In this document: one piece after another, positions 1-64,000 of the stretch
Position numbering within the stretch: position 1 is the first letter of the stretch
Layout of the letters: every line of letters starts with the position of its first letter
DNA from: Flavivirga amylovorans
GTDB taxonomy: Bacteria; Bacteroidota; Bacteroidia; Flavobacteriales; Flavobacteriaceae
Direction of reading: 5' to 3'
Assembly (NCBI RefSeq): GCF_030540875.1
Contig: NZ_JAUOEM010000006.1
Span: 1 to 64,000, forward strand
DNA length: 64,000 nucleotides
Translations under genes and position numbers: made by a program
The notes under the pieces: model-generated
Told to the model about the DNA's origin: nothing
The model's input: only the letters and a program-made list of their open reading frames with translations
Database searches by the model: none

Positions 1-333
1 TGCCGTATCTCCGGAACAGATCGTCGCGGTTCCGCTAACACTGGCAGTCGGCAATGGGTTAACGGTTACCGTGGCACTGCCCGTTACAGCCTGGCTACAG
101 CTCGTGGTCGTGTTCTCCACGCTCACAAGGTTAACCGTACTGCTGGCGGTATTGGAGGCGCTCAAGGTCGCGCTGCCTGCTCCGCTTAATGTGATCGTCG
201 TATTGGACCCCCCGTCTATGTTATAGGTGATCTCTGCGTTCGGGGTACCTGTAAAGCTGAAGTCTACTGCGGTATCGCCCGAACAGATCGTCGCGGTTCC
301 GCTAACACTGGCCGTTGGTAATGGGTTAACGGT
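1..333 (-). repeat. GC-rich 267-bp coding repeats (89-residue Ig-like units)
   Basis: Positions 1-66 and 268-333 are nearly identical and 267 bases apart, exactly 89 codons. The unit encodes an Ig-like domain with the motif ATICSGDTA. By my count 73 of 120 bases in 61-180 are G or C, against roughly one third in surrounding genes; the shift to AT-rich sequence is abrupt near 333. Further units probably continue past the left edge. Confidence 0.8.
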
Positions 334-2673
334 TAGTGAAATTTCATCAGAAGTTACATTCTTACAAACATTTGTAGTACTAGTAACAATAACTCGATAT
401 TCCCTTCCTGAATGACCAATTGGTGGAGCTGTCAACGTTAAAGTTGCTGCATCTGTTCCACCATAAATCCCAGCATTCGATAAGTTTGTCCATGCTCCTG
501 CTCCAATTCTTTCCTGCCATTGATATACTAAATCATCACCTGTATCAACAACTGTAAATGAAGCATTACTTCCAGAACATATTACACTTGCTGTTGGTTG
601 TGTTGTAATCCCTCCTAATGCTGATGCAGTAATTACAAACGAATTTGTTCCTTGAGGGCTTCCTGTATTTGTAGGTACTCCACTACCATCAACACTTCCT
701 TCATCATCATCTGCTAAATTATTACTACTTGTTAAATCTCCGGAAACAAAACTTCCTGATCCTTCAATAGCATCAGGACAACCATCTCCATCACTATCTA
801 CATCTAAAAAATCCGGAGATCCATCTCCATCTGATTGTGTTAGAGGTAATGGTGTACCTCCATTATCTGGATCAGCAATATTTGACCATCCATCACCATC
901 CGTATCAACCAATACTCCGGTTCCAATAAGTCCATCATTATCACCATCAACACCACCAGCTTCAATAACATCATATATGCCATCGTTATCACTATCTAAG
1001 TCCAGGAAATCGGGAATTCCGTCTCCGTCATTGTCATATAAATCATTTACTCCGTCTCCATTAGTATCTGTAAATACTGGAAAACCTGGTGTAGAATCAC
1101 TGCTGTCTAAATAATTTTCTAAACCATCTCCATCTGCATCACCACTTGGGTCAAACGTTGAGCCTCCGGCTTCGTTCGTATCTCGAATACCATCACCATC
1201 ACTATCCAAATCACAAAAATCCTCAACACCATCACCATCTCTGTCTTGAACTTCTACAATAGTGTAATAAGATATAATACCTCCCTCAGTACCATCCTGA
1301 GCGCCATTTGTATTTGTATCTTGTGGTGCCTGATGTACACCAGCTATACCTCCTTGTCGATCAATAATAATATTCGCTGGTGGTGTTTGCAAATTATGAA
1401 GAAATACACCGCCGCCGCCGCCGCCGCCAGGACCATGTAATACATCTGTACCTAAATCTTGACCATCCCCTCCAGAAATATCTACATTTACAGTACCAGA
1501 ATACGACTCTATATCAAAAGCAACGGAACCTCCGGCACCACCACCACCACCTCCATCGATACCTGTGCCTGGTGCTGTAGAATCTGCTCCTTGTGCAAAA
1601 ATAGTTCTATTATTACCTACTATATGTCTGGCTCGTATTACAACTATACCTCCTCCATTGGTAGCTATTGCCGGATTTAGGTTAGTAATATATCCTGCAC
1701 CTCCGGCACCTCCTAAGAACACTCTTCTTTGTCTCAAATAAAACTCTAAAGTCTCACCTCCTAATCCTCCTGCATCTAGTCCTCCTGGATGAGTATTACA
1801 CCATCGTTTACCTCCAATACCTCCTTCACCATAGTTAGAACCACCGCCGCCACCTGAATCTCCAGCCATTCCGCCGCCGCCGCCGTTAGCTCTATGACCT
1901 CTACCTCTATTGAAGTTTGGATCATCTACAGCAATCCCTTGACCTTTAGGAGAAGATTCTGTATCCGTAGAAGGAAGAACCATATATATATCGGGATCAA
2001 CCCCAGTACAACTATCTAAAGTACCATTAGCACTTACCGTTACTCCATTATATCCTATTTCTCCGGCATCAATATCTGCATTAAGTGTTAATGTGTCTTC
2101 TACAAAAATAGCCACAACACCTCCGGTTCCTGAAACCGGATCCCATGGAACACCTGAAACAGTACCAGTTACATTAACATTGTTACTAAAATTCGGCACT
2201 CTTACTAATTGAACAAGCCCCGGTATATCGTAAGTTCTCGTTAACGGGCCATTGGGATAAACCGTATTGCCAATAATATTGGTAATCGTAAAAAATTCAT
2301 AATTACCAGCATTACCGATGTTTGTAATATCACCCGCTGATGCTGTATTTGTATTATCTATAGTAGCACCTTTCATTTGAATGATTAAAGCCTTATCTCC
2401 AATTGAAAATGCAGAAGCATTTGCCACGTTAATAGCATTTAAACATGCAGGAGAGGTGTCACATGGACCACAGCCCGGAAAAGTAATTCCGGTAACTGCT
2501 TGATAATCATTTACTACACCACTAATATTAGTTTGAGATATTGCAGAAAATGAAAATAATAAACTTGTAAATACCAACAAGCATGTATATTTAAATTGTT
2601 CTTTTTTTAATTCTAAAGTTTTAAAAAACAAAACATGTTTATTTTTAAATAAAAAATGGCCAAGGGTTTTCAT
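1..2673 (-). CDS. Giant secreted adhesin-like repeat protein, N-terminal part (C-terminus beyond left edge)
   Basis: An open frame of 891 codons runs from ATG at 2673 to the window edge without a stop. Residues 1-30 are a long polar leader, followed by a hydrophobic stretch to about residue 46 ending AIS-Q, which looks like a signal peptide. Residues ~240-430 are glycine-rich with runs of 5-7 Gly. Residues ~470-640 are rich in DSDGDGI/DxDxDG motifs of the thrombospondin type 3, calcium-binding kind. Residues ~660-780 look like an Ig-like fold, and from ~782 there are 89-residue Ig-like repeats (PLPTASVSGTATICSGDTA). Such architecture in Bacteroidetes usually ends in a gliding-motility/type IX sorting domain, which would lie outside the window; that is inference. 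Probable role: cell-surface or released adhesin. The gene is far more GC-rich at its left end than its neighbours. Confidence 0.85.
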   Translation of the reverse strand, partial: MKTLGHFLFKNKHVLFFKTLELKKEQFKYTCLLVFTSLLFSFSAISQTNISGVVNDYQAVTGITFPGCGPCDTSPACLNAINVANASAFSIGDKALIIQMKGATIDNTNTASAGDITNIGNAGNYEFFTITNIIGNTVYPNGPLTRTYDIPGLVQLVRVPNFSNNVNVTGTVSGVPWDPVSGTGGVVAIFVEDTLTLNADIDAGEIGYNGVTVSANGTLDSCTGVDPDIYMVLPSTDTESSPKGQGIAVDDPNFNRGRGHRANGGGGGMAGDSGGGGGSNYGEGGIGGKRWCNTHPGGLDAGGLGGETLEFYLRQRRVFLGGAGGAGYITNLNPAIATNGGGIVVIRARHIVGNNRTIFAQGADSTAPGTGIDGGGGGGAGGSVAFDIESYSGTVNVDISGGDGQDLGTDVLHGPGGGGGGGVFLHNLQTPPANIIIDRQGGIAGVHQAPQDTNTNGAQDGTEGGIISYYTIVEVQDRDGDGVEDFCDLDSDGDGIRDTNEAGGSTFDPSGDADGDGLENYLDSSDSTPGFPVFTDTNGDGVNDLYDNDGDGIPDFLDLDSDNDGIYDVIEAGGVDGDNDGLIGTGVLVDTDGDGWSNIADPDNGGTPLPLTQSDGDGSPDFLDVDSDGDGCPDAIEGSGSFVSGDLTSSNNLADDDEGSVDGSGVPTNTGSPQGTNSFVITASALGGITTQPTASVICSGSNASFTVVDTGDDLVYQWQERIGAGAWTNLSNAGIYGGTDAATLTLTAPPIGHSGREYRVIVTSTTNVCKNVTSDEISLTVNPLPTASVSGTATICSGDTAVDFSFTGTPNAEITYNIDGGSNTTITLSGAGSATLSASNTASSTVNLVSVENTTTSCSQAVTGSATVTVNPLPTASVSGTATICSGDTA
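1408..1428 (-). repeat. Trinucleotide tract coding polyglycine in the adhesin
   Basis: Six consecutive GGC codons and one GGT (read on the minus strand) encode seven glycines. Similar glycine runs occur near 1530-1550 (GGT-rich) and 1845-1885 (GGC-rich). Because the unit is three bases, slippage would change loop length, not reading frame. Confidence 0.75.
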
Positions 2674-3322
2674 CTTTGAGAGTTATAATTAGTATAATGT
2701 TGGTTGTAGTAATTGATGCTATTTTATCAATAATTGGTTGAGAATGAGAAAGCAAAAATTGATTTATAAAAAATCTGAAAGTCTAAAAAATCAGCTTTCA
2801 TTTTATCAGAAGGTTTAATAGAAAAATTCATAGTGTTGAGAGTTGGTTAATAGATATTCTTATAATAGCAGTTGTTCTTATTTATTAAGTTTTATTTAAA
2901 AATCGATGAAATACGTTTTTAATCGATAAAGTGCAAATTATGTGTTTTTTGTTCACTTATGCAAACAAAACCTTTTTTTTTTTTAACATTTGTTAATTAT
3001 GTAATATAAAGCCTTCAAAAATAAGTTGTTAAAACTCTCAAAAACCTTATAATTACTACAAAAAAGCATAAATTACTTACAAAAAACAAAATAGATTAAT
3101 CTTCTATTTCTAAACAAAAAAGGGCACAAACTAACTCATAAATAGATACTTAATAAAAAATCACATATATTTTCCATATTAATTGAATAACACTATTTTA
3201 TTGGTTCGTTTCACTTTAAAAAAACTAAAACAAATCTTAAAAAAACGCATCAATATAGCTTCATCGACAAAGTGCAATTAAATATATAGTAGAATTAAAA
3301 CCTTATAGCCTAAATCTAAAAT

Positions 3323-3391
3323 ATGAGTAAAGTTTCCATGTTATTAATAGTATTAATAACATGTATTATCATGATAATTGTTTTTTATTAA
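3323..3391 (+). CDS. Possible 22-residue hydrophobic peptide
   Basis: ATG at 3323 opens a 22-codon frame ending TAA at 3389-3391. After MSKVSM it is almost entirely Leu/Ile/Val/Met/Phe with one Cys, enough for a single membrane span. No strong ribosome binding site precedes it, and it overlaps a perfect palindrome, so it may be chance coding in AT-rich DNA. Small toxins and respiratory-complex subunits have this look, but nothing here identifies it. Confidence 0.2.
   Translation: MSKVSMLLIVLITCIIMIIVFY
3337..3363. other. 27-base perfect palindrome, one-base centre
   Basis: Arms CATGTTATTAATA (3337-3349) and TATTAATAACATG (3351-3363) flank a single G. A second palindrome ATTATCATGATAAT lies at 3365-3378, followed by six T. 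It could be an operator, a cruciform site or part of a terminator; a hairpin with a one-base loop is sterically strained, so a dimeric protein site is equally likely. Confidence 0.6.
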
Positions 3392-3549
3392 AAAACACCT
3401 TAATTATTTAAACATTATATACCTAACATCAACACAACTTTGATCTAAAAAGTTATCATAATAATATAAAACAGGTAATTAGTTTATAAAACCTCAATAC
3501 AGAGATCTTTTCTACAATTGATTTCTACAGAAAACAATTATATAAATAT

Positions 3550-3557
3550 TATATTTG
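3550..3557 (+). promoter_or_regulatory. Bacteroidetes -7 box for prfC
   Basis: TATATTTG matches TAnnTTTG, the -7 consensus of the main Bacteroidetes sigma factor. It lies 23 bases before the ATG at 3581. No well-spaced -33 TTG is seen. It falls inside a longer possible reading frame starting at 3518, which argues that the true start is 3581. Confidence 0.6.
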
Positions 3558-3580
3558 CAACCCATTTGTATAAACATTTT

Positions 3581-5170
3581 ATGAGCTTTTTAGAGGAAAT
3601 ACAACGCAGACGAACCTTTGGTATTATTTCGCATCCCGATGCGGGTAAAACTACTTTAACTGAGAAATTATTACTTTTTGGTGGTGCCATTCAAGAAGCC
3701 GGAGCTGTAAAAAGTAACAAAATAAAAAAGGGGGCAACCAGTGATTTTATGGAAATTGAACGCCAGCGTGGTATTTCAGTTGCTACTTCTGTTTTAGCTT
3801 TTGAATATGATGGTATAAAAATCAATATACTTGATACGCCTGGACATAAAGATTTTGCTGAAGATACTTTTAGAACGCTTACCGCAGTTGATAGTGTTAT
3901 AGTAGTAATAGATGTTGCTAAGGGTGTCGAGGAACAAACTGAAAAACTAGTAGAAGTCTGCCGAATGCGTAACATTCCAATGATCGTTTTTATTAATAAG
4001 ATGGATCGAGAAGGGAAAGATGCTTTTGATCTTCTAGATGAAATTGAACAAAAATTAGGATTAAGAGTCGTCCCTTTAAGCTTTCCTATTGGAATGGGAT
4101 ATGATTTTAAAGGAATTTATAACATTTGGGAAAAGAATATTAATTTATTTAGTGGAGATAGTAGAAAAGACATCGAAGAAACCATCGAAATAAAGGATTT
4201 AACATCTTCGGAATTAGATTCACTTATAGGAAACAAGGCTGCCCAAACGTTAAGAGATGAAATTGAACTTGTTGAAGGTATCTATCCTGAATTTAAAAAA
4301 GAGGATTACCTTAATGGTGATTTACAACCTGTATTCTTTGGTTCTGCTTTAAATAATTTTGGAGTTAGAGAGTTATTGGATTGCTTTGTTGAAATTGCTC
4401 CTAAACCAAGACCTAAGCAAAGCGAAGAACGTTTAATAGAACCTGATGAAGATAAATTCTCTGGATTTGTTTTTAAGATTCATGCTAATATGGATCCTAA
4501 TCATAGAGATCGTTTAGCCTTCATTAAAATTGTATCTGGTACGTTTAAAAGAAATACACCATATTTACATGTAAGAAATAAGAAAAAGCTAAAGTTTTCT
4601 AGTCCAAATGCCTTTTTCGCTGAGAAGAAAGAAATTGTAGACGTCTCTTATCCAGGAGATATTGTGGGGTTACATGATACTGGTAACTTTAAAATTGGTG
4701 ACACACTTACTGAAGGTGAAACTATCAATTATAAAGGAGTTCCTAGTTTCTCTCCCGAACATTTTAGATATATTAATAATGCTGATCCATTAAAATCTAA
4801 ACAATTATATAAAGGTATAGATCAATTAATGGACGAAGGTGTTGCCCAGCTATTTACACTAGAACTTAACGGGAGAAAAGTAATTGGAACCGTTGGTGCA
4901 TTACAATATGAAGTTATTCAATACAGGTTAGAGCATGAATATGGGGCAAAATGCTCTTATGAAAATTTAAACGTTCATAAAGCATGTTGGGTAGATCCTA
5001 AAGATTCAAAAAGTGATGAGTATAAAGAATTCGTTAGAGTAAAACAACGCTTTCTGGCTAAAGACAAACAAAATCAGTTGGTATTTTTGGCTGATTCTTC
5101 TTTTTCATTGCAAATGACACAGCAAAAATATCCTAATATAACCTTTCATTTTACTTCAGAATTTGACTAA
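3581..5170 (+). CDS. prfC: Peptide chain release factor 3 (RF3)
   Basis: RF3 is a translational GTPase that removes RF1/RF2 from the ribosome after peptide release. The 529-residue product has the G motifs SHPDAGKTT (residues 17-25), DTPGH (85-89) and NKMD (139-142), and the RF3-type opening IQRRRTFGIISHPDAG, which separates it from EF-G and TypA. The frame is open back to 3518, but the start at 3581 gives the normal RF3 N-terminus and lies just after a -7 promoter box, so the extra 21 residues are rejected. The gene is monocistronic or weakly linked to the small ferredoxin-like gene 132 bases downstream. Confidence 0.95.
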   Translation: MSFLEEIQRRRTFGIISHPDAGKTTLTEKLLLFGGAIQEAGAVKSNKIKKGATSDFMEIERQRGISVATSVLAFEYDGIKINILDTPGHKDFAEDTFRTLTAVDSVIVVIDVAKGVEEQTEKLVEVCRMRNIPMIVFINKMDREGKDAFDLLDEIEQKLGLRVVPLSFPIGMGYDFKGIYNIWEKNINLFSGDSRKDIEETIEIKDLTSSELDSLIGNKAAQTLRDEIELVEGIYPEFKKEDYLNGDLQPVFFGSALNNFGVRELLDCFVEIAPKPRPKQSEERLIEPDEDKFSGFVFKIHANMDPNHRDRLAFIKIVSGTFKRNTPYLHVRNKKKLKFSSPNAFFAEKKEIVDVSYPGDIVGLHDTGNFKIGDTLTEGETINYKGVPSFSPEHFRYINNADPLKSKQLYKGIDQLMDEGVAQLFTLELNGRKVIGTVGALQYEVIQYRLEHEYGAKCSYENLNVHKACWVDPKDSKSDEYKEFVRVKQRFLAKDKQNQLVFLADSSFSLQMTQQKYPNITFHFTSEFD

Positions 5171-5302
5171 TTGCAATACGTATTTAATCGATATTTTGGT
5201 TTTTAAACGATATTTTCATACATTTAATCGATTATTTTAATATTTTTATTAATCACTATAATAGATTTAAAGATAGAATTATAGCCTTAAAATAACCTAC
5301 TT

Positions 5303-5539
5303 ATGAAAACTAAAGATAATGTTTTCAGTAATTCAGATATTACTGTAACTTTTGATCCCTGTGCTTGCATACATTCTGACCATTGTGCAAAAGAACTTTC
5401 GAGTGTATTTCAGGATTCTGTTATTCCCTGGATTGATCTTGAAGGAGCTCCTATTAAAAAAATAATAGAGCAAGTCAAAAAATGTCCTTCCGGAGCTTTA
5501 CAATTTCATTATAACAAAGAAGATAAAAAGGTGGCATAA
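5303..5539 (+). CDS. YjdI-like (4Fe-4S) mono-cluster protein
   Basis: A 78-residue protein with cysteines in CACIHSDHC (about residues 21-29) and a later CPSGAL motif, the pattern of the Fer4_19 / YjdI family of small iron-sulfur proteins. YjdI proteins often sit beside a small GNAT acetyltransferase; no such partner is visible here. Role unknown, probably cytoplasmic redox or metal handling. The gene is convergent with the DUF3467 gene, with a bidirectional terminator between them. Confidence 0.75.
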   Translation: MKTKDNVFSNSDITVTFDPCACIHSDHCAKELSSVFQDSVIPWIDLEGAPIKKIIEQVKKCPSGALQFHYNKEDKKVA

Positions 5540-5754
5540 AAACCTAAACCTTTTCAGTTGTTATTATTAAAAAACTTAGCAAAAATATCAATAAACTAAA
5601 ATAAGCTCATTTAAGCTATTTTATAGTCATGCAATATTATACAGATGTAAAGTTTAAAAAAAGTGCTAAAACTAGTTTAGTTAGCTCGGAATTTTAAGAA
5701 GTATAATTAAAATTAATGATATGTTTTTTTATCATAGTTAATTATTATAAAAAT

Positions 5755-5783
5755 AAAAGCTCTTGAAATTTTCAAGAGCTTTT
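5755..5783. terminator. Bidirectional intrinsic terminator
   Basis: AAAAGCTCTTGAAA pairs with TTTCAAGAGCTTTT, with T-rich sequence on both sides. It lies between the convergent yjdI-like and DUF3467 genes and can serve both. Confidence 0.8.
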
Positions 5784-5786
5784 ATT

Positions 5787-5835
5787 TTTATGTTTGAACC
5801 GTCGGTCCAAAATTCAAGGGTATAGGTGGTTGCTC
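5787..5835 (-). repeat. Duplicated 3' end of the DUF3467 gene
   Basis: A 49-base segment nearly identical to 5896-5944, 109 bases away. On the minus strand it reads EQPPIPLNFGPTVQT followed by a stop, against EQPPIPLNFGPTGQA and a stop in the real gene. It is a non-functional leftover of a local duplication. Confidence 0.8.
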
Positions 5836-5896
5836 AAGAAAGTATTTCGAGCAACCTTATTAAGCCTGGTAAATTATAAGTTCTACTTTAAAAATG

Positions 5897-6214
5897 TTAT
5901 GCTTGACCCGTCGGTCCAAAATTCAAGGGTATAGGTGGTTGCTCGTAATCCTTTATTTCACCATGAGCATTTTCAAACCTTGACACATTTTCTCCTAAAG
6001 CTTTTAATAAACGTTTAGCGTGTTGAGGCGTTAATATGATTCTAGATTTCACTTTACTCTTAGGAATTCCAGGCATAATATTAACAAAATCTACAACAAA
6101 TTCTGAAACAGAATGATTAATAATAGCTAAGTTAGAATAGGTTCCTTCAGCTACTTTTTCATCTAGTTCAATATTAATTTGACCTTGTTTTTGATTATCT
6201 TTTTCGTTTGCCAT
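5897..6214 (-). CDS. DUF3467 domain protein
   Basis: A 105-residue soluble protein of the DUF3467 family, which is found beside rpoC in many Bacteroidetes. The body carries the family stretch around NLAIINHSVSEFVVDF and MPGIPKSKVKSRIILTPQHAKR. No catalytic motif is evident and the function is unknown. It lies 130 bases downstream of rpoC, separated by a strong terminator, so it is probably read from its own promoter or by read-through. Its last 16 codons are duplicated downstream. Confidence 0.8.
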   Translation of the reverse strand: MANEKDNQKQGQINIELDEKVAEGTYSNLAIINHSVSEFVVDFVNIMPGIPKSKVKSRIILTPQHAKRLLKALGENVSRFENAHGEIKDYEQPPIPLNFGPTGQA

Positions 6215-6235
6215 AACAAATAGGTTTTTATTAAT

Positions 6236-6268
6236 AAAAAAATCCTGCTAGTATTGGGCAGGATTTTT
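6236..6268 (-). terminator. Intrinsic terminator of the rpoBC operon
   Basis: On the minus strand an 11-base-pair stem (AAAAATCCTGC with GCAGGATTTTT, nine-base loop) is followed by seven T. It lies between the rpoC stop and the DUF3467 start. Confidence 0.85.
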
Positions 6269-6275
6269 CTCTTTA

Positions 6276-6344
6276 TGAGATTCCCACCTACGTGGGAATA
6301 ATTCGATTATCCAACTCTTCCTTTAAAGGAAGAGTTGGATCTCA
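6276..6344. repeat. REP-like multi-hairpin element after rpoC
   Basis: Outer arms TGAGAT (6276-6281) and ATCTCA (6339-6344) enclose two hairpins: TTCCCAC-ctac-GTGGGAA at about 6281-6298 and a 28-base perfect palindrome at 6311-6338 with arms CCAACTCTTCCTTT. The element abuts the rpoC stop. Similar hairpins are dispersed in flavobacterial genomes. Confidence 0.65.
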
Positions 6345-9300
6345 TTAATTATAATTTAATTCTTGCTTTACTTGCATCATTTCATCAAACTCTTCTTTAG
6401 AGCCTACAATGATATCTGTATAATTTCTCATACCTGTACCTGCTGGAATTCTATGTCCAACAATTACATTTTCTTTCAATCCTTCTAAACTGTCTACTTT
6501 ACCAGCTACAGCTGCTTCGTTAAGGACTTTAGTTGTTTCCTGGAACGATGCTGCAGAAATAAATGATTTAGTCTGAAGCGATGCTCTAGTAATACCTTGT
6601 AGTATTGGAGTTGCAGTTGCTGGTTTAGCGTCTCTAGCTTCAACAATTTGCTTATCTTCTCTACGTAGAATTGAATTTTCATCTCTTAGTTCGCGAGGCG
6701 AAATAATTTGACCTGCTTTAAGATTTGTGGAATCTCCAGCATCTTCGATCACTTTCATTCCGAAAATATCATCATTTTCTTTAATGAAATCAGCTTTATG
6801 AGCTAATTGATCTTCTAAGAAAATAGTATCACCAGAATCTATAATACGAACTTTACGCATCATCTGTCTTACAACAACTTCGAAGTGCTTATCATTAATC
6901 TTCACACCTTGTAAACGATATACTTCTTGTACTTCGTTCACTAAATATTGCTGAACTGCAGATGGGCCTTTAATATTTAAGATATCGTTTGGAGTAATAG
7001 AACCATCGGAAAGTGGCATCCCTGCTTTTACATAATCATTTTCTTGAACAAGAATTTGATTCGATAATTTTACAAGATACTTCTTGATCTCTCCTAATTT
7101 AGATTCTACTATAATCTCACGGTTACCTCTCTTTATTTTACCAAAAGAAACAACACCATCAATTTCACTTACTACAGCTGGGTTAGAAGGATTACGTGCT
7201 TCGAATAACTCCGTTACACGAGGTAGACCCCCAGTAATATCGCCCGCCTTAGCAGATTTACGTGGTATTTTAACTAAAATTTTTCCAACTTTAATTTTAT
7301 CTCCATCATCAATCATTAAGTGAGCTCCTACTGGTAGGTTATACGAACGTATCGTTTCACCTTTAGCATCTTCAATATGAAGTGTTGGGATAAGCTTCTT
7401 GTTTCTAGATTCAGAAATTACTTTTTCTTGGAACCCTGTTTGTTCATCAATTTCAACTTGATAGGTAACACCTTGTTCTATATTTTCATACTTTACTTTA
7501 CCAGCAAATTCTGAAATAATAACACCATTATATGGATCCCATGAGCAAACTACATCACCTTTAGTTAAGCTTTGACCATTTTTAACAAATATGTTAGATC
7601 CGTAAGGAATATTATTTGTACTTAAAACAATTCCCGTTTGCTTATCTGTAAGTTTTAATTCAGAAGTTCTAGAAATAACAATATCTACAACATTTCCTTC
7701 TCCATCTTCACCTTTAACTGTTTTTAAATCTTCAATCTCAGCAAGACCATCAAATTTAACAGCTAATTTATTATCTTCAGAAATGTTACCTGCAATACCT
7801 CCTACGTGGAATGTACGAAGTGTTAACTGAGTTCCTGGTTCTCCAATAGATTGTGCTGCAACAACTCCAACAGCTTCACCTCTTTGTACCATTTTGCCTG
7901 TCGCTAAATTACGACCATAACATTTAGCACAAATTCCTTGTAAAGCCTCACATGTTAAAGCTGAACGTACTTCCATACTCTCAATAGGAGACGCTTCTAT
8001 AGATTTAGCTATATCGTCTTCTATTAATTGACCAGATGCTACTAACAACTCTTCAGTTAAAGGATTATAAACATCATTTAGAGATACACGTCCAACGATT
8101 CTCTCCTCAAGTGTTTCAACAACTTCATCGTTTTTCTTTAATGGCTCAACTTCTACACCTCTTAATGTACCACAATCTTCTGTATTGATAATAACATCTT
8201 GAGATACATCAACTAAACGGCGTGTTAAATAACCTGCATCTGCTGTTTTAAGAGCCGTATCTGCAAGACCTTTACGTGCACCGTGTGTAGAAATAAAGTA
8301 TTCTAAAATTGAAAGTCCTTCTTTAAAGTTAGAAAGAATTGGATTCTCAATAATCTCTCCACCACCAGCATTGGATTTTTTAGGTTTCGCCATTAATCCA
8401 CGCATACCTGTAAGCTGACGAATCTGTTCTTTAGATCCACGAGCTCCAGAATCAAGCATCATAAACACCGAGTTAAACCCTTGTTGGTCTTCACGAATAC
8501 GCTTCATTGACAACTCTGTCAATTCTGCATTTGTAGAGGTCCAAATATCAATAACCTGGTTATAACGTTCGTTGTTTGTTATAAGTCCCATGTTATAGTT
8601 ACCCATAATACCATCAACTAAACCATTCGCTTTATCAATCATTCCTTGTTTTTCTGGTGGAATGATAATATCACCTAAACTAAATGATAATCCACCTTGG
8701 AATGCAAATTTGAATCCTAATGTTCTAATAGCATCTAAGAAATCTGCAGTTTCTGGAACTGAAGTAAACTTCAAAATGCTACCAATAATATCTCTTAATG
8801 ATTTCTTGGTAAGTACTTCATTAATATACCCTGCTGCTTGTGGTACATGTTGATTAAATAACACACGACCAACAGTAGTTTCTACAATTGCAGGAGCAAG
8901 CTTACCGTCTTCATTAATGTCAATAGTTCTTACTTTAATACCAGCATTTAAATCTACTTGCTTCTCATTAAAAGCAATAACAACTTCTTCCGAAGAATAG
9001 AATGTTAAGCCTTCTCCTTTTACTTTTAATTCTGGAGTAGACTTACGTAACTTGGTCATATAATATAAACCAAGTACCATATCTTGCGAAGGTACTGTTA
9101 CTGGAGATCCATTAGCTGGATTTAAAATATTATGAGATGCCAACATTAATAATTGACATTCTAAAATAGCTTCTGGTCCCAACGGTAAGTGTACTGCCAT
9201 TTGATCACCATCAAAATCCGCATTAAATGCCGTACATACTAACGGGTGTAACTGGATTGCTTTCCCTTCAATTAATTTTGGTTGAAAAGCTTGTATCCCC

Positions 9301-10646
9301 AATCTGTGCAAAGTAGGCGCACGGTTTAGTAATACTGGATGTCCTTTAAGAACATTTTCCAAAATATCCCAAACCACTGGCTCTCTTTTATCTATAATTT
9401 TCTTAGCTGATTTTACAGTCTTAACAATACCTCTTTCAATTAATTTTCTAATTACGAAAGGTTTGTAAAGCTCTGCAGCCATATTCTTTGGTAAACCACA
9501 TTCAAATAATTTCAATTCTGGTCCAACAACAATAACAGAACGTGCAGAATAATCAACACGTTTACCAAGTAAGTTTTGACGGAAACGTCCTTGCTTACCT
9601 TTTAATGAATCTGATAATGATTTTAACGGTCTGTTAGAATCTGTTTTTACAGCTGATGATTTACGTGTGTTATCAAATAATGAATCTACAGACTCCTGAA
9701 GCATACGCTTTTCATTACGCAAAATTACTTCTGGTGCTTTAATCTCAACTAATCTTTTAAGACGGTTATTACGGATAATAACACGACGGTATAAATCATT
9801 TAAATCAGACGTTGCAAAACGACCTCCATCTAGTGGTACTAGTGGTCGTAATTCTGGTGGAATGATTGGAATAACCTTCATAATCATCCATTCTGGACGA
9901 TTCTCTCTATTAAGATTAGATTCACGTAAAGACTCTACTACTTGTAAACGTTTTAAAGCCTCTGTTTTACGTTGTTTAGACGTTTCAGTGTTTGCTTTAT
10001 GACGTAACTCGTATGATAATGTTTCTAAATCAATTCTAGCTAATAATTCAATAAGACATTCAGCGCCCATTTTAGCTAAGAACTTGTTAGGGTCTGTATC
10101 GTCTAAATATTGATTATCTTGAGGAAGCTCTTCAAGAATATTTAAATATTCTTCTTCTGTTAAGAAGTCCATTTTTTGTAATGGCTCACCTTCTTCATTT
10201 TTAGCATTACCAGGTTGAATTACTACATAACGTTCGTAGTAAATAATCATATCTAATTTCTTAGATGGTAAGCCTAATAAATAACCTATTTTATTTGGTA
10301 ACGAACGGAAATACCAGATATGAGCTACAGGAACTACTAGATTAATATGTCCTACTCTATCTCTACGTACTTTCTTTTCCGTTACTTCTACACCACAACG
10401 ATCACAAACGATTCCTTTGTAGCGAATTCTTTTATATTTACCACAAGCACATTCATAATCCTTTACAGGACCAAAAATACGCTCACAGAACAAACCATCA
10501 CGTTCTGGTTTGTGTGTTCGATAATTGATAGTTTCTGGTTTTAAAACTTCACCTCTAGACTCTGCTAAAATAGACTCTGGTGATGCTAAACCAATTGAGA
10601 TTTTATTAAATCTCTTTACTGTATTCTTATCTTGTTTTCTTGCCAT
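6345..10646 (-). CDS. rpoC: DNA-directed RNA polymerase subunit beta'
   Basis: The 1433-residue beta' subunit of RNA polymerase. The N-terminal zinc-binding cysteines are at 66, 68, 81 and 84; the catalytic NADFDGD loop is near residue 475; the second zinc site is spread over a Cys near 825 and [11 protein letters not shown] near 899. The length is normal for Bacteroidetes. It is the last gene of the ribosomal-protein/RNA-polymerase operon, 75 bases after rpoB, and is followed by a REP-like element and a terminator. Confidence 0.98.
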
Positions 10647-10658
10647 AATTTCTTATAG

Positions 10659-10711
10659 TATTCAGTGTTCAGTGTTCAGTGCGCAGTGCCTACTGCTGAC
10701 TGATAACTGCA
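10659..10711. repeat. Iterated TTCAGTG-type repeat in the rpoB-rpoC spacer
   Basis: The 75-base rpoB-rpoC spacer contains successive TTCAGTG-like heptamers (three near-perfect, then GCGCAGTG) followed by complementary-looking CTACTGCTGACTG. It fills most of the spacer. It can fold locally but has no T-run, so it is not an obvious terminator. Confidence 0.6.
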
Positions 10712-10721
10712 AACTATTTTA

Positions 10722-13700
10722 TTATTCTTCTAATCTGATATCTAAACCTAAACCTTTCAATTCGTGCATTAACACGTTGAATGATTCTGGTAATCCTGGA
10801 TCTGGCATTGGTTCACCTTTAACAATACTCTCGTAAGTTTTAGCTCTACCAATAACATCATCAGATTTTACAGTTAAGATTTCTCGTAAGGTACTTGATG
10901 CTCCATAAGCCTCTAGTGCCCAAACTTCCATCTCACCAAAACGCTGACCACCAAACTGTGCTTTACCACCTAATGGCTGTTGCGTAATTAATGAGTAAGG
11001 TCCAATAGAACGTGCGTGCATTTTATCATCAACCATGTGTCCTAGTTTCAGCATGTAAATCACACCAACTGTTGCTGGCTGATCAAAACGTTGACCAGTT
11101 CCTCCATCGTAAAGATACGTATGTCCGTATCTTGGGATTCCAGCTTCATCTGTAAATCCGTTAATTTGATCGATTGTAGCTCCATCAAAAATAGGTGTTG
11201 CATATGTGCGGCCCAAATTTTGTCCAGCCCAACCTAATACAGTTTCATATATCTGACCAATGTTCATACGAGAAGGTACACCTAGTGGATTTAATACAAT
11301 ATCAACTGGCGTTCCATCTTCTAAGAAAGGCATATCTTCTTGACGAACGATTCTTGCAACAATACCTTTGTTACCGTGACGTCCTGCCATTTTATCACCT
11401 ACTTTAAGTTTACGTTTTTTAGCAATATAAACTTTAGCAAGTTTGATAATACCTGCTGGTAATTCATCACCTACGGAAATGGTAAACTTCTCACGTCTTA
11501 AAGATCCTTGTAAATCGTTTTCTTTAATTTTATAGTTGTGAATTAAATCAGCAACCAGTTTGTTTGTATGATCATCTGTTGTCCATTTTCCAGACACTAA
11601 ATGCGCATAATCATCAACAGCATTTAACATTTTAAGTGTGAATTTCTTTCCTTTTGGAAGTACTTCTTCACCTAAATCATTAAAGATACCTTGAGCCGTT
11701 TTACCATTTACAATAGTAAATAACTTTTCAATTAAAGTGTCTTTTAATGCGTCAAATTTTGAATCGTAAATACCTTCTAATTGTAAGATATCATCTTTAT
11801 CTTGAGCTCTCTTACGCTTATCTTTAACGGCACGTGCAAATAATTTTTTCTCAATTACAACACCATTTAAAGACGGTGAAGCTTTTAAAGAAGCATCTTT
11901 TACATCACCTGCTTTATCACCGAAGATAGCACGTAATAATTTTTCTTCTGGAGTTGGGTCTGATTCACCTTTAGGTGTAATTTTACCGATAAGAATATCA
12001 CCTGGCTTCACTTCTGCTCCTACGCGAATCATTCCGTTTTCATCTAAATCTTTAGTAGCTTCTTCTGAAACGTTAGGGATATCATTAGTTAACTCTTCGT
12101 TACCTAATTTTGTATCTCTAACTTCTAAAGAATACTCATCAATATGAATAGATGTAAAGATATCTTCACGAACTACTTTTTCAGAAATTACGATAGCATC
12201 CTCAAAGTTATACCCTTTCCAAGGCATAAAGGCTACTTTCATATTTCTACCTAAAGCTAACTCTCCTTTTTGAGTGGCATAACCTTCACATAAAACCTGA
12301 CCTTTTGATACTATATCTCCTTTAACCACAATTGGTTTTAAGTTGATAGAGGTTCCTTGGTTGGTTTTTCTGAATTTTACTAATTGGTATGTTTTAATAT
12401 CACTATCAAAACTAACTGCAGCTTCATCTTCTGTACGATCGTATTTAATTTTGATCTCTTTCGCATCAACATAAAGCACTTCTCCTTTTCCTTCTGCATT
12501 AATTAATACACGAGAATCTGAAGCAACTTGACGTTCTAATCCAGTTCCAACAATTGGTGCTTGCGGTAATAATAATGGTACTGCTTGACGCATCATGTTA
12601 GATCCCATCAAGGCTCTATTCGCATCATCATGCTCCAAGAAAGGAATTAAAGATGACGAAATTGATGATATTTGGTTTGGCGCTACATCTGTATAATGTA
12701 AATCTGATGGGTCAATTACTGGGAAATCCCCCTCCATACGAGCAATGACCTTATCATGTAATATTTTACCATCATCATCAACTTCAACTGTTGCTTGTGC
12801 AATTAATTTTTCTTCTTCTTCCTCTGCACTTAAATATGTTGGTTCATTTTGAATGTCTACAACACCTTCGGTTACTTTTCTGTAAGGCGTTTCAATGAAT
12901 CCCATAGAGTTCACTTTAGCAAATACTGAAAGTGAAGAAATTAAACCAATGTTTGGCCCCTCTGGTGTTTCAATAGGACATAAACGTCCGTAGTGCGTAT
13001 AGTGTACATCACGAACCTCGAAACCTGCTCTTTCACGAGATAAACCTCCTGGTCCTAATGCAGATAAACGACGTTTGTGTGTGATTTCAGCTAATGGATT
13101 TGTTTGATCCATAAACTGAGATAATTGGTTTGTCCCAAAGAATGAATTAATTACAGACGATAATGTCTTTGCGTTAATTAAATCTATTGGTGTAAAAACC
13201 TCATTATCACGAACATTCATACGCTCACGAATTGTACGTGCCATACGTGCTAAACCAACACCAAATTGTTGAGATAATTGCTCACCAACTGTACGTACAC
13301 GACGGTTAGATAAGTGATCAATATCATCAATCTCTGCTTTAGAGTTGATAAGTTCGATTAAATATTTTATAATAGTAATGATATCTTCTTTGGTAAGCAC
13401 TTGCTTATCCATTCCGATATCTAACTGTAATTTCTTGTTCATTCTGTAACGTCCAACTTCTCCTAAAGAGTAACGTTGGTCACTAAAGAATAATTTATCA
13501 ATAATACCACGCGCTGTTTCCTCATCTGGCGGCTCTGCATTACGTAATTGTCTATAGATATGCTCAACAGCCTCTTTTTCTGAGTTTGTTGGATCTTTTT
13601 GAAGCGTGTTGTGAATAATGGCGTAATCACCTTGTTCAGCACTTTCTTTATGTAAAAGAATTGTTTTTACATCTGCTTCAATAATTTCTTCTACATTTTC

Positions 13701-14534
13701 TTTATCTAAAATAGTATCACGATCAAGCACAATTTCGTTACGCTCAATAGATACTACTTCTCCCGTATCTTCATCAACAAAATCCTCATGCCATGTGTTT
13801 AATACACGTGCTGCTAATTTTCTTCCTAAATACTTCTTTAATCCAGATTTAGATACTTTAACTTCTTCTGCAAGATCAAAAATCTCTAAGATATCTTTAT
13901 CACGTTCAAAACCAATAGCTCTAAACAATGTTGTAACAGGCAATTTTTTCTTTCTGTCAATGTAAGCATACATTACCTGATTAATATCTGTAGCAAATTC
14001 AATCCAAGACCCTTTGAAAGGAATAACCCTAGCTGAATATAATTTTGTTCCATTTGCATGGAAAGACTGACCAAAGAATACTCCTGGTGAACGGTGTAAT
14101 TGAGACACTACTACACGCTCTGCTCCATTGATACAAAATGTACCACTTGGTGTCATGTAAGGTATAGTTCCTAAGTACACATCTTGGACAATGGTCTCGA
14201 AATCCTCATGTTCAGGATCTGTACAATATAACTTTAACCTTGCTTTTAGCGGAACGCTGTAAGTAAGTCCTCTTTCAATACACTCGTCAATAGCATATCT
14301 TGGTGGATCTACGAAGTAATCTAAAAATTCTAAAACAAATTGATTACGAGAATCTGTAATAGGGAAATTTTCCATAAAGGTGTTATAAAGACCTTCATCT
14401 CCTCTTTCTTCGGATTTTGTTTCTAATTGGAAAAAATCCTGGAAGGATTTAATCTGAATATCCAAGAAATCTGGATATTCTGTTCTATTTACAATAGACG
14501 AGAAATTTAATCTTTCAGCTTGTGTTGACAACAT
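10722..14534 (-). CDS. rpoB: DNA-directed RNA polymerase subunit beta
   Basis: The 1270-residue beta subunit. It starts [13 protein letters not shown] at the ATG at 14534; an in-frame TTG one codon earlier is unlikely to be used. Family blocks seen include the rifampicin-region sequence [19 protein letters not shown] followed by [11 protein letters not shown], and the C-terminal [20 protein letters not shown]. Transcribed with rplL upstream, from which it is separated by a spacer containing a long hairpin, and rpoC downstream. The rifampicin cluster looks wild-type by eye. Confidence 0.98.
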
Positions 14535-14599
14535 CAATGGACGGAATTATGATTAAAAAATAATAGTGATAATGTACGTAATAATTATATACGCAAAAT

Positions 14600-14636
14600 G
14601 GTTTAGGCCTTGAAGATTACTCTTCAGACCTAAACC
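14600..14636 (-). terminator. Hairpin in the rplL-rpoB spacer (attenuator-like)
   Basis: GGTTTAGG (14600-14607) pairs with CCTAAACC (14629-14636), extended inward by CTTGAAGA/TCTTCAG with mismatches. On the minus strand it is followed by ATTTTG, a poor U-run. The position matches the partial terminator/processing site between rplL and rpoB known from other bacteria. Confidence 0.6.
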
Positions 14637-14659
14637 TTTATGTGTTTGAGTTGTTAAGC

Positions 14660-15037
14660 TTACTTAAGCTCAACCTCAGCTCCAGCTTCTTCTAAAGACG
14701 CTTTTAAACCTTCAGCTTCATCTTTAGAAACACCTTCTTTAATAGCGCTTGGTGCATCGTCAACTAAACCTTTAGCTTCTTTTAATCCTAAACCAGTTAA
14801 TTCTTTAACTAATTTAACAACTGCTAATTTAGAACCACCTGCAGCTTTTAGTATAACATCAAATTCAGTTTGCTCTTCTGCAGCGTCTCCACCAGCAGCA
14901 GCTCCACCAGCAGCAACAGCAACAGCTGCAGCAGCAGGCTCGATACCATACTCATCTTTTAATATAGTAGCTAACTCATTTACTTCTTTTACTGTTAAGT
15001 TAACTAATTGTTCTGCGAAATCTTTTAAATCTGCCAT
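14660..15037 (-). CDS. rplL: 50S ribosomal protein L7/L12
   Basis: A 125-residue acidic stalk protein. An N-terminal dimerisation helix region ([21 protein letters not shown]), an Ala/Gly-rich hinge (~35-50) and the conserved C-terminal domain with [20 protein letters not shown] and [12 protein letters not shown]. It recruits translational GTPases such as the EF-Tu and RF3 encoded in this window. It follows rplJ at 64 bases and precedes the hairpin before rpoB. Confidence 0.97.
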
Positions 15038-15101
15038 TTTTCTATCGTTTTAATAATTCTTTAATAATAATATAATTGTAATAAGTGCGTACTGTTTAAT
15101 A

Positions 15102-15623
15102 CTATCCTTCTTTTTCAGATAGTGTTTTAATAATTCCAGCAATAGTTCCTCCACCTGATTTAAGTGCAGAAATAACATTTTTAGCTGGAGATTGTAATAA
15201 TGTAACTATTTCTCCAATCAATTCTTCTTTAGACTTGATATCTACTAACATGTCTAATTGATCGTCGCCAATGTAAATAGCCTCTTCAATAAAAGCTCCT
15301 TTTAATAAAGGTCTTTCTGATTTTTTTCTAAAGGCTTTAATTACTTTAGCTGGAGCATTTCCAGTTTCAGAATACATTACTGAAGTATTACCTTTTAAAA
15401 CTGTAGGAAGCTCTCCAAATTCTCTATCTGAAGCTTCCATTGCTTTTTCAAGTAATGTATTTTTAACTACTGCTAACTGAACGCCTGCTTTAAAACAAGC
15501 TCGGCGCAAATCTGAAGTATTACCTGCATTTAATCCTGAAATATCTGCTAAATAAATGTTAGCATTATCGGCTAATTGTACAGTTAATTCTTCGATTACT
15601 TGTGATTTTTCTTGTCTTGTCAT
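15102..15623 (-). CDS. rplJ: 50S ribosomal protein L10
   Basis: A 173-residue protein that anchors L7/L12 dimers to the ribosome. It begins MTRQEKSQVIEELTVQLADN and carries the family segment around DLRRACFKAGVQLAVVKNTL. It lies 19 bases after rplA, so the long autoregulatory leader found before rplJ in E. coli is not present in that spacer. Confidence 0.96.
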   Translation of the reverse strand: MTRQEKSQVIEELTVQLADNANIYLADISGLNAGNTSDLRRACFKAGVQLAVVKNTLLEKAMEASDREFGELPTVLKGNTSVMYSETGNAPAKVIKAFRKKSERPLLKGAFIEEAIYIGDDQLDMLVDIKSKEELIGEIVTLLQSPAKNVISALKSGGGTIAGIIKTLSEKEG

Positions 15624-15642
15624 AATAAAAGTTTTTAACTAA

Positions 15643-16332
15643 TTAACCAATCTTAGTATCAACAGCAACACTAGGACTCATTGTAGAAGACATAAAAATG
15701 CTTTTTACATAAACTCCTTTTGCCGTAGTTGGCTTAAGTTTCATTAATGTTTGTAATAATTCATTTGCATTACCTGCAATTTTATCAGCACTAAACGATG
15801 CTTTACCTATCGCAGCGTGTACAATACCCGTTTTATCAACTTTAAAATCGATTTTACCAGCTTTTACTTCTGTTACTGCTTTAGCAACATCCATAGTTAC
15901 TGTACCTGTTTTTGGGTTAGGCATTAAACCTCTCGGTCCTAATACACGTCCTAATGGGCCTAATTTCCCCATAACACTTGGCATTGTAATAATTACGTCT
16001 ACATCTGTCCAACCACTCTTGATTTTATCAAGGTATTCATCTAAACCAACGTAATCTGCACCAGCTTCTTTAGCTTCTGCTTCCTTATCTGGTGTTACTA
16101 ATGCTAATACTTTCATATCTTTACCAGTACCATGTGGAAGCGATACAACACCTCTCACCATTTGATTTGCTTTTCTAGGATCTACTCCTAAACGCACCGC
16201 CAAATCTATTGACGCATCAAACTTTGTATTGGTAATTTCCTTTATTAATGCTGACGCTTCTTCAACAGAATAAATTCTTCCTTTTTCTATTTTAGCTGCA
16301 GCTTCTTTTTGCTTTTTTGTTAATCTTGCCAT
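15643..16332 (-). CDS. rplA: 50S ribosomal protein L1
   Basis: A 229-residue rRNA-binding protein of the L1 stalk. Family hallmarks are the VSLPHGTGK region and the [21 protein letters not shown] stretch near residues 125-145. It lies 20 bases downstream of rplK, in the standard order rplK-rplA-rplJ-rplL. Confidence 0.97.
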
Positions 16333-16352
16333 TTTTTAATGTCTTTTAAAGA

Positions 16353-16790
16353 TTAATTAGGAAATTTTCCTGTAACGGTTATTCCCATAGATCTTGCTGT
16401 ACCAGCAACCATTTTCATAGCAGACTCTGTAGTAAATGCATTTAAATCTACCATTTTGTCTTCTGCAATAGTTTTAATCTGATCCCAAGAAACTTTAGCT
16501 ACTTTTTTTCGGTTTGGCTCTCCAGATCCCTTTTTCACCTTAGCTGCTTCTAATAATTGAACTGCTGCCGGTGGTGTTTTTATTACAAAGTCAAATGATT
16601 TGTCTTTGTAAACAGATATAACTACTGGTAATACTTTACCAGGTTTATCTTGGGTTCTAGCATTGAATTGCTTACAGAACTCCATGATGTTAACACCTGC
16701 AGCTCCTAAAGCGGGTCCAACCGGTGGCGACGGATTCGCAGCACCTCCCCGAACTTGTAACTTAACTACTTTACCTAATTCTTTTGCCAT
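16353..16790 (-). CDS. rplK: 50S ribosomal protein L11
   Basis: A 145-residue protein. The N-terminal [22 protein letters not shown] and [12 protein letters not shown] are typical of L11. It binds the GTPase-associated region of 23S rRNA. It lies 73 bases downstream of nusG. The normal AxxA of many L11 N-termini (QVPAGAANPAPP) is here [12 protein letters not shown], a common Bacteroidetes variant. Confidence 0.97.
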
Positions 16791-16863
16791 TTTTAATAAT
16801 TTAGTTTGATGCTATCTTCCTATTGGAAGCGAAAGAGAACAACGTATCTTTATGTAACAATTA

Positions 16864-17418
16864 TTATACTTTTTCTACTTGCATATAACTTAATTCTAAT
16901 GGTGTTTTTCTTCCAAAAATCTTAACCATTACTTCAAGTTTACGCTTTTCTTCATTTATCTTTTCTATAGTTCCGTCAAATCCATTAAATGGACCATCAA
17001 TAACTTTTACTGTTTCTCCTTTTGTGAAAGGAATAGCAACGTTAACAGTTTCTTCAACAGACAACTCATCAACTTTACCTAACATTCTGTTTACTTCAGA
17101 TTGTCTAAGTGGAACAGGATCACCTCCTTTTGTTTCACCTAAAAAACCAATTACATTAGTAACCGAACGTATAATATGAGGTACTTCTCCTGTTAAATTA
17201 GCTTGAACCATTATATATCCTGGAAAAAACACTTTCTCCTTATGGATTTTTTTTCCATTTCTAATTTGGATTACTCGCTCTGTAGGGACTAATACTTGAT
17301 CAACATAATCTTGAAGACCTAATCGAGCTATTTCATTCTCAATATAAGTTTTAATCTTATTTTCTTGACCACTTACTGCTCTAACAACGTACCATTTTTT
17401 TTCGCTTACTTCTGACAT
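16864..17418 (-). CDS. nusG: Transcription termination/antitermination factor NusG
   Basis: About 184 residues from MSEVSEKKWYVVRAVSGQE, with the NGN domain (WYVVRAVSGQENKIK to FPGYIMV) and a C-terminal KOW domain (PFTKGETVKVIDGPFNGFDG). It couples RNA polymerase to ribosomes and to Rho. The frame is open upstream to overlap the secE stop (17436), but the ATG at 17418 gives the usual N-terminus and leaves room for a ribosome binding site. Confidence 0.95.
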   Translation of the reverse strand: MSEVSEKKWYVVRAVSGQENKIKTYIENEIARLGLQDYVDQVLVPTERVIQIRNGKKIHKEKVFFPGYIMVQANLTGEVPHIIRSVTNVIGFLGETKGGDPVPLRQSEVNRMLGKVDELSVEETVNVAIPFTKGETVKVIDGPFNGFDGTIEKINEEKRKLEVMVKIFGRKTPLELSYMQVEKV

Positions 17419-17435
17419 AAAATCAACATTAATCA

Positions 17436-17630
17436 TTAATTAATTAACTCAAAGTAATAACTCACAACTTTACTGAATACTGTATCTACCCCCCAAATTG
17501 CTAAGGAAAATATAATTGAAAATACAGCAACTAAAACCGTTAGACTTTGTGCTTCAGCCCATGATGGCCAACTCACATTGTTTTTAAGTTCTTCAAATGA
17601 TTCTTTTACGTAATTTACAATTCCGGCCAT
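17436..17630 (-). CDS. secE: Preprotein translocase subunit SecE
   Basis: A 64-residue single-span protein: an amphipathic N-terminus (VNYVKESFEELKNNVSWPSWAEAQ) followed by a hydrophobic span (~31-50). It stabilises SecY in the inner membrane. Immediately upstream of nusG, as in most bacteria, and 161 bases downstream of tRNA-Trp. Confidence 0.95.
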   Translation of the reverse strand: MAGIVNYVKESFEELKNNVSWPSWAEAQSLTVLVAVFSIIFSLAIWGVDTVFSKVVSYYFELIN

Positions 17631-17650
17631 TTATTATTTTTTTGAACATT

Positions 17651-17790
17651 TTACTTCGATTACTCTTAGTTACAGACTACACTCGATGTAAACTTATTTA
17701 GAAACCTCTCTGTCTCTTATTGTTGCACGGGTTGAGAGACTTACTTCGACTACGCTCAGCATAAACTTCTCACTCACAATCCTTTGCTTC
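17651..17790. repeat. Partial tRNA-Trp 3' end with repeat element
   Basis: 17725-17741 repeats 17791-17807, the 3' terminal part of the tRNA-Trp gene, 66 bases away. The copy breaks at the T-loop and is joined to ACTTCGACTACGCTCAG and a following ATAAACTTCTC. A more decayed relative (TTACTTCGATTACTCTTAG) lies at 17651-17669. The same core recurs beside tRNA-Thr at 19.66 and 19.78 kb. Confidence 0.75.
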
Positions 17791-17791
17791 G

Positions 17792-17864
17792 CACGGGTTG
17801 AGAGACTCGAACTCCCGACACCTGGTTTTGGAGACCAGTGCTCTACCAACTGAGCTAAACCCGT
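17792..17864 (-). tRNA. tRNA-Trp (anticodon CCA)
   Basis: A 73-base cloverleaf: acceptor arms ACGGGTT/AACCCGT, D-arm GCTCAGTTGGTAGAGC, anticodon stem CTGGT/ACCAG around loop CTCCAAA (anticodon CCA), and T-arm with GTTCGAG. Discriminator G. No encoded CCA. It lies between tuf and secE, the standard Bacteroidetes position. Confidence 0.95.
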
Positions 17865-17875
17865 AAATATAAGTC

Positions 17876-17903
17876 AAGGTATTCCGAAAAAACGGAATAC
17901 CTT
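17876..17903 (-). terminator. Hairpin between tuf and tRNA-Trp
   Basis: A perfect 11-base-pair stem (AAGGTATTCCG / CGGAATACCTT) with a six-base loop of T on the minus strand. No T-run follows, so it may be a processing or partial termination site rather than a full terminator. Confidence 0.55.
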
Positions 17904-17930
17904 AACTATACTATTTATTTTAAAACTTTA

Positions 17931-19118
17931 TTAGTCTAAAATCTCAGTTACCTGACCTGCACCAACAGTTCTACCACCTTCACGGATAGCGAAACGTAAA
18001 CCTACGTTCATTGCAATTGGTTGAATCAACTCAACATGAATTGTTAAGTTATCACCAGGCATAACCATTTCAACTCCATCAGGAAGCGCAATGTTTCCAG
18101 TTACGTCAGTTGTACGAACGTAGAACTGTGGACGGTAGTTATTATGGAATGGTGTGTGACGACCACCTTCTTCTTTTTTAAGGATATAAACCTCAGCTTT
18201 AAATTTAGCATGTGGTGTTACAGAACCTGGCTTACAGATTACCATACCTCTAGAGATTTGAGTTTTCTCTATACCTCTTAATAAGATACCAGCATTATCA
18301 CCAGCTTCACCTCTATCTAATATTTGACGGAACATTTCGATACCTGTAATAGTAGATGTTAATTTCTCAGCACCCATACCAATAATTTCTACAGGATCTC
18401 CAGTGTTAGCGATACCAGTTTCGATACGACCTGTTGCAACAGTTCCACGACCAGTAATTGAGAATACATCTTCAATTGGCATTAAGAAATCTTTATCAAC
18501 TTCTCTTAATGGCTCTTCAATCCATGAATCACAAGCTTCCATTAATTCCATTACGGTATCAACCCACTTTTGCTCACCGTTAAGCGCACCTAAAGCAGAA
18601 CCAGCAATTACAGGTCCATTATCTCCATCATACTCATAGAAAGATAATAAATCTCTAATTTCCATATCTACTAACTCAAGTAATTCTTCATCATCAACCA
18701 TATCCACTTTATTCATGAATACAACGATACGAGGAATACCTACTTGACGTCCTAATAAGATATGCTCACGAGTTTGTGGCATTGGACCATCTGTAGCAGC
18801 AACTACTAAAATAGCACCATCCATTTGAGCAGCACCAGTAACCATGTTCTTTACGTAATCGGCGTGACCTGGACAGTCAACGTGAGCGTAATGACGATTA
18901 GCTGTTGCATATTCTACGTGAGATGTATTAATTGTTATACCTCTTTCTTTTTCTTCTGGAGCGTTATCGATTTGATCGAAATCTTTTGCTTCTGATAAAC
19001 CTGCATCAGCTAATACTTTAGTAATAGCAGCAGTTAAAGTTGTTTTACCGTGATCTACGTGTCCAATAGTACCAATATTTAAGTGCGGTTTTGAACGATC
19101 GAAAGTTGCCTTTGCCAT
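17931..19118 (-). CDS. tuf: Elongation factor Tu
   Basis: A 395-residue GTPase that delivers aminoacyl-tRNA. Motifs: GHVDHGKT (19-26), DCPGH (81-85) and NKVD (136-139). It has the usual three-domain length. Transcribed with the upstream tRNA-Thr/Tyr/Gly/Thr cluster and downstream tRNA-Trp and secE, so tRNAs and their carrier share an operon. Confidence 0.98.
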
Positions 19119-19191
19119 GTTTTTTAAATAATTTAATCTTAGTTATATAATAATACTTAATGTATTCTAATTTTTTCAGTCTTTAAAATAG

Positions 19192-19263
19192 AGCCAATGA
19201 CGGGAATTGAACCCGTGACCTCTTCCTTACCAAGGAAACGCTCTACCCCTGAGCTACACCGGC
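19192..19263 (-). tRNA. tRNA-Thr (anticodon GGT)
   Basis: A 72-base cloverleaf with acceptor GCCGGTG/CATTGGC (two G-T pairs), anticodon loop TTGGTAA, T-arm ACGGGTTCAATTCCCGT, discriminator T. It precedes tuf by 73 bases. Confidence 0.93.
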
Positions 19264-19274
19264 TTAAAATATAG

Positions 19275-19347
19275 AGCGAGAGACCGGGTTCGAACCGGCG
19301 ACATTCAGCTTGGAAGGCTGACGCTCTACCAACTGAGCTACTCTCGC
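19275..19347 (-). tRNA. tRNA-Gly (anticodon TCC)
   Basis: A 73-base cloverleaf: acceptor GCGAGAG/CTCTCGC, anticodon stem TCAGC/GCTGA with loop CTTCCAA, T-arm GCCGGTTCGAACCCGGT. Eleven bases separate it from the following tRNA-Thr. Confidence 0.95.
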
Positions 19348-19419
19348 AATTATTTACAATTCTAAGTTTAAAATATACTTTCTTAAATCACCTTAATTTC
19401 TATTGGTTATTCAAAAAAG

Positions 19420-19501
<82 letters not shown>

Positions 19502-19875
19502 AATTAAACTTATTTCACTTTTTTAAAGAACTTAAGTCGAAGAAGAACTTATCCTCAACTACGTTTAGGATAAAACTTCTTGTTCTAAATCAAAAACAGC
19601 CACAAAACCACTTTTAATCTCCTTTACGTTATTCACTTTTTAGAGCCGATGAAGGGACTCCCTTCGACTACGCTCAGGATAAACTTCTCGTCCCAACTAA
19701 CCTTTGTTTTCAAAATAAAACTTAGGATAATTACCTGATACGCTTTTCAAAATTTCAAGAGCCGATGGAGGGACTCCCTTCGACTACGCTCAGGATAAAC
19801 TTCTCGTCCCAACTAACCTTTGTTTTCAAAATAAAACTTAGGGTAATTGCCTGATACGCTTTTCAAAATTTCAAG
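19502..19875. repeat. Tandem 116-bp repeats carrying partial tRNA-Thr 3' ends
   Basis: The motif AGAGCCGATG(A/G)AGGGACTC, the 3' terminal part of the neighbouring tRNA-Thr, starts at 19642 and 19758, and again at 19874 where it runs into the intact tRNA: exactly 116 bases apart each time. After each partial copy come CCTTCGACTACGCTCAGG, ATAAACTTCTCGTCC and an identical AT-rich tail. A decayed relative of the core lies near 19553-19584. No complete tRNA can fold from the partial copies. Confidence 0.85.
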
Positions 19876-19949
19876 AGCCGATGGAGGGACTCGAACCCAC
19901 GACCTGCTGATTACAAATCAGCTGCTCTAGCCAGCTGAGCTACATCGGC
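19876..19949 (-). tRNA. tRNA-Thr (anticodon TGT)
   Basis: A 74-base cloverleaf: acceptor GCCGATG/CATCGGC, anticodon stem GCTGA/TCAGC with loop TTTGTAA, T-arm with GTTCGAG, discriminator T. First gene of the tRNA-tuf-secE transcription unit, 51 bases downstream of its promoter -7 box. Partial copies of its 3' end lie downstream. Confidence 0.95.
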
Positions 19950-19971
19950 ATTTTTTATACTTTTTACGCAT

Positions 19972-19999
19972 AAAAAAAGCCCGCTATTTCTAACGGACT
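19972..19999 (-). terminator. Intrinsic terminator of xerC-hpf
   Basis: On the minus strand, AGTCCGTTA and TAGCGGGCT form a nine-pair stem (two G-T pairs) closed by a GAAA tetraloop and followed by seven T. It lies 50 bases after the hpf stop and overlaps the expected start site of the next promoter. Confidence 0.8.
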
Positions 20000-20000
20000 G

Positions 20001-20030
20001 CAAATGTATAGATTTATTTTTTTAATCAAA
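20001..20030 (-). promoter_or_regulatory. Promoter of the tRNA-tuf-secE operon
   Basis: Read on the minus strand: TTTG (20030-20027), 18 bases, then TACATTTG (20008-20001). This is the Bacteroidetes -33/-7 promoter at consensus spacing. Transcription should begin around 19995. Confidence 0.8.
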
Positions 20031-20050
20031 ACATTTTTTAAGAATTTTTA

Positions 20051-20353
20051 CTATAAATGTGATCTTAATTTCTCTTTTCTCTTTTTTAGTTGTCTTTCTA
20101 ATGATGATACAGCAACATCTGCTCCTTCTTCAAAACTTTTACATTGTTTCTTAACTACAAAACTATCTCCGGGAACACTTACCCTTGCTTCAAAAATTTT
20201 ATTTTCTTTTTCACTTGTATTTTCTACTTTTAAATAAACATCTGATTTAATAACTTTATCATAAAACATATCTAATTTATCCATGCGCTTTTGAATAAAA
20301 TCAATTAACTTTTGGTCAGCATTAAAATTGACTGATTGCGTGTTTACTTTCAT
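20051..20353 (-). CDS. hpf: Ribosome hibernation-promoting factor (short HPF/RaiA family)
   Basis: A 100-residue protein of the S30AE family. It begins MKVNTQSVNFNADQKLIDFIQKRMDK and ends in a basic tail (RQLKKRKEKLRSHL), matching short HPF proteins that bind the 30S decoding site and stall idle ribosomes. It lacks the C-terminal dimerisation domain of long HPF. It follows xerC by 34 bases and is probably co-transcribed with it; a terminator follows. Confidence 0.9.
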   Translation of the reverse strand: MKVNTQSVNFNADQKLIDFIQKRMDKLDMFYDKVIKSDVYLKVENTSEKENKIFEARVSVPGDSFVVKKQCKSFEEGADVAVSSLERQLKKRKEKLRSHL

Positions 20354-20387
20354 CCTTCTGTTTTTTGGTTAATAATCTTTTACTATA

Positions 20388-21278
20388 CTATTTTTTACTT
20401 CTAGGGTGTGCTTGTATGTGCACTTTTTTTAATTCAGCTATACTATTATGTGTATAAACTTGAGTTGCAGCTAAACTTGAGTGTCCTAAAAGTTCTTTAA
20501 CAGCATTTAAATCAGCACCTTGATTTAACAAATGTGTTGCGAAAGAATGACGCAAAATATGCGGACTCTTTTTAACCTTTGTTGATGCTTCACTAAAATA
20601 CTCATTTATTATTCTGTAAACAAGTGTTTCATAAATTTTAAATCCCTTTTTCGTTAAAAACAGACTATTAGCATCCGTAATACTCTGTAATTCAATTCTT
20701 GAAATCAAATATTTACTCAAAGTGTTGACTACTGAATCTAATAACGGAACGATACGCTCTTTATTTCTCTTACCTAACACCTTTAACGTTTTATTATGAA
20801 GATCTATACTTGCAAGACTCAGTTCAACTAATTCTATTCTTCTAATTCCTGTTGAATAGAAAAGCTCTATAATTAGTTTATTACGAATACTTTCGAAATC
20901 GTCATCAAAATTTAAGTCGTCTAAAACAGTCATTATTTCTAGTTCTGAAAACGGGACTTGGATTTTTTTGCTTGTTTTTAATGCCTTATGTTTTGATAAC
21001 GGATTCAAGTTTATATCCTCAGTTCTTAAAAGAAACTTATAATAGGTATTTAATGCTGATACTTTTCTATTAATACTTCTATTTGACAAGCCTGTTTCTA
21101 CCATATTAACTATCCAACTCCTTATCTGTGAATAATTCACATTCTTTATTATATCTGAGTCATATTCTTCTTTTATAAATTCTGAAAATGTTTCTAAGTC
21201 TTTTTGATATGCATTGACTGTTAATACAGAATATTTTTTCTCTAGTAATAAATAGTCAATAAACGGTTTTAACTGCAT
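20388..21278 (-). CDS. xerC: Tyrosine recombinase XerC
   Basis: A 296-residue site-specific recombinase that resolves chromosome dimers at dif. An N-terminal SAM-like core-binding domain (~1-90) and a C-terminal catalytic domain with R146 in TGIRRIEL, HILRHSFATHLL and GHSSLAATQVYTH, including the nucleophilic Tyr. Housekeeping context (between rpsU and hpf) and normal Xer length argue against a mobile-element integrase. XerC and XerD are hard to separate by eye; XerC is the usual name at this locus. Confidence 0.88.
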   Translation of the reverse strand: MQLKPFIDYLLLEKKYSVLTVNAYQKDLETFSEFIKEEYDSDIIKNVNYSQIRSWIVNMVETGLSNRSINRKVSALNTYYKFLLRTEDINLNPLSKHKALKTSKKIQVPFSELEIMTVLDDLNFDDDFESIRNKLIIELFYSTGIRRIELVELSLASIDLHNKTLKVLGKRNKERIVPLLDSVVNTLSKYLISRIELQSITDANSLFLTKKGFKIYETLVYRIINEYFSEASTKVKKSPHILRHSFATHLLNQGADLNAVKELLGHSSLAATQVYTHNSIAELKKVHIQAHPRSKK

Positions 21279-21340
21279 CTTTAAGATTCCTTATATCTAG
21301 ATAAAAGTACGAAGTTTTAATTGTTATTTAAGTTGAGAAC

Positions 21341-21367
21341 AAAAAAAATCCCGCTTTGAGCGGGATT
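21341..21367 (-). terminator. Intrinsic terminator of rpsU
   Basis: On the minus strand AATCCCGCT and AGCGGGATT form a nine-base-pair stem with a three-base loop, followed by eight T in total. It lies 82 bases after the rpsU stop. Confidence 0.88.
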
Positions 21368-21448
21368 CTAATATTGTATGTGAAGATTATTTCCTAATAT
21401 GTGGAAATTACGTCTAAAAACAAATTCGATTACATCGAAAACTTCTTT

Positions 21449-21643
21449 TTAAACTTCTTCTGCATCTCTTAATCCTTGTACGTACTGAGCTTTTTGAATC
21501 TGTGCTCTACGTACCACAGAAGGCTTGTTAAACTGCTTACGTGTTTGTAATTGACGCTTAGCTCCAGTTTTATCAAACTTTCTTTTAAAACGCTTTAGCG
21601 CTCTATCTATATTTTCTCCTTCTTTAATAGGTATTATTAACAT
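21449..21643 (-). CDS. rpsU: 30S ribosomal protein S21
   Basis: A 64-residue very basic protein (MLIIPIKEGENIDRALKRFKRKFDKTG). S21 helps initiation near the anti-Shine-Dalgarno region. Monocistronic, with a full promoter 38 bases upstream and its own terminator. In Bacteroidetes, S21 takes part in hiding the 16S tail, which fits the scarcity of Shine-Dalgarno sequences in this window. Confidence 0.96.
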   Translation of the reverse strand: MLIIPIKEGENIDRALKRFKRKFDKTGAKRQLQTRKQFNKPSVVRRAQIQKAQYVQGLRDAEEV

Positions 21644-21680
21644 AGTGCCTTAACCTCCTCTCTTTTAGATTTTCAGGCTG

Positions 21681-21710
21681 CAAATATATATACTATTTTG
21701 GAATTACAAA
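21681..21710 (-). promoter_or_regulatory. Promoter of rpsU
   Basis: Read on the minus strand: TTTG (21710-21707), 18 bases, TATATTTG (21688-21681). Perfect match to the Bacteroidetes -33/-7 consensus and spacing. Confidence 0.85.
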
Positions 21711-21796
21711 TTATGATTTTACGATTTTTTTAATACATGATTAAACACACCTAATTCATCTTAAATATAAAATGAGTTCAATGATATAATCGTAAT

Positions 21797-22963
21797 TTAC
21801 GTTGCTGGCTTGTATTCTTTTTTATCAATAATTATTTTAGCAATAATCTCTCGTAGTATCTCTGATGTCCCCCCTCCAATTGGGCCTAATCTACTATCTC
21901 TTAAAAGTCGTGCCATTGGATATTCTTCCATATATCCATACCCCCCTAAAAATTGAAGGCATTGATAAATAACATCGTCTGCCATTTTTGTTGACTTCAA
22001 TTTAGACATGGATGCTTCTTTAACAACATACTCACCTTTGTTTAATCTGTAGGCAACCGAATAATTAAATTCTTTACAAATTTCCATTTCGGTATATAGG
22101 TCTGAAATATTATGTCTTAGTGCTTGGAATTCATCGATTGATTTACCAAAAGCTTGACGTTCTGACATATATTGTAATGCATACTCCAATGCGTACTCAG
22201 CTCGTGCGTGTGCATTAACTCCCATAACTAAACGTTCTAAAGAAAAATGTTGCAATATATAGGCAAAGCCTTTATTTTCTTCTCCCATTAAGTTGGCGGC
22301 TGGTATTTTAACATTATCAAAAGCGATTTCTCCTGTATCTGATGCTCTCCAACCTAACTTATCTAATTTAGTTGCTGAAACCCCTTCTGAGTCTCTATCT
22401 ATTACAAATATACTAACACCTTTATTACCTAGTTCTGGTCTTGTTTTTGCTGCGACTATTAAATAATCACTATATACTCCATTTGTAATAAATGTTTTAG
22501 AACCATTAATAACATAGTGGTCACCTTCTTTTACGGCAGTTGTTCGCATACCAGCTACATCACTACCTCCAAAAGGTTCTGTAATGCATAGACAGCCTAT
22601 TTTATCCCCAGTTATACTTGGTGCTAAATACTTTTGTTTTATATCTTCATCACCTTCAGCATTTAAATGCGTCATGGCTAAATAAACATGTGCCCAAATT
22701 GCAGCTGCAAAACCACCTGAATTTATTTTTTGTAGTTCTTCAAGAAGTATCACCGTATAGAACAAATCTAGATTCATTCCTCCATAAGCTTCTGGGTAGT
22801 TTATACCAAAAAAGCCCATGTCTCCAAATTTTTTCCAAATAAACCTATCTATGGTTCCAGTTTTTTCCCATTTTTCAATATTAGGAACCACTTCTTTATT
22901 TAAAAAGTCTTGAAGGCTTTTTCTAAAAAGATTATGCTCTTCTGTGAAGTACATACTATTCAT
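21797..22963 (-). CDS. Acyl-CoA dehydrogenase (long-chain/isovaleryl type)
   Basis: A 388-residue FAD enzyme that makes the alpha-beta double bond in acyl-CoAs. It carries CITEPFGGSDVAGM (~126-139), FITNGVYSDY and the C-terminal LGGYGYMEEYPMARLLRD. The position that holds the catalytic Glu in short/medium-chain enzymes is Gly (GGGTSEIL), while E243 in SLERLVMG matches the base of long-chain and isovaleryl-type enzymes, so it probably belongs to that branch. An ATG three codons in (22954) is an alternative start. Not clearly in an operon. Confidence 0.88.
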   Translation of the reverse strand: MNSMYFTEEHNLFRKSLQDFLNKEVVPNIEKWEKTGTIDRFIWKKFGDMGFFGINYPEAYGGMNLDLFYTVILLEELQKINSGGFAAAIWAHVYLAMTHLNAEGDEDIKQKYLAPSITGDKIGCLCITEPFGGSDVAGMRTTAVKEGDHYVINGSKTFITNGVYSDYLIVAAKTRPELGNKGVSIFVIDRDSEGVSATKLDKLGWRASDTGEIAFDNVKIPAANLMGEENKGFAYILQHFSLERLVMGVNAHARAEYALEYALQYMSERQAFGKSIDEFQALRHNISDLYTEMEICKEFNYSVAYRLNKGEYVVKEASMSKLKSTKMADDVIYQCLQFLGGYGYMEEYPMARLLRDSRLGPIGGGTSEILREIIAKIIIDKKEYKPAT

Positions 22964-23072
22964 TTATTAAAATTTATTATTCTTTATCGGTTAGATACTA
23001 TTTAGTAATTAACTTTTCTGTATTATGGTTCATTTCAAGTTAATACCAAATTATATAAACGCTGCTATTTTT

Positions 23073-23942
23073 TTAATCGAGGGACAAATATAATTTAATT
23101 ATATCGATTTTATTTACTGGAAAGTCTTTTACTTTTTTTAATTCTTCTAGAGACTTATATCCCTCTCTTAATTGACGTTGCTCAATTATATTATGTGCCA
23201 AATCATAGTCTATATGCTGAACAGTTACCAAGCTTTCTAGAGTTGCCATATTTATATTTATTTTTTTTATTTGTCTTGGCGTTTTTACTGTAAAATGGTT
23301 AGTTATCCTTTCTATAATCTCTGGAGTCAATCCATATACATCCTGAAGCTGTATATCATCAATAAAACCTCCAACAAATTTATTTCTAAACTTTATAATA
23401 CGTTCTGAAAAAGCAACTCCAATACCATGTATCTTTTGCAATTGTTGTGCCGTAGCATTGTTTAAGTCGTGTTTTTGGGCAAAAGACTTTGATGTGTTAC
23501 TATAACTATTAATAGGTTTTTGTTTTCTTTTTGAGTTGGATACCCATTCTGGAAATTTAAAATATGGTGCTATTTGATTTAAAAGCGAGTCGGATATTTT
23601 TGTGACTTCTTGAAATTGCTTTGTTGAATTAATCCAATTATTCTGCTCTCTATAAATTAATAATCTATCAATTTCTTTATTAGACATTCCTAGCGATGCT
23701 CCTTTAAAATCTGTTATGTAATTTGGATTGAAAGGGTAAATTCTAGGTTTACTCTTTTCTAATTTTATTAATCTAAGTGAATCAATTTCTTCATTGAATT
23801 GAGCAAGGGTTTCTTTATCAACCGAAATATCTTCGGATTGAAAGTCTACAAAAAAATAAATACATTGTAACCCAATTATGAGTATTATTAATAAAAAAAT
23901 CCCATTTCGTTGTTCTTTAGAAAACATAAAATGGGATTTCAT
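23073..23942 (-). CDS. Membrane-anchored helix-hairpin-helix protein
   Basis: A 289-residue protein with one N-terminal span (~14-32, FLLIILIIGLQCIYFFV) followed by repeated helix-hairpin-helix segments: YPFNPNYI-type, LNNATAQQLQKIHGIGVAFSERI near 160-180, and NINMATLESL near 230. ComEA-like HhH proteins bind DNA outside the inner membrane during uptake, but this one has several HhH units, as is common in Bacteroidetes; the role here is inferred only. Confidence 0.75.
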   Translation of the reverse strand: MKSHFMFSKEQRNGIFLLIILIIGLQCIYFFVDFQSEDISVDKETLAQFNEEIDSLRLIKLEKSKPRIYPFNPNYITDFKGASLGMSNKEIDRLLIYREQNNWINSTKQFQEVTKISDSLLNQIAPYFKFPEWVSNSKRKQKPINSYSNTSKSFAQKHDLNNATAQQLQKIHGIGVAFSERIIKFRNKFVGGFIDDIQLQDVYGLTPEIIERITNHFTVKTPRQIKKININMATLESLVTVQHIDYDLAHNIIEQRQLREGYKSLEELKKVKDFPVNKIDIIKLYLSLD

Positions 23943-24032
23943 AATTTATCTTTTTTATTATCTAGTTAAAGGTTAAAACCCTGCAATTTCATTCCAGTTA
24001 CTTTAGTTTCTATAAACTTTTTTGCGTGCCGA

Positions 24033-24115
24033 TTGTCATTTCGAACACAGAGAGAAATCTCATCACAAATTCCAAAATAATGAGATTCCTCTTCGTTCCT
24101 CATTCGGAATGACAA
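24033..24115. repeat. REP-like hairpin element
   Basis: TTGTCATTTCGAA at the left and TTCGGAATGACAA at the right are imperfect inverted repeats, with an inner pair AAATCTCAT and ATGAGATT. This is a typical flavobacterial intergenic palindrome, in the spacer after the AGCS transporter and before the HhH gene. Confidence 0.7.
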
Positions 24116-24182
24116 ACCAACTCTAAACAAAGAATGGAATTCTTTGTTTAAAACTATGGATTTTCAATCCTTAGTAGTTTAT

Positions 24183-25772
24183 TTAATTACGACCAGGTTT
24201 AATCGCTTTTAAATATTTTGAAAGCTCTTCTCTTACTTTAGGAAATAAAATAAAGCACCCTATTATATTCGGCACGGCCATTGCAAAAATCATGGCATCA
24301 GAAAAATCTGTTACGGCTCCAAGACTCACCGCTGAACCTATTACTATAAATAAACAAAATAAGATTTTATATGAATAATCTGCAGCTTTAGATCTTCCAA
24401 ATAAGAACATCCAAGATTGTAAACCATAATAAGACCATGACAGCATGGTTGACAATGCAAACAATACGACTGCTAAAGTTAAAACATATGGAAACCAAGG
24501 AATAACAGACTCAAAAGCTTTTGATGTTGCCAATACACCATCTGGAGCTTTTACTCCATATTCCATAATACTTCCATCTCCATTTGTTATAATAATTACC
24601 AAAGCTGTCATTGTACAAACCACAACTGTATCTATAAAGGGTTCTAATAAAGCAACTAACCCTTCGGATGCAGGATATTTAGTTTTCACTGCAGAGTGCG
24701 CTATTGCTGCTGATCCTACACCTGCTTCATTAGAAAAAGCAGCTCTCTGGAAACCTATAATTAAGACACCTAAAACGCCTCCTGTAATTCCTTTTGCATT
24801 AAAAGCACCATCAAATATTTGCCCGAAAGCAGAACCTATTAAATTAAAATTAGCTACCAAAATAACTATGGCAGCAATAAAATAAATTCCAACCATAAAA
24901 GGTACTACTTTTTCTGTAATGCTTCCTATTCTCTTTATTCCTCCAATAATAACTACGGCAACTATTATAGCCATAACAATTCCAAAAATAACACCAGCAG
25001 CCGTTGAGTTAGCTCCAATCATGGTATTAAATTGTTGTGCTGCCTGATTAGCCTGAAACATATTTCCGCCTCCAAAAGAACCACCTATACACATGATTGC
25101 AAATAAAACGGCTAATACTTTTCCTAAACCTCCTTTACCAACATCAGCAAGGCCTTTTTTAAGATAATACATCGGGCCACCAAAAACAGTACCGTCTTCT
25201 CCTATATCTCTATATTTTACTCCAAGTGTACACTCTACAAATTTTGAAGACATTCCTAATAAACCAGCTAAAATCATCCAAAAAGTAGCTCCAGGACCAC
25301 CTAAAGAAATTGCGATCGCAACTCCTGCTATATTACCCAAGCCTACTGTTCCTGATAATGCCGCTGTAAGCGCCTGAAAATGTGAAACCTCTCCTTCTTT
25401 ACCTTCAATAGCTATGGTATCAACGATATCTCCATCAACTACATTTACCATTGCTTTTGGTTCAACTTCATGATGATCAATATCATCATATTTACCTCTA
25501 ACGATATTTATTGAAACTGGAAACAGCCTAATATTTACAACTTTAAATAGTATTGTAAAAAGTAATCCTGCTAATAAAAGCATAATAATTACCATAGGCA
25601 TGCCTACTTCTTCAGTAAATTGAACTGGATAAAAAACGATCGATCCCCATGCATCTGATATTGGTTTAAAAGCCTCATTGAATTTTTCATCTATACCTTT
25701 TTCGGCAGACTCTTGTGCAAATGTTATAAATGGTATTATTAAAGTAAATATTGAAAGAAAATATTTCTTCAT
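24183..25772 (-). CDS. Alanine/glycine:cation symporter (AGCS family)
   Basis: About 529 residues from MKKYFLSIFTLIIPFITFA. An N-terminal hydrophobic leader is followed by about ten membrane spans and the AGCS family block ALSGTVGLGNIAGVAIAISLGGPGA. It moves a small amino acid with Na+ or H+ across the inner membrane. The frame is open to 25826, but the extra 18 residues look non-coding and the ATG at 25772 starts a clean hydrophobic leader. The insert between span 2 and the core (KYDDIDHHEVEPKAMV) is charged, as in flavobacterial relatives. Confidence 0.88.
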   Translation of the reverse strand: MKKYFLSIFTLIIPFITFAQESAEKGIDEKFNEAFKPISDAWGSIVFYPVQFTEEVGMPMVIIMLLLAGLLFTILFKVVNIRLFPVSINIVRGKYDDIDHHEVEPKAMVNVVDGDIVDTIAIEGKEGEVSHFQALTAALSGTVGLGNIAGVAIAISLGGPGATFWMILAGLLGMSSKFVECTLGVKYRDIGEDGTVFGGPMYYLKKGLADVGKGGLGKVLAVLFAIMCIGGSFGGGNMFQANQAAQQFNTMIGANSTAAGVIFGIVMAIIVAVVIIGGIKRIGSITEKVVPFMVGIYFIAAIVILVANFNLIGSAFGQIFDGAFNAKGITGGVLGVLIIGFQRAAFSNEAGVGSAAIAHSAVKTKYPASEGLVALLEPFIDTVVVCTMTALVIIITNGDGSIMEYGVKAPDGVLATSKAFESVIPWFPYVLTLAVVLFALSTMLSWSYYGLQSWMFLFGRSKAADYSYKILFCLFIVIGSAVSLGAVTDFSDAMIFAMAVPNIIGCFILFPKVREELSKYLKAIKPGRN

Positions 25773-25880
25773 AGGATATGTTGAATTAATTAATTTTATT
25801 GAAAAATTCTTATTAAAAGCTAGCAAGATGCTAAAAAAAAATGATTTTTTAAAACAATGGTTGTTAAAATCAAGGATTCA

Positions 25881-26903
25881 CTAATTTATATTGTATTCAG
25901 AATTGAGGGCATCGATCTGTTCTGGTCGTCCCAAAACGATAAGTTTTGAATTTGATGCTAATTCTAATTCTGCTTCTGGATTCACCAAATACTCACCATT
26001 TTCATCTTTATACCCAATAACGGTACACCCTGTTTTTTTACGTAGGTCTAAATCTTTTATTGTTCTGACGTCTTTCGAGTTACCATAAAGCTTTTCAACT
26101 GCAACTTCTTCTATATTAATATTTGATTTGCCAACAATTGACAGATTATCAATAAACTCCATTAAACCAGGAACCACTACTAATGAGGCCATATGATCTC
26201 CTCCTATTTTATCAGGTAAAATAACATTATTAGCTCCTGCCAGTTTTAATTTATCGTATGAAGTTTCTAAAGAAGCTCTGCTTATAATGTTAATAGACTT
26301 ATTTAATTGTCTGGTTGAAAGCACAACAAATAGATTATCGGCATCATTAGGTAAAGCAGATATTAAACAAGACGCTCTATCAATTCCCGCTTGAACTAGA
26401 GTTTCATCTTCATTAGCATTACCAATAACATAAGGGACACCTTCAACCTGTAAACGTTCTTCTATTCCTTTATCTTTCTCTACAACTACAAATTCTTTTT
26501 TATGTGCCAAAAGTTTTCTAGCTGCCTGCTTACCGTTTCTGCCGTAACCGCAAATAACTATATGACCTTTAAAACTGTCTATCTTTTTTTGCATCTTCTT
26601 ATGTATTAATTCTTCAATATCATTTTTGCTTAATATATACTCAGTAATTATCGAGAGTGCATATCCTACAATAACAACACTTGCTAATATTAAAAATATA
26701 GTAAAAATTTTCGATTGATCGTCTAAAGGAACCACCTCACCAAAACCAACAGTAGTCATGGTAATAACAGTCATATAAAGCGAATCAATCCACGAATAAC
26801 TGGATATCATTTTATAGCCCGTAATACCTATTAACAAAATAACTACTAGCAAAAATACTGCTGTATATATTTTGGTTCTAAAAAATTTTATAAGTGGATT
26901 CAT
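25881..26903 (-). CDS. Two-span K+ channel with RCK (TrkA-N/TrkA-C) domains
   Basis: About 340 residues: two membrane spans (~11-30 and 65-90) around the selectivity filter TVGFGE (51-56), then an RCK domain beginning HIVICGYGRNGKQAARKL (114-131) and a C-terminal TrkA-C-like domain ending near 335. Such channels gate K+ by cytoplasmic ligands. The filter is GFGE rather than GYGD, a known variant of bacterial channels. The start at 26903 is preferred, because the longer frame (26930) would overlap the PspC gene by 11 bases. Confidence 0.88.
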   Translation of the reverse strand: MNPLIKFFRTKIYTAVFLLVVILLIGITGYKMISSYSWIDSLYMTVITMTTVGFGEVVPLDDQSKIFTIFLILASVVIVGYALSIITEYILSKNDIEELIHKKMQKKIDSFKGHIVICGYGRNGKQAARKLLAHKKEFVVVEKDKGIEERLQVEGVPYVIGNANEDETLVQAGIDRASCLISALPNDADNLFVVLSTRQLNKSINIISRASLETSYDKLKLAGANNVILPDKIGGDHMASLVVVPGLMEFIDNLSIVGKSNINIEEVAVEKLYGNSKDVRTIKDLDLRKKTGCTVIGYKDENGEYLVNPEAELELASNSKLIVLGRPEQIDALNSEYNIN

Positions 26904-26919
26904 AGAAATATCAATCTGA

Positions 26920-27147
26920 TTATAAATCAAAAACCGATGTGCGCTTGGTATAAACCAAATCTTTAATTTTCATCCAAAAAGCTAAGAATAAATATAAGGC
27001 AAAACCAAAACCAACAGTTACAAATGTTAAGTACATGAATGTTGTTCTAACTACTTTAGCTCTAATACCTAATCTATCTGCTATACGTTGACAAACATAG
27101 TAGCCATGCTTTTGAAAAAACAATAATGGTTTATAGATGTAATTCAT
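26920..27147 (-). CDS. PspC-domain membrane protein
   Basis: A 75-residue protein of the PspC family: an N-terminal PLLFFQKHGYYVCQRIADRLGIR segment and a hydrophobic span (~38-58). Related proteins in other bacteria take part in phage-shock envelope stress. It lies 16 bases upstream of the K+ channel and is probably co-transcribed with it; a link to membrane potential is inference. Confidence 0.8.
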   Translation of the reverse strand: MNYIYKPLLFFQKHGYYVCQRIADRLGIRAKVVRTTFMYLTFVTVGFGFALYLFLAFWMKIKDLVYTKRTSVFDL

Positions 27148-27259
27148 GCTGCAATTTAAATATAATATTTAACAAAATTATGTATTTTAGATTCCCTCTT
27201 TTGTGGAACTAACAAATTCGTTAAAACCTAGAATAAAACTTCAATGAAGTAAATTATTG

Positions 27260-28558
27260 TTATTTAACGATTAGAGTATTACCAACGGCACATTGTAAAC
27301 ATTTATTTTTATCACAATATTCTGTCTTAAGTTGAATAAGTCCTTGTGAATTTAGCGCCGAATTTGATACCGTTTTTAAGTTATTAAATGCTGTGATAAT
27401 ACTATTCTTTTCTGAAGCAATTGAGGTTGCTACTTTTATAATATCCGAATTAACGGTTTCTCCTTTATATTTTGTATAACAAAATTTAAGAGGTAGAATC
27501 GTATTGATTAATACTAAATCTATAAACGATTTAGTGAGACTTTTTTTAGATGATTTTGATTCTTTTTGAAATGTGTAATGCGTTTCCCAAAACGTTGATG
27601 TAGATACTTTAAATAACTTGTAAAAATGATTCAAATGATTTGCTTCTAAAATCTTTGAAAATAGGTTTTGGTGTTCATAATATAGACTCGCTAATTGAGA
27701 CAGCCTAATGGTTGGAAAATTTGAAGGTCTTAGCCTAAAAAATTGACATGGTAATATGTGACTATTTTCTAATTTAAACTTTTGTTTTAAAAATTGATAC
27801 TCTTTAACAAGACTTAAATAATAAACATCTTCAATGCTCTCATTCAATAACCCCGATTGTCCAAACAATAGAGCTTCTAAGGTTTGTTGGTTATACTGCG
27901 ATTTTCTTAATATTGAAAAATCAATGGATTTTGCCAAGCTAAAAAATGAATCTCCATTTACTTTAAGACCGAAATTTTTAGCTAGCATTTTAAACAAAAC
28001 GGCTTCCCAATCATTTTTTGATTCTTTTAACAGCAACTCTATTGTTTTAGATTTTCTTTCTAAACGTTCTAAGTATAATCGTTCTAACCAATTGTTTAAA
28101 ACAAAATCATTACTGTTTGCAAAATCACGTTCACAATTGATCCACTTGTTTTCTTTATTAAATAGTTCTTCATAATTACTTAAAACATCTTTACTAACTA
28201 AGTCTTTTAACTCTAAAGTCGGTACGACAGAATGATCTTTTCTAAAAACATCTGTATCGTGTTCCCAAACGACATGTAAAATAACATTATCATATGCTTT
28301 ATCTTGTTCATGATGATGTAAAAACCAATCAGATGATTTTACATGAATCTCAACATTACCAGCCCAAAGTTGTTCATCAATAGTAAGTTGAGCATTAAAA
28401 AAATCTGGACCAGAATTCGGATTATGCTGTCCTACAGTATTAATTATAACGGTTTCTCCTTTTATAGTTTGAAGCCTATTTATTTGAATTTTTTTATATT
28501 TCCAGATGTAATGTAGAAAATCTTCTTGCATGCAACTAAAGTAAGAATTGTTATACAT
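27260..28558 (-). CDS. DUF2851 family protein
   Basis: A 432-residue soluble protein of the DUF2851 family, widespread in Bacteroidetes and of unknown function. Conserved segments seen are HYIWKYKKIQ near the start, GPDFFNAQLTIDEQLWAGNVEIHV (~51-74) and a C-terminal CDKNKCLQCAVGN with a Cys-x4-Cys-x2-Cys pattern that could bind metal. The N-terminal part resembles nuclease-like folds in spirit only; I do not assign an activity. Confidence 0.8.
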   Translation of the reverse strand: MYNNSYFSCMQEDFLHYIWKYKKIQINRLQTIKGETVIINTVGQHNPNSGPDFFNAQLTIDEQLWAGNVEIHVKSSDWFLHHHEQDKAYDNVILHVVWEHDTDVFRKDHSVVPTLELKDLVSKDVLSNYEELFNKENKWINCERDFANSNDFVLNNWLERLYLERLERKSKTIELLLKESKNDWEAVLFKMLAKNFGLKVNGDSFFSLAKSIDFSILRKSQYNQQTLEALLFGQSGLLNESIEDVYYLSLVKEYQFLKQKFKLENSHILPCQFFRLRPSNFPTIRLSQLASLYYEHQNLFSKILEANHLNHFYKLFKVSTSTFWETHYTFQKESKSSKKSLTKSFIDLVLINTILPLKFCYTKYKGETVNSDIIKVATSIASEKNSIITAFNNLKTVSNSALNSQGLIQLKTEYCDKNKCLQCAVGNTLIVK

Positions 28559-28674
28559 TTATTCTAAATTAGAATAAGAAATTACATCTAAATATCTTTT
28601 TTTAACAAAAAGTTTTATTCAAGATGTCGTAATTAAATAAAAATAATTGGATTTTATATTGGTAATTGAAGTAA

Positions 28675-30414
28675 TTAAATGGCTTTTTTATTATAAGCTT
28701 TGCTGTAAGACTTTAACAATTCATATAATTTTTCCGGGTTGAAAGGTTTCCCCATAAATCCATTCATTTTATATTGCTCAGTTTTCTTTTTAACATCGGT
28801 TTGTGCGAAAGCAGTTAAGGCTATTATTGGAATATTTGCTTTATTTTTATCTTCATATTTTCTAATAATTTTTGCTGCTTGATACCCATTTATTTTTGGC
28901 ATTTGCAAGTCCATAAGTATAAGGTCGTAATTATGTTTTTTAAAGAGCTCTAGTACTTCTTCTCCATTTTCTGCAATGGTAAATGTAATACCCCATTTAC
29001 TGAAAAAACGTTTAAGAATTAGGACATTCATTTTATTATCTTCAGCTACTAGTACATTTATGTCTATAGGCTCATAGTTTGGCTGCATTTTAATCATATC
29101 TGGCTCATAGACACTAAGTCGATTGCTTACTTTATAAGTAATCTCAAAGAAAAATGTTGAACCTTTTCCAAGTTCACTTTCAACTATTAAGTCACTTTTT
29201 TGAAGGTTTAATAGCTTTTTACTTATGGACAAACCAAGACCTGTACCTCCATATGTAACAGACGTTTCTGAATTAGCCTGCATAAAGCTTTCAAAAATAG
29301 ACTCTTGCTTACTTTTTGATATGCCTATGCCCGTATCCATAACTTTAAAAACTAATGTTACTTTATTTTCTTTAACGCCTAAGTTTTTAACGCTAAGATT
29401 AATACACCCATTTTTGGTAAATTTTAAAGAATTGCTCAATAAATTTTTAATTATTTGAGTCAATTTCAACTTGTCTCCTATAAGGTTATCTGGCACATCA
29501 TTTTCTTTAATTACATTAAAGATTAAACCTTTTTTTTCTGTTCTTAAACCAAAATGAGATTTTATACTTTCTAAAAAATAATTTAAACTAAAATCCTTCT
29601 CTATAAGTTTTAACTTGCCAGACTTTATTTTATCAAAGTCTAACAAATCATTAATCAATCCTAATAAATGTTCTCCCGAATATTTTAATGCTTTTAGGTT
29701 TTCCAACTGATCTGGCAGATGATCTTCCATTAACAGAATATTAGTTAATCCAGTGACTGCATTCAAAGGTGTTCTAATTTCATGAGACATAGTAGATAAA
29801 AATTCATCTTTAGATTTACTTGCCTTTTGTAATTCTATTTCTGTTTCCTTAAGGTTTGTCACATCTATAATGGTTCCTATAAAACCAGTTGAGATTCCTT
29901 TACGGTCTTTAATGAGCTTTGACTTTACTTCAAACCACATGATTTCACCGTTTCTTTCATTTTTAAATATGAACTTAATATGTTCTTTTTCTTTGGAAAA
30001 CAGATCATCAAATCGTTTAAAGCCATCTATATTCTTACCTTGTAAAAAGGTTCTAAAGCTTTTTCCCACCGCATAATCAATAGGAATTCCAGAGTATTCT
30101 GCCCAAGCATTATTTAAAAAGGTGAAATTTCCATCAAGATCAGTTTCAAAAAGAACACCTCCTATATTATCAACAATATGCTCTAATTTTTTATTAATAT
30201 TGTCTCTTTCCTTTATTAACCTTTGATTGGCCACAAATAATTCTCTAGAACTTTCTTCAAGAATATTTTCAATATGTTTTACATCTTTGTCAAAACTCTT
30301 ATAAGCATCATTAACCATATTAAAAAACTGGACAAATTCTGGATTCTCAGACGTGTTTAATCCTGTTTTTTTAAGCTGACGCTTTAATAGTCTATGATAA
30401 TCTTTATTTAGCAT
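28675..30414 (-). CDS. PAS hybrid histidine kinase/response regulator (soluble)
   Basis: 579 residues without a membrane span: coiled-coil N-terminus (~35-80), PAS domain (~75-190), HisKA with phosphoacceptor H211 in STMSHEIRTPLNA, HATPase with NLLSNSLKFTKNG, DTGIGI (360-364) and GTGLGLSISKK, and a C-terminal receiver with EDN (458-460) and phosphoacceptor D502 in LILMDLQMP. All catalytic motifs are intact. It overlaps the FIST gene by 7 bases, so the two are translationally coupled and presumably work together. Confidence 0.9.
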   Translation of the reverse strand: MLNKDYHRLLKRQLKKTGLNTSENPEFVQFFNMVNDAYKSFDKDVKHIENILEESSRELFVANQRLIKERDNINKKLEHIVDNIGGVLFETDLDGNFTFLNNAWAEYSGIPIDYAVGKSFRTFLQGKNIDGFKRFDDLFSKEKEHIKFIFKNERNGEIMWFEVKSKLIKDRKGISTGFIGTIIDVTNLKETEIELQKASKSKDEFLSTMSHEIRTPLNAVTGLTNILLMEDHLPDQLENLKALKYSGEHLLGLINDLLDFDKIKSGKLKLIEKDFSLNYFLESIKSHFGLRTEKKGLIFNVIKENDVPDNLIGDKLKLTQIIKNLLSNSLKFTKNGCINLSVKNLGVKENKVTLVFKVMDTGIGISKSKQESIFESFMQANSETSVTYGGTGLGLSISKKLLNLQKSDLIVESELGKGSTFFFEITYKVSNRLSVYEPDMIKMQPNYEPIDINVLVAEDNKMNVLILKRFFSKWGITFTIAENGEEVLELFKKHNYDLILMDLQMPKINGYQAAKIIRKYEDKNKANIPIIALTAFAQTDVKKKTEQYKMNGFMGKPFNPEKLYELLKSYSKAYNKKAI

Positions 30415-31574
30415 TCTGAGAGCGTTGTAATAGTCATTGTTTGATTATGTAATTCACAAGGTGAAAATTCTCCAAAAGGAGCTATTTCTCCATATGAATA
30501 AAAACCAGTTATACTAGGTTTATCTCCGATTATATCTCTTACTGCTTCTACTTCTTCTTCTACCATTTGTTTTAGAACTAATCGACGTCCTACACAACTA
30601 ATAAGTATGGCTAATTCAGATTTATTTTCTTGTTCTTTATTAGCTCCAATTGCAGAATCTGCTGCTCCATCTATTAATCTATCTATATTTGCTTTCATTA
30701 AACGCACATAAGACCCTTCAGGAATATTACCAGCAAATGTTAAACTTTGGTCTTCTTCATTTATTGCTAAAATAGTTCTAACTACTGGTGTAGACTCTTC
30801 ATCCAACCTCATGCTTAAAGGAAACAGCAATCCAGAACTTGGCAAATCGTTAGCTTGTTTTCCTAAAAAGGATTTATACAATTCTAATGCTGGGTAACCA
30901 TCTAATTCATAAAGAACATTTTTATTCGATTTAGTTACCAAACGTTCTATACCAAAACTATCCCAGCCTCCTTTTGAACTGAATCCTACTTTTAAATTCT
31001 CTCCATAAAACCCTAAAGCAATAATGGTTTTATCAACTACTTTATCACCATTAATAACAAATGTTTTATTGAAGTCTGAACCATCTGCTGCTAAACCTCC
31101 TGTTATACTTACATTCGGAATTTCTGACTTTAGGCCCGAAACTAAATCGGCTCCATTAACATTGAGTCCATCACTTAACACCAATACATGTTTTAAGTCT
31201 TTATTATAAAGATCTTTTGCTAAGAATTGTCCGGATTTATAACTACAATCCATATCAATAATTTCTATTGATGACTTTTTACAGATAACTTTGTCTAGTT
31301 TTATTGCCGTTAAAGATATTGTTTCATCTTTAACAGTAACATCTGATATTTCTCCTGCTGTAGAGCATCCAATTATAGTTGCTTTTGGATACTTATTATT
31401 TATAAAACCTAGCACTTCTTTTTTGGGATTGAAGCTTGGGGAAACAAAAAGTAGAAATATATTAGCTTCAATATTTAAAGCTGAAATATCTTCTAGCCAA
31501 TTATCCTGTTGTAGGGATATTTGTTGAACATTCATATCTGGTACTTTATGGTTAGTAAATTTGGGCGAATGCAT
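30408..31574 (-). CDS. FIST-domain sensory protein
   Basis: A 388-residue protein with FIST-N (~35-215; NIFLLFVSPSFNP, ATIIGCSTAGEISD) and FIST-C (~230-370; ending FYSYGEIAPFGEFSPCELHNQTMTI with the family GEI.P motif). FIST proteins are predicted cytoplasmic sensors of small molecules. It is directly upstream of, and overlaps, the hybrid kinase, so it is probably the sensory partner. The start at 31574 lies in an AATGCATT palindrome; an alternative ATG is at 31535. Confidence 0.88.
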   Translation of the reverse strand: MHSPKFTNHKVPDMNVQQISLQQDNWLEDISALNIEANIFLLFVSPSFNPKKEVLGFINNKYPKATIIGCSTAGEISDVTVKDETISLTAIKLDKVICKKSSIEIIDMDCSYKSGQFLAKDLYNKDLKHVLVLSDGLNVNGADLVSGLKSEIPNVSITGGLAADGSDFNKTFVINGDKVVDKTIIALGFYGENLKVGFSSKGGWDSFGIERLVTKSNKNVLYELDGYPALELYKSFLGKQANDLPSSGLLFPLSMRLDEESTPVVRTILAINEEDQSLTFAGNIPEGSYVRLMKANIDRLIDGAADSAIGANKEQENKSELAILISCVGRRLVLKQMVEEEVEAVRDIIGDKPSITGFYSYGEIAPFGEFSPCELHNQTMTITTLSEC

Positions 31575-31596
31575 TTCATCGTTAAATTAATGCATT
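31568..31596. promoter_or_regulatory. Paired AATGCATT palindromes at the FIST start
   Basis: Two identical self-complementary octamers AATGCATT lie at 31568-31575 and 31589-31596, 21 bases apart (two helical turns). The first contains the start codon of the FIST gene. This could be an operator or chance; no protein is assigned. Confidence 0.35.
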
Positions 31597-31728
31597 TTGT
31601 CGAAAATAAAACAAAAATCAATATAAACAAAGCTTTTTAAAGTTTTTATTTACAGCTAGTTACATATTTAAAAGTAAAATGCCTACTTATTTTAAACGTA
31701 AAATCCTACTATTCACGCATGTTAGCAT

Positions 31729-31762
31729 AAAAAATCCTAAATAAATTTATTTAGGGTTTTTT
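31729..31762 (-). terminator. Intrinsic terminator after the cystathionine beta-synthase gene
   Basis: CCTAAATAAA and TTTATTTAGG (with flanking A6/T6) form a long AT-rich stem; on the minus strand it is followed by six T. It lies 27 bases after the stop codon. Confidence 0.75.
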
Positions 31763-31788
31763 CATAATTCAATATTTTTTAATACGGG

Positions 31789-33147
31789 CTATAAAGCACT
31801 AATAATGTCATATTTAGTAATAATTTGATACGCGCCACTATTTAGCTTTACCAATACCGCATTATTATCTCTATCAATTAATTTAGTTATAGCTTCTATA
31901 GGCGTATTTTCACCAACTACAGGAAAAGGTTTATGCATGACTTCTTTAATAGGCAAGTCTGAAATATCTTTGTTTTCAATGTATTTTCTTAATAGATCAG
32001 CTTCGTCAACAGCTCCAACAAATCCCGACGAATCTTCGACTGGTATTTGGGAAATTTTATATGTCTTCATGCGTTCTATAGCATGAGACACTAATTCTTC
32101 TGTCTTTACTGTTATCAAAGGTTTATCTATATGATTATTAATAAGATCTTGTGCACTGGTTAGCTCATCTTCAATAAATCCACGATCCCGCATCCACTCA
32201 TCATTAAACATTTTACCAACATAACGGCTTCCATGATCATGGAATAAGATCACTACAACATCGTCTTTCTTAAAATGATCTTTTAATTGAAGAAGTCCTT
32301 TTAAGGCTGCACCTGCAGAATTCCCGAGAAACATCCCTTCTTCTTTTGCTAATTTTTGTGTATAAATTGCTGCGTCTTTATCGGTAACTTTAGTAAAACC
32401 GTCTATAACACTAAAATCGACATTCTTTGGTAAAATGTCTTCTCCTATACCTTCTGTAATATAAGGGTAGATTTCATTTTCATCAAAAATACCTGTTTCA
32501 TGATATTTTTTAAATACAGAACCGTAGGTATCCACACCCCAAATTTTCACGTTTGGATTTTGTTCTTTTAAATAATTACCGACTCCAGATATGGTTCCTC
32601 CTGTTCCTACTCCTACGAGGAAATGCGTTACTTTACCTTCTGTTTGCTCCCATATTTCAGGACCAGTGCTCTCGTAATGGGCTGCGGCATTACTAGGGTT
32701 ATCGTATTGATTTACATACCAAGAGTTTGGTGTTTCTTCAGCAAGTCGTTTTGATGTTGAATAATATGACTTTGGATCTTCTGGTTCGACATTGGTTGGA
32801 CATACTACAACTTTACTTCCTACTGCTCTTAAAATATCCATTTTTTCTTTACTCTGCTTGTCGCTTATAACACAGATCATTTTATAACCTTTGACTATTG
32901 CTGCCAAGGCTAAGCCCATTCCTGTATTTCCTGATGTTCCTTCGATAATGGTTCCTCCAGGCTTTAATCGTCCGTCTGCCTCAGCATCTTCAATCATTTT
33001 CACTGCCATCCTATCTTTTACAGAGTTACCAGGGTTAAATGTCTCATATTTTGCTAAAACTAAGCATGGTAATTCTTCAACGAGTTTATTTAATTTTACT
33101 AATGGTGTATTACCAATAGTGCCTAATATATTTTCAGCGTATTCCAT
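31789..33147 (-). CDS. Cystathionine beta-synthase (PLP enzyme with CBS pair)
   Basis: A 452-residue protein. The N-terminal PLP fold-II domain has the Schiff-base lysine K44 in NPGNSVKDRMAV, the GTSGNTG loop (~69-75) and the GTGGTISG phosphate-binding loop (~178-185). From ~335 there are two CBS motifs (e.g. ERMKTYKISQIPVEDSS; VMHKPFPVVGE). This layout is that of eukaryote-like cystathionine beta-synthase, which condenses serine and homocysteine; cysteine synthases lack the CBS pair. Substrate assignment is by family only. Confidence 0.85.
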   Translation of the reverse strand: MEYAENILGTIGNTPLVKLNKLVEELPCLVLAKYETFNPGNSVKDRMAVKMIEDAEADGRLKPGGTIIEGTSGNTGMGLALAAIVKGYKMICVISDKQSKEKMDILRAVGSKVVVCPTNVEPEDPKSYYSTSKRLAEETPNSWYVNQYDNPSNAAAHYESTGPEIWEQTEGKVTHFLVGVGTGGTISGVGNYLKEQNPNVKIWGVDTYGSVFKKYHETGIFDENEIYPYITEGIGEDILPKNVDFSVIDGFTKVTDKDAAIYTQKLAKEEGMFLGNSAGAALKGLLQLKDHFKKDDVVVILFHDHGSRYVGKMFNDEWMRDRGFIEDELTSAQDLINNHIDKPLITVKTEELVSHAIERMKTYKISQIPVEDSSGFVGAVDEADLLRKYIENKDISDLPIKEVMHKPFPVVGENTPIEAITKLIDRDNNAVLVKLNSGAYQIITKYDIISAL

Positions 33148-33164
33148 AGTATTAATTTACTTTA

Positions 33165-33172
33165 CAAATTTA
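33165..33172 (-). promoter_or_regulatory. -7 box upstream of cystathionine beta-synthase
   Basis: On the minus strand TAAATTTG matches TAnnTTTG, 18 bases before the start codon. No clear -33 TTTG at the expected spacing. Confidence 0.4.
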
Positions 33173-33336
33173 AGTTAAAAAGTTAACTAACTTAGTGATT
33201 GCGACCTTTATGCTTCACCCAAGATAGGCTCTTTTATTTTTAGGTACCTTATATAAAGTTATGGGAAACCTTAATGCCTTAGATGTTATACAATGATTGA
33301 CAAAATTACAATCTAAAGGAAAACGTAAAACATTTA

Positions 33337-34572
33337 CTATTGAAATCTAATAGCTTTTACAGGAGATATCTTAGTGATTATATAAGAAGGTATTAAAAGC
33401 ATTAACAAGCAGAGAACAAGTGTACCAACATTTAGGCTTATAATATAACTTAAGCTAATGAAAACCGGAGCTTCTGTAACGTAATATATACTTGGATCTA
33501 ATGGGAATAATTTAAAATATTTTTGAGTAAATAGAAAGCCCAATCCTATAACATTTCCCCATAATAGTCCAACAAGAATTAAGTAAGATGCATTGTACAA
33601 AAATAGCTTTCGAATGCTCCAATTATTACTTCCTATTGCTTTTAATATTCCAATCATTTGTGAGCGTTCTAATATTAAAACAAGTAGTGCGGTTATCATA
33701 TTAATACCAGCTACGAGAATCATTATCCCTATAATCCCATAAATGTTTGTATCGAAAATTCGAATCCATTCAAAAACCGAAGAATATTTCTTTTTAATGG
33801 TTTCTGAATTAAGTACAGAGGGTATATTTTTATATATTTCTATACCTTTTTCATCTATTTTATTATAATCATCAATAAATACTTCGAAATTTCCAATTTG
33901 ATCATCTCCCCATCTATTTATTCTTTGTAAATGGCGAATATCTCCTATAATATAATTGGCATCAAAATCTTGAAATCCAGAATTATAAATCCCAACAATT
34001 TGGTACGTAATTATATTTGTTAATTTTTCTGGATCATCTTTTCGAAACACCATTTGAAATGTTTCATTAAGCTTTAATTTTAATCTATTAGCTAAATATT
34101 GAGATATTAAAACATCTTCGTTTCTTCTAGCTGAATAATCTGGAAGTTTCCCTTCTATTAAAAAATCTTCAAAATAACTCCAATTATAATCTGCTCCAAC
34201 ACCTTTTAAATATACACCTTCAAAATCTGTTTCTGTTCTAATAACACCAAACTTAGCTACAACTGCCTGAATATGGCTAATACCTTCAACAGCAGTAAAA
34301 TCAGGATAAAACTCTTGGTTTTTAGATATTGGGATAATACTTTCTTGCGAATTATTACTATCATATTTAGTGATCGTAACGTGCCCATTAAACGCGACCA
34401 CTTTATCTCTAATTTTTTGTTGTAAACCTACGCCAGTAGCTATAGCAATCATCATAACAACAATACCAATAGCAATTGCTGCGATACCAATTTTTATAAT
34501 TGGTGCCGATATACTACTTTTATACGCTTTACTACCAATAATGCGTTTAGCTATAAAAAATTCGTAATTCAA
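33337..34572 (-). CDS. LolC/E-like ABC transporter permease
   Basis: About 411 residues with four membrane spans (~22-45, ~275-295, ~325-350 and ~375-400) around a large periplasmic domain, the FtsX/MacB-type layout of lipoprotein-releasing permeases. It opens FFIAKRIIGSK followed by SAPIIKIGIAAIAIG, typical for Bacteroidetes LolC/E. No ATG occurs before residue ~40; the start must be TTG, at 34572 (fits the family N-terminus) or 34581. No ATPase gene is adjacent. It is divergent from the muramidase gene with no spacer. Confidence 0.8.
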   Translation of the reverse strand: MNYEFFIAKRIIGSKAYKSSISAPIIKIGIAAIAIGIVVMMIAIATGVGLQQKIRDKVVAFNGHVTITKYDSNNSQESIIPISKNQEFYPDFTAVEGISHIQAVVAKFGVIRTETDFEGVYLKGVGADYNWSYFEDFLIEGKLPDYSARRNEDVLISQYLANRLKLKLNETFQMVFRKDDPEKLTNIITYQIVGIYNSGFQDFDANYIIGDIRHLQRINRWGDDQIGNFEVFIDDYNKIDEKGIEIYKNIPSVLNSETIKKKYSSVFEWIRIFDTNIYGIIGIMILVAGINMITALLVLILERSQMIGILKAIGSNNWSIRKLFLYNASYLILVGLLWGNVIGLGFLFTQKYFKLFPLDPSIYYVTEAPVFISLSYIISLNVGTLVLCLLMLLIPSYIITKISPVKAIRFQ

Positions 34573-34580
34573 ATTATTCA

Positions 34581-35879
34581 ATGAGGTTTAACATTTTCAA
34601 AAATACAGTTTTATTATTTGTTTTTATAATGATTTCTTGTGCTTCTAAAGCAAAAAGTAAATTATATATTAATAATGAGACACTTCATACTACAAAAAGC
34701 GATAGTATTATCATTATAGGTGCTAATCAAACTGACAATTATTTATCACTTTTAAATGGGAAACGTGTTGGTATTGTTGCAAATCAGACTTCTGTGATTT
34801 TTAAGAAAGAAAAAACACAAGTTATAGGAATTGATCCAGAAACTCATGAACAATCTGTTGTGCACGTGGTCGAAAAAGATACTATGACTCATTTAGTTGA
34901 CTCTTTAATGGCTTTAAAAATTGATATAAAAAAGGTATTTTCTCCAGAACATGGTTTTAGAGGTCGTGTGGATGCTGGCGAATTGGTTAAGGATGGTATT
35001 GATACTAAAACAAACTTACCTATTGTGTCTCTTTACGGGAAAAATAAAAAGCCTACTAAGGATCAACTTGAAGGTTTAGACATTGTTATTTTTGACATTC
35101 AAGATGTAGGCGTTCGATTTTATACTTACATTTCTACGTTACATTATATTATGGAAGCTTGTTCTGAACAAGGGATTCCTGTTTTAATATTGGACAGACC
35201 TAACCCTAACGGACATTATGTAGATGGTCCTACTTTAGAAATTAAAAATAAAAGCTTTTTAGGAATGCATCCTATACCATTGGTACATGGTATGACCATT
35301 GCCGAATATGCTCAAATGATTAACGGTGAAAAATGGTTGAAAAATGGGGTTCAATGCGATTTAACTATTATTTCTATGAAAAACTACACACACGATACTT
35401 TTTATAGCTTACCGTTAAGACCATCTCCTAACTTGCCTAACGATCAATCTATAAAACTGTACCCTAGCCTTGGTCTTTTTGAAGGGACTAATGTGAATGC
35501 TGGTCGTGGTACTGAATTTCAATTTCAAAGGTATGGTGCTCCTTTTTTAAACAAAACAACTCTTACTTTTAGTTATACACCTGTTGCTAATTTTGGTGCT
35601 AAATACCCAAAACACAAAAATGTGTTATGCTATGGAGAAGATTTAAAAGATGAGACTCTAAATGGTGTTATGACCTTAAAATGGGTTATTAAGGCCTATC
35701 AAAATTCGATGGATAAATCATTATTTTTCAATACTGAAAACTTCACTAAACATGCTGGAATCGATACATTGCAAAAGCAAATTGAAGCTGGTTTAAGTGA
35801 ATCTGAAATTAAAGCGACTTGGCAAGAAGCTTTGGAAAGTTTTAAGAAAACTCGTAGTAAATATCTAATATATAATTAA
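34581..35879 (+). CDS. DUF1343 lipoprotein, NamZ-like exo-N-acetylmuramidase
   Basis: A 432-residue lipoprotein: signal LLFVFIMISC with the lipobox Cys near residue 19. The DUF1343 domain follows with GKRVGIVANQTSV, FSPEHGFRG, SLYGKNKKPT, DIQDVGVRFYTYISTLHYIMEA and LILDRPNP, all family motifs. NamZ enzymes release N-acetylmuramic acid from peptidoglycan fragments, so it probably acts in cell-wall recycling on the periplasmic face. Its start abuts the divergent permease gene, and its stop abuts the GDPD stop. Confidence 0.85.
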   Translation: MRFNIFKNTVLLFVFIMISCASKAKSKLYINNETLHTTKSDSIIIIGANQTDNYLSLLNGKRVGIVANQTSVIFKKEKTQVIGIDPETHEQSVVHVVEKDTMTHLVDSLMALKIDIKKVFSPEHGFRGRVDAGELVKDGIDTKTNLPIVSLYGKNKKPTKDQLEGLDIVIFDIQDVGVRFYTYISTLHYIMEACSEQGIPVLILDRPNPNGHYVDGPTLEIKNKSFLGMHPIPLVHGMTIAEYAQMINGEKWLKNGVQCDLTIISMKNYTHDTFYSLPLRPSPNLPNDQSIKLYPSLGLFEGTNVNAGRGTEFQFQRYGAPFLNKTTLTFSYTPVANFGAKYPKHKNVLCYGEDLKDETLNGVMTLKWVIKAYQNSMDKSLFFNTENFTKHAGIDTLQKQIEAGLSESEIKATWQEALESFKKTRSKYLIYN

Positions 35880-36758
35880 TTAGTTTTCTAGAATTTCAAT
35901 TAACCTATTTGGATAATCTGTTATAATGCCATCGACTTCTAAATCAATTATTTTTTGTAATTCTTCAACGTTATTTATTGTCCATGGAATGACTTTAAAG
36001 TTTTCTGCTTTAAGATTTTTTACTGCCTTTTTATTCAATAGTTTATAATATGGACTAATAATTTCTGGTGAATAACTCATATCTGCTATTTTTTTCCAGA
36101 TATCTTCATCTTCATCAACTAAAAGTGCTACTTCCATGTTTGGAGCCTGCCTTTTAATTTCCTCCATAATACGTAAATCGAAACTTTGTAAATTCGTATC
36201 AGTAAAAGCATTATTATTCTTTATCACTTCCAAAACTAAGTGTACAAAATGCTTTGGATTAGGCGTATAAACATTATCGTACTCGGGGCTGGCCTTAATT
36301 TCGATATTGAATTTAATGTGGGGGTTTAATATTTTTGATGTTTTAATGACTTCTTCCAAGCTTGGTTTATAAGCCTTCAACTTTTCTTGCTCAGGAAATC
36401 TAGGATGAAACTTTGTACCACAATCAAATTGTTTAATGCTATCAAAAGTCATTTGATATAAATTGTATTTTTTATCATCCGATTCTGGGATCTCTTTTCC
36501 TTCAGCATCCAAACATATAACTCTATTCATAAAGGGTTCATGGGATACCACTACGATATGGTCTTTTGAAACTGCCACATCCAATTCTAAAGTATGTACT
36601 CCTAACGCTATAGCTTTTTCAAATGCAGACATGGTATTTTCAGGCATGAGCCCTCTACAACCTCTATGCCCTTGAATATCTATGATTTTTGACTGATTAC
36701 AATTCATAAACAAATGAATAAAAAGGAAACATATAATACGCCTAAGACAAATTAGCAT
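35880..36758 (-). CDS. Glycerophosphodiester phosphodiesterase (lipoprotein)
   Basis: A 292-residue GDPD. A short lipoprotein signal ends in LFMNC (Cys near residue 20). The catalytic HRGCRGLMPENT (~32-43) and LELDVAVSKDHIVVVSHEP (~56-74) motifs and the C-terminal IITDYPNRL are present. It hydrolyses glycerophosphodiesters to glycerol-3-phosphate. The stop codon immediately abuts the stop of the convergent NamZ-like gene with no base between. Confidence 0.88.
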   Translation of the reverse strand: MLICLRRIICFLFIHLFMNCNQSKIIDIQGHRGCRGLMPENTMSAFEKAIALGVHTLELDVAVSKDHIVVVSHEPFMNRVICLDAEGKEIPESDDKKYNLYQMTFDSIKQFDCGTKFHPRFPEQEKLKAYKPSLEEVIKTSKILNPHIKFNIEIKASPEYDNVYTPNPKHFVHLVLEVIKNNNAFTDTNLQSFDLRIMEEIKRQAPNMEVALLVDEDEDIWKKIADMSYSPEIISPYYKLLNKKAVKNLKAENFKVIPWTINNVEELQKIIDLEVDGIITDYPNRLIEILEN

Positions 36759-36950
36759 TTTTAATTTTGTTTATTTTCTGATGCTAATTTAAGTCTATTA
36801 TAAACGGGTTCAAAATCTATCATATTAAGCCTCTAACTTTTTAATTGGTAACATAGAAATGTATTTTACGATGACACTCTCTGACTAAGAACAATAGTTT
36901 TATAATATTGGGATATAATAAACTACTTTTTTACGAAATCCAGTAAAATT

Positions 36951-37787
36951 TTATTCTTTAAAAGAAGTGGTTGGTTTTCTATATTTCTGAAATGGCTGTA
37001 GTAATAAGTCCTTAATATTGCTGTTTTTGGCTTCATCTGGAAATACATCAACACCATAAACAATTTTATCAGTATCAAGTTTCATATAGGTTCCAAAAAG
37101 CCTATCCCAAACAGAAAAGATATTTCCGTAATTAGAATCTGTATATGGTAGCTTATAATGATGATGAACTTTATGCATGTCTGGAGATACTATAATATAA
37201 CTTAGTAAATGATCTACTTTTTTAGGCAGTTTTATATTGGCATGATTAAATTGTGTTGCTACAACTGATAGTGATTGATATAGAAAAACAAGCGCAATTG
37301 GTGTCCCTATTACAAATATGCCCATAAGTGTAAAGACATAACGAATAAGGCTTTCTAAAGGATGGTGTCTATTAGCTGTGGTTGTATCTACATGATGGTC
37401 TGAATGGTGTACCAAATGCACCATCCACAATGGTTTTACTTTATGCTCAATTAAATGCGGTAAGTATGCACCAATACAATCTATTAAAAAGATTCCTAGA
37501 ATACCATACAACCATATTGGCATTTCTGGTAGCCAATTAAGAATTCCAAAGTTATTAGCGACTACCCAATCTGATGATTTTAAGAACAAAAACGCTAAAG
37601 GCAGGTTTACGAGAATTGTTGTTAGCGTAAAAAATATGTTTGGTATGGCATGTTTCCACTTTTTGTAGCTTGATCCAAATAAGGGCATGATGCCTTCTAT
37701 AATCCAAAAGAAGGTTAATCCACTAACAATAATGATTCCTCTATGTAATGGAGGAATGGTTTCAAAGTAATTTAAAATGGTTTCCAA
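36951..37787 (-). CDS. Fatty acid hydroxylase/sterol desaturase family protein
   Basis: A 278-residue inner-membrane di-iron protein with four or more spans and the histidine boxes HLIEH, HLVHHSDHH and HKVHHHY. Such enzymes hydroxylate or desaturate lipids with O2. The substrate is unknown; carotenoid, hopanoid and fatty-acid relatives all exist. It lies 23 bases downstream of the YkgJ-like gene on the same strand. Confidence 0.82.
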   Translation of the reverse strand: METILNYFETIPPLHRGIIIVSGLTFFWIIEGIMPLFGSSYKKWKHAIPNIFFTLTTILVNLPLAFLFLKSSDWVVANNFGILNWLPEMPIWLYGILGIFLIDCIGAYLPHLIEHKVKPLWMVHLVHHSDHHVDTTTANRHHPLESLIRYVFTLMGIFVIGTPIALVFLYQSLSVVATQFNHANIKLPKKVDHLLSYIIVSPDMHKVHHHYKLPYTDSNYGNIFSVWDRLFGTYMKLDTDKIVYGVDVFPDEAKNSNIKDLLLQPFQKYRKPTTSFKE

Positions 37788-37810
37788 ATAGAATATTTTT
37801 ACTAAATATA

Positions 37811-38302
37811 CTATTTTATTCTTTTTTTCATGTTTTCAACAATGTTAAAAGCTGCTGGACACATGGCTACGTTTTTTAAAGTTAAGTCTGCTATTTGTTG
37901 GAATTTCTTTCTGTCTGTATGTGGAAATTCTCTGCATGCCTTTGGTCTTACATCATAAATAGAGCAATAATTATCTGCTCCTAAAAAAGTACACGGAACC
38001 GTTTGCAATACGTGATCATTATCTTCATCAATGCGTAAATATTGATTTATAAATTGCTGTGGTTTTTGTTTGAAATGTTTCGAAATGCGCTCAATATCCT
38101 TATCTGTAAATAATGGCCCCGTAGTTTTACAACAGTTTGCACATTCTAAACAGTCGATACGCTCAAACTCGTCATCATGTAATTCTTGCATGATATAATC
38201 CAAATTCTTTGGTGGTTTCTTTTTTAACTTAGCAAAGAACTTTTTGTTTTCGTTATGCTTATCTTTGGCGAGCTTTGGAAGATTTTTAATGATGTCTTGC
38301 AT
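37811..38302 (-). CDS. YkgJ-like cysteine cluster protein
   Basis: A 163-residue soluble protein with DCLECANCCKTTGP (~53-66), CTFLGADNYCSIYD and RPKACREFPH, the Cys pattern of the UPF0153/CxxCxxCC family that probably binds zinc or iron. Function unknown. It is probably co-transcribed with the hydroxylase-like gene, and could assist its metal centre; that is inference. Confidence 0.8.
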   Translation of the reverse strand: MQDIIKNLPKLAKDKHNENKKFFAKLKKKPPKNLDYIMQELHDDEFERIDCLECANCCKTTGPLFTDKDIERISKHFKQKPQQFINQYLRIDEDNDHVLQTVPCTFLGADNYCSIYDVRPKACREFPHTDRKKFQQIADLTLKNVAMCPAAFNIVENMKKRIK

Positions 38303-38319
38303 GGTGTAAAAATACTATA

Positions 38320-38416
38320 TTCTGTCATTAACAAGGAAGTATGACTGAAGTAATCTTAATAATAGAAGTATAAATCAAAAAGATTACCACGACTTAAAAG
38401 TCTCGCAATGACAGAA
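38320..38416. repeat. REP-like element overlapping a start codon
   Basis: TTCTGTCATT (38320-38329) and AATGACAGAA (38407-38416) are perfect 10-base inverted repeats, with inner complementary blocks GTAATCTT and AAGATTAC and ACTT/AAGT. The right arm contains the ATG used by the methyltransferase gene. Confidence 0.7.
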
Positions 38417-39136
38417 AAAATGAAAGATCTTTTCGGAAAAGCATTATTAGATTACCAAAACGGAAACTATACGGAGGATATTGTTACTTCAACCAGTATT
38501 TCTGGTGAAGATAAATTACCACTTCCTTATTTATTTCGCAATTTTAAAGATATGCCAAGCTTAGAGCAAAGAGCCTTAAAGCTATCTAAAGGTTTTGTTT
38601 TAGATGTAGGATGTGGTTCTGGAAGTCATAGTTTGTATTTACAAAAAAAAGGGAGAAAGGTAAAAGCAATTGATATTTCTATAGGTGCTATTGAAGTAGC
38701 GAAACAGCGCGGCGTTTTAGATGCTGAAGTCAAAAATATTTTAGATGAAACTGAAACTTTTGATACTATCTTACTATTAATGAACGGTACTGGAATATTT
38801 CAAGAACTATCTCAGGTTTCAAAATACTTATCACATTTAAAAAGCCTTTTAAAAACTGGCGGACAAATTTTAATTGATTCTTCCGATATAAAATATATGT
38901 ACGAAGATGAAGATGGTGGCTTTTGGATGGATACTAATTCGAGTTATCATGGTGAACTTGATTATTTTTTAAGTTATAAAGGCAAAAAAGAGTTACCAAT
39001 GAAATGGCTTTATTTAGATTTTAATACATTGAATTTAGCTTGCGAAACTATTGGTTTAAAATGTGAGCTTGTTTTAGAAGGTGAACATTTTGATTATTTG
39101 GCGCGGTTAATTCCTGCTGAGACTAGAATCTTATAA
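38408..39136 (+). CDS. Class I SAM-dependent methyltransferase
   Basis: A 242-residue protein with the SAM motif VLDVGCGSGSHSLYLQKKG (~64-82) and acidic motif II KAIDIS, followed by ILLLMNGTGIFQ. Substrate unknown. The first ATG (38408) is formed by the right arm of a REP-like palindrome; an in-frame ATG at 38420 (MKDLFGKALLDYQNG) may be the original start, shortening the protein by four residues. No operon partner. Confidence 0.82.
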   Translation: MTEKMKDLFGKALLDYQNGNYTEDIVTSTSISGEDKLPLPYLFRNFKDMPSLEQRALKLSKGFVLDVGCGSGSHSLYLQKKGRKVKAIDISIGAIEVAKQRGVLDAEVKNILDETETFDTILLLMNGTGIFQELSQVSKYLSHLKSLLKTGGQILIDSSDIKYMYEDEDGGFWMDTNSSYHGELDYFLSYKGKKELPMKWLYLDFNTLNLACETIGLKCELVLEGEHFDYLARLIPAETRIL

Positions 39137-39230
39137 TTTAAAATCATATTATAATACAAACAAATTAATTTTATTAGCACAGATTAAATTTAAAATAGTA
39201 AATTTAAGTTCCTAATTAAAAAAAGAGAAA

Positions 39231-39530
39231 GTGCATAAATTTTTTAATAGACGAAAAACTATACTTGTTTTTTTTATTGCTGCGAGTATTTCAATTATTT
39301 ATTTTTTATTTAATTACTTCAATGAAAATCTTTTAATGGAATATCTTTCAGAGAATTTGTGGATTCAAACCCTCTTTCTATTTTTAGCAATTGCAGGTCT
39401 TATTAATATATTCTACCCTTTCACAATAAGAAAAGAATTAAACAAAAAAGATGTTGAACTTGAATTAAATAAATTTGAAGAAAATTTAATTGAAGATTTA
39501 GAATTCAAAAAACAGCTAGAAGATCTTTAA
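39231..39530 (+). CDS. Small two-span membrane protein
   Basis: A 99-residue protein starting with GTG after an AAAAAAAGAGAAA purine tract. It has two hydrophobic spans (~10-28 and ~47-65) and an acidic, lysine-rich C-terminal helix. I do not recognise the family. Its stop codon overlaps the stop of the convergent DUF1287 pseudogene (shared TTAA). Confidence 0.55.
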   Translation: MHKFFNRRKTILVFFIAASISIIYFLFNYFNENLLMEYLSENLWIQTLFLFLAIAGLINIFYPFTIRKELNKKDVELELNKFEENLIEDLEFKKQLEDL

Positions 39531-40113
39531 TTACTAATTTTAAATCGATAATGCCCAATAATTTTAAAATCAAATAAGCAGTCTTCCAAAACTTGACCTG
39601 AGCCAATATTATGAACTATCAAATGTCGTTTTCTGTCATTCGATCTTTTATCAACCACAATACCAATATGGGTTATTGCTCTTCCTAAATTCCAACAAAC
39701 AATATCTCCATGAATATAATCTTTAGGATCATTCGTGATCGATTTTTCAACGCCTTGTCTTTTAAGATAAGTCATCAAGTTTGGAACTCTTCTATGATCA
39801 ATATTTTTATCTGTGGCCTTTAAACCCCAAATTTTCGGATATAAATTAAAATGAGCTTTCATCTCTTCATTAACTTCTTTTTGCAGATCGAGTCCCATTT
39901 TTCTATACGCTCTAATAATCACATCTGTACAAACACCTTTATTAATTGGCACATTTCCATTCGGGTAATCAATTGAGAAATAACTTGGATCGTAGGTAAC
40001 CTTTTGCTTAATTAACTCTAAAGCACTATCAGAAAGCGTTAATTCTTGAACTAAACTTTAAGCTATACCAAGATTGATAAAAACAAAAAATGATATAGAA
40101 AGTAACTTTTCAT
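39527..40113 (-). pseudogene. DUF1287 family gene, inactivated at its 5' end
   Basis: The intact 3' part (39527-39952) encodes the DUF1287 core GVCTDVIIRAYRKMGLD, HRRVPNLMTYLKRQG, GDIVCWNL and HIGIVV. The family-conserved YDPSYFSIDYPNGNVPINKG begins upstream of any usable start. Further upstream the same frame reads LVQELTLSDSALELIKQKV, then a TAA at 40058-40060, then a typical signal peptide KLLSISFFVFINLGIA. The ATG at 40113 is one base out of frame with it: ATG-AAAA-GTT where five A would restore MKKLL. A one-base deletion plus CAA-to-TAA at the cleavage site (A-Q) explains both. DUF1287 proteins are exported NlpC/P60-like enzymes. Confidence 0.8.
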
Positions 40114-40221
40114 AAATATAATAAAAGCATTCTCGTTTTACTAAAATGAGTTCAGCATAAACACAAGAAATAGCAAGAATGACATGAGATCCTGAAACAA
40201 ATTAAAGATGACACTATCGCG

Positions 40222-41958
40222 TCAAAAATCAAACTTATAAGTAGCCCCAGCTAAAAACTGAATACTTTGTACTGGAAAACTTTGCCAACGTTGGTAAGCT
40301 TGATTATTAATATTATTAGCTTTTGCAAATACCGATAGTTGATCGTTAATATGATATCCCAAATGCGCATTGGCATCAAAATAACTATCTAAAACAACGG
40401 TTGTAGATAGAGGATCAGGAAGTAAAGAACCTTCCAATACTAATTGATCTTTACGCTCTCCTACATAAAATAAATTGGCACCAGCAAACCAATGTTCGTC
40501 TATCTGATAATCTAAAAACAGTGATCCTTTAATATCTGGTAAATTCCAAGCTTCTGCCTCATCGTCAGTTGAATAACTAAAATACTCAGCTTTTATACCC
40601 AATTTAAAATTTCTGTTTATATCAACATTTATTTCCCCTGCTACCCCAAAAGTATCCACATCATCATATACAATTCCAAACGAATTTCCGTAATCATAGT
40701 TATTCTGTGGTGCTAAGTTTCTTATAACATTTGTTTTATAAAGTGCTTTATTTCTATCGGCTATATATAATCCGCTAATATTATAGCTCATGTTACTAGA
40801 CAGCTTTCCTTTTAAACCTACATATGTGTTGTATAATTGATCAGTAGACATTATAAATAAAGTTGGGGACACGAAAGGATTCTCGGTAGCAAAATCATAA
40901 TAAGAGTTTTGGATTAAGTCCCCTTCTATCCCTCCATAGGCAATCAATACATCATTTACCAATCTATAAGTGGCAGTGATGTTAGGATAGATATAAAATT
41001 TGCTTTTTCCAGATTCATTATCATTTAAATAAAATAAAGATGCTCCAAGATTTACAGTTAGGTCGTCTTGTTTCATTTCATAAGCCAATGAAATGCCTGC
41101 TTGAAAATTCCCATAGTTAAGTTCTGTATTGGTTGTATAACTCCTATCAAATGTACCACCTAAATAGTCAAACCTAATTTCTGTAGAAATTTCTATATCT
41201 CTAATTGGTAAATCAATCTTCGCTTTAGCTTTAAATCTATTTTCTCCAGAACCTTGATTATCACCAAAGCGTCTAAAAAAGAAACTTCCTGAATTAATAT
41301 AAGTATCTTCAAAAGTAATATCCCCTCCAAAATGAGCACTAAAAAAAGAATGACCTACATCTATACCATTAGTAGTTGCAGCTGTAATCTGAGATTCTGG
41401 AACACCATACCAATTATACATTTGGTGTTTAAACCCTGCTTCAACATTCCATGCTAAATCTCTTAAACGAGATGAATAGTTCACATTTACTTTAGAATTA
41501 GAAAAATGATCGTCAAAAGACAAATTATCAATACCTCCTTGTGATGAATGATGACTTACATATCCTCCGACACTTTCCGTTCTACTAATCGCATGATTTA
41601 AATAGACTTCTCCTAAAATAGTTGTGTACGTGCCAACACCTAAAGTTGCATAATTATCAAATAATTTTATTGGTTTTCTTTTTTCTACCACAGCAGCCTT
41701 TCCTTTTGCTGGTGTAAATGTTGACGCTACTGGAAATGAAAAAATATTATATTTAATCTCTTTTTTAGTTTCTGTAGTTTCGTCTTCTAAAGAGGGGGTT
41801 TCTTTTACTTTAAAGGAATCAGATATTGTTGGTGTATATGGTTTTACCACATTAATAATACCTGTATTAATCGTATCATTTATTTTATCTTGTGAAAAAG
41901 AAACTGTAACACTTAAAGTGATAGCCGCGGTTAATATATTCTTTATGTGCTTTCGCAT
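40222..41958 (-). CDS. Outer-membrane beta-barrel protein (TonB-receptor-like barrel)
   Basis: A 578-residue protein with a signal peptide (NILTAAITLSVTVSFSQ) and a run of alternating hydrophobic strands with aromatic girdles, ending VQSIQFLAGATYKFDF with a C-terminal Phe, as outer-membrane barrels do. It lacks the N-terminal plug and TonB box that a true TonB-dependent receptor needs; the first 100 residues are polar and Lys/Glu/Thr-rich. It follows the TPR gene by 70 bases and probably forms one unit with it. Confidence 0.72.
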   Translation of the reverse strand: MRKHIKNILTAAITLSVTVSFSQDKINDTINTGIINVVKPYTPTISDSFKVKETPSLEDETTETKKEIKYNIFSFPVASTFTPAKGKAAVVEKRKPIKLFDNYATLGVGTYTTILGEVYLNHAISRTESVGGYVSHHSSQGGIDNLSFDDHFSNSKVNVNYSSRLRDLAWNVEAGFKHQMYNWYGVPESQITAATTNGIDVGHSFFSAHFGGDITFEDTYINSGSFFFRRFGDNQGSGENRFKAKAKIDLPIRDIEISTEIRFDYLGGTFDRSYTTNTELNYGNFQAGISLAYEMKQDDLTVNLGASLFYLNDNESGKSKFYIYPNITATYRLVNDVLIAYGGIEGDLIQNSYYDFATENPFVSPTLFIMSTDQLYNTYVGLKGKLSSNMSYNISGLYIADRNKALYKTNVIRNLAPQNNYDYGNSFGIVYDDVDTFGVAGEINVDINRNFKLGIKAEYFSYSTDDEAEAWNLPDIKGSLFLDYQIDEHWFAGANLFYVGERKDQLVLEGSLLPDPLSTTVVLDSYFDANAHLGYHINDQLSVFAKANNINNQAYQRWQSFPVQSIQFLAGATYKFDF

Positions 41959-42028
41959 ATTTACTTTTTTGATTTATGATTGATGAGACACTTTGATTGT
42001 GCTCAGCATGACAATTTAATTTTAAAAA

Positions 42029-45000
42029 CTAATCTTCTGGTTGAATAGATGAATTGGTTTTAGCTTCTTCTACCTTAATTTTTCTTAATTCATCTTTTGC
42101 TTCGGAAACTACATCATCAAACTCGGCAAAATTCTCTATAACACTTTCCAAAATGTATGTGGCTTGAAAAGCATCTCCTAAAGCATAAAAATTCTTCGCC
42201 ATAAGTACTAAGCCTTTAGCACTATAATATTTGTAACCTGAAAAATCTTTGGCTAATCTTTGCACTGATTTGTTAGAAGCTTCATGTTCACCTTCTTTAT
42301 TTTTAAAATAGACCTTGTAATATAAAGCCTCTGCTGCGGTTTCGCCTGTAGCTACTTTTTCTACTTTAGCATAAGCTGTTTTCGCTTTATCTTCATCTCC
42401 TGTTTTTATAGCTGAACGCGCTATAATAATATGCGCATCACTTTTTATCTTATTATCAATTTTTGAATTCTTTAAAACCTTATCAGCATAGTTAACAGCT
42501 TCGCTATAATTTTTAAGTTGATAATTTGCTTTCATTAAATTAGATTGAGCAAATACAACATTTTGAGGAAAATCAGCTTCTTCTTCAAGCCTTAATAATA
42601 AAGGGATGGCTTTATTCCAATTTTTAGCTTCTAAAAAATGCTGCGATAAACGGGAAAGTGCTTCTTCCGTGTATTCATTATGCGATGTTTCTACTATATA
42701 TTTATAATGAGGTGCTGCATTACCTGACAAATCCTTTTTATAATATAGCTCTGCTACATGAAAATGGGCTTGTAATGCATGTAATCCACTAGGAAACTCA
42801 TTTAAGTAGCCATTAAATTGTTTTATAGCTTTATCTGTATTACCATCTAAGTACTGTTTTTCGGCTGCTTCATATGTGGCGTTATCCAGATCTGCATCTG
42901 TAACCTCTACATAGTCTAAAGATCGTACCCAAGTGGCATAATCATCAACACGTCCTAAATCTATATAAATCAATTTGGCAGTTGCTACAGATTGAACTGC
43001 TTCTGGAGTGCCTGGGTAATCTCCTGCTATCTTTTTAAATTTAGTTAATGCACGTTCATTTTCACTTCCATTGTAATAAACTAAACCTTGACGTAGCAAT
43101 GATTTTGGTACAAACGAACTCATTTTATATTCTGAATTCAAACGGTCGTAAATTGCAATTGCCTTATCTATTTCATTAGCTTTAACATACGAGTTCCCCA
43201 ACTCATACATAGCATCGTCTCTCAATTTTGACTTAGTGTATTTTGAAATAAACTGTTCAAGTTCCTTTATTTTTTTCGAAGATTGTCCACTATAACCTGT
43301 ACTGATTGCTTTTTGAAAAAACGGATAATCAGATTCCATTTCATTTAGCTTAATAGCTTTATTATAAGCATTAATAGCACTCTTATATTCACTAGAAACA
43401 AAATGTCCATCCCCTAATCTTAAATAGGCATCATTTAATCTTAATTTGTCTTCCTTTTTACTGGAAATGAATTGATTGAAATACTTAGTTGATTCAGTAT
43501 AATTTTTTAATTTAAAATAAGCATAAGCTAAATTATAATCTATGTTTTCAATTTCTGGCGTTGATGAAGATGATGGCTCTTGTTGAAAGTCTTTAAACCC
43601 TAATAAAGCTTCATCATAATTCGTTAAATTATAATCAGCTTCTGCTTTCCAGAATGTGGCACGAGCTGTATACTTAGGATCTCTTGGCTCCTTTAAAGAT
43701 TCTGAAAAAAGTGATTCTGCTTCTAAATAATTATTATCATTATAAAGCTCTAAACCTCTATAAAAAGCCACTTTTTGATAAGCCACTTTGTTTTCAAAAC
43801 TCTTTTTTCCTTTTAATAATTTAAGAGCTTCTTCATAGTTTTTTGATGTAATATAAGAGTCTATTAATAGCGTCTCAATCTCTTCCTTATAACTTGTATC
43901 CGGGTATTTATCTAAATAGTTTGCTAAAACCTGAGGTGCTGATTGATATGGGTTTCCTATTTCGTAACTAATTTTGGCATAATTCAACCACGCGTCTTCC
44001 TGAATTCTTAAATCGTATTCCATTTGAGAAGCATACCTAAAAGCATTTAATGCTTCTTGTTTTTTCCCAAGGTTAATATAACTTTCTCCTAAATGGTAAT
44101 AGGCATTCTGAGCAATTGAATTATTTCCACTAATTATTTTATTAAATTCTGAAATAGCACTCTCATAGTTTTTCTGCTTATAAAATGCATATCCTAATTG
44201 ATAAAAATCTGTATTATTCCACTTCCCTTTTTTTCCTTTATACTCGGTTAAATAAGGAATAGCTTCTGCATATTTTTCCAAATTAAAATAGCTTTCTCCT
44301 ATTATTTTTGAAAGTTCCGAGACTTCCGTTTCGTCACTCTCTTCCAATCTATCTTTAGCAAGTTTTATTGCTTTTTCAAATTTCCCTAGTTTAAAATTCA
44401 GATCTGCTTGATAATATGATAGTTTTTCTTTGTAACGTTCTTGATCACTTACTTGATCAAAGTACTCATTAGCTTTATCATAATCATCACCTTGATATGC
44501 CATAAAACCTATGTAATACTTAGCTTGAGAACCAAATTCTTGAGAGTTCTCTACACGTGTTAAATATTTTCTTGCTTCTTTATATTGCTTAGTAGAAAAT
44601 GCCGAATAACCATTATTGAAATTGAATTTTTCTTTTTCTTTTCTCGCTAAAGCACCCTCATCAACTTTATCATACCATTTTCTTGCATGTGCATATTTAG
44701 AGTTTTCAAAGTAATAATCAGCTACATCAACAAAAGCAGTATTCTTTTTTGTACTTGTTGGGTAATCTTTAACATAATCTTCTATTAATTGGTCTGCATT
44801 TTGCTGATTTAAACGTACTGCACAATTAGCAATGTAATACGTGCAATCTGATTGTAGAATTTCTTCTTTAGCCGTTTTTTTCACATTACGAAATAAAGAC
44901 TGAGCTGCAAGGTATTGTTGATTGTTGTAAAGAGATAATGCTTTTTGATAATCAACTAAATTACTGGTATAGGTAGCCGATTGTTGTGCTAGGATGTGTA

Positions 45001-45049
45001 AACTAAAACTAATAGCCACCAAGAAAGAAACAATGTTTTTTTTAGTCAT
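42029..45049 (-). CDS. Large periplasmic TPR-repeat protein
   Basis: A 1006-residue protein with a signal peptide (NIVSFLVAISFSLHILAQ) and more than twenty TPR-like helices (A..Y/F..G..Y..A..Y pattern: e.g. YQKALSLYNNQQYLAAQSLF at ~34, YYHLGESYINLGKKQEALNAF). It is a protein-protein scaffold of the periplasm. Paired with the downstream outer-membrane barrel. A -7 box lies 26 bases upstream. Function unknown. Confidence 0.78.
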   Translation of the reverse strand: MTKKNIVSFLVAISFSLHILAQQSATYTSNLVDYQKALSLYNNQQYLAAQSLFRNVKKTAKEEILQSDCTYYIANCAVRLNQQNADQLIEDYVKDYPTSTKKNTAFVDVADYYFENSKYAHARKWYDKVDEGALARKEKEKFNFNNGYSAFSTKQYKEARKYLTRVENSQEFGSQAKYYIGFMAYQGDDYDKANEYFDQVSDQERYKEKLSYYQADLNFKLGKFEKAIKLAKDRLEESDETEVSELSKIIGESYFNLEKYAEAIPYLTEYKGKKGKWNNTDFYQLGYAFYKQKNYESAISEFNKIISGNNSIAQNAYYHLGESYINLGKKQEALNAFRYASQMEYDLRIQEDAWLNYAKISYEIGNPYQSAPQVLANYLDKYPDTSYKEEIETLLIDSYITSKNYEEALKLLKGKKSFENKVAYQKVAFYRGLELYNDNNYLEAESLFSESLKEPRDPKYTARATFWKAEADYNLTNYDEALLGFKDFQQEPSSSSTPEIENIDYNLAYAYFKLKNYTESTKYFNQFISSKKEDKLRLNDAYLRLGDGHFVSSEYKSAINAYNKAIKLNEMESDYPFFQKAISTGYSGQSSKKIKELEQFISKYTKSKLRDDAMYELGNSYVKANEIDKAIAIYDRLNSEYKMSSFVPKSLLRQGLVYYNGSENERALTKFKKIAGDYPGTPEAVQSVATAKLIYIDLGRVDDYATWVRSLDYVEVTDADLDNATYEAAEKQYLDGNTDKAIKQFNGYLNEFPSGLHALQAHFHVAELYYKKDLSGNAAPHYKYIVETSHNEYTEEALSRLSQHFLEAKNWNKAIPLLLRLEEEADFPQNVVFAQSNLMKANYQLKNYSEAVNYADKVLKNSKIDNKIKSDAHIIIARSAIKTGDEDKAKTAYAKVEKVATGETAAEALYYKVYFKNKEGEHEASNKSVQRLAKDFSGYKYYSAKGLVLMAKNFYALGDAFQATYILESVIENFAEFDDVVSEAKDELRKIKVEEAKTNSSIQPED

Positions 45050-45074
45050 TAACGATTCGTTTTTAATTTATGAT

Positions 45075-45082
45075 CAAAGATA
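45075..45082 (-). promoter_or_regulatory. -7 box upstream of the TPR gene
   Basis: On the minus strand TATCTTTG matches TAnnTTTG, 25 bases before the start codon. No good -33 element. Confidence 0.4.
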
Positions 45083-45161
45083 CTTGAATACAGACTCTAT
45101 AACGAAATAATCGTGCCATAATTATAAAATGCTTAAACTTTACTTGAAAATATGTAAAAGC

Positions 45162-46292
45162 TCAGCTTCCTATTTTATGTTCGGTATCTCCCAATCCTAA
45201 AATACTAAAGAAAAAGCTAAAAAGCATTAATTGAATGCCCATTGCAATTATTATTGAAGATGGGATTGTTATTTTTAAAATATCACTTGTTTCTTGGTAA
45301 AAATTAAAAGATAAAAACATGAAAGTTATACCAACAACAAACATAAGAAGACCAACAAGCAAACCCTTTTCTAAAGTAAAATATTTAAATAATTTGTTAT
45401 AATTTTTTCCTCTTGGGATTAAACTATGATTTGTCGCATAAATTTTTGTCAAGGCAAAAAACAAGACAAACTGAAAACTAATTAAAAACAAAGATGTAGT
45501 ACAAGGCAACCACACAAAATAATGGTTTTTAGAACTTCCCATTATATATGCTGTAGAAACCAAACCTATTACCATACATATCAAACCTGGAATTAAAAAC
45601 AACCATTTTGGGCTATATAATAGTAGAAACCTTAAATGTCTCCAACCATCAGGAAAAGTTCGTAAATGAGCTTTTCGTGTTCTTCCAGATGGAAAAACTG
45701 TAGTAGGTACTTCGATAGTTTTTAAATTTAACATCGAAGCTTTTACAACAATTTCTGAAGCAAACTCCATTCCCGTAGTTTTCAATTCCATTCTATTATA
45801 AGCTTCCTTGGTAAAGCCTCTAAGTCCACAATGAAAATCTCCTACATTAGTTTTAAAAAACAAATTCCCTATAAATGTCAATACGGGATTACCTAAGTAT
45901 CGATGTAAAAAAGGCATAGCATTATCCAATTTATCGCCTTTAAAACGATTGCCCATTACAAATTGATATCCAGAACGCAATAAATCTAAAAAAGGTATCA
46001 AATTTTCTAAATCATGACTATCATCTGTATCTGCAGTAATTATATATTTTCCATTGGCATTATCAATTGCTCCGCGAGTAGCACTTCCATAACCTTTTAA
46101 CTTTACGTCAATAACCTGCGCTCCTAATCCTATTGCTATTTGTTGGGAACCATCTACACTGCCATTATCACCTATAACAACTTCTCCTGATATATTATTT
46201 CTTGTTAAAAAATTGAAAGCTTTTTTAATACAGCTTTCAATTGTTTCTGCCTCATTTAAACATGGCATAACAATGGACAACTCAATTGACAT
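45162..46292 (-). CDS. Membrane glycosyltransferase family 2 (DPM-like)
   Basis: A 376-residue protein. The N-terminal GT-A domain has SIVMPCLNEAETIESC, VIGDNGSVDGS and a DTDDSHD donor-binding site; the C-terminal third has four spans. This layout is that of polyprenyl-phosphate sugar transferases, which hand sugars to periplasmic GT-C enzymes. It overlaps the upstream membrane gene by 11 bases, consistent with such a pair. Confidence 0.82.
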   Translation of the reverse strand: MSIELSIVMPCLNEAETIESCIKKAFNFLTRNNISGEVVIGDNGSVDGSQQIAIGLGAQVIDVKLKGYGSATRGAIDNANGKYIITADTDDSHDLENLIPFLDLLRSGYQFVMGNRFKGDKLDNAMPFLHRYLGNPVLTFIGNLFFKTNVGDFHCGLRGFTKEAYNRMELKTTGMEFASEIVVKASMLNLKTIEVPTTVFPSGRTRKAHLRTFPDGWRHLRFLLLYSPKWLFLIPGLICMVIGLVSTAYIMGSSKNHYFVWLPCTTSLFLISFQFVLFFALTKIYATNHSLIPRGKNYNKLFKYFTLEKGLLVGLLMFVVGITFMFLSFNFYQETSDILKITIPSSIIIAMGIQLMLFSFFFSILGLGDTEHKIGS

Positions 46293-47559
46293 TTAAATAT
46301 TTTTTTAAAATAGGGTCTAGTAATAAAATTATTGTCGCGCCAATTATCCAATCAAAATAAAATGTATATCTAACTATTGAATGTACTGCTATGGCCACAA
46401 TTAAACTATTTGCAAATTTTAATATTATAACAATCGATAAAAAAGTAAACCTGTTGTCCTTAAATACAAAAATCAAGCTAAAACCTAATATCATAAAAGT
46501 TAAAAAAGCCCCTGACCTTCCTCCTAAACCTTTTTCAATACTCTTAAGTAACATTTTAAACCATATTTTGAAATTCGCTTTCAATAAAGGAAAAAACATT
46601 TTAGTGGTAACTTCATCAACTTTATATTGTTGTTCATATTCAGTCCTAAATCCATACTTTTTATAATATTCCATATTAGATTCATGTATTGAAGCGTTAC
46701 AAATCTTTGTGAAATTTTCTTCAAAAAAATCATAATCGTCTTTACGGTTTGAAATTGCAAAGTTTCTAGTTATTTCTTTAGATTCTAGCATTTGAAACGT
46801 TCTAGAAAAAAACGATTTCTGTTCCTCGGTCTCAAAAACTTCAATGTCGCTACTTTTGGCAATATAAAATGGTGAGGAAATACAATGTACATATGTCATT
46901 GCATAGTTTTTATTTTGGCCTAATACTAATTTATAATAAACTCTTTCTGAAAAGTTAACTATAATAGGAACTAAAGCGATCACTATTATTAGTAAGCTCC
47001 CCTTTTTATAGTTTTTCGTTTTATAGATCATATATATTAAAACGAGAAACAAAACTGGAAGAAAAGAAACGAACTGCCCTCTAGTAAACTGCAAAATACC
47101 CAGTATTATTATTGCTCTTAACAACCAAAAAAAATCATTCTTCATTAAAGATTTAAACAAACAACCAATAAAAAATAAAAGTAAGGGAAATGTTAATGAT
47201 TCGGACAAAACCCTGTTTACTGACGGATACCAATATACACTGTTTGCTAAAAATACGAATTGCAAAATTAAAATTGCAGTCAATGATATTCTCAAGTTTT
47301 TGTATAAAATCCTTAACAAAAACCTTACTGACAAAATCAGAAATAAATACTGAGTAAGTAACAAAGGCAACACATAATAATCCTTAAATGTACTCGTAAA
47401 GGCTTTTAAAAAAAGTGAATATACTGGAGATCTATTAATCAACATATCCATATGCGCATAACTATCTGGTAAATAAATAGGTCCTTTTAAAGAAACAACT
47501 AAGCCAAATAACACATAGATTGCTAAATATATTATTAAATATCCTCTAGGGAATCTCAT
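46282..47559 (-). CDS. Polytopic membrane protein, possible GT-C glycosyltransferase
   Basis: A 425-residue protein with about ten spans and an early loop GPIYLPDSYAHMDML (~26-40) whose Asp is in the position of the catalytic acid of many GT-C enzymes. A large soluble loop lies at ~225-310. I do not recognise a named family. Overlap with the DPM-like gene supports a polyprenyl-linked sugar transfer role, by inference. Confidence 0.6.
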   Translation of the reverse strand: MRFPRGYLIIYLAIYVLFGLVVSLKGPIYLPDSYAHMDMLINRSPVYSLFLKAFTSTFKDYYVLPLLLTQYLFLILSVRFLLRILYKNLRISLTAILILQFVFLANSVYWYPSVNRVLSESLTFPLLLFFIGCLFKSLMKNDFFWLLRAIIILGILQFTRGQFVSFLPVLFLVLIYMIYKTKNYKKGSLLIIVIALVPIIVNFSERVYYKLVLGQNKNYAMTYVHCISSPFYIAKSSDIEVFETEEQKSFFSRTFQMLESKEITRNFAISNRKDDYDFFEENFTKICNASIHESNMEYYKKYGFRTEYEQQYKVDEVTTKMFFPLLKANFKIWFKMLLKSIEKGLGGRSGAFLTFMILGFSLIFVFKDNRFTFLSIVIILKFANSLIVAIAVHSIVRYTFYFDWIIGATIILLLDPILKKYLNVN

Positions 47560-47688
47560 GAAAAATAATATTAACGAAATGAAATAATAAACTAAAATAC
47601 TATTTTAATATCAATAAAAACGAAATAATATTTATCTATAATATTTTTTCATTTTCTTTGTTTATATTCTTTAAAAAAATAATGATCT

Positions 47689-48372
47689 ATGCCATTTCCA
47701 ATTCTACAATTAAAAAATGCATCCATTTACCAAGGAGACAATCTAGTACTTTCAGATGTTAATGTTCAAATTAACAAAGGCGATTTTGTATACTTAATAG
47801 GCAAGACGGGAACAGGTAAAAGTAGTTTTATGAAAACACTTTATGGTGATTTACCTTTAACTGATGGTGAAGGTCATATTGTAGATTATGATTTAAAACA
47901 TCTTAAAGAAAAAGACATTCCTTTTTTAAGACGAAAACTAGGTGTTGTTTTTCAAGATTTCAAATTGCTCACAGATAGAACTATTAATGATAATTTATTG
48001 TTTGTTTTAAAGGCTACTGGTTGGAAAAACAAAACGGAAATGGATACGCGTGTTGAAGATGTCTTAACAAAAGTAGATATGAAAACAAAAGGTTTTAAAT
48101 ATCCGCATGAGCTTTCTGGTGGTGAACAGCAACGTATTGCTATTGCCAGGGCCTTACTTAATAATCCTGAACTCATTCTTGCTGACGAACCTACAGGAAA
48201 TTTAGACCCTCAAACCAGTGTAGAAGTTATGGAAGTACTTCAAGATATCAATAAAAATGGAAATACAATTTTGATGGCTACTCATGATTATGCTTTATTA
48301 CTTAAATACCCAAGCAAGACTTTAAAGTGTGATGAGAATGCGGTTTATGAGGTGGTGCAACGGAAAGGCTAA
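47689..48372 (+). CDS. ftsE: Cell division ABC ATPase FtsE
   Basis: A 227-residue ATPase with Walker A GKTGTGKSS (38-46), Q-loop FQDFKLL, signature LSGGEQQRIAIARA (142-155) and Walker B LILADEPTG (162-170). With FtsX it controls peptidoglycan hydrolases at division. The start of the sequence (ILQLKNASIYQGDNLVLSDVN) matches Bacteroidetes FtsE. No ftsX lies nearby; instead it is followed two bases later by a glycosyltransferase. The LolC/E-like permease at 33-34 kb is too large to be FtsX. Confidence 0.88.
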   Translation: MPFPILQLKNASIYQGDNLVLSDVNVQINKGDFVYLIGKTGTGKSSFMKTLYGDLPLTDGEGHIVDYDLKHLKEKDIPFLRRKLGVVFQDFKLLTDRTINDNLLFVLKATGWKNKTEMDTRVEDVLTKVDMKTKGFKYPHELSGGEQQRIAIARALLNNPELILADEPTGNLDPQTSVEVMEVLQDINKNGNTILMATHDYALLLKYPSKTLKCDENAVYEVVQRKG

Positions 48373-48374
48373 TT

Positions 48375-49277
48375 ATGCTATCAATATTAATACCTGTATA
48401 TAATTATAATATTTCAAATCTTATATTTGAAATTCATAAACAAGCTATCAATGCAAATATAAAGTTTGAGATTATTTGTTATGATGATAACTCCGAAAAA
48501 CATATCTCTGAGAATAAATCGGCAATTGACTCACTAAACTATTCAAGTATCATAATATCAAAAGAAAACATAGGCAGAACTGATGCACGACAATTACTAT
48601 CAAACAAAGCTGCATACGATTGGCTTCTATTTTTAGATGCAGATGTTATACCGAAATCTGATAATTTTATTCAGCATTATATTGAGAAGACCAATTCGAT
48701 TTATGATGTAATCTATGGCGGATTTGCTTATAATAAAGAAAAACCAAGTAATGATGCTATTTTACGTTGGAAATATGGTAAAACCTTTGAAGAAATTGAT
48801 GCAAAAAAAAGAAATTTAACCCCTTATCAACTTATTATTTCTGCTAATTTTTTTATACGAAAATCTGTATTCGAAGAAATTAACTCGAAGATCAACAAAA
48901 AAAGCTACGGTTTAGATAATTATTTTGCTGCTTTATTAAAACAAAATAATTTTCGTGTTTTACATGTAAACAATGAAGTGTACCATCATGGCTTAGAAAG
49001 TAGTATCTTATATTTAAAAAAAGTTGAAGAATGCATTATTACACTATTATGGCTATATGATGGTAAAAAAATGGTTGAACATAACAATAAATTACTTTCT
49101 GTTTTCACTAATGTTAAACGATTTAAAGTAAATTATTTAATGAATTTATTTTATCATATCTTTAATTCAAAAATTAAAAAAAACTTGCTTAGTAAGAATC
49201 CAAATCTATTTTTATTACAACTTTATAAACTTTCATACATATGCTATGAAGATTTAAATAAGAAAAAACATGTCTAA
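48375..49277 (+). CDS. Glycosyltransferase family 2
   Basis: A 300-residue GT-A enzyme: LSILIPVYNYNISNLI, IICYDDNSEK, an acidic donor site FLDADVIP (~91-98) and a later GLDNYFAALLKQ. Probably cytoplasmic, transfers a sugar in surface-glycan synthesis. Very AT-rich. It starts two bases after ftsE and overlaps the next GT2 by 8 bases, so the three genes form one transcription unit. Confidence 0.85.
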   Translation: MLSILIPVYNYNISNLIFEIHKQAINANIKFEIICYDDNSEKHISENKSAIDSLNYSSIIISKENIGRTDARQLLSNKAAYDWLLFLDADVIPKSDNFIQHYIEKTNSIYDVIYGGFAYNKEKPSNDAILRWKYGKTFEEIDAKKRNLTPYQLIISANFFIRKSVFEEINSKINKKSYGLDNYFAALLKQNNFRVLHVNNEVYHHGLESSILYLKKVEECIITLLWLYDGKKMVEHNNKLLSVFTNVKRFKVNYLMNLFYHIFNSKIKKNLLSKNPNLFLLQLYKLSYICYEDLNKKKHV

Positions 49278-50226
49278 ACAGCCATTTTTTTCGGTAGTAA
49301 TTCCTCTATATAATAAAGAACATTACATAGAAAACACAATTAAAAGTGTTTTAAATCAGACTTTTATTGATTTTGAAATTATAGTTGTTAATGATGGATC
49401 TACAGATTCAAGCTTAGAAAAAGCTGAAGCTGTCTTATCTAATTATAAAGATCACACAATAATAATCCAAGAAAACAAAGGGCTATCTGCATCAAGAAAT
49501 ATGGGTATATCTATAGCAAAAGGACAAATTATTGCCCTAATAGATGCTGACGATTTATGGCATGAAAACTTTTTAAAATCCATGCATGGTTTATATATAA
49601 ATTTCCCTAATGCTTCTTTTTACGGCTCTGATTATTTAGAAAAATATAGTGCCAAAAACGTTGTAGAAACCAAAAAAAACATTAATCATAATCTAAAAAA
49701 CAAAGAATTTATTGTTTCTGATTTTTTTTCAACAAACATATTTCAATCAATTATCTGTCAAAGTAGTATTGCCTTTAAAAAAGAAATTTTTAAAACTATA
49801 GCTTTTGATGAAACTATAGATTATTCTGAAGATGTTGATTTTTATTTAAAAAGTTTCATGAAGCATGAGTTAGCTTATAGCTATACCCCATTAGTAACAA
49901 TTTTAACTGATGTACCTAATCAAATAACTAAAATTGGAATTAAAAACAAAACATTTCCTAATTTAGACTATTATGAAAAAAAACATCCTGACAATCCTTC
50001 ATTAAAAAAATATTTAGACTTTAAGCGTTATATGTTTGCCATGCAATCTAAGCTTAACCATGATAATGTAAAATTTTCCTATTATACAAAAAACCTTAAT
50101 TACACTAACCTTTCTCTAAAGCAAAAGATTTTATTAAAAAGCCCTTTATTAATAGTAAAGTTAATAAAACATGTGAAAAAGTTTTTTTTAAAACGCAATA
50201 TCAGACTCACATCATTTGAAAGATAG
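49270..50226 (+). CDS. Glycosyltransferase family 2
   Basis: A 318-residue GT-A enzyme: FFSVVIPLYNKEHYIENTIKSVL, VVNDGSTDSS, ASRNMGI and LIDADDLWH with the DADD donor site (~93-98). Substrate unknown. It overlaps the previous GT2 and is convergent with the GT4 gene 28 bases away. AT-rich like its neighbours. Confidence 0.87.
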   Translation: MSKQPFFSVVIPLYNKEHYIENTIKSVLNQTFIDFEIIVVNDGSTDSSLEKAEAVLSNYKDHTIIIQENKGLSASRNMGISIAKGQIIALIDADDLWHENFLKSMHGLYINFPNASFYGSDYLEKYSAKNVVETKKNINHNLKNKEFIVSDFFSTNIFQSIICQSSIAFKKEIFKTIAFDETIDYSEDVDFYLKSFMKHELAYSYTPLVTILTDVPNQITKIGIKNKTFPNLDYYEKKHPDNPSLKKYLDFKRYMFAMQSKLNHDNVKFSYYTKNLNYTNLSLKQKILLKSPLLIVKLIKHVKKFFLKRNIRLTSFER

Positions 50227-50253
50227 AATACCTACGAATCAAAAATACAAACT

Positions 50254-51339
50254 TTAACCTTTAAAAAGTTGTTCCCATTTATTCATAATATTTTTCTCTG
50301 AAAACTTGAGAACGGAATTTGAAGCATTTAATTCACACTTATTATATAATTCGGTATCTTCTTGTAATAAATCTATACTTTTTCCTAATTCATAAAAATC
50401 TTGATCTTTTACTAAAAGTCCATTCTTCCTATGGTTAATTAATTCAGCTGGTCCCGATTTACAATTAAAAGATATTACTGGTTTTCCTAATGTAAGTGTT
50501 TCAAGTATTACCAAAGGCATGCCTTCAAATTTACTACAAAGTACTAAAAATTTGCAATGCTTGATATAATCGTAGGGATTAGATACAAACCCCAATAATT
50601 TCACATTTGCAAGCAAATTATTGACCTTAATTAACTCTTCAAGCTTTCCTTTATCTGGTCCATCTCCTAAAATAATTAAGGGGATACCTTTTTTACATGC
50701 ATTAGTTTTTTTATAACTTAATATAAGTTTATCAAATTGTTTAACCTTTAAATTCAGCCTTCCTATGGCTAATACTGCATTATTTGGAATACTGCATTGT
50801 GGCAACTTAAAAGCTACAAGTAAGTCTTTATTTACGAAATTCGGAATAAAACTGACATTATCAAAAGGATAATATGAATTAAGTTCCTCCACAATATCAT
50901 TGGATACAGGAATAATAGCTTTTGCTTTATTATATACCTTCTTAAAAAGAAACCCTTTTGGGATATGATATTCAATATTGTAATTTTGTATACTTAATAT
51001 CATCTTCTCAACTTTAAACACAAAAAGATGAAGTAGTGATTCCATTAAAAACCTATTGCGCATTCTAAAATCTACGTAAAAATCCGCATTAATTTCTTTA
51101 TAATACTTTCTAAATAATACTATTTTTTTTAATTGTTTAAGCTTCTTTATATATGGCTCTTTAGTTCCTAAATTATATAGTTCTCCTGTATACTTATAGG
51201 TTATATCATCTCTTAAAGATATTATTGACACTTTATAATTGTTTCTCTTCAAAAGGAATGAAAATGACGCAGCAACTTTTTCCGCACCACCTCCACAAAG
51301 GCAATCTACAATAATGCAAATGTGTTTTCGATGGGTCAT
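50254..51339 (-). CDS. Glycosyltransferase family 4
   Basis: A 361-residue GT-B enzyme: an N-terminal CGGGAEKVAASF acceptor-side motif, and a C-terminal domain with LAIGRLNLKVKQFDKLI, LGDGPDKGKLEELI, LLGF and the donor site SKFEGMPLVILETLTLGKP (E-x7-E). It is the last gene of a minus-strand group (two flippases, phosphoethanolamine transferase, GT4) and overlaps the gene before it by 4 bases (ATGA). Confidence 0.87.
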   Translation of the reverse strand: MTHRKHICIIVDCLCGGGAEKVAASFSFLLKRNNYKVSIISLRDDITYKYTGELYNLGTKEPYIKKLKQLKKIVLFRKYYKEINADFYVDFRMRNRFLMESLLHLFVFKVEKMILSIQNYNIEYHIPKGFLFKKVYNKAKAIIPVSNDIVEELNSYYPFDNVSFIPNFVNKDLLVAFKLPQCSIPNNAVLAIGRLNLKVKQFDKLILSYKKTNACKKGIPLIILGDGPDKGKLEELIKVNNLLANVKLLGFVSNPYDYIKHCKFLVLCSKFEGMPLVILETLTLGKPVISFNCKSGPAELINHRKNGLLVKDQDFYELGKSIDLLQEDTELYNKCELNASNSVLKFSEKNIMNKWEQLFKG

Positions 51340-52943
51340 TTAAAAAACGTATCATAGTTTTTACCTTCTAAAATAAGGCGTTTTCTATTTATAAATTCTG
51401 AGCTAAAAATACTTCTTCTATTATCTATAAAAGAACTTTCAAGACCAGAAATATGAGCTATACTGTGCCACAAATCATCCGTCATATATTTTCTTTCTTT
51501 ATCATAAAAATAATCTTCTGGGTATTTAAAATGATTACTATACCACATAATAAAAGGTATTTTAAAAGTGTTTTTAGTTGGTTTATCTTCTAAGTGCCCA
51601 TAAAAATTTTCATTTTGAAATACTTCTTCTCCATGATCAGAAAAATACATTAGATAACTATTTGTTTTTTTAACCTTCAACTTTTGCAATACCTTGTTTA
51701 CTATAAAATCTGAATATCTAACTGCATTATCATATTGGTTTATTTTTTGATAAGCAATCTCATCTTCAAATTTAGTTTTTGGTTTATCAATAAAAATATC
51801 AAACGTTTTTGGGTATCTATTTTCATATGAAAAATGAGCTCCAATTAAATGTAAAAAAATAATTTTATGTGGAAAGTCATCTTTTAAAGCTTCATCAACT
51901 TTATACAACAATTCTCCATCATGTTTTAAATTATTTTTTACAATTTCTTTAGAATTGAAAAACTTTGACTTTGCTTGACTTGAAACCCTAGCTAAAGCAC
52001 TAGCAGGGTTAAACGCTGGACTATGATTAGAAATCCAAAAAGTTTTAAATCCAGACTTATTAAACAAAGTTGTAATTGGCAATGCCAAAACTTTTTTAGG
52101 TTCTTCATAATTACCTAAAGTTAAAGCTTTACTTAATGAATGAAATGTTGAGGTGTTTGGACTTATAACATCTGTAAATATATTCAGACTATCCTTTAAT
52201 TTTGTTAAAAAGGGAGTTGTATTGCGATAATATCCATATAGCTGCATATGGGAAGATGTTACAGACTCACCTATAACAACTATAAAAGTATTACTAATAC
52301 TACTGTTTTTGTTTTTAGACAGAATATTATTTGCATTTACTTGAGAATTAAAATCTTCAATAAATTTTTTGTCTTTATAATTTAAAATAAGTGAACGAGA
52401 AATTAAATAAGGCAAATTATGTTCTATTATACTGATAAATTTAAAAACAGTTAAAAAGAGTAAAGTAAAGACACCTAACTTTAAGAACGTATAACTTGTA
52501 AATCTAAATTTAGATGTAGTTTCTATAACATTATTTACTATAGCATTTAGTTTTAATAAGGGAATAAAAAATAGTAGTGAGACAATTAATTCTTTCGCTC
52601 CAATAAATTCATGAACAAACTCTGATAATTCATCTGGATTTGTATTTATTAAAACAAAAAAAGAAGAAGGCCCGAAATGTATTTTAAAATTAAGATACAT
52701 TATAGTTTCAAACCATAGCATAATTACCACCAGTACTATAACTACACGAAAAAACAGCCTCTTTAATGAAATGTTTTTTAAATGATTAATTATAAAAATA
52801 GCTAATGCCGTAAAAAAAAGATTCTCAATTACATTCAAGAATCTATACAAAGAAAAAAAATGAAATAATCCTTCTAATAAATATTCAAGGATTAACCAAT
52901 AAGCAAAAACCAATAAATAAAGTTTACTTTTCAATTTTAGCAT
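51336..52943 (-). CDS. EptA-like phosphoethanolamine transferase
   Basis: A 535-residue protein: about five N-terminal spans (to ~173), then a periplasmic alkaline-phosphatase-like domain with IVVIGES (221-227), GYYRNTTPFL, the nucleophile region SPNTSTFHS (261-269, probably one of T264/T266), FLHLIGAHFSY and metal-site motif FSDHGEEVF. The family adds phosphoethanolamine to lipid A or surface glycans, often changing resistance to cationic peptides; the target here is unknown. Overlaps both neighbours, so part of the flippase/GT4 operon. Confidence 0.82.
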   Translation of the reverse strand: MLKLKSKLYLLVFAYWLILEYLLEGLFHFFSLYRFLNVIENLFFTALAIFIINHLKNISLKRLFFRVVIVLVVIMLWFETIMYLNFKIHFGPSSFFVLINTNPDELSEFVHEFIGAKELIVSLLFFIPLLKLNAIVNNVIETTSKFRFTSYTFLKLGVFTLLFLTVFKFISIIEHNLPYLISRSLILNYKDKKFIEDFNSQVNANNILSKNKNSSISNTFIVVIGESVTSSHMQLYGYYRNTTPFLTKLKDSLNIFTDVISPNTSTFHSLSKALTLGNYEEPKKVLALPITTLFNKSGFKTFWISNHSPAFNPASALARVSSQAKSKFFNSKEIVKNNLKHDGELLYKVDEALKDDFPHKIIFLHLIGAHFSYENRYPKTFDIFIDKPKTKFEDEIAYQKINQYDNAVRYSDFIVNKVLQKLKVKKTNSYLMYFSDHGEEVFQNENFYGHLEDKPTKNTFKIPFIMWYSNHFKYPEDYFYDKERKYMTDDLWHSIAHISGLESSFIDNRRSIFSSEFINRKRLILEGKNYDTFFK

Positions 52944-54228
52944 TGATTTTAGTTAACAAAGATTTTCTGAATATAAATAGCATTAATAAGAAATAAGACA
53001 AGTAACTAATTGCATGAGCAATTACTGCTCCTTTTACTTCAAATTTATCAATAAAATAGATACTGAAAAAATAAACGATAGAAACATAAAACAATTCACC
53101 AAACAAATACCAAAGCAACATCTTTTTAGCTTGCATTTGATAGGCTATAGCAAATGATGCTATTTTAAAAAAGTCTCCTATAAGTTGCCAAAAAAACAAC
53201 TCTTGAGTTGGAAGAAATTCTTGAGTTAAAGTAATTCTAATAACCCAATATCTAAAAAAATAAATAGCAATAAAAACTAATAGTACTAATGGTAAAATAG
53301 TCTTATAAAACTGTATTATTAACCTCTTAAATCCTTCATCTGTTTGGTTCTGAGATAATTTCGGCAATAGATACAATGAAAAAAGACTCATTATAAACAT
53401 TAAATAGTATTGTGATATTTTTATCATAGCTTCCCAATAGCCAGCATATTTAAGTCCCACGTTGGTAATAATATAATTCTTTACAACAACATGCACTATG
53501 GGTATTGTTAAGGCCGTAAAAATTGCCATAACAATGAATGAAGATAATCCATTCAAGTATTTTTTTGAAAAACTTGAAATGGAAATATTAGTAAAAATCA
53601 TTTTTATTTCTTTAATCCAAAAAAATGTTATGAAAATTAAAACTGAAGGCATGGTTATCATAGCAATAATAGCTCCTTCTAAGTTATAAAAGTAAAGTAA
53701 AAAGACTACCACAACTACATTTACAATGTAACCAATAGTATTTATGAGGATAATAGTTTTATACTTCCCTAAACCATTAATAATCGCTAAAACAAATGTA
53801 TTTATAGCATATAAAGGAATAACATATGCTAATATTTTTATGGCATAAACATAGTCTTTTACACCAAAAACCAGCACACTAAAATAATCTGAAAAACCTA
53901 TTAAAACTAAAGAAATTAGTATAGTAAATGCTACCATTAAAAAAAAAGAAGTAGAAATGATTTCTTTTAATACTATATCATTATTTTTATTCTCAGCTGT
54001 ATATTTTATTAGACCATTTTGTGCTCCACTCACTGAAATTCCTTGGCAACTTACTAAGAAACTTCTCAAATTACCTGTAAGTGCCATTCCTTGTGGAAAT
54101 AAAAAATACGCAATAGCTTTTGACAAAACAAACCCTGATACTAATTTAACAAAAACACTTAATGAATTAAATGATGCTACTTTTAGTAACACGTTTTTTT
54201 TGTAAAAAAGTTTTATTTTTTTTAGCAT
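52924..54228 (-). CDS. WzxE-like polysaccharide flippase
   Basis: A 434-residue MATE/MOP-type protein with about twelve spans. It shares family blocks with the enterobacterial flippase WzxE: LVSGFVLSKAIA, GLIKYT, GYWEAMIKISQYYLMFIMSLFSLYLLPKLS and ELFFWQLIGDFFKIASF. It moves undecaprenyl-linked oligosaccharide across the inner membrane. Overlaps the phosphoethanolamine transferase by 20 bases and lies 44 bases after a paralogue. Confidence 0.85.
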   Translation of the reverse strand: MLKKIKLFYKKNVLLKVASFNSLSVFVKLVSGFVLSKAIAYFLFPQGMALTGNLRSFLVSCQGISVSGAQNGLIKYTAENKNNDIVLKEIISTSFFLMVAFTILISLVLIGFSDYFSVLVFGVKDYVYAIKILAYVIPLYAINTFVLAIINGLGKYKTIILINTIGYIVNVVVVVFLLYFYNLEGAIIAMITMPSVLIFITFFWIKEIKMIFTNISISSFSKKYLNGLSSFIVMAIFTALTIPIVHVVVKNYIITNVGLKYAGYWEAMIKISQYYLMFIMSLFSLYLLPKLSQNQTDEGFKRLIIQFYKTILPLVLLVFIAIYFFRYWVIRITLTQEFLPTQELFFWQLIGDFFKIASFAIAYQMQAKKMLLWYLFGELFYVSIVYFFSIYFIDKFEVKGAVIAHAISYLSYFLLMLFIFRKSLLTKINAKIEK

Positions 54229-54272
54229 TTACAATGTAAATATCAATAAGTAGTTCTTTATATTAGAAAAGA

Positions 54273-55574
54273 CTATTTTTTTTCATTTTCAATACCAAAA
54301 AGCGAACTCCCAAATATCAATAAAATAATACCATAATACATGATATAACTCACAAAATGAGCAACTACAGCTCCTTTTACACCATCAAATAAGTCTATAA
54401 AATAAATACTTGTTATGTATAACGTTATTATCAAAAAGGCTTCGGTTAAAATGTAGTGCCAAAACATTTTTTTTGCTAAAAACTGGTATGCAATAACAAT
54501 AGACAATACTTTAACAAAATCACCTAGCAGTTGCCATAAAAACAAATCTTCTACAGGCTCAAACTCCTTTGAAAAAACTACGGATACTATAATTGGTTTC
54601 ATTAAATATATGATAAACAAACCAAAAGCTAAAATAGGGATAACGGTTTTGTAAAAACTAAATACTTCTTTCTTAAATTCTTTAGCATCATCAATCTCTG
54701 AAAATCTAGGCAAAATATACAATGCGATTAAAGAACTAACAAGCATTAAATAATACTTAGATATTCTCGTCATGGCCTCCCAAAAACCTGCATCTTTATA
54801 ACCTATATTCTCTATAATATATGACCTAATAGCAATAGCAATTAATGGTAAAAAAACAGCTGTAAAAAGAGCCATTAACGAGTAAGAGCTCATTTTTTTT
54901 AAAATACTAAAGTCAACATTGTTAACTCGTATAAGTGATACCAAACTACGCCTATTTATAATACCAACTAAAGTGATTAAAAATATTAAAGCTTCAGCGA
55001 TTACTACAGATACTAAAGCCCCATCAAGTTTGTTCTGGTAAATTAAAAGTAGAGCTATGGAAACACTCAATATTTGCCCAATTATGTTAATAATGATAAG
55101 TATTTTATACTTAGAAAAGCCATTCATTATAGAAAATGAAAACATATTCAAAGCATAAAAAGGAAGTACTATAGCAAATATTTGAATAACGTAAGTGTAA
55201 TTGTTATAAACAGGAAAAATGAGATTATTTATTAATTCCGCATTAAAATAGCATATAAACGACACTAATATTGTAGATATAAAAGCCGTATAAAATATTG
55301 TTGATACTGTCTTACCTAACTGTACAACATCGTCTTTAAATTTTGAAATATATTTTACAGCCCCTTTATAAAAGCCAAGTACAGCAACGGTTTGAAAAGA
55401 GCTAGCAAAATTCTGTAAATTCCCAATTAACGCTAATCCTACAGGGCCTATAAAAACAGCTATTGCTTTAGATGTTAAAATCCCAGCTATGATTCGTGTT
55501 AATACTGAAGCTGTTTGTAACGAAGTAACTTTAACTAAAACCTTGCTATTTATATAATCAATTAACTTTTTCAA
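54273..55574 (-). CDS. WzxE-like polysaccharide flippase (paralogue)
   Basis: A 433-residue protein related along its full length to the neighbouring flippase (RIIAGILTSKAIA, GAVKYIS, GFWEAMTRISKYYLMLVSS, LFLWQLLGDFVKVLSIVIAYQ). Probably arose by tandem duplication and then diverged strongly, so the two may handle different lipid-linked glycans. First gene of the minus-strand group. Confidence 0.85.
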   Translation of the reverse strand: MKKLIDYINSKVLVKVTSLQTASVLTRIIAGILTSKAIAVFIGPVGLALIGNLQNFASSFQTVAVLGFYKGAVKYISKFKDDVVQLGKTVSTIFYTAFISTILVSFICYFNAELINNLIFPVYNNYTYVIQIFAIVLPFYALNMFSFSIMNGFSKYKILIIINIIGQILSVSIALLLIYQNKLDGALVSVVIAEALIFLITLVGIINRRSLVSLIRVNNVDFSILKKMSSYSLMALFTAVFLPLIAIAIRSYIIENIGYKDAGFWEAMTRISKYYLMLVSSLIALYILPRFSEIDDAKEFKKEVFSFYKTVIPILAFGLFIIYLMKPIIVSVVFSKEFEPVEDLFLWQLLGDFVKVLSIVIAYQFLAKKMFWHYILTEAFLIITLYITSIYFIDLFDGVKGAVVAHFVSYIMYYGIILLIFGSSLFGIENEKK

Positions 55575-55758
55575 TTAAGTACGATTTTTTTACTAAACAA
55601 AATTACTTTAAATTGAATACATGTACTGTAAACGCTTAAAAAAACATAATATTCTTTTATGTTTTCGAAAAGGGTCAAATATACAAAATCATTTAACTTT
55701 TTGGTCTTAGCTTATGTAAAATTGTAAGAAACAGTCTATTGTCTCGTATCAAATAAGT

Positions 55759-55995
55759 TTACAATTTCTTTTTTCCCAATAAATAATACAAATTAATACA
55801 AAATATGGCCGTATTTGTTATTATAATAGGCATTGAGATTGGGTTTAACAAAATGCCATAAAACACGAATAGTAAACATCCAAAGGAGTTTACTATTCGT
55901 AATTTATTAACCGATTTCATTAAGAATGAAATTAAGACAGTAGCCATAGCAGCATATCCAATCCATTCTACACCTGAAATTCCAAAGAATTCCAT
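55759..55995 (-). CDS. YgjV-like small membrane protein
   Basis: A 78-residue protein with three spans: EWIGYAAMATVLISFLMK, LRIVNSFGCLLFVFYGILL and IIITNTAIFCINLYYLL. This is the repeated part of YgjV/SemiSWEET-like proteins; SemiSWEETs are half-size sugar transporters that work as dimers. Substrate unknown. It begins 1 base after the typA stop, so it is co-transcribed with typA. Confidence 0.7.
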   Translation of the reverse strand: MEFFGISGVEWIGYAAMATVLISFLMKSVNKLRIVNSFGCLLFVFYGILLNPISMPIIITNTAIFCINLYYLLGKKKL

Positions 55996-55996
55996 C

Positions 55997-57796
55997 TTAT
56001 ATCGTTTTATTTCTTTTACGCTCTACTTCTGTTAAATAGATTTTACGTAAACGTAAGTAATTTGGTGTTACTTCAACGTATTCATCTTTTTGAATATATT
56101 CTAAAGCTTCTTCTAATGAAAACTTAATTGCAGGAACAATTTTAGCTTTATCATCTGCTCCAGAAGAACGTACATTACTAAGTTTTTTAGTTTTTGTTAC
56201 ATTTACTGTCATATCATCACCACGAGAGTTTTCTCCAATAACTTGTCCTTCGTAAATATCTTCTCCTGGATCTACAAAAAACTTACCTCTATCTTGTAAT
56301 TTATCAATTGAATAAGGAATAGCTTGTCCTTTTTCCATAGATACCAAAGATCCATTTTGACGCTCAGGAATCCCTCCTTTTAATGGTTGATATTCTTTAA
56401 AACGGTGCGCCATAATTGCTTCACCGGCAGTCGCTGTTAATAGTTGATTACGTAAGCCTATTATACCTCTAGATGGCACTATAAATTCGCAAACCATACG
56501 GTCTCCTTTAGCTTCCATACTAAGCATCTCTCCTTTTCTTAAACTAACCATCTCTATAGCTTTACCAGAAACTTCTTCTGGTAAATCAATAGTCATTTCT
56601 TCTACAGGTTCACATTTAACTCCGTCAACCTCTTTTATAATAACTTGAGGTTGTCCAATTTGCAGTTCATATCCCTCGCGACGCATGGTCTCTATTAAAA
56701 CAGATAAGTGCAATACACCACGTCCAAATACCATAAATTTATCTGCACTATCAGTTTCTTCAACTCGTAATGCTAAATTCTTTTCAAGCTCTTTTGTTAA
56801 ACGATCTTTTATATGACGAGACGTTACATATTTTCCATCTTTACCAAAGAAAGGGGAATCGTTAATAGTAAATAACATACTCATTGTTGGTTCATCTATA
56901 GCAATAGTTTTTAAACCTTCTGGCGTTTCCCAATCTGCAACAGTATCCCCAATCTCAAAACCTTCTAATCCAACAATAGCACAAATATCACCAGCTTGTA
57001 CTTCTTCCACTTTTTTACGTCCTAAACCTTCAAAAATATGAAGTTCCTTAATTTTAGACTTAACAATACTTCCATCACGTTTAACTAAAGATATATTCTG
57101 TCCTACTTTTAATTCTCCACGAGTTAAACGTCCTATAGCGATTCTTCCTGTAAAAGAAGAAAAATCTAAAGATGTGATTAACATTTGAGTGGTACCATCT
57201 TCAATTTTTGGTTCAGGAATATGGTTGATAACCATATCTAACAACGGTTCTATATTTTCAGTTTCATTTTGCCAATCATCACTCATCCAGTTATTCTTTG
57301 CAGAACCATAAACTGTTGGGAAATCTAATTGCCATTCTTCTGCACCTAATTCAAACATTAAGTCAAAAACTTTCTCATGCACTTCATCCGGAGTACAGTT
57401 TTCTTTATCAACTTTATTAACAACAACACAAGGTTTCAAACCTAAATCAATCGCTTTTTGTAATACAAAACGTGTTTGCGGCATAGGACCTTCAAAAGCA
57501 TCAACTAATAGTAAAACACCATCAGCCATATTTAATACACGCTCAACTTCACCTCCAAAATCGGCGTGACCTGGTGTATCAATAATGTTAATTTTTGTGT
57601 CTTTATAAATTACAGAAACGTTTTTAGAAGTAATTGTAATCCCTCTTTCACGTTCTAAATCATTATTATCAAGAATTAAATCACCTGTGTTTTCGTTTTC
57701 ACGAAATAACTGACAATGGTACATAATCTTATCAACCAAAGTCGTTTTACCATGATCTACGTGAGCAATAATTGCAATGTTTTTAATCTTAGCCAT
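55997..57796 (-). CDS. typA: Ribosome-associated GTPase TypA/BipA
   Basis: A 599-residue translational GTPase with AHVDHGKTT (11-19), DTPGHADF (73-80) and NKVD (127-130), EF-G-like domains II, III and V, and a BipA-specific C-terminal domain. It assists 50S assembly and adaptation to stress and cold. It is preceded by a -7 box and followed by the YgjV-like gene. Confidence 0.95.
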   Translation of the reverse strand: MAKIKNIAIIAHVDHGKTTLVDKIMYHCQLFRENENTGDLILDNNDLERERGITITSKNVSVIYKDTKINIIDTPGHADFGGEVERVLNMADGVLLLVDAFEGPMPQTRFVLQKAIDLGLKPCVVVNKVDKENCTPDEVHEKVFDLMFELGAEEWQLDFPTVYGSAKNNWMSDDWQNETENIEPLLDMVINHIPEPKIEDGTTQMLITSLDFSSFTGRIAIGRLTRGELKVGQNISLVKRDGSIVKSKIKELHIFEGLGRKKVEEVQAGDICAIVGLEGFEIGDTVADWETPEGLKTIAIDEPTMSMLFTINDSPFFGKDGKYVTSRHIKDRLTKELEKNLALRVEETDSADKFMVFGRGVLHLSVLIETMRREGYELQIGQPQVIIKEVDGVKCEPVEEMTIDLPEEVSGKAIEMVSLRKGEMLSMEAKGDRMVCEFIVPSRGIIGLRNQLLTATAGEAIMAHRFKEYQPLKGGIPERQNGSLVSMEKGQAIPYSIDKLQDRGKFFVDPGEDIYEGQVIGENSRGDDMTVNVTKTKKLSNVRSSGADDKAKIVPAIKFSLEEALEYIQKDEYVEVTPNYLRLRKIYLTEVERKRNKTI

Positions 57797-57819
57797 AATA
57801 GTGCCTTATTTTAAGCGTG

Positions 57820-57827
57820 CAAAGGTA
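57820..57827 (-). promoter_or_regulatory. -7 box upstream of typA
   Basis: On the minus strand TACCTTTG matches TAnnTTTG, 23 bases before the ATG. The -33 element is not clear. Confidence 0.5.
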
Positions 57828-58035
57828 ACTATAAATTACGGATAAACTATGTAATAATATTTTTTTGGATATTCATTCTTCATAAAATACAAAAAAAAGA
57901 GCACTATTTATTTTATCCTTCTAGTTTTTAATTTGTTAAAACCTAGAAACAGCATAGCCTCAATGCCAATACAAATACTTAAAAAGTCTTTTTAATTCAA
58001 TTTAAAAGAGACCCTAATTAATTCATCATTAATAG

Positions 58036-58043
58036 TATATTTG
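58036..58043 (+). promoter_or_regulatory. -7 box upstream of kdsA
   Basis: TATATTTG matches TAnnTTTG, 28 bases before the kdsA ATG. No clear -33 TTTG. Confidence 0.55.
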
Positions 58044-58071
58044 CATCATAATTTTCTGAAACAAAAGCTTT

Positions 58072-58890
58072 ATGACGCTTCAAGATATTCCAAAAATAAA
58101 ACATACAAATTCAAACAATTTCTTCTTGCTTTGTGGCCCCTGCGCTATTGAAGGAGAAGACATGGCGCTTCGTATTGCCGAAAAAGTCGTTACCATTACT
58201 AATAAACTAGAGATCCCTTATGTTTTTAAGGGTAGTTTTAAAAAAGCTAATCGCAGCAGAATTGATAGTTTTACGGGTATTGGAGATGAAAAAGCTTTAA
58301 AAATTCTAAAGAAAGTTTCTAATACTTTTGATGTACCAACGGTTACCGACATTCATGAAGTTTCTGATGCTATGTTAGCTGCACAATATGTTGATGTATT
58401 ACAAATCCCTGCATTTTTAGTTCGTCAAACAGATTTGGTAGTTGCTGCTGCAAAAACTGGCAAAGTAGTCAACTTAAAAAAAGGACAATTTATGAGTCCC
58501 GAAGCCATGAAACATGCTGTACAGAAAATAAAGGATGCTGGTAGTGAAAAAGCATGGATAACCGACAGAGGTACTATGTTTGGTTATCAAGATATGATTG
58601 TTGACTTTCGTGGTATTCCTACAATGCGTCAATACGCACCAACTGTTTTAGATGTGACGCATTCGTTACAACAGCCTAACCAGACTGCTGGGGTTACTGG
58701 AGGTAGACCTGACATGATTGAAACCATAGCTAGGGCTGGTATTGTTAATAATGTAGACGGTTTATTTATTGAAACTCATTTCGACCCAGCAAATGCAAAA
58801 AGCGATGGCGCTAATATGTTACACTTAGATAATTTAGAAAAATTGCTCACCAATTTAGTTGCTATTAGAAAAACGATACAATCTCTCTAG
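58072..58890 (+). CDS. kdsA: 3-deoxy-8-phosphooctulonate (KDO-8-P) synthase
   Basis: A 272-residue TIM-barrel enzyme that condenses phosphoenolpyruvate and arabinose-5-phosphate, the first dedicated step to Kdo of lipopolysaccharide. Motifs: LLCGPCAIE (~18-27), GSFKKANRSR (55-64), QIPAFLVRQTDL, NLKKGQFMSP and TQPNQTAGVTGGRP-type LQQPNQTAGVTGGR. Length is normal. Its last seven codons and the following spacer are duplicated downstream. Confidence 0.96.
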   Translation: MTLQDIPKIKHTNSNNFFLLCGPCAIEGEDMALRIAEKVVTITNKLEIPYVFKGSFKKANRSRIDSFTGIGDEKALKILKKVSNTFDVPTVTDIHEVSDAMLAAQYVDVLQIPAFLVRQTDLVVAAAKTGKVVNLKKGQFMSPEAMKHAVQKIKDAGSEKAWITDRGTMFGYQDMIVDFRGIPTMRQYAPTVLDVTHSLQQPNQTAGVTGGRPDMIETIARAGIVNNVDGLFIETHFDPANAKSDGANMLHLDNLEKLLTNLVAIRKTIQSL

Positions 58891-59290
58891 ATTTCATACA
58901 ATCAATCAAAAAAATCAAAATCTTTTAAGGAATAAGTATTTATTTCGTCAAAAGGATTTTATTTACAATTAAATCAAAAAACATAAATGACTACTACACC
59001 TATTAAACTTATAGTATTTCATATTAAAAGTCCTTTCCCTCTCAAAAATTTTACCCAAAAAAATATTATAAAAACTGTTCTATCTCTCTAGTTTTTATAA
59101 TCAATCAGAAAAAATCAAAAAACCTTATTGGAGAATAAACACTATTCTCTAATAAGGCTATATACAATCAATCAAAAAGCATTAATGACTATTAAACCAT
59201 TTAAACTTGTAATAGTTTTTATTATAAGTACTTTATCTCAGAACAGTTTCGCACAAAAAAATAATATTGATAATACCCAAAAATACACAG
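58881..59290 (+). repeat. Tandem ~200-bp duplication of kdsA tail, spacer and next gene's 5' end
   Basis: ATCTCTCTAG occurs at 58881 (including the kdsA stop) and at 59082; the following spacer repeats with divergence; ATGACTA.TA start regions occur at 58987 and 59185. After about 28 codons the first, decayed gene start (AAATTTTACCCAAAAAAATA) joins a copy of the kdsA tail (AAAACTGTTCTATCTCTC). The offset is 198-201 bases. Confidence 0.75.
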
Positions 59291-60054
59291 CATCCAATAA
59301 AGGCAAATTTTTTATTAGTTGGGGTGGTAATAGGGAGTCTTTTTCAAAATCAGATATCAGATTTAAAGGTGCTGATTATGATTTCACTATAAAGGATGTT
59401 TCTGCACAAGATAAACCCAAGGGTTGGCATATAGATTATATAAACCCATCAAGAATTACAATTCCGCAAACCAATGTAAAAGTGGGTTATTTTATCTCTG
59501 ACAAATACATTATTTCACTTGGTGTTGACCATATGAAGTATGTTATGAAAAATAATAGAATTAAAACTATTAATGGTTATATTAATTTACCAGACACTGA
59601 AACTGGAAGTCTATACAATGGAAATTATAATAATGAAGATTTTTTTGTATCGGAAGACTTCTTACTCTTTGAACATACCAATGGCTTAAACTATGTTTAT
59701 GCTGAGTTCTCGAGATTTGATGATATTTCTTCAATATTCAACATTCAAAATACCGATAAGTTTCAACTTAACCTTACCGAAGGTATCGGCGCAGGTGTAC
59801 TATACCCTAAAACGAATACAACACTACTTCAAAAAGACAGGTATGATGAGTTTCATATAGCTGGTTATGGTATATCGGTCAATGCTGGGGTAAACTTCAT
59901 ATTTTTTAAGCACTTTTTTACGGAATTAGATTTAAGAGGTGGCTTTATTAATATGCCAGATATAAGAACAACTAGTAATACTGCAGAAAGCGCATCCCAA
60001 CATTTCTTTTACTTGCAACGTGTTATTTCTTTTGGTGGTATTTTTAAAATTTAA
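59185..60054 (+). CDS. Outer-membrane beta-barrel-like protein
   Basis: About 289 residues from MTIKPFKLVIVFIIS, with a signal peptide ending NSFAQ (~24). The mature part is polar with alternating strands (KVGYFISDKYIISLGVDHMKY; IAGYGISVNAGVNFIFFKHFFTELDLRGGF) like small outer-membrane barrels. Family not recognised. A longer frame from 59128 has no signal peptide and is rejected. Its 5' end exists as a decayed second copy 198 bases upstream. Confidence 0.65.
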   Translation: MTIKPFKLVIVFIISTLSQNSFAQKNNIDNTQKYTASNKGKFFISWGGNRESFSKSDIRFKGADYDFTIKDVSAQDKPKGWHIDYINPSRITIPQTNVKVGYFISDKYIISLGVDHMKYVMKNNRIKTINGYINLPDTETGSLYNGNYNNEDFFVSEDFLLFEHTNGLNYVYAEFSRFDDISSIFNIQNTDKFQLNLTEGIGAGVLYPKTNTTLLQKDRYDEFHIAGYGISVNAGVNFIFFKHFFTELDLRGGFINMPDIRTTSNTAESASQHFFYLQRVISFGGIFKI

Positions 60055-60083
60055 ATACATAACTTTTACTGGTATTATATTAG

Positions 60084-60103
60084 ATCCCGCCAGAAAGCGG
60101 GAT
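60084..60103. terminator. Hairpin after the outer-membrane protein gene
   Basis: ATCCCGC and GCGGGAT form a seven-base-pair stem with a six-base loop, 30 bases after the stop codon. No T-run, so termination is uncertain. Confidence 0.4.
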
Positions 60104-60160
60104 AGTTCAACTACAATATTGAATTCGCCACTACTGTAGCTTTTTCACTATTAAGTTTCA

Positions 60161-60538
60161 CTAAATAAACCACGCTTTTTTGCTTTTACTCAATGAGTTT
60201 GAAGCTTCATGCAACAGCTCAACAAAGTTTTCATGATCTAGGTCTTCTATGGTTCTTAGCTGAATTGATCGTACTTGTTTGCGTTTATTGTCATCCTTTA
60301 AAACAGGAAATCGCCTTTCAAATAAAATACCTTGTACGAAAGCAACGTCCACATAATCTTTACCTTTTAAAATATTTAAATAGATCATAGGTTTTTTCCC
60401 AATATTATAAAACGGTATTCTATAACTATACTTCTCCTCTACTTCTGGAAGTGTAGTTAGTATAACGCTTCTAACATATAACATGATGGATTGATATGGC
60501 TCCTTTTGGTTAAAAAAGTATTCGTCTACAGGTTTCAA
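60161..60538 (-). CDS. DUF1801 family protein
   Basis: A 125-residue soluble protein of the DUF1801 (YdhG/iron-chaperone frataxin-like) family: residues MKPVDEYFFNQKEPYQSIMLYVRSVI, EEKYSYRIPFYNIGKKPMIYLN and DVAFVQG. Function is not known for this branch. Monocistronic and divergent from the creD cluster. Confidence 0.78.
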   Translation of the reverse strand: MKPVDEYFFNQKEPYQSIMLYVRSVILTTLPEVEEKYSYRIPFYNIGKKPMIYLNILKGKDYVDVAFVQGILFERRFPVLKDDNKRKQVRSIQLRTIEDLDHENFVELLHEASNSLSKSKKAWFI

Positions 60539-60611
60539 TATTCTAAATAGATTTAAATTACAAATTCAAACTTAACAAAAATTTATGATGCTTGATTGAA
60601 AATAATTTATT

Positions 60612-60630
60612 TACTTTGTATTTCAAAGTA
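60612..60630. promoter_or_regulatory. Operator-like palindrome, site 1
   Basis: TACTTTG-N5-CAAAGTA, perfect 7-base arms with spacer TATTT, 8 bases before the ATG at 60638. An almost identical sequence lies before creD. The left arm also resembles a -7 box, so a bound repressor would block transcription. Confidence 0.7.
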
Positions 60631-60637
60631 CTTTTAT

Positions 60638-61249
60638 ATGGAATCAAAAGATTATTTAAAGGACATAAGCGAAATAAAGGATTTAATGAATAAATCTTCC
60701 CGTTTTATCTCTCTTAGTGGGTTATCGGGAATATTAGCAGGAATTTATGCGCTTATTGGAGCGGCCGTTGCCTATTGGCTGGTTGTAGAATATAGTGACG
60801 GCATATTAATGTTAGATGGTAAAATTTTTAGATTAGTGATGCTAGACTTATTCTTAATTGCATTTTTAAGCGTTGTTACAGGAATCATCTTGACCACAAG
60901 AAAAGCAAAAAAGAACGGTGCTAACATGTGGGACACCTCATCACGTCGTTTAGTTATCAATTTTTTTATTCCGTTAGTCGCTGGTGGTATTTACATATTA
61001 ATTATACTAGGCCAACAAAAATATGGACAAACTGGCGCTTTAATGCTTTTATTTTATGGCTTAGCTTTAGTAAATGCTTCTAAATATAGTATTGGAGATA
61101 TTCGTTATTTAGGTTTTATACAAATTATATTAGGCTTAATTTGCACTTGGTTACCTGGGTATGGATTTTGGCTTTGGGTCTTAGGTTTTGGAATTATGCA
61201 TATTATCTACGGTACGTGGATGCATTTTAAGTATGATGTTAAAAAATAA
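60638..61249 (+). CDS. Integral membrane protein of the creD cluster
   Basis: About 203 residues from MESKDYLKDISEIKDLMNKSS. A short cytoplasmic N-terminus precedes six hydrophobic segments. The family (YhhN-like in look, but not assigned) is regularly found next to a winged-helix regulator and creD in flavobacteria. A TTG-started extension from 60596 would run through the operator and is rejected. Preceded by operator site 1. Confidence 0.7.
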   Translation: MESKDYLKDISEIKDLMNKSSRFISLSGLSGILAGIYALIGAAVAYWLVVEYSDGILMLDGKIFRLVMLDLFLIAFLSVVTGIILTTRKAKKNGANMWDTSSRRLVINFFIPLVAGGIYILIILGQQKYGQTGALMLLFYGLALVNASKYSIGDIRYLGFIQIILGLICTWLPGYGFWLWVLGFGIMHIIYGTWMHFKYDVKK

Positions 61250-61309
61250 ACATTCTCGGTTTTTATTAACTTAGAATTTAAAAAAACATTCCCTTTTTTG
61301 GAATATTAT

Positions 61310-61603
61310 ATGAGTATTATAACCAACATAAATAAAGTATTTGACCATAGAATTAGATTAGGTATTATGTCTATTCTAATGGTAAATGAATATGCTGATT
61401 TTAATATGTTGAAAGAATTGCTAGGTGCTACAGATGGTAATTTAGCTAGCCATACAAAAGCACTTGAAAAAGCTGAATATATTAAAGTTGAAAAACAATT
61501 TATAGGCAGAAAACCTAATACACGTTATAGCACTACTAAATTGGGTGAAGCTGAATTTAAAAAACACATTAATGCACTTGAAAAATTAATTAACAAAAAA
61601 TAA
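61310..61603 (+). CDS. Winged-helix transcriptional regulator
   Basis: A 97-residue regulator (from ATG at 61310; a TTG four codons upstream is less likely). It starts INKVFDHRIRLGIMSILMVNEYADF and contains the winged-helix DNA-binding region LKELLGATDGNLASHTKALEKAEYI followed by the wing KQFIGRKPNTRYSTTKLG. This is the HTH_34/ArsR-like single-domain family, dimeric repressors of short operons. It sits between two identical-type palindromes and is their natural ligand. Confidence 0.85.
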   Translation: MSIITNINKVFDHRIRLGIMSILMVNEYADFNMLKELLGATDGNLASHTKALEKAEYIKVEKQFIGRKPNTRYSTTKLGEAEFKKHINALEKLINKK

Positions 61604-61619
61604 ATATTTTTTAATCTTT

Positions 61620-61638
61620 TACTTTGAATTTCAAAGTA
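61620..61638. promoter_or_regulatory. Operator-like palindrome, site 2
   Basis: TACTTTG-N5-CAAAGTA with spacer AATTT, 19 bases before the creD ATG and 17 bases after the regulator stop. It differs from site 1 by one spacer base, and both are followed by CTTT. Confidence 0.7.
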
Positions 61639-61656
61639 CTTTAAATAAACATCATC

Positions 61657-63030
61657 ATGGAAAACACAAACAAACAACAAAACAAATTTGGGCATTGGAT
61701 TAAAACTTCAATCACAGCAAGAATGCTTATGGTAGGTTTTTTAACATTAGTTTTACTAATTCCTCTAGTCTTTATTGAAGATCTAATTAGAGAGCGATCG
61801 TCTAGGCAAACAGAAGTAATTAATGAAATCAATCAGCAATGGGGTAACGAAGTTCTTATTTATGGCCCTATATTAAAAGTGCCCTATAAAACCTATAAAG
61901 AAAAAACGGTAACTGATAAAAAGACAAAAAAGGTATATACAGAAAATATAGAAGAAATTCGCTATGCTTATTTCTTCCCAGAAAACCTTAATATCAATTC
62001 AAGCGTAAATCCCGAAGAAAAAAAACGAGGTATTTATACTACTGCTGTTTATAATAGTAAAATGTCTATAACTGGATCATTTATCAAACCTGATTTTAGC
62101 GATATTGAAATTAGCGATAAGGATATTCTTTGGAACAAATCAAAAATTATCATTCAGTCTTCTAATGTAAAAGGTGTTAATGAAGTCAATTTAAAATTGA
62201 ATCAAACTGATTACGAGCTTTCTTCTAAATACAATGATAAAAAAAACTATAATTATAATGAAGTGCCACTACACACTCTTGAAACCAAAAATATTAAGAA
62301 GGAACAATTACTTTTCCAAAAGCCACTAACCTTCAATATAAAATTCAATATAAAAGGTAGTGAACAAATACGGTTTATACCTACAGGAAAGCAAACCGAA
62401 GCTCAAATCACTTCAAACTGGAAAACCGCAAACTTTTTTGGAGAGTTTTTACCTTATAATGATGACAAAATTAGCGATGATGGGTTTAATGCAAAATGGA
62501 AAATTCTTGATCTAAACAGACCGTTTTCTCAAGAACATTTTTATGGCATTCCCGATTTAAAGGAATTTGCTTTTGGAGTAAACTTCATGATTCCTATTGA
62601 TGAATACCAAAAAAGTGAAAGGTCTGCAAAGTATGGCTTTCTTGTTATTGGATTAACATTCCTTGTTTTCTTTTTAATTCAAACTTTAAGTAAAATAAAC
62701 ATTCATCCCTTTCAATATTTAATGATTGGATTAGCACTTACCATGTTTTATACACTTCTAGTGTCTATTTCAGAACATAGCAACTTTTTAAAGGCTTATC
62801 TAATAGCAGGTATTTCTGTAATAACTCTTATAAGCTTGTATTCTAAATCTATATTAAAAACATTGAAATTCCCATTCTTTATAGGGCTTTCATTAACAGC
62901 CCTATATACTTTCATTTATGTTATTATACAATTAGAAAACTACGCGCTTCTGGTAGGTAGTATTGGTCTTTTCTTAATATTAGCTACAGTCATGTTTATA
63001 TCTAGAAAAATAGATTGGAATAATGGTTAA
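61657..63030 (+). CDS. creD: Cell envelope integrity protein CreD
   Basis: A 457-residue inner-membrane protein: one N-terminal span (~21-40, MLMVGFLTLVLLIPLVFI), the CreD block IEDLIRERSSRQTEVINEINQQWG, a large periplasmic domain (~60-320), then four or five C-terminal spans. In E. coli creD is induced by envelope or beta-lactam stress. Here it has its own operator-like palindrome. Not truncated. Confidence 0.88.
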   Translation: MENTNKQQNKFGHWIKTSITARMLMVGFLTLVLLIPLVFIEDLIRERSSRQTEVINEINQQWGNEVLIYGPILKVPYKTYKEKTVTDKKTKKVYTENIEEIRYAYFFPENLNINSSVNPEEKKRGIYTTAVYNSKMSITGSFIKPDFSDIEISDKDILWNKSKIIIQSSNVKGVNEVNLKLNQTDYELSSKYNDKKNYNYNEVPLHTLETKNIKKEQLLFQKPLTFNIKFNIKGSEQIRFIPTGKQTEAQITSNWKTANFFGEFLPYNDDKISDDGFNAKWKILDLNRPFSQEHFYGIPDLKEFAFGVNFMIPIDEYQKSERSAKYGFLVIGLTFLVFFLIQTLSKINIHPFQYLMIGLALTMFYTLLVSISEHSNFLKAYLIAGISVITLISLYSKSILKTLKFPFFIGLSLTALYTFIYVIIQLENYALLVGSIGLFLILATVMFISRKIDWNNG

Positions 63031-63217
63031 TTTATTAGTTAGGTGATGTGTTTAGCGTTTCCTCGTCTAAAAATTATTACAGGCGAGGTCACGCTTTACA
63101 TTCTAATATTTATAATAATTGGGAACCCTAAAAACAAATAGAGATTTCTAAAACTTATGGAATGATAATCTTAAATATCCCAGCATTTACTTATTTCTAC
63201 ATATTAACTAAAAACTT

Positions 63218-63616
63218 ATGGCACTAAAATTCAACAAAACGTATTTAATAATTACATTAATCATATTCACAATTGAAGTCTTAATAGCGACCTATTTAAA
63301 ATACGGGTTTATACGCTACACCTTTGGTGATTATTTGGTTGTTATACTACTTTATTGCTTTATTAAAAGTTTCTTTAAAGCCGCACCAATTATAGTTGCT
63401 ATTCCTGTTTTAATATTCTCATACATAATAGAGCTATTACAATTAATAAACATTTTGGATATGTTGAATCTAAATAACGACTATCTATTGAAGCTTATTC
63501 TTGGTAGTACATTTCATACCTCAGATTTGATCGCTTATACTTTAGGAATCATTAGCGTTTTAATTATTGAATATGGTATAACCAAATTCATCCCTAAAAA
63601 AACGAACAACCAATGA
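63218..63616 (+). CDS. DUF2809 membrane protein
   Basis: A 132-residue protein with four spans and the family features YGFIRYTFGDYLVVILLYCFIKSF and LGSTFHTSDLIAYTLGI. Function unknown. Its stop overlaps the next start (ATGA), so it is coupled to the DUF1361 gene. Confidence 0.78.
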   Translation: MALKFNKTYLIITLIIFTIEVLIATYLKYGFIRYTFGDYLVVILLYCFIKSFFKAAPIIVAIPVLIFSYIIELLQLINILDMLNLNNDYLLKLILGSTFHTSDLIAYTLGIISVLIIEYGITKFIPKKTNNQ

Positions 63617-64000
63617 ACACTATAAAAACACTCTTATTCAACCAGTTTAAAATATTTTCTTTATTAAGTATTTCTATAGCGTTGAGCATTGTATTACTTA
63701 TGGTAAGAATGAAATTAACTCATTCTTTTTTCTACTTATTTTTAGTCTGGAATCTATTTTTAGCTATCATTCCTTTTGCTATTACAACCTATTTAGTAAA
63801 TACCCCAAAACTCAAAAAAATAGGTTTTGTAATAGGGTTTAGCGTATGGCTACTTTTTTCACCTAATGCGCCTTACATTATTACAGATTTACTACATTTA
63901 AAAGTTAGTTCAAACCATTTATTGTGGTTGGATGTACTTGTTGTTAGTTCTTTTGCTTTAAACGGACTTTTACTTTTTTCGTTATCATTATTAGATATGG
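63613..64000 (+). CDS. DUF1361 membrane protein, N-terminal part (cut by right edge)
   Basis: ATG at 63613 opens a frame continuing past the window. It encodes several spans with FLVWNLFLAIIPF and WLLFSPNAPYIITDLLHL, which match DUF1361 (N-P-Y-x-x-T-D). Function unknown. Overlaps DUF2809 by four bases. Confidence 0.8.
   Translation, partial: MNTIKTLLFNQFKIFSLLSISIALSIVLLMVRMKLTHSFFYLFLVWNLFLAIIPFAITTYLVNTPKLKKIGFVIGFSVWLLFSPNAPYIITDLLHLKVSSNHLLWLDVLVVSSFALNGLLLFSLSLLDM

Follow-up and report, generated by a model that had tools for sequence, protein, structure and literature searches.

Results

The tandem array at tRNA-Thr(TGT)

The window, i.e. the whole stretch of 64,000 nucleotides that was analysed, contains an intact tRNA-Thr(TGT) gene on the minus strand at 19875-19949 (ARAGORN; 70.2 bits with the Rfam tRNA model). 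The 3' end of this tRNA is the 19-mer GAGTCCCTCCATCGGCTCT (minus strand), of which a second copy lies at 19758-19776 and a third copy, differing at one position, at 19642-19660. The starts of the copies are spaced exactly 116 and 116 nucleotides apart. By coordinates G57 of the T-loop is located at 19892 on the minus strand; thus the tRNA tail at 19874-19892 doubles as the first repeat of the array. Tandem Repeats Finder reported the array at 19642-19892 with a period of 116, 2.2 copies, 97% matches and a score of 481; the second-best tandem array of the 64-kb window scored 63.

Unit comparison and Tandem Repeats Finder delimited two units of 116 bp on the minus strand. Unit 1 (19777-19892) comprises tail, flank, guide and core, with the guide GGGAC at 19806-19810 and the hairpin core GAGAAGTTTATCCTGAGCGTAGTCGAAGG at 19777-19805. 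In unit 2 (19661-19776) the nearer of the two additional tRNA 3' ends (19758-19776) comes first, and guide and core (19661-19694) come last. Aligned from T-loop position 57, 114 of 116 positions of the two units were identical. Beyond the last copy of the tRNA 3' end (19642-19660) a decayed third unit was recognized by eye at about 19554-19641 of the same strand, with a degenerate guide and core, TAGAACAAGAAGTTTTATCCTAAACGTAGTTGAG, at 19554-19587. The flank of the decayed unit resembles the flank directly 3' of the second tRNA-Thr gene of the genome (L009). The original prediction of a tandem array carrying tRNA-Thr 3' ends with nearly identical spacers was thus confirmed. Its wording of an exact array is good for the spacing, but not quite for the sequence, because the units differ at 2 of 116 positions. 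The hairpin cores at the junctions, the decayed third unit, the unit at tRNA-Trp and the single-unit loci elsewhere in the genome go beyond it. Upstream of the tRNA operon and outside the array, just beyond a small ORF at 20051-20353, lies an ORF at 20388-21278 (minus strand), which presumably encodes a XerC/D-type tyrosine recombinase-like protein.

The second host of the element in the window is tRNA-Trp(CCA) (17791-17864, minus strand, ARAGORN), with a single unit of guide, core and tail copy on its 3' side (17725-17776, minus strand). The next ORF after this unit is short (17436-17630) and we take it to be secE. Elsewhere in the genome one unit each was found at the second tRNA-Thr(TGT) and at a tRNA-Gln(TTG). 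The expectation of similar arrays elsewhere was borne out in part: the same type of unit occurs at other loci, but in this genome these hold one unit each, and multi-unit loci, with up to six units, were seen in relatives.

Anatomy of the unit

Across loci the units are about 62-118 bp long and are built in one order: the tRNA 3' end, counted from T-loop position 57, is followed by the flank, which often contains a terminator, and then by guide and hairpin core. The core has the consensus GAGAAG-YYTRT-xyzGAGNNNAGTCGAz'y'x'. The guide consists of a few bases 5' of the core that are complementary to the 3' strand of the tRNA T-stem, and behind the core the tRNA tail follows from position 57. Only guide and core recur at different tRNAs. 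Most of a unit is tail and flank, with the core at the end. The idea of a minimal tRNA-targeting insertion unit of 116 bp was not supported, as the repeated stretch is not constant.

Among the matches listed in the named genomes 103 distinct units could be aligned without gaps. The search pattern for this set required GAGAAG, YYTRT, GAG, AGTCGA and a T-loop-like RANYC, so these positions are invariant by construction; it left the guide and the three arm pairs open and did not ask that the tail match the upstream tRNA. The arm pairs of the hairpin were present in 102, 103 and 100 of the 103 units with two-sided changes at all three. From nt 59 outward the guide pairs were formed in 97, 100, 94, 86, 65, 56, 47 and 44% of the listed units, while the ninth and tenth pairs were about at chance level with 33-36%. 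Mean contiguous guide pairing was 5.0 bp at the nt 59 register versus 0.0-0.65 at seven other registers. Swapping guides between isoacceptors lowered it to a mean of 2.9 (maximum 3.35 of 500). For the whole structure 246 cells had two-sided changes versus 115 when shuffled (0/500), and 83.5% of the cells were paired versus at most 46.9% when the structure was slid. Guide shuffles within an isoacceptor reached the observed pairing in 0/500 cases for Leu and 0/500 for Gly, and in 23 for Gln, 28 for Trp, 39 for His, 47 for Asn and 114 for Met (each of 500). Within the 26 tRNA-Thr loci guide-tail covariation was not above chance (411/500 shuffles); the Thr tails hardly vary.

In four loci (L147, L199, L112 and L127) guide and tail are complementary over 10-13 bases, with G-U counted. 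Since this pairing extends into the acceptor strand, the guide probably represents a complement of the tail rather than a remnant of the tRNA's T-stem 5' strand.

A long core variant of about 65 nt with a stretch like ATTACTGARAAGCAAAAY..TTTGTYGAAGG was present at some loci, i.e. L009 (about 1820-1915), L019 and L016 at tRNA-Thr and L279 at tRNA-Trp in another genus. At both Thr and Trp the long cores adjoin tail copies of the local tRNA, which are sometimes decayed. Judged from the sequences, their presence beside both tRNAs suggests that cores may spread between tRNAs.

Linkage to tRNAs and distribution

A match was considered to be behind a tRNA when ARAGORN called a tRNA on the same strand within 700 nt. 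A search of the 12 genomes of the genus with the 3' side of the core left unconstrained yielded 30 matches in 11 genomes, and a reversed control pattern had no match in the 12 genomes. Of the 29 matches that were analysed, 28 were behind a tRNA and 26 carried at least 8 nt of the tail of that tRNA. Position 57 stood directly behind the core in 25 of these 26; one was shifted by a single base. The genus of the window includes Flavivirga: sequences of G011 and G009 agree at 100% with F. algicola and Flavivirga sp. 57AJ16 over 3021 and 2703 bp, respectively. In a sample of the family the strict motif was found in 26 of 199 genomes and was absent from 173, and again the reversed pattern had no match in the 199 genomes. 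Thirty-four of 36 occurrences (from 27 loci, with 4 counted twice) were behind a tRNA and 29 of 36 shared its tail. Because the strict pattern misses variants, e.g. the long cores, these genome counts are lower bounds.

The named genomes provided at least 141 matches in at least 117 loci. Among the 141 matches listed, 127 had an upstream tRNA and 120 had at least 8 nt in common with the tail of that tRNA, the shared stretch being 17-18 nt in 87 of these; the tail-sharing matches listed span at least 15 tRNA isoacceptors. Fourteen had no called tRNA, and seven had a tRNA but less than 8 nt of tail. The register of the core in this listed set is partly due to construction, as RANYC was demanded; tRNA linkage was tested by the genus and family searches, which lacked this demand. 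Among the 80 record titles listed were one unplaced bacterium (L110), one Levyibacteriota (L142) and one CPR2 (L168); the others were flavobacteria or Bacteroidota, with the placement into genera being our assumption. L142 (at tRNA-Ile) and L168 (at tRNA-Ser) both have a tail copy, yet their titles may mislead because both are metagenome bins. The strict pattern had no exact match in viral contigs, and on this ground carriage by phages was rejected. Taken together, the tandem array of the window is a case of a widespread kind of repeat, in which a conserved hairpin is joined near-invariably at one point to a copy of a tRNA tail.

Where the copied tail starts and ends

The last tail copy and the sequence following it were compared with the preceding unit in 85 arrays from the matches listed. 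Homology ended within 5 nt of the tail in 34 arrays, in the flank or terminator in 23, in the guide or GAGAAG in 6 and inside the core in 8, while it covered the whole unit in 14. Thus the copied tail has a fixed start at position 57 and a variable end. Attachment sites of integrases, on the other hand, are tail repeats with both ends fixed, and this difference speaks against the tRNA-targeting insertion of the original prediction. A plain insertion of a guide-core-tail cassette was rejected as homology continued past the tail in 51 of 85 arrays. Reverse transcription of a mature tRNA as the source of the tail was rejected as well, because there was no excess of CCA (4 copies versus 6 genes of 79). 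A script detected a terminator-like hairpin between tRNA and core in 52 of 96 first units, when 9.7 were expected from shuffles. All 52 were among the 70 spacers of at least 40 nt and none among the 26 shorter ones. Both the spacer and the end-point counts (96 and 85 kept) omit matches without a tRNA, weak tails and far units.

The 34 arrays that keep a recognizable tail next to a diverged flank imply that simple duplication and even decay are insufficient, unless the tail is refreshed or constrained. Tails outlasting their flank suggest refreshing by gene conversion, constraint, or copying of the tail only at birth.

Copy number, growth and decay

At the orthologous tRNA-Thr site of the genus there was no unit in L022 and L023, one unit in L017, L018, L020 and L021, and two units in L014 (the window) and L015. 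L016 had one clean and one decayed unit, and L019, L024 and L027 had long-core or decayed forms only. Thus the copy-number variation looked for since the original prediction does exist between species, which hold 0, 1 or 2 intact units at this locus. At the tRNA-Trp site the units, as judged by eye, were clean or nearly so in G000, G005, G006, G009 and G010 (three units in G010) and decayed in G001, G002, G003, G004, G007 and G008; G011 had none. Outside the genus a long-core unit was present at tRNA-Trp in G017 and a possible relic in G019. In the other relatives shown no unit was seen at this site and the next gene was close behind the tRNA.

The largest array, six units of 109 bp at tRNA-Gln, was that of G193, an assembly of one contig and 99% completeness. 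Four compared pairs of neighbours were identical at 109, 109, 107 and 108 of 109 positions. G199 had units of 72 bp at tRNA-Trp. Near-identical units fit growth by unequal exchange or slippage, and in this respect the proposal of unequal crossing-over was upheld. We read the array pattern across species as birth, growth and decay and not as steady upkeep. In G003 (L020, 2196-2794) we also observed five extra tRNA-Gly-like genes, spaced by about 131 bp, in the interval from tRNA-Tyr to the main tRNA-Gly. They scored 44-48 bits versus 73 for the main one.

Hairpins dispersed in the genome

When up to 2 mismatches were allowed in the hairpin pattern, the genome of the window had 46 matches in addition to the four tRNA-linked ones; the reversed pattern had 9. 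Dispersed hairpins of the form xyzGAGNNNAGTCGAz'y'x' (e.g. L053-L073) have covarying arms and lack GAGAAG. On their 5' side AGCCTGT, GTTTAT or TGTCA is often found, and four copies (L069-L072) were 93-97% alike over about 170-200 bp. Of 30 hairpin loci in this genome, 27 were without a tRNA tail. One of the 27, located behind a protein gene that we take to be dnaK, is followed by a repeat of its upstream sequence (16/16); for the other 26 the best upstream copy was 14/16, inside the range of control positions. The core behind dnaK (G000, C7:116539-116556, in the stretch of about 116500-116580; L044, L266) is without GAGAAG. The last 22 or so nucleotides of the gene including the stop codon are copied again 3' of the core. 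Hence the layout of core and copied 3' end was also observed on a protein gene.

Discussion

Proposed origin of the units

We favor the view that the units are RtT-like composite repeats of tail and hairpin, which arose when the end of the tRNA was copied again under the guidance of a structure and whose number then changed by unequal exchange; we give this view about the same chance of being right as of being wrong. In this scheme a conserved, REP-like hairpin core lies close behind a tRNA gene, in many cases directly after the terminator, with the adjoining guide complementary to the T-stem 3' strand from nt 59 outward. During DNA synthesis the guide may pair with the tRNA tail. Such pairing would bring the growing strand, just after it has copied the core, with its 3' end to T-loop position 57. 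Copying could restart there, so that the end of the tRNA and more or less of its flank would be synthesized again behind the core. Once two near-identical tails or cores are present, slippage or unequal exchange would add or remove one unit of about 62-118 bp per step, and units may pass between the two tRNA-Thr genes. The anatomy, the fixed start and variable end, the pairing with its covariation, the copy-number differences between species and the decay were observed; the copying step and the first arrival of a core near a new tRNA are inferred.

Re-copying is favored by the single junction register in searches that did not demand it (25 of the 26 tail-sharing matches of the genus) and by a guide pairing that no pattern demanded and that is confined to the nt 59 register. 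The variable end of the tail copies, the copy-number differences and decay at the orthologous Thr and Trp sites, the recent growth of the six-unit array and the features shared with E. coli RtT also speak for it. On the other hand, the 34 of 85 arrays with a recognizable tail whose homology stops within 5 nt of it count against re-copying, as do the Thr guides with no covariation above chance, the fall of guide pairing to about chance level at the ninth and tenth pairs, and the units of the window, which fold no better than shuffles. In the loci analysed no intermediates of re-copying were observed. The expected ancestor would be a core next to a tRNA whose tail has not been copied, and no clear case of it was seen; L255 (tRNA-Met, 5 nt shared) could be such an ancestor or a decayed unit. 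We suggest more tentatively that flavobacterial units, the two Patescibacteria-titled records and E. coli RtT might form an ancient element class across phyla, in which guide and hairpin, without encoding an enzyme, would cause the end of an adjacent gene to be copied again by the replication machinery. New guides could then arise by copying of the target tail.

Among the alternatives, a small non-autonomous element moved in trans is the one that fares best, although we consider it rather improbable. A Y1/RAYT-like single-strand transposase or another recombinase would recognize guide and hairpin and cut in the T-loop. The order of guide, hairpin and target does resemble the ends of IS200/IS605 elements and REPs, as far as these are described in the available text of PMC6006769. 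The core occurs at no fewer than 15 isoacceptors and the long core at both Thr and Trp. Y1_Tnp (PF01797, threshold E<=0.001), the sole recombinase family tested, had six matches in the genome of the window and at least one in each of the 12 genomes of the genus. Yet outside the genus 13 of the 24 genomes with the motif lacked it, G193 with its six-unit array among them, and so did 17 of 34 genomes without the strict motif. The latter were picked from the 173 genomes without it, some of which hold relics or long cores (G017, G019). Thus there is no association between Y1_Tnp and the motif, and its absence from motif-bearing genomes, among them the single contig of G193, indicates that a resident Y1/RAYT enzyme is not needed for recent growth of arrays. 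RAYT as the recombinase acting in trans that the original prediction had called for was rejected for this reason; Y1/RAYT could have seeded cores long ago.

The ends of IS200/IS605 elements were also rejected as source of the core after a search of 5-8 kb around each of the six Y1 genes. No match was found in four of these stretches; one had a match without paired arms and one had a dispersed relative without GAGAAG about 2 kb from the gene. Within about 1.5 kb of the six genes there was no such hairpin with paired arms. The variable end of the copied tail, the lack of GTAG before the hairpin in all 30 matches of the genome (0/30) and the lack of exact matches in viral contigs are further points against a mobile element.

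We regard it as unlikely that the units are maintained as a functional RNA, i.e. that the tRNA transcript carries a conserved 3' structure, like the RtT RNA of E. coli, which selection retains. The covariation of the hairpin arms and of guide and tail fits such an RNA, and three fresh-looking units folded better than shuffles (z of -4.5, -2.6 and -2.3). Because the array is located between tRNA-Thr and tRNA-Tyr on a single strand, co-transcription may occur. According to the available text of PMC4986893, RtT RNAs derive from tRNA operons; in Actinobacillus pleuropneumoniae they were detected on Northern blots and are located by tRNA-Asn and tRNA-Lys genes. However, the intrinsic-terminator-like hairpins precede the core in more than half of the first units, the units of the window were no better than shuffles in the proposed stem (z of 0.41 and 0.11), and at tRNA-Trp just 5 of 12 genomes of the genus have units that are clean or nearly so by eye, with the rest decayed or absent. 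The strict motif is missing from most genomes of the family (173 of 199), though variants escape the pattern. With terminators ahead of the cores and window units that fold like shuffles, RNA structure was rejected as the main constraint.

Finally, a chance tandem duplication in which guide and hairpin had no special role, followed by unequal crossing-over, matches the near-identical neighbours and the copy-number differences and stays likely for later changes in unit number, but as the origin it is disfavoured and very improbable, because the same breakpoint occurs beside the same hairpin in pattern sets that did not demand it, and neither the spread over 15 or more isoacceptors nor the complementarity of the guide is expected from it.

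Comparison with known systems

Integrative elements that target tRNAs by tyrosine integrases commonly use the segment from the T-loop to the 3' end for attachment and duplicate the tail. The flavobacterial units differ in that an integrase gene does not fit into about 62-118 bp, that the end of the tail copy is variable as seen in the 85 arrays, and that the units repeat flank. The present units bear on how tRNA 3' ends can be duplicated without integrases.

REP, REPIN and BIME elements with their RAYTs are similar in being short interspersed hairpins with covarying arms. Unlike REPs, the flavobacterial cores have no GTAG tetranucleotide at the foot of the hairpin (0/30 matches in the genome) and no cognate RAYT nearby, a RAYT is not needed, and the cores are joined to copied tRNA ends. 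A RAYT/Y1 gene, which REPs with RAYTs would require, was found in every one of the 12 genus genomes but was lacking in 13 of the 24 motif-bearing genomes outside it. The available text of PMC2965389 assigns enterobacterial rtT-like elements to the BIMEs. The accessible parts of PMC6006769, PMC3733652 and PMC3116915 do not mention tRNA tails for REP-type elements, and the word tRNA is absent from the main text of PMC6006769 and PMC3116915.

The closest relative in layout is the tyrT RtT repeat of E. coli K-12 (RttR sRNA; RF00391), the only tRNA-tail/hairpin repeat mentioned in the literature that was searched, mostly papers outside subscription. Here too tandem units, with a spacing of 178 bp, follow a tRNA, and each unit carries the tRNA 3' end copied from the T-loop. 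The register of the complementarity between the guide, GGGGAAGGAT, and ATCCTTCCCC is that of the flavobacterial units. Behind the guide 3 of 4 units have GAGAAG and one has GAGAAC, and 4 of 4 units have a hairpin xyzGAGCGnnAGCGAz'y'x'. The hairpin pattern was set after the flavobacterial core had been seen and was loosened to admit the spacing of E. coli; shuffles of one E. coli core gave such a hairpin in 16 of 5000 cases. On the other hand, the E. coli core is about 89 nt long with more sequence after the hairpin, compared to 29 nt in flavobacteria, and the E. coli tail includes the encoded CCA. The RF00391 covariance model matched 4 of 4 E. coli units and had no match at E<=0.1 on 11 flavobacterial loci; thus the flavobacterial units share the plan of RtT, yet are not members of RF00391 by the test of Rfam. 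They have tandem units with an upstream tRNA 3' end, a trait read from the E. coli locus, and the same order and register of guide, GAGAAG and GAGCG-type hairpin, a trait defined here and not by Rfam. A near match to the RtT unit was present in 4655 of 5426 E. coli genomes at 1-9 places each (median 2); this number, which serves as a proxy for units, thus differs among strains.

Because RtT of E. coli has the same layout, a case that has long been puzzling seems to belong to a larger class. The tyrT/RtT repeats would then no longer be a lone oddity but part of a class with a recognizable anatomy, whose members were found behind at least 15 tRNA isoacceptors and, as judged from sequence comparison, occur in more than one phylum. 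With a fixed start, a variable end and a guide that matches the tail, it becomes possible to test in a laboratory strain how such repeats originate.
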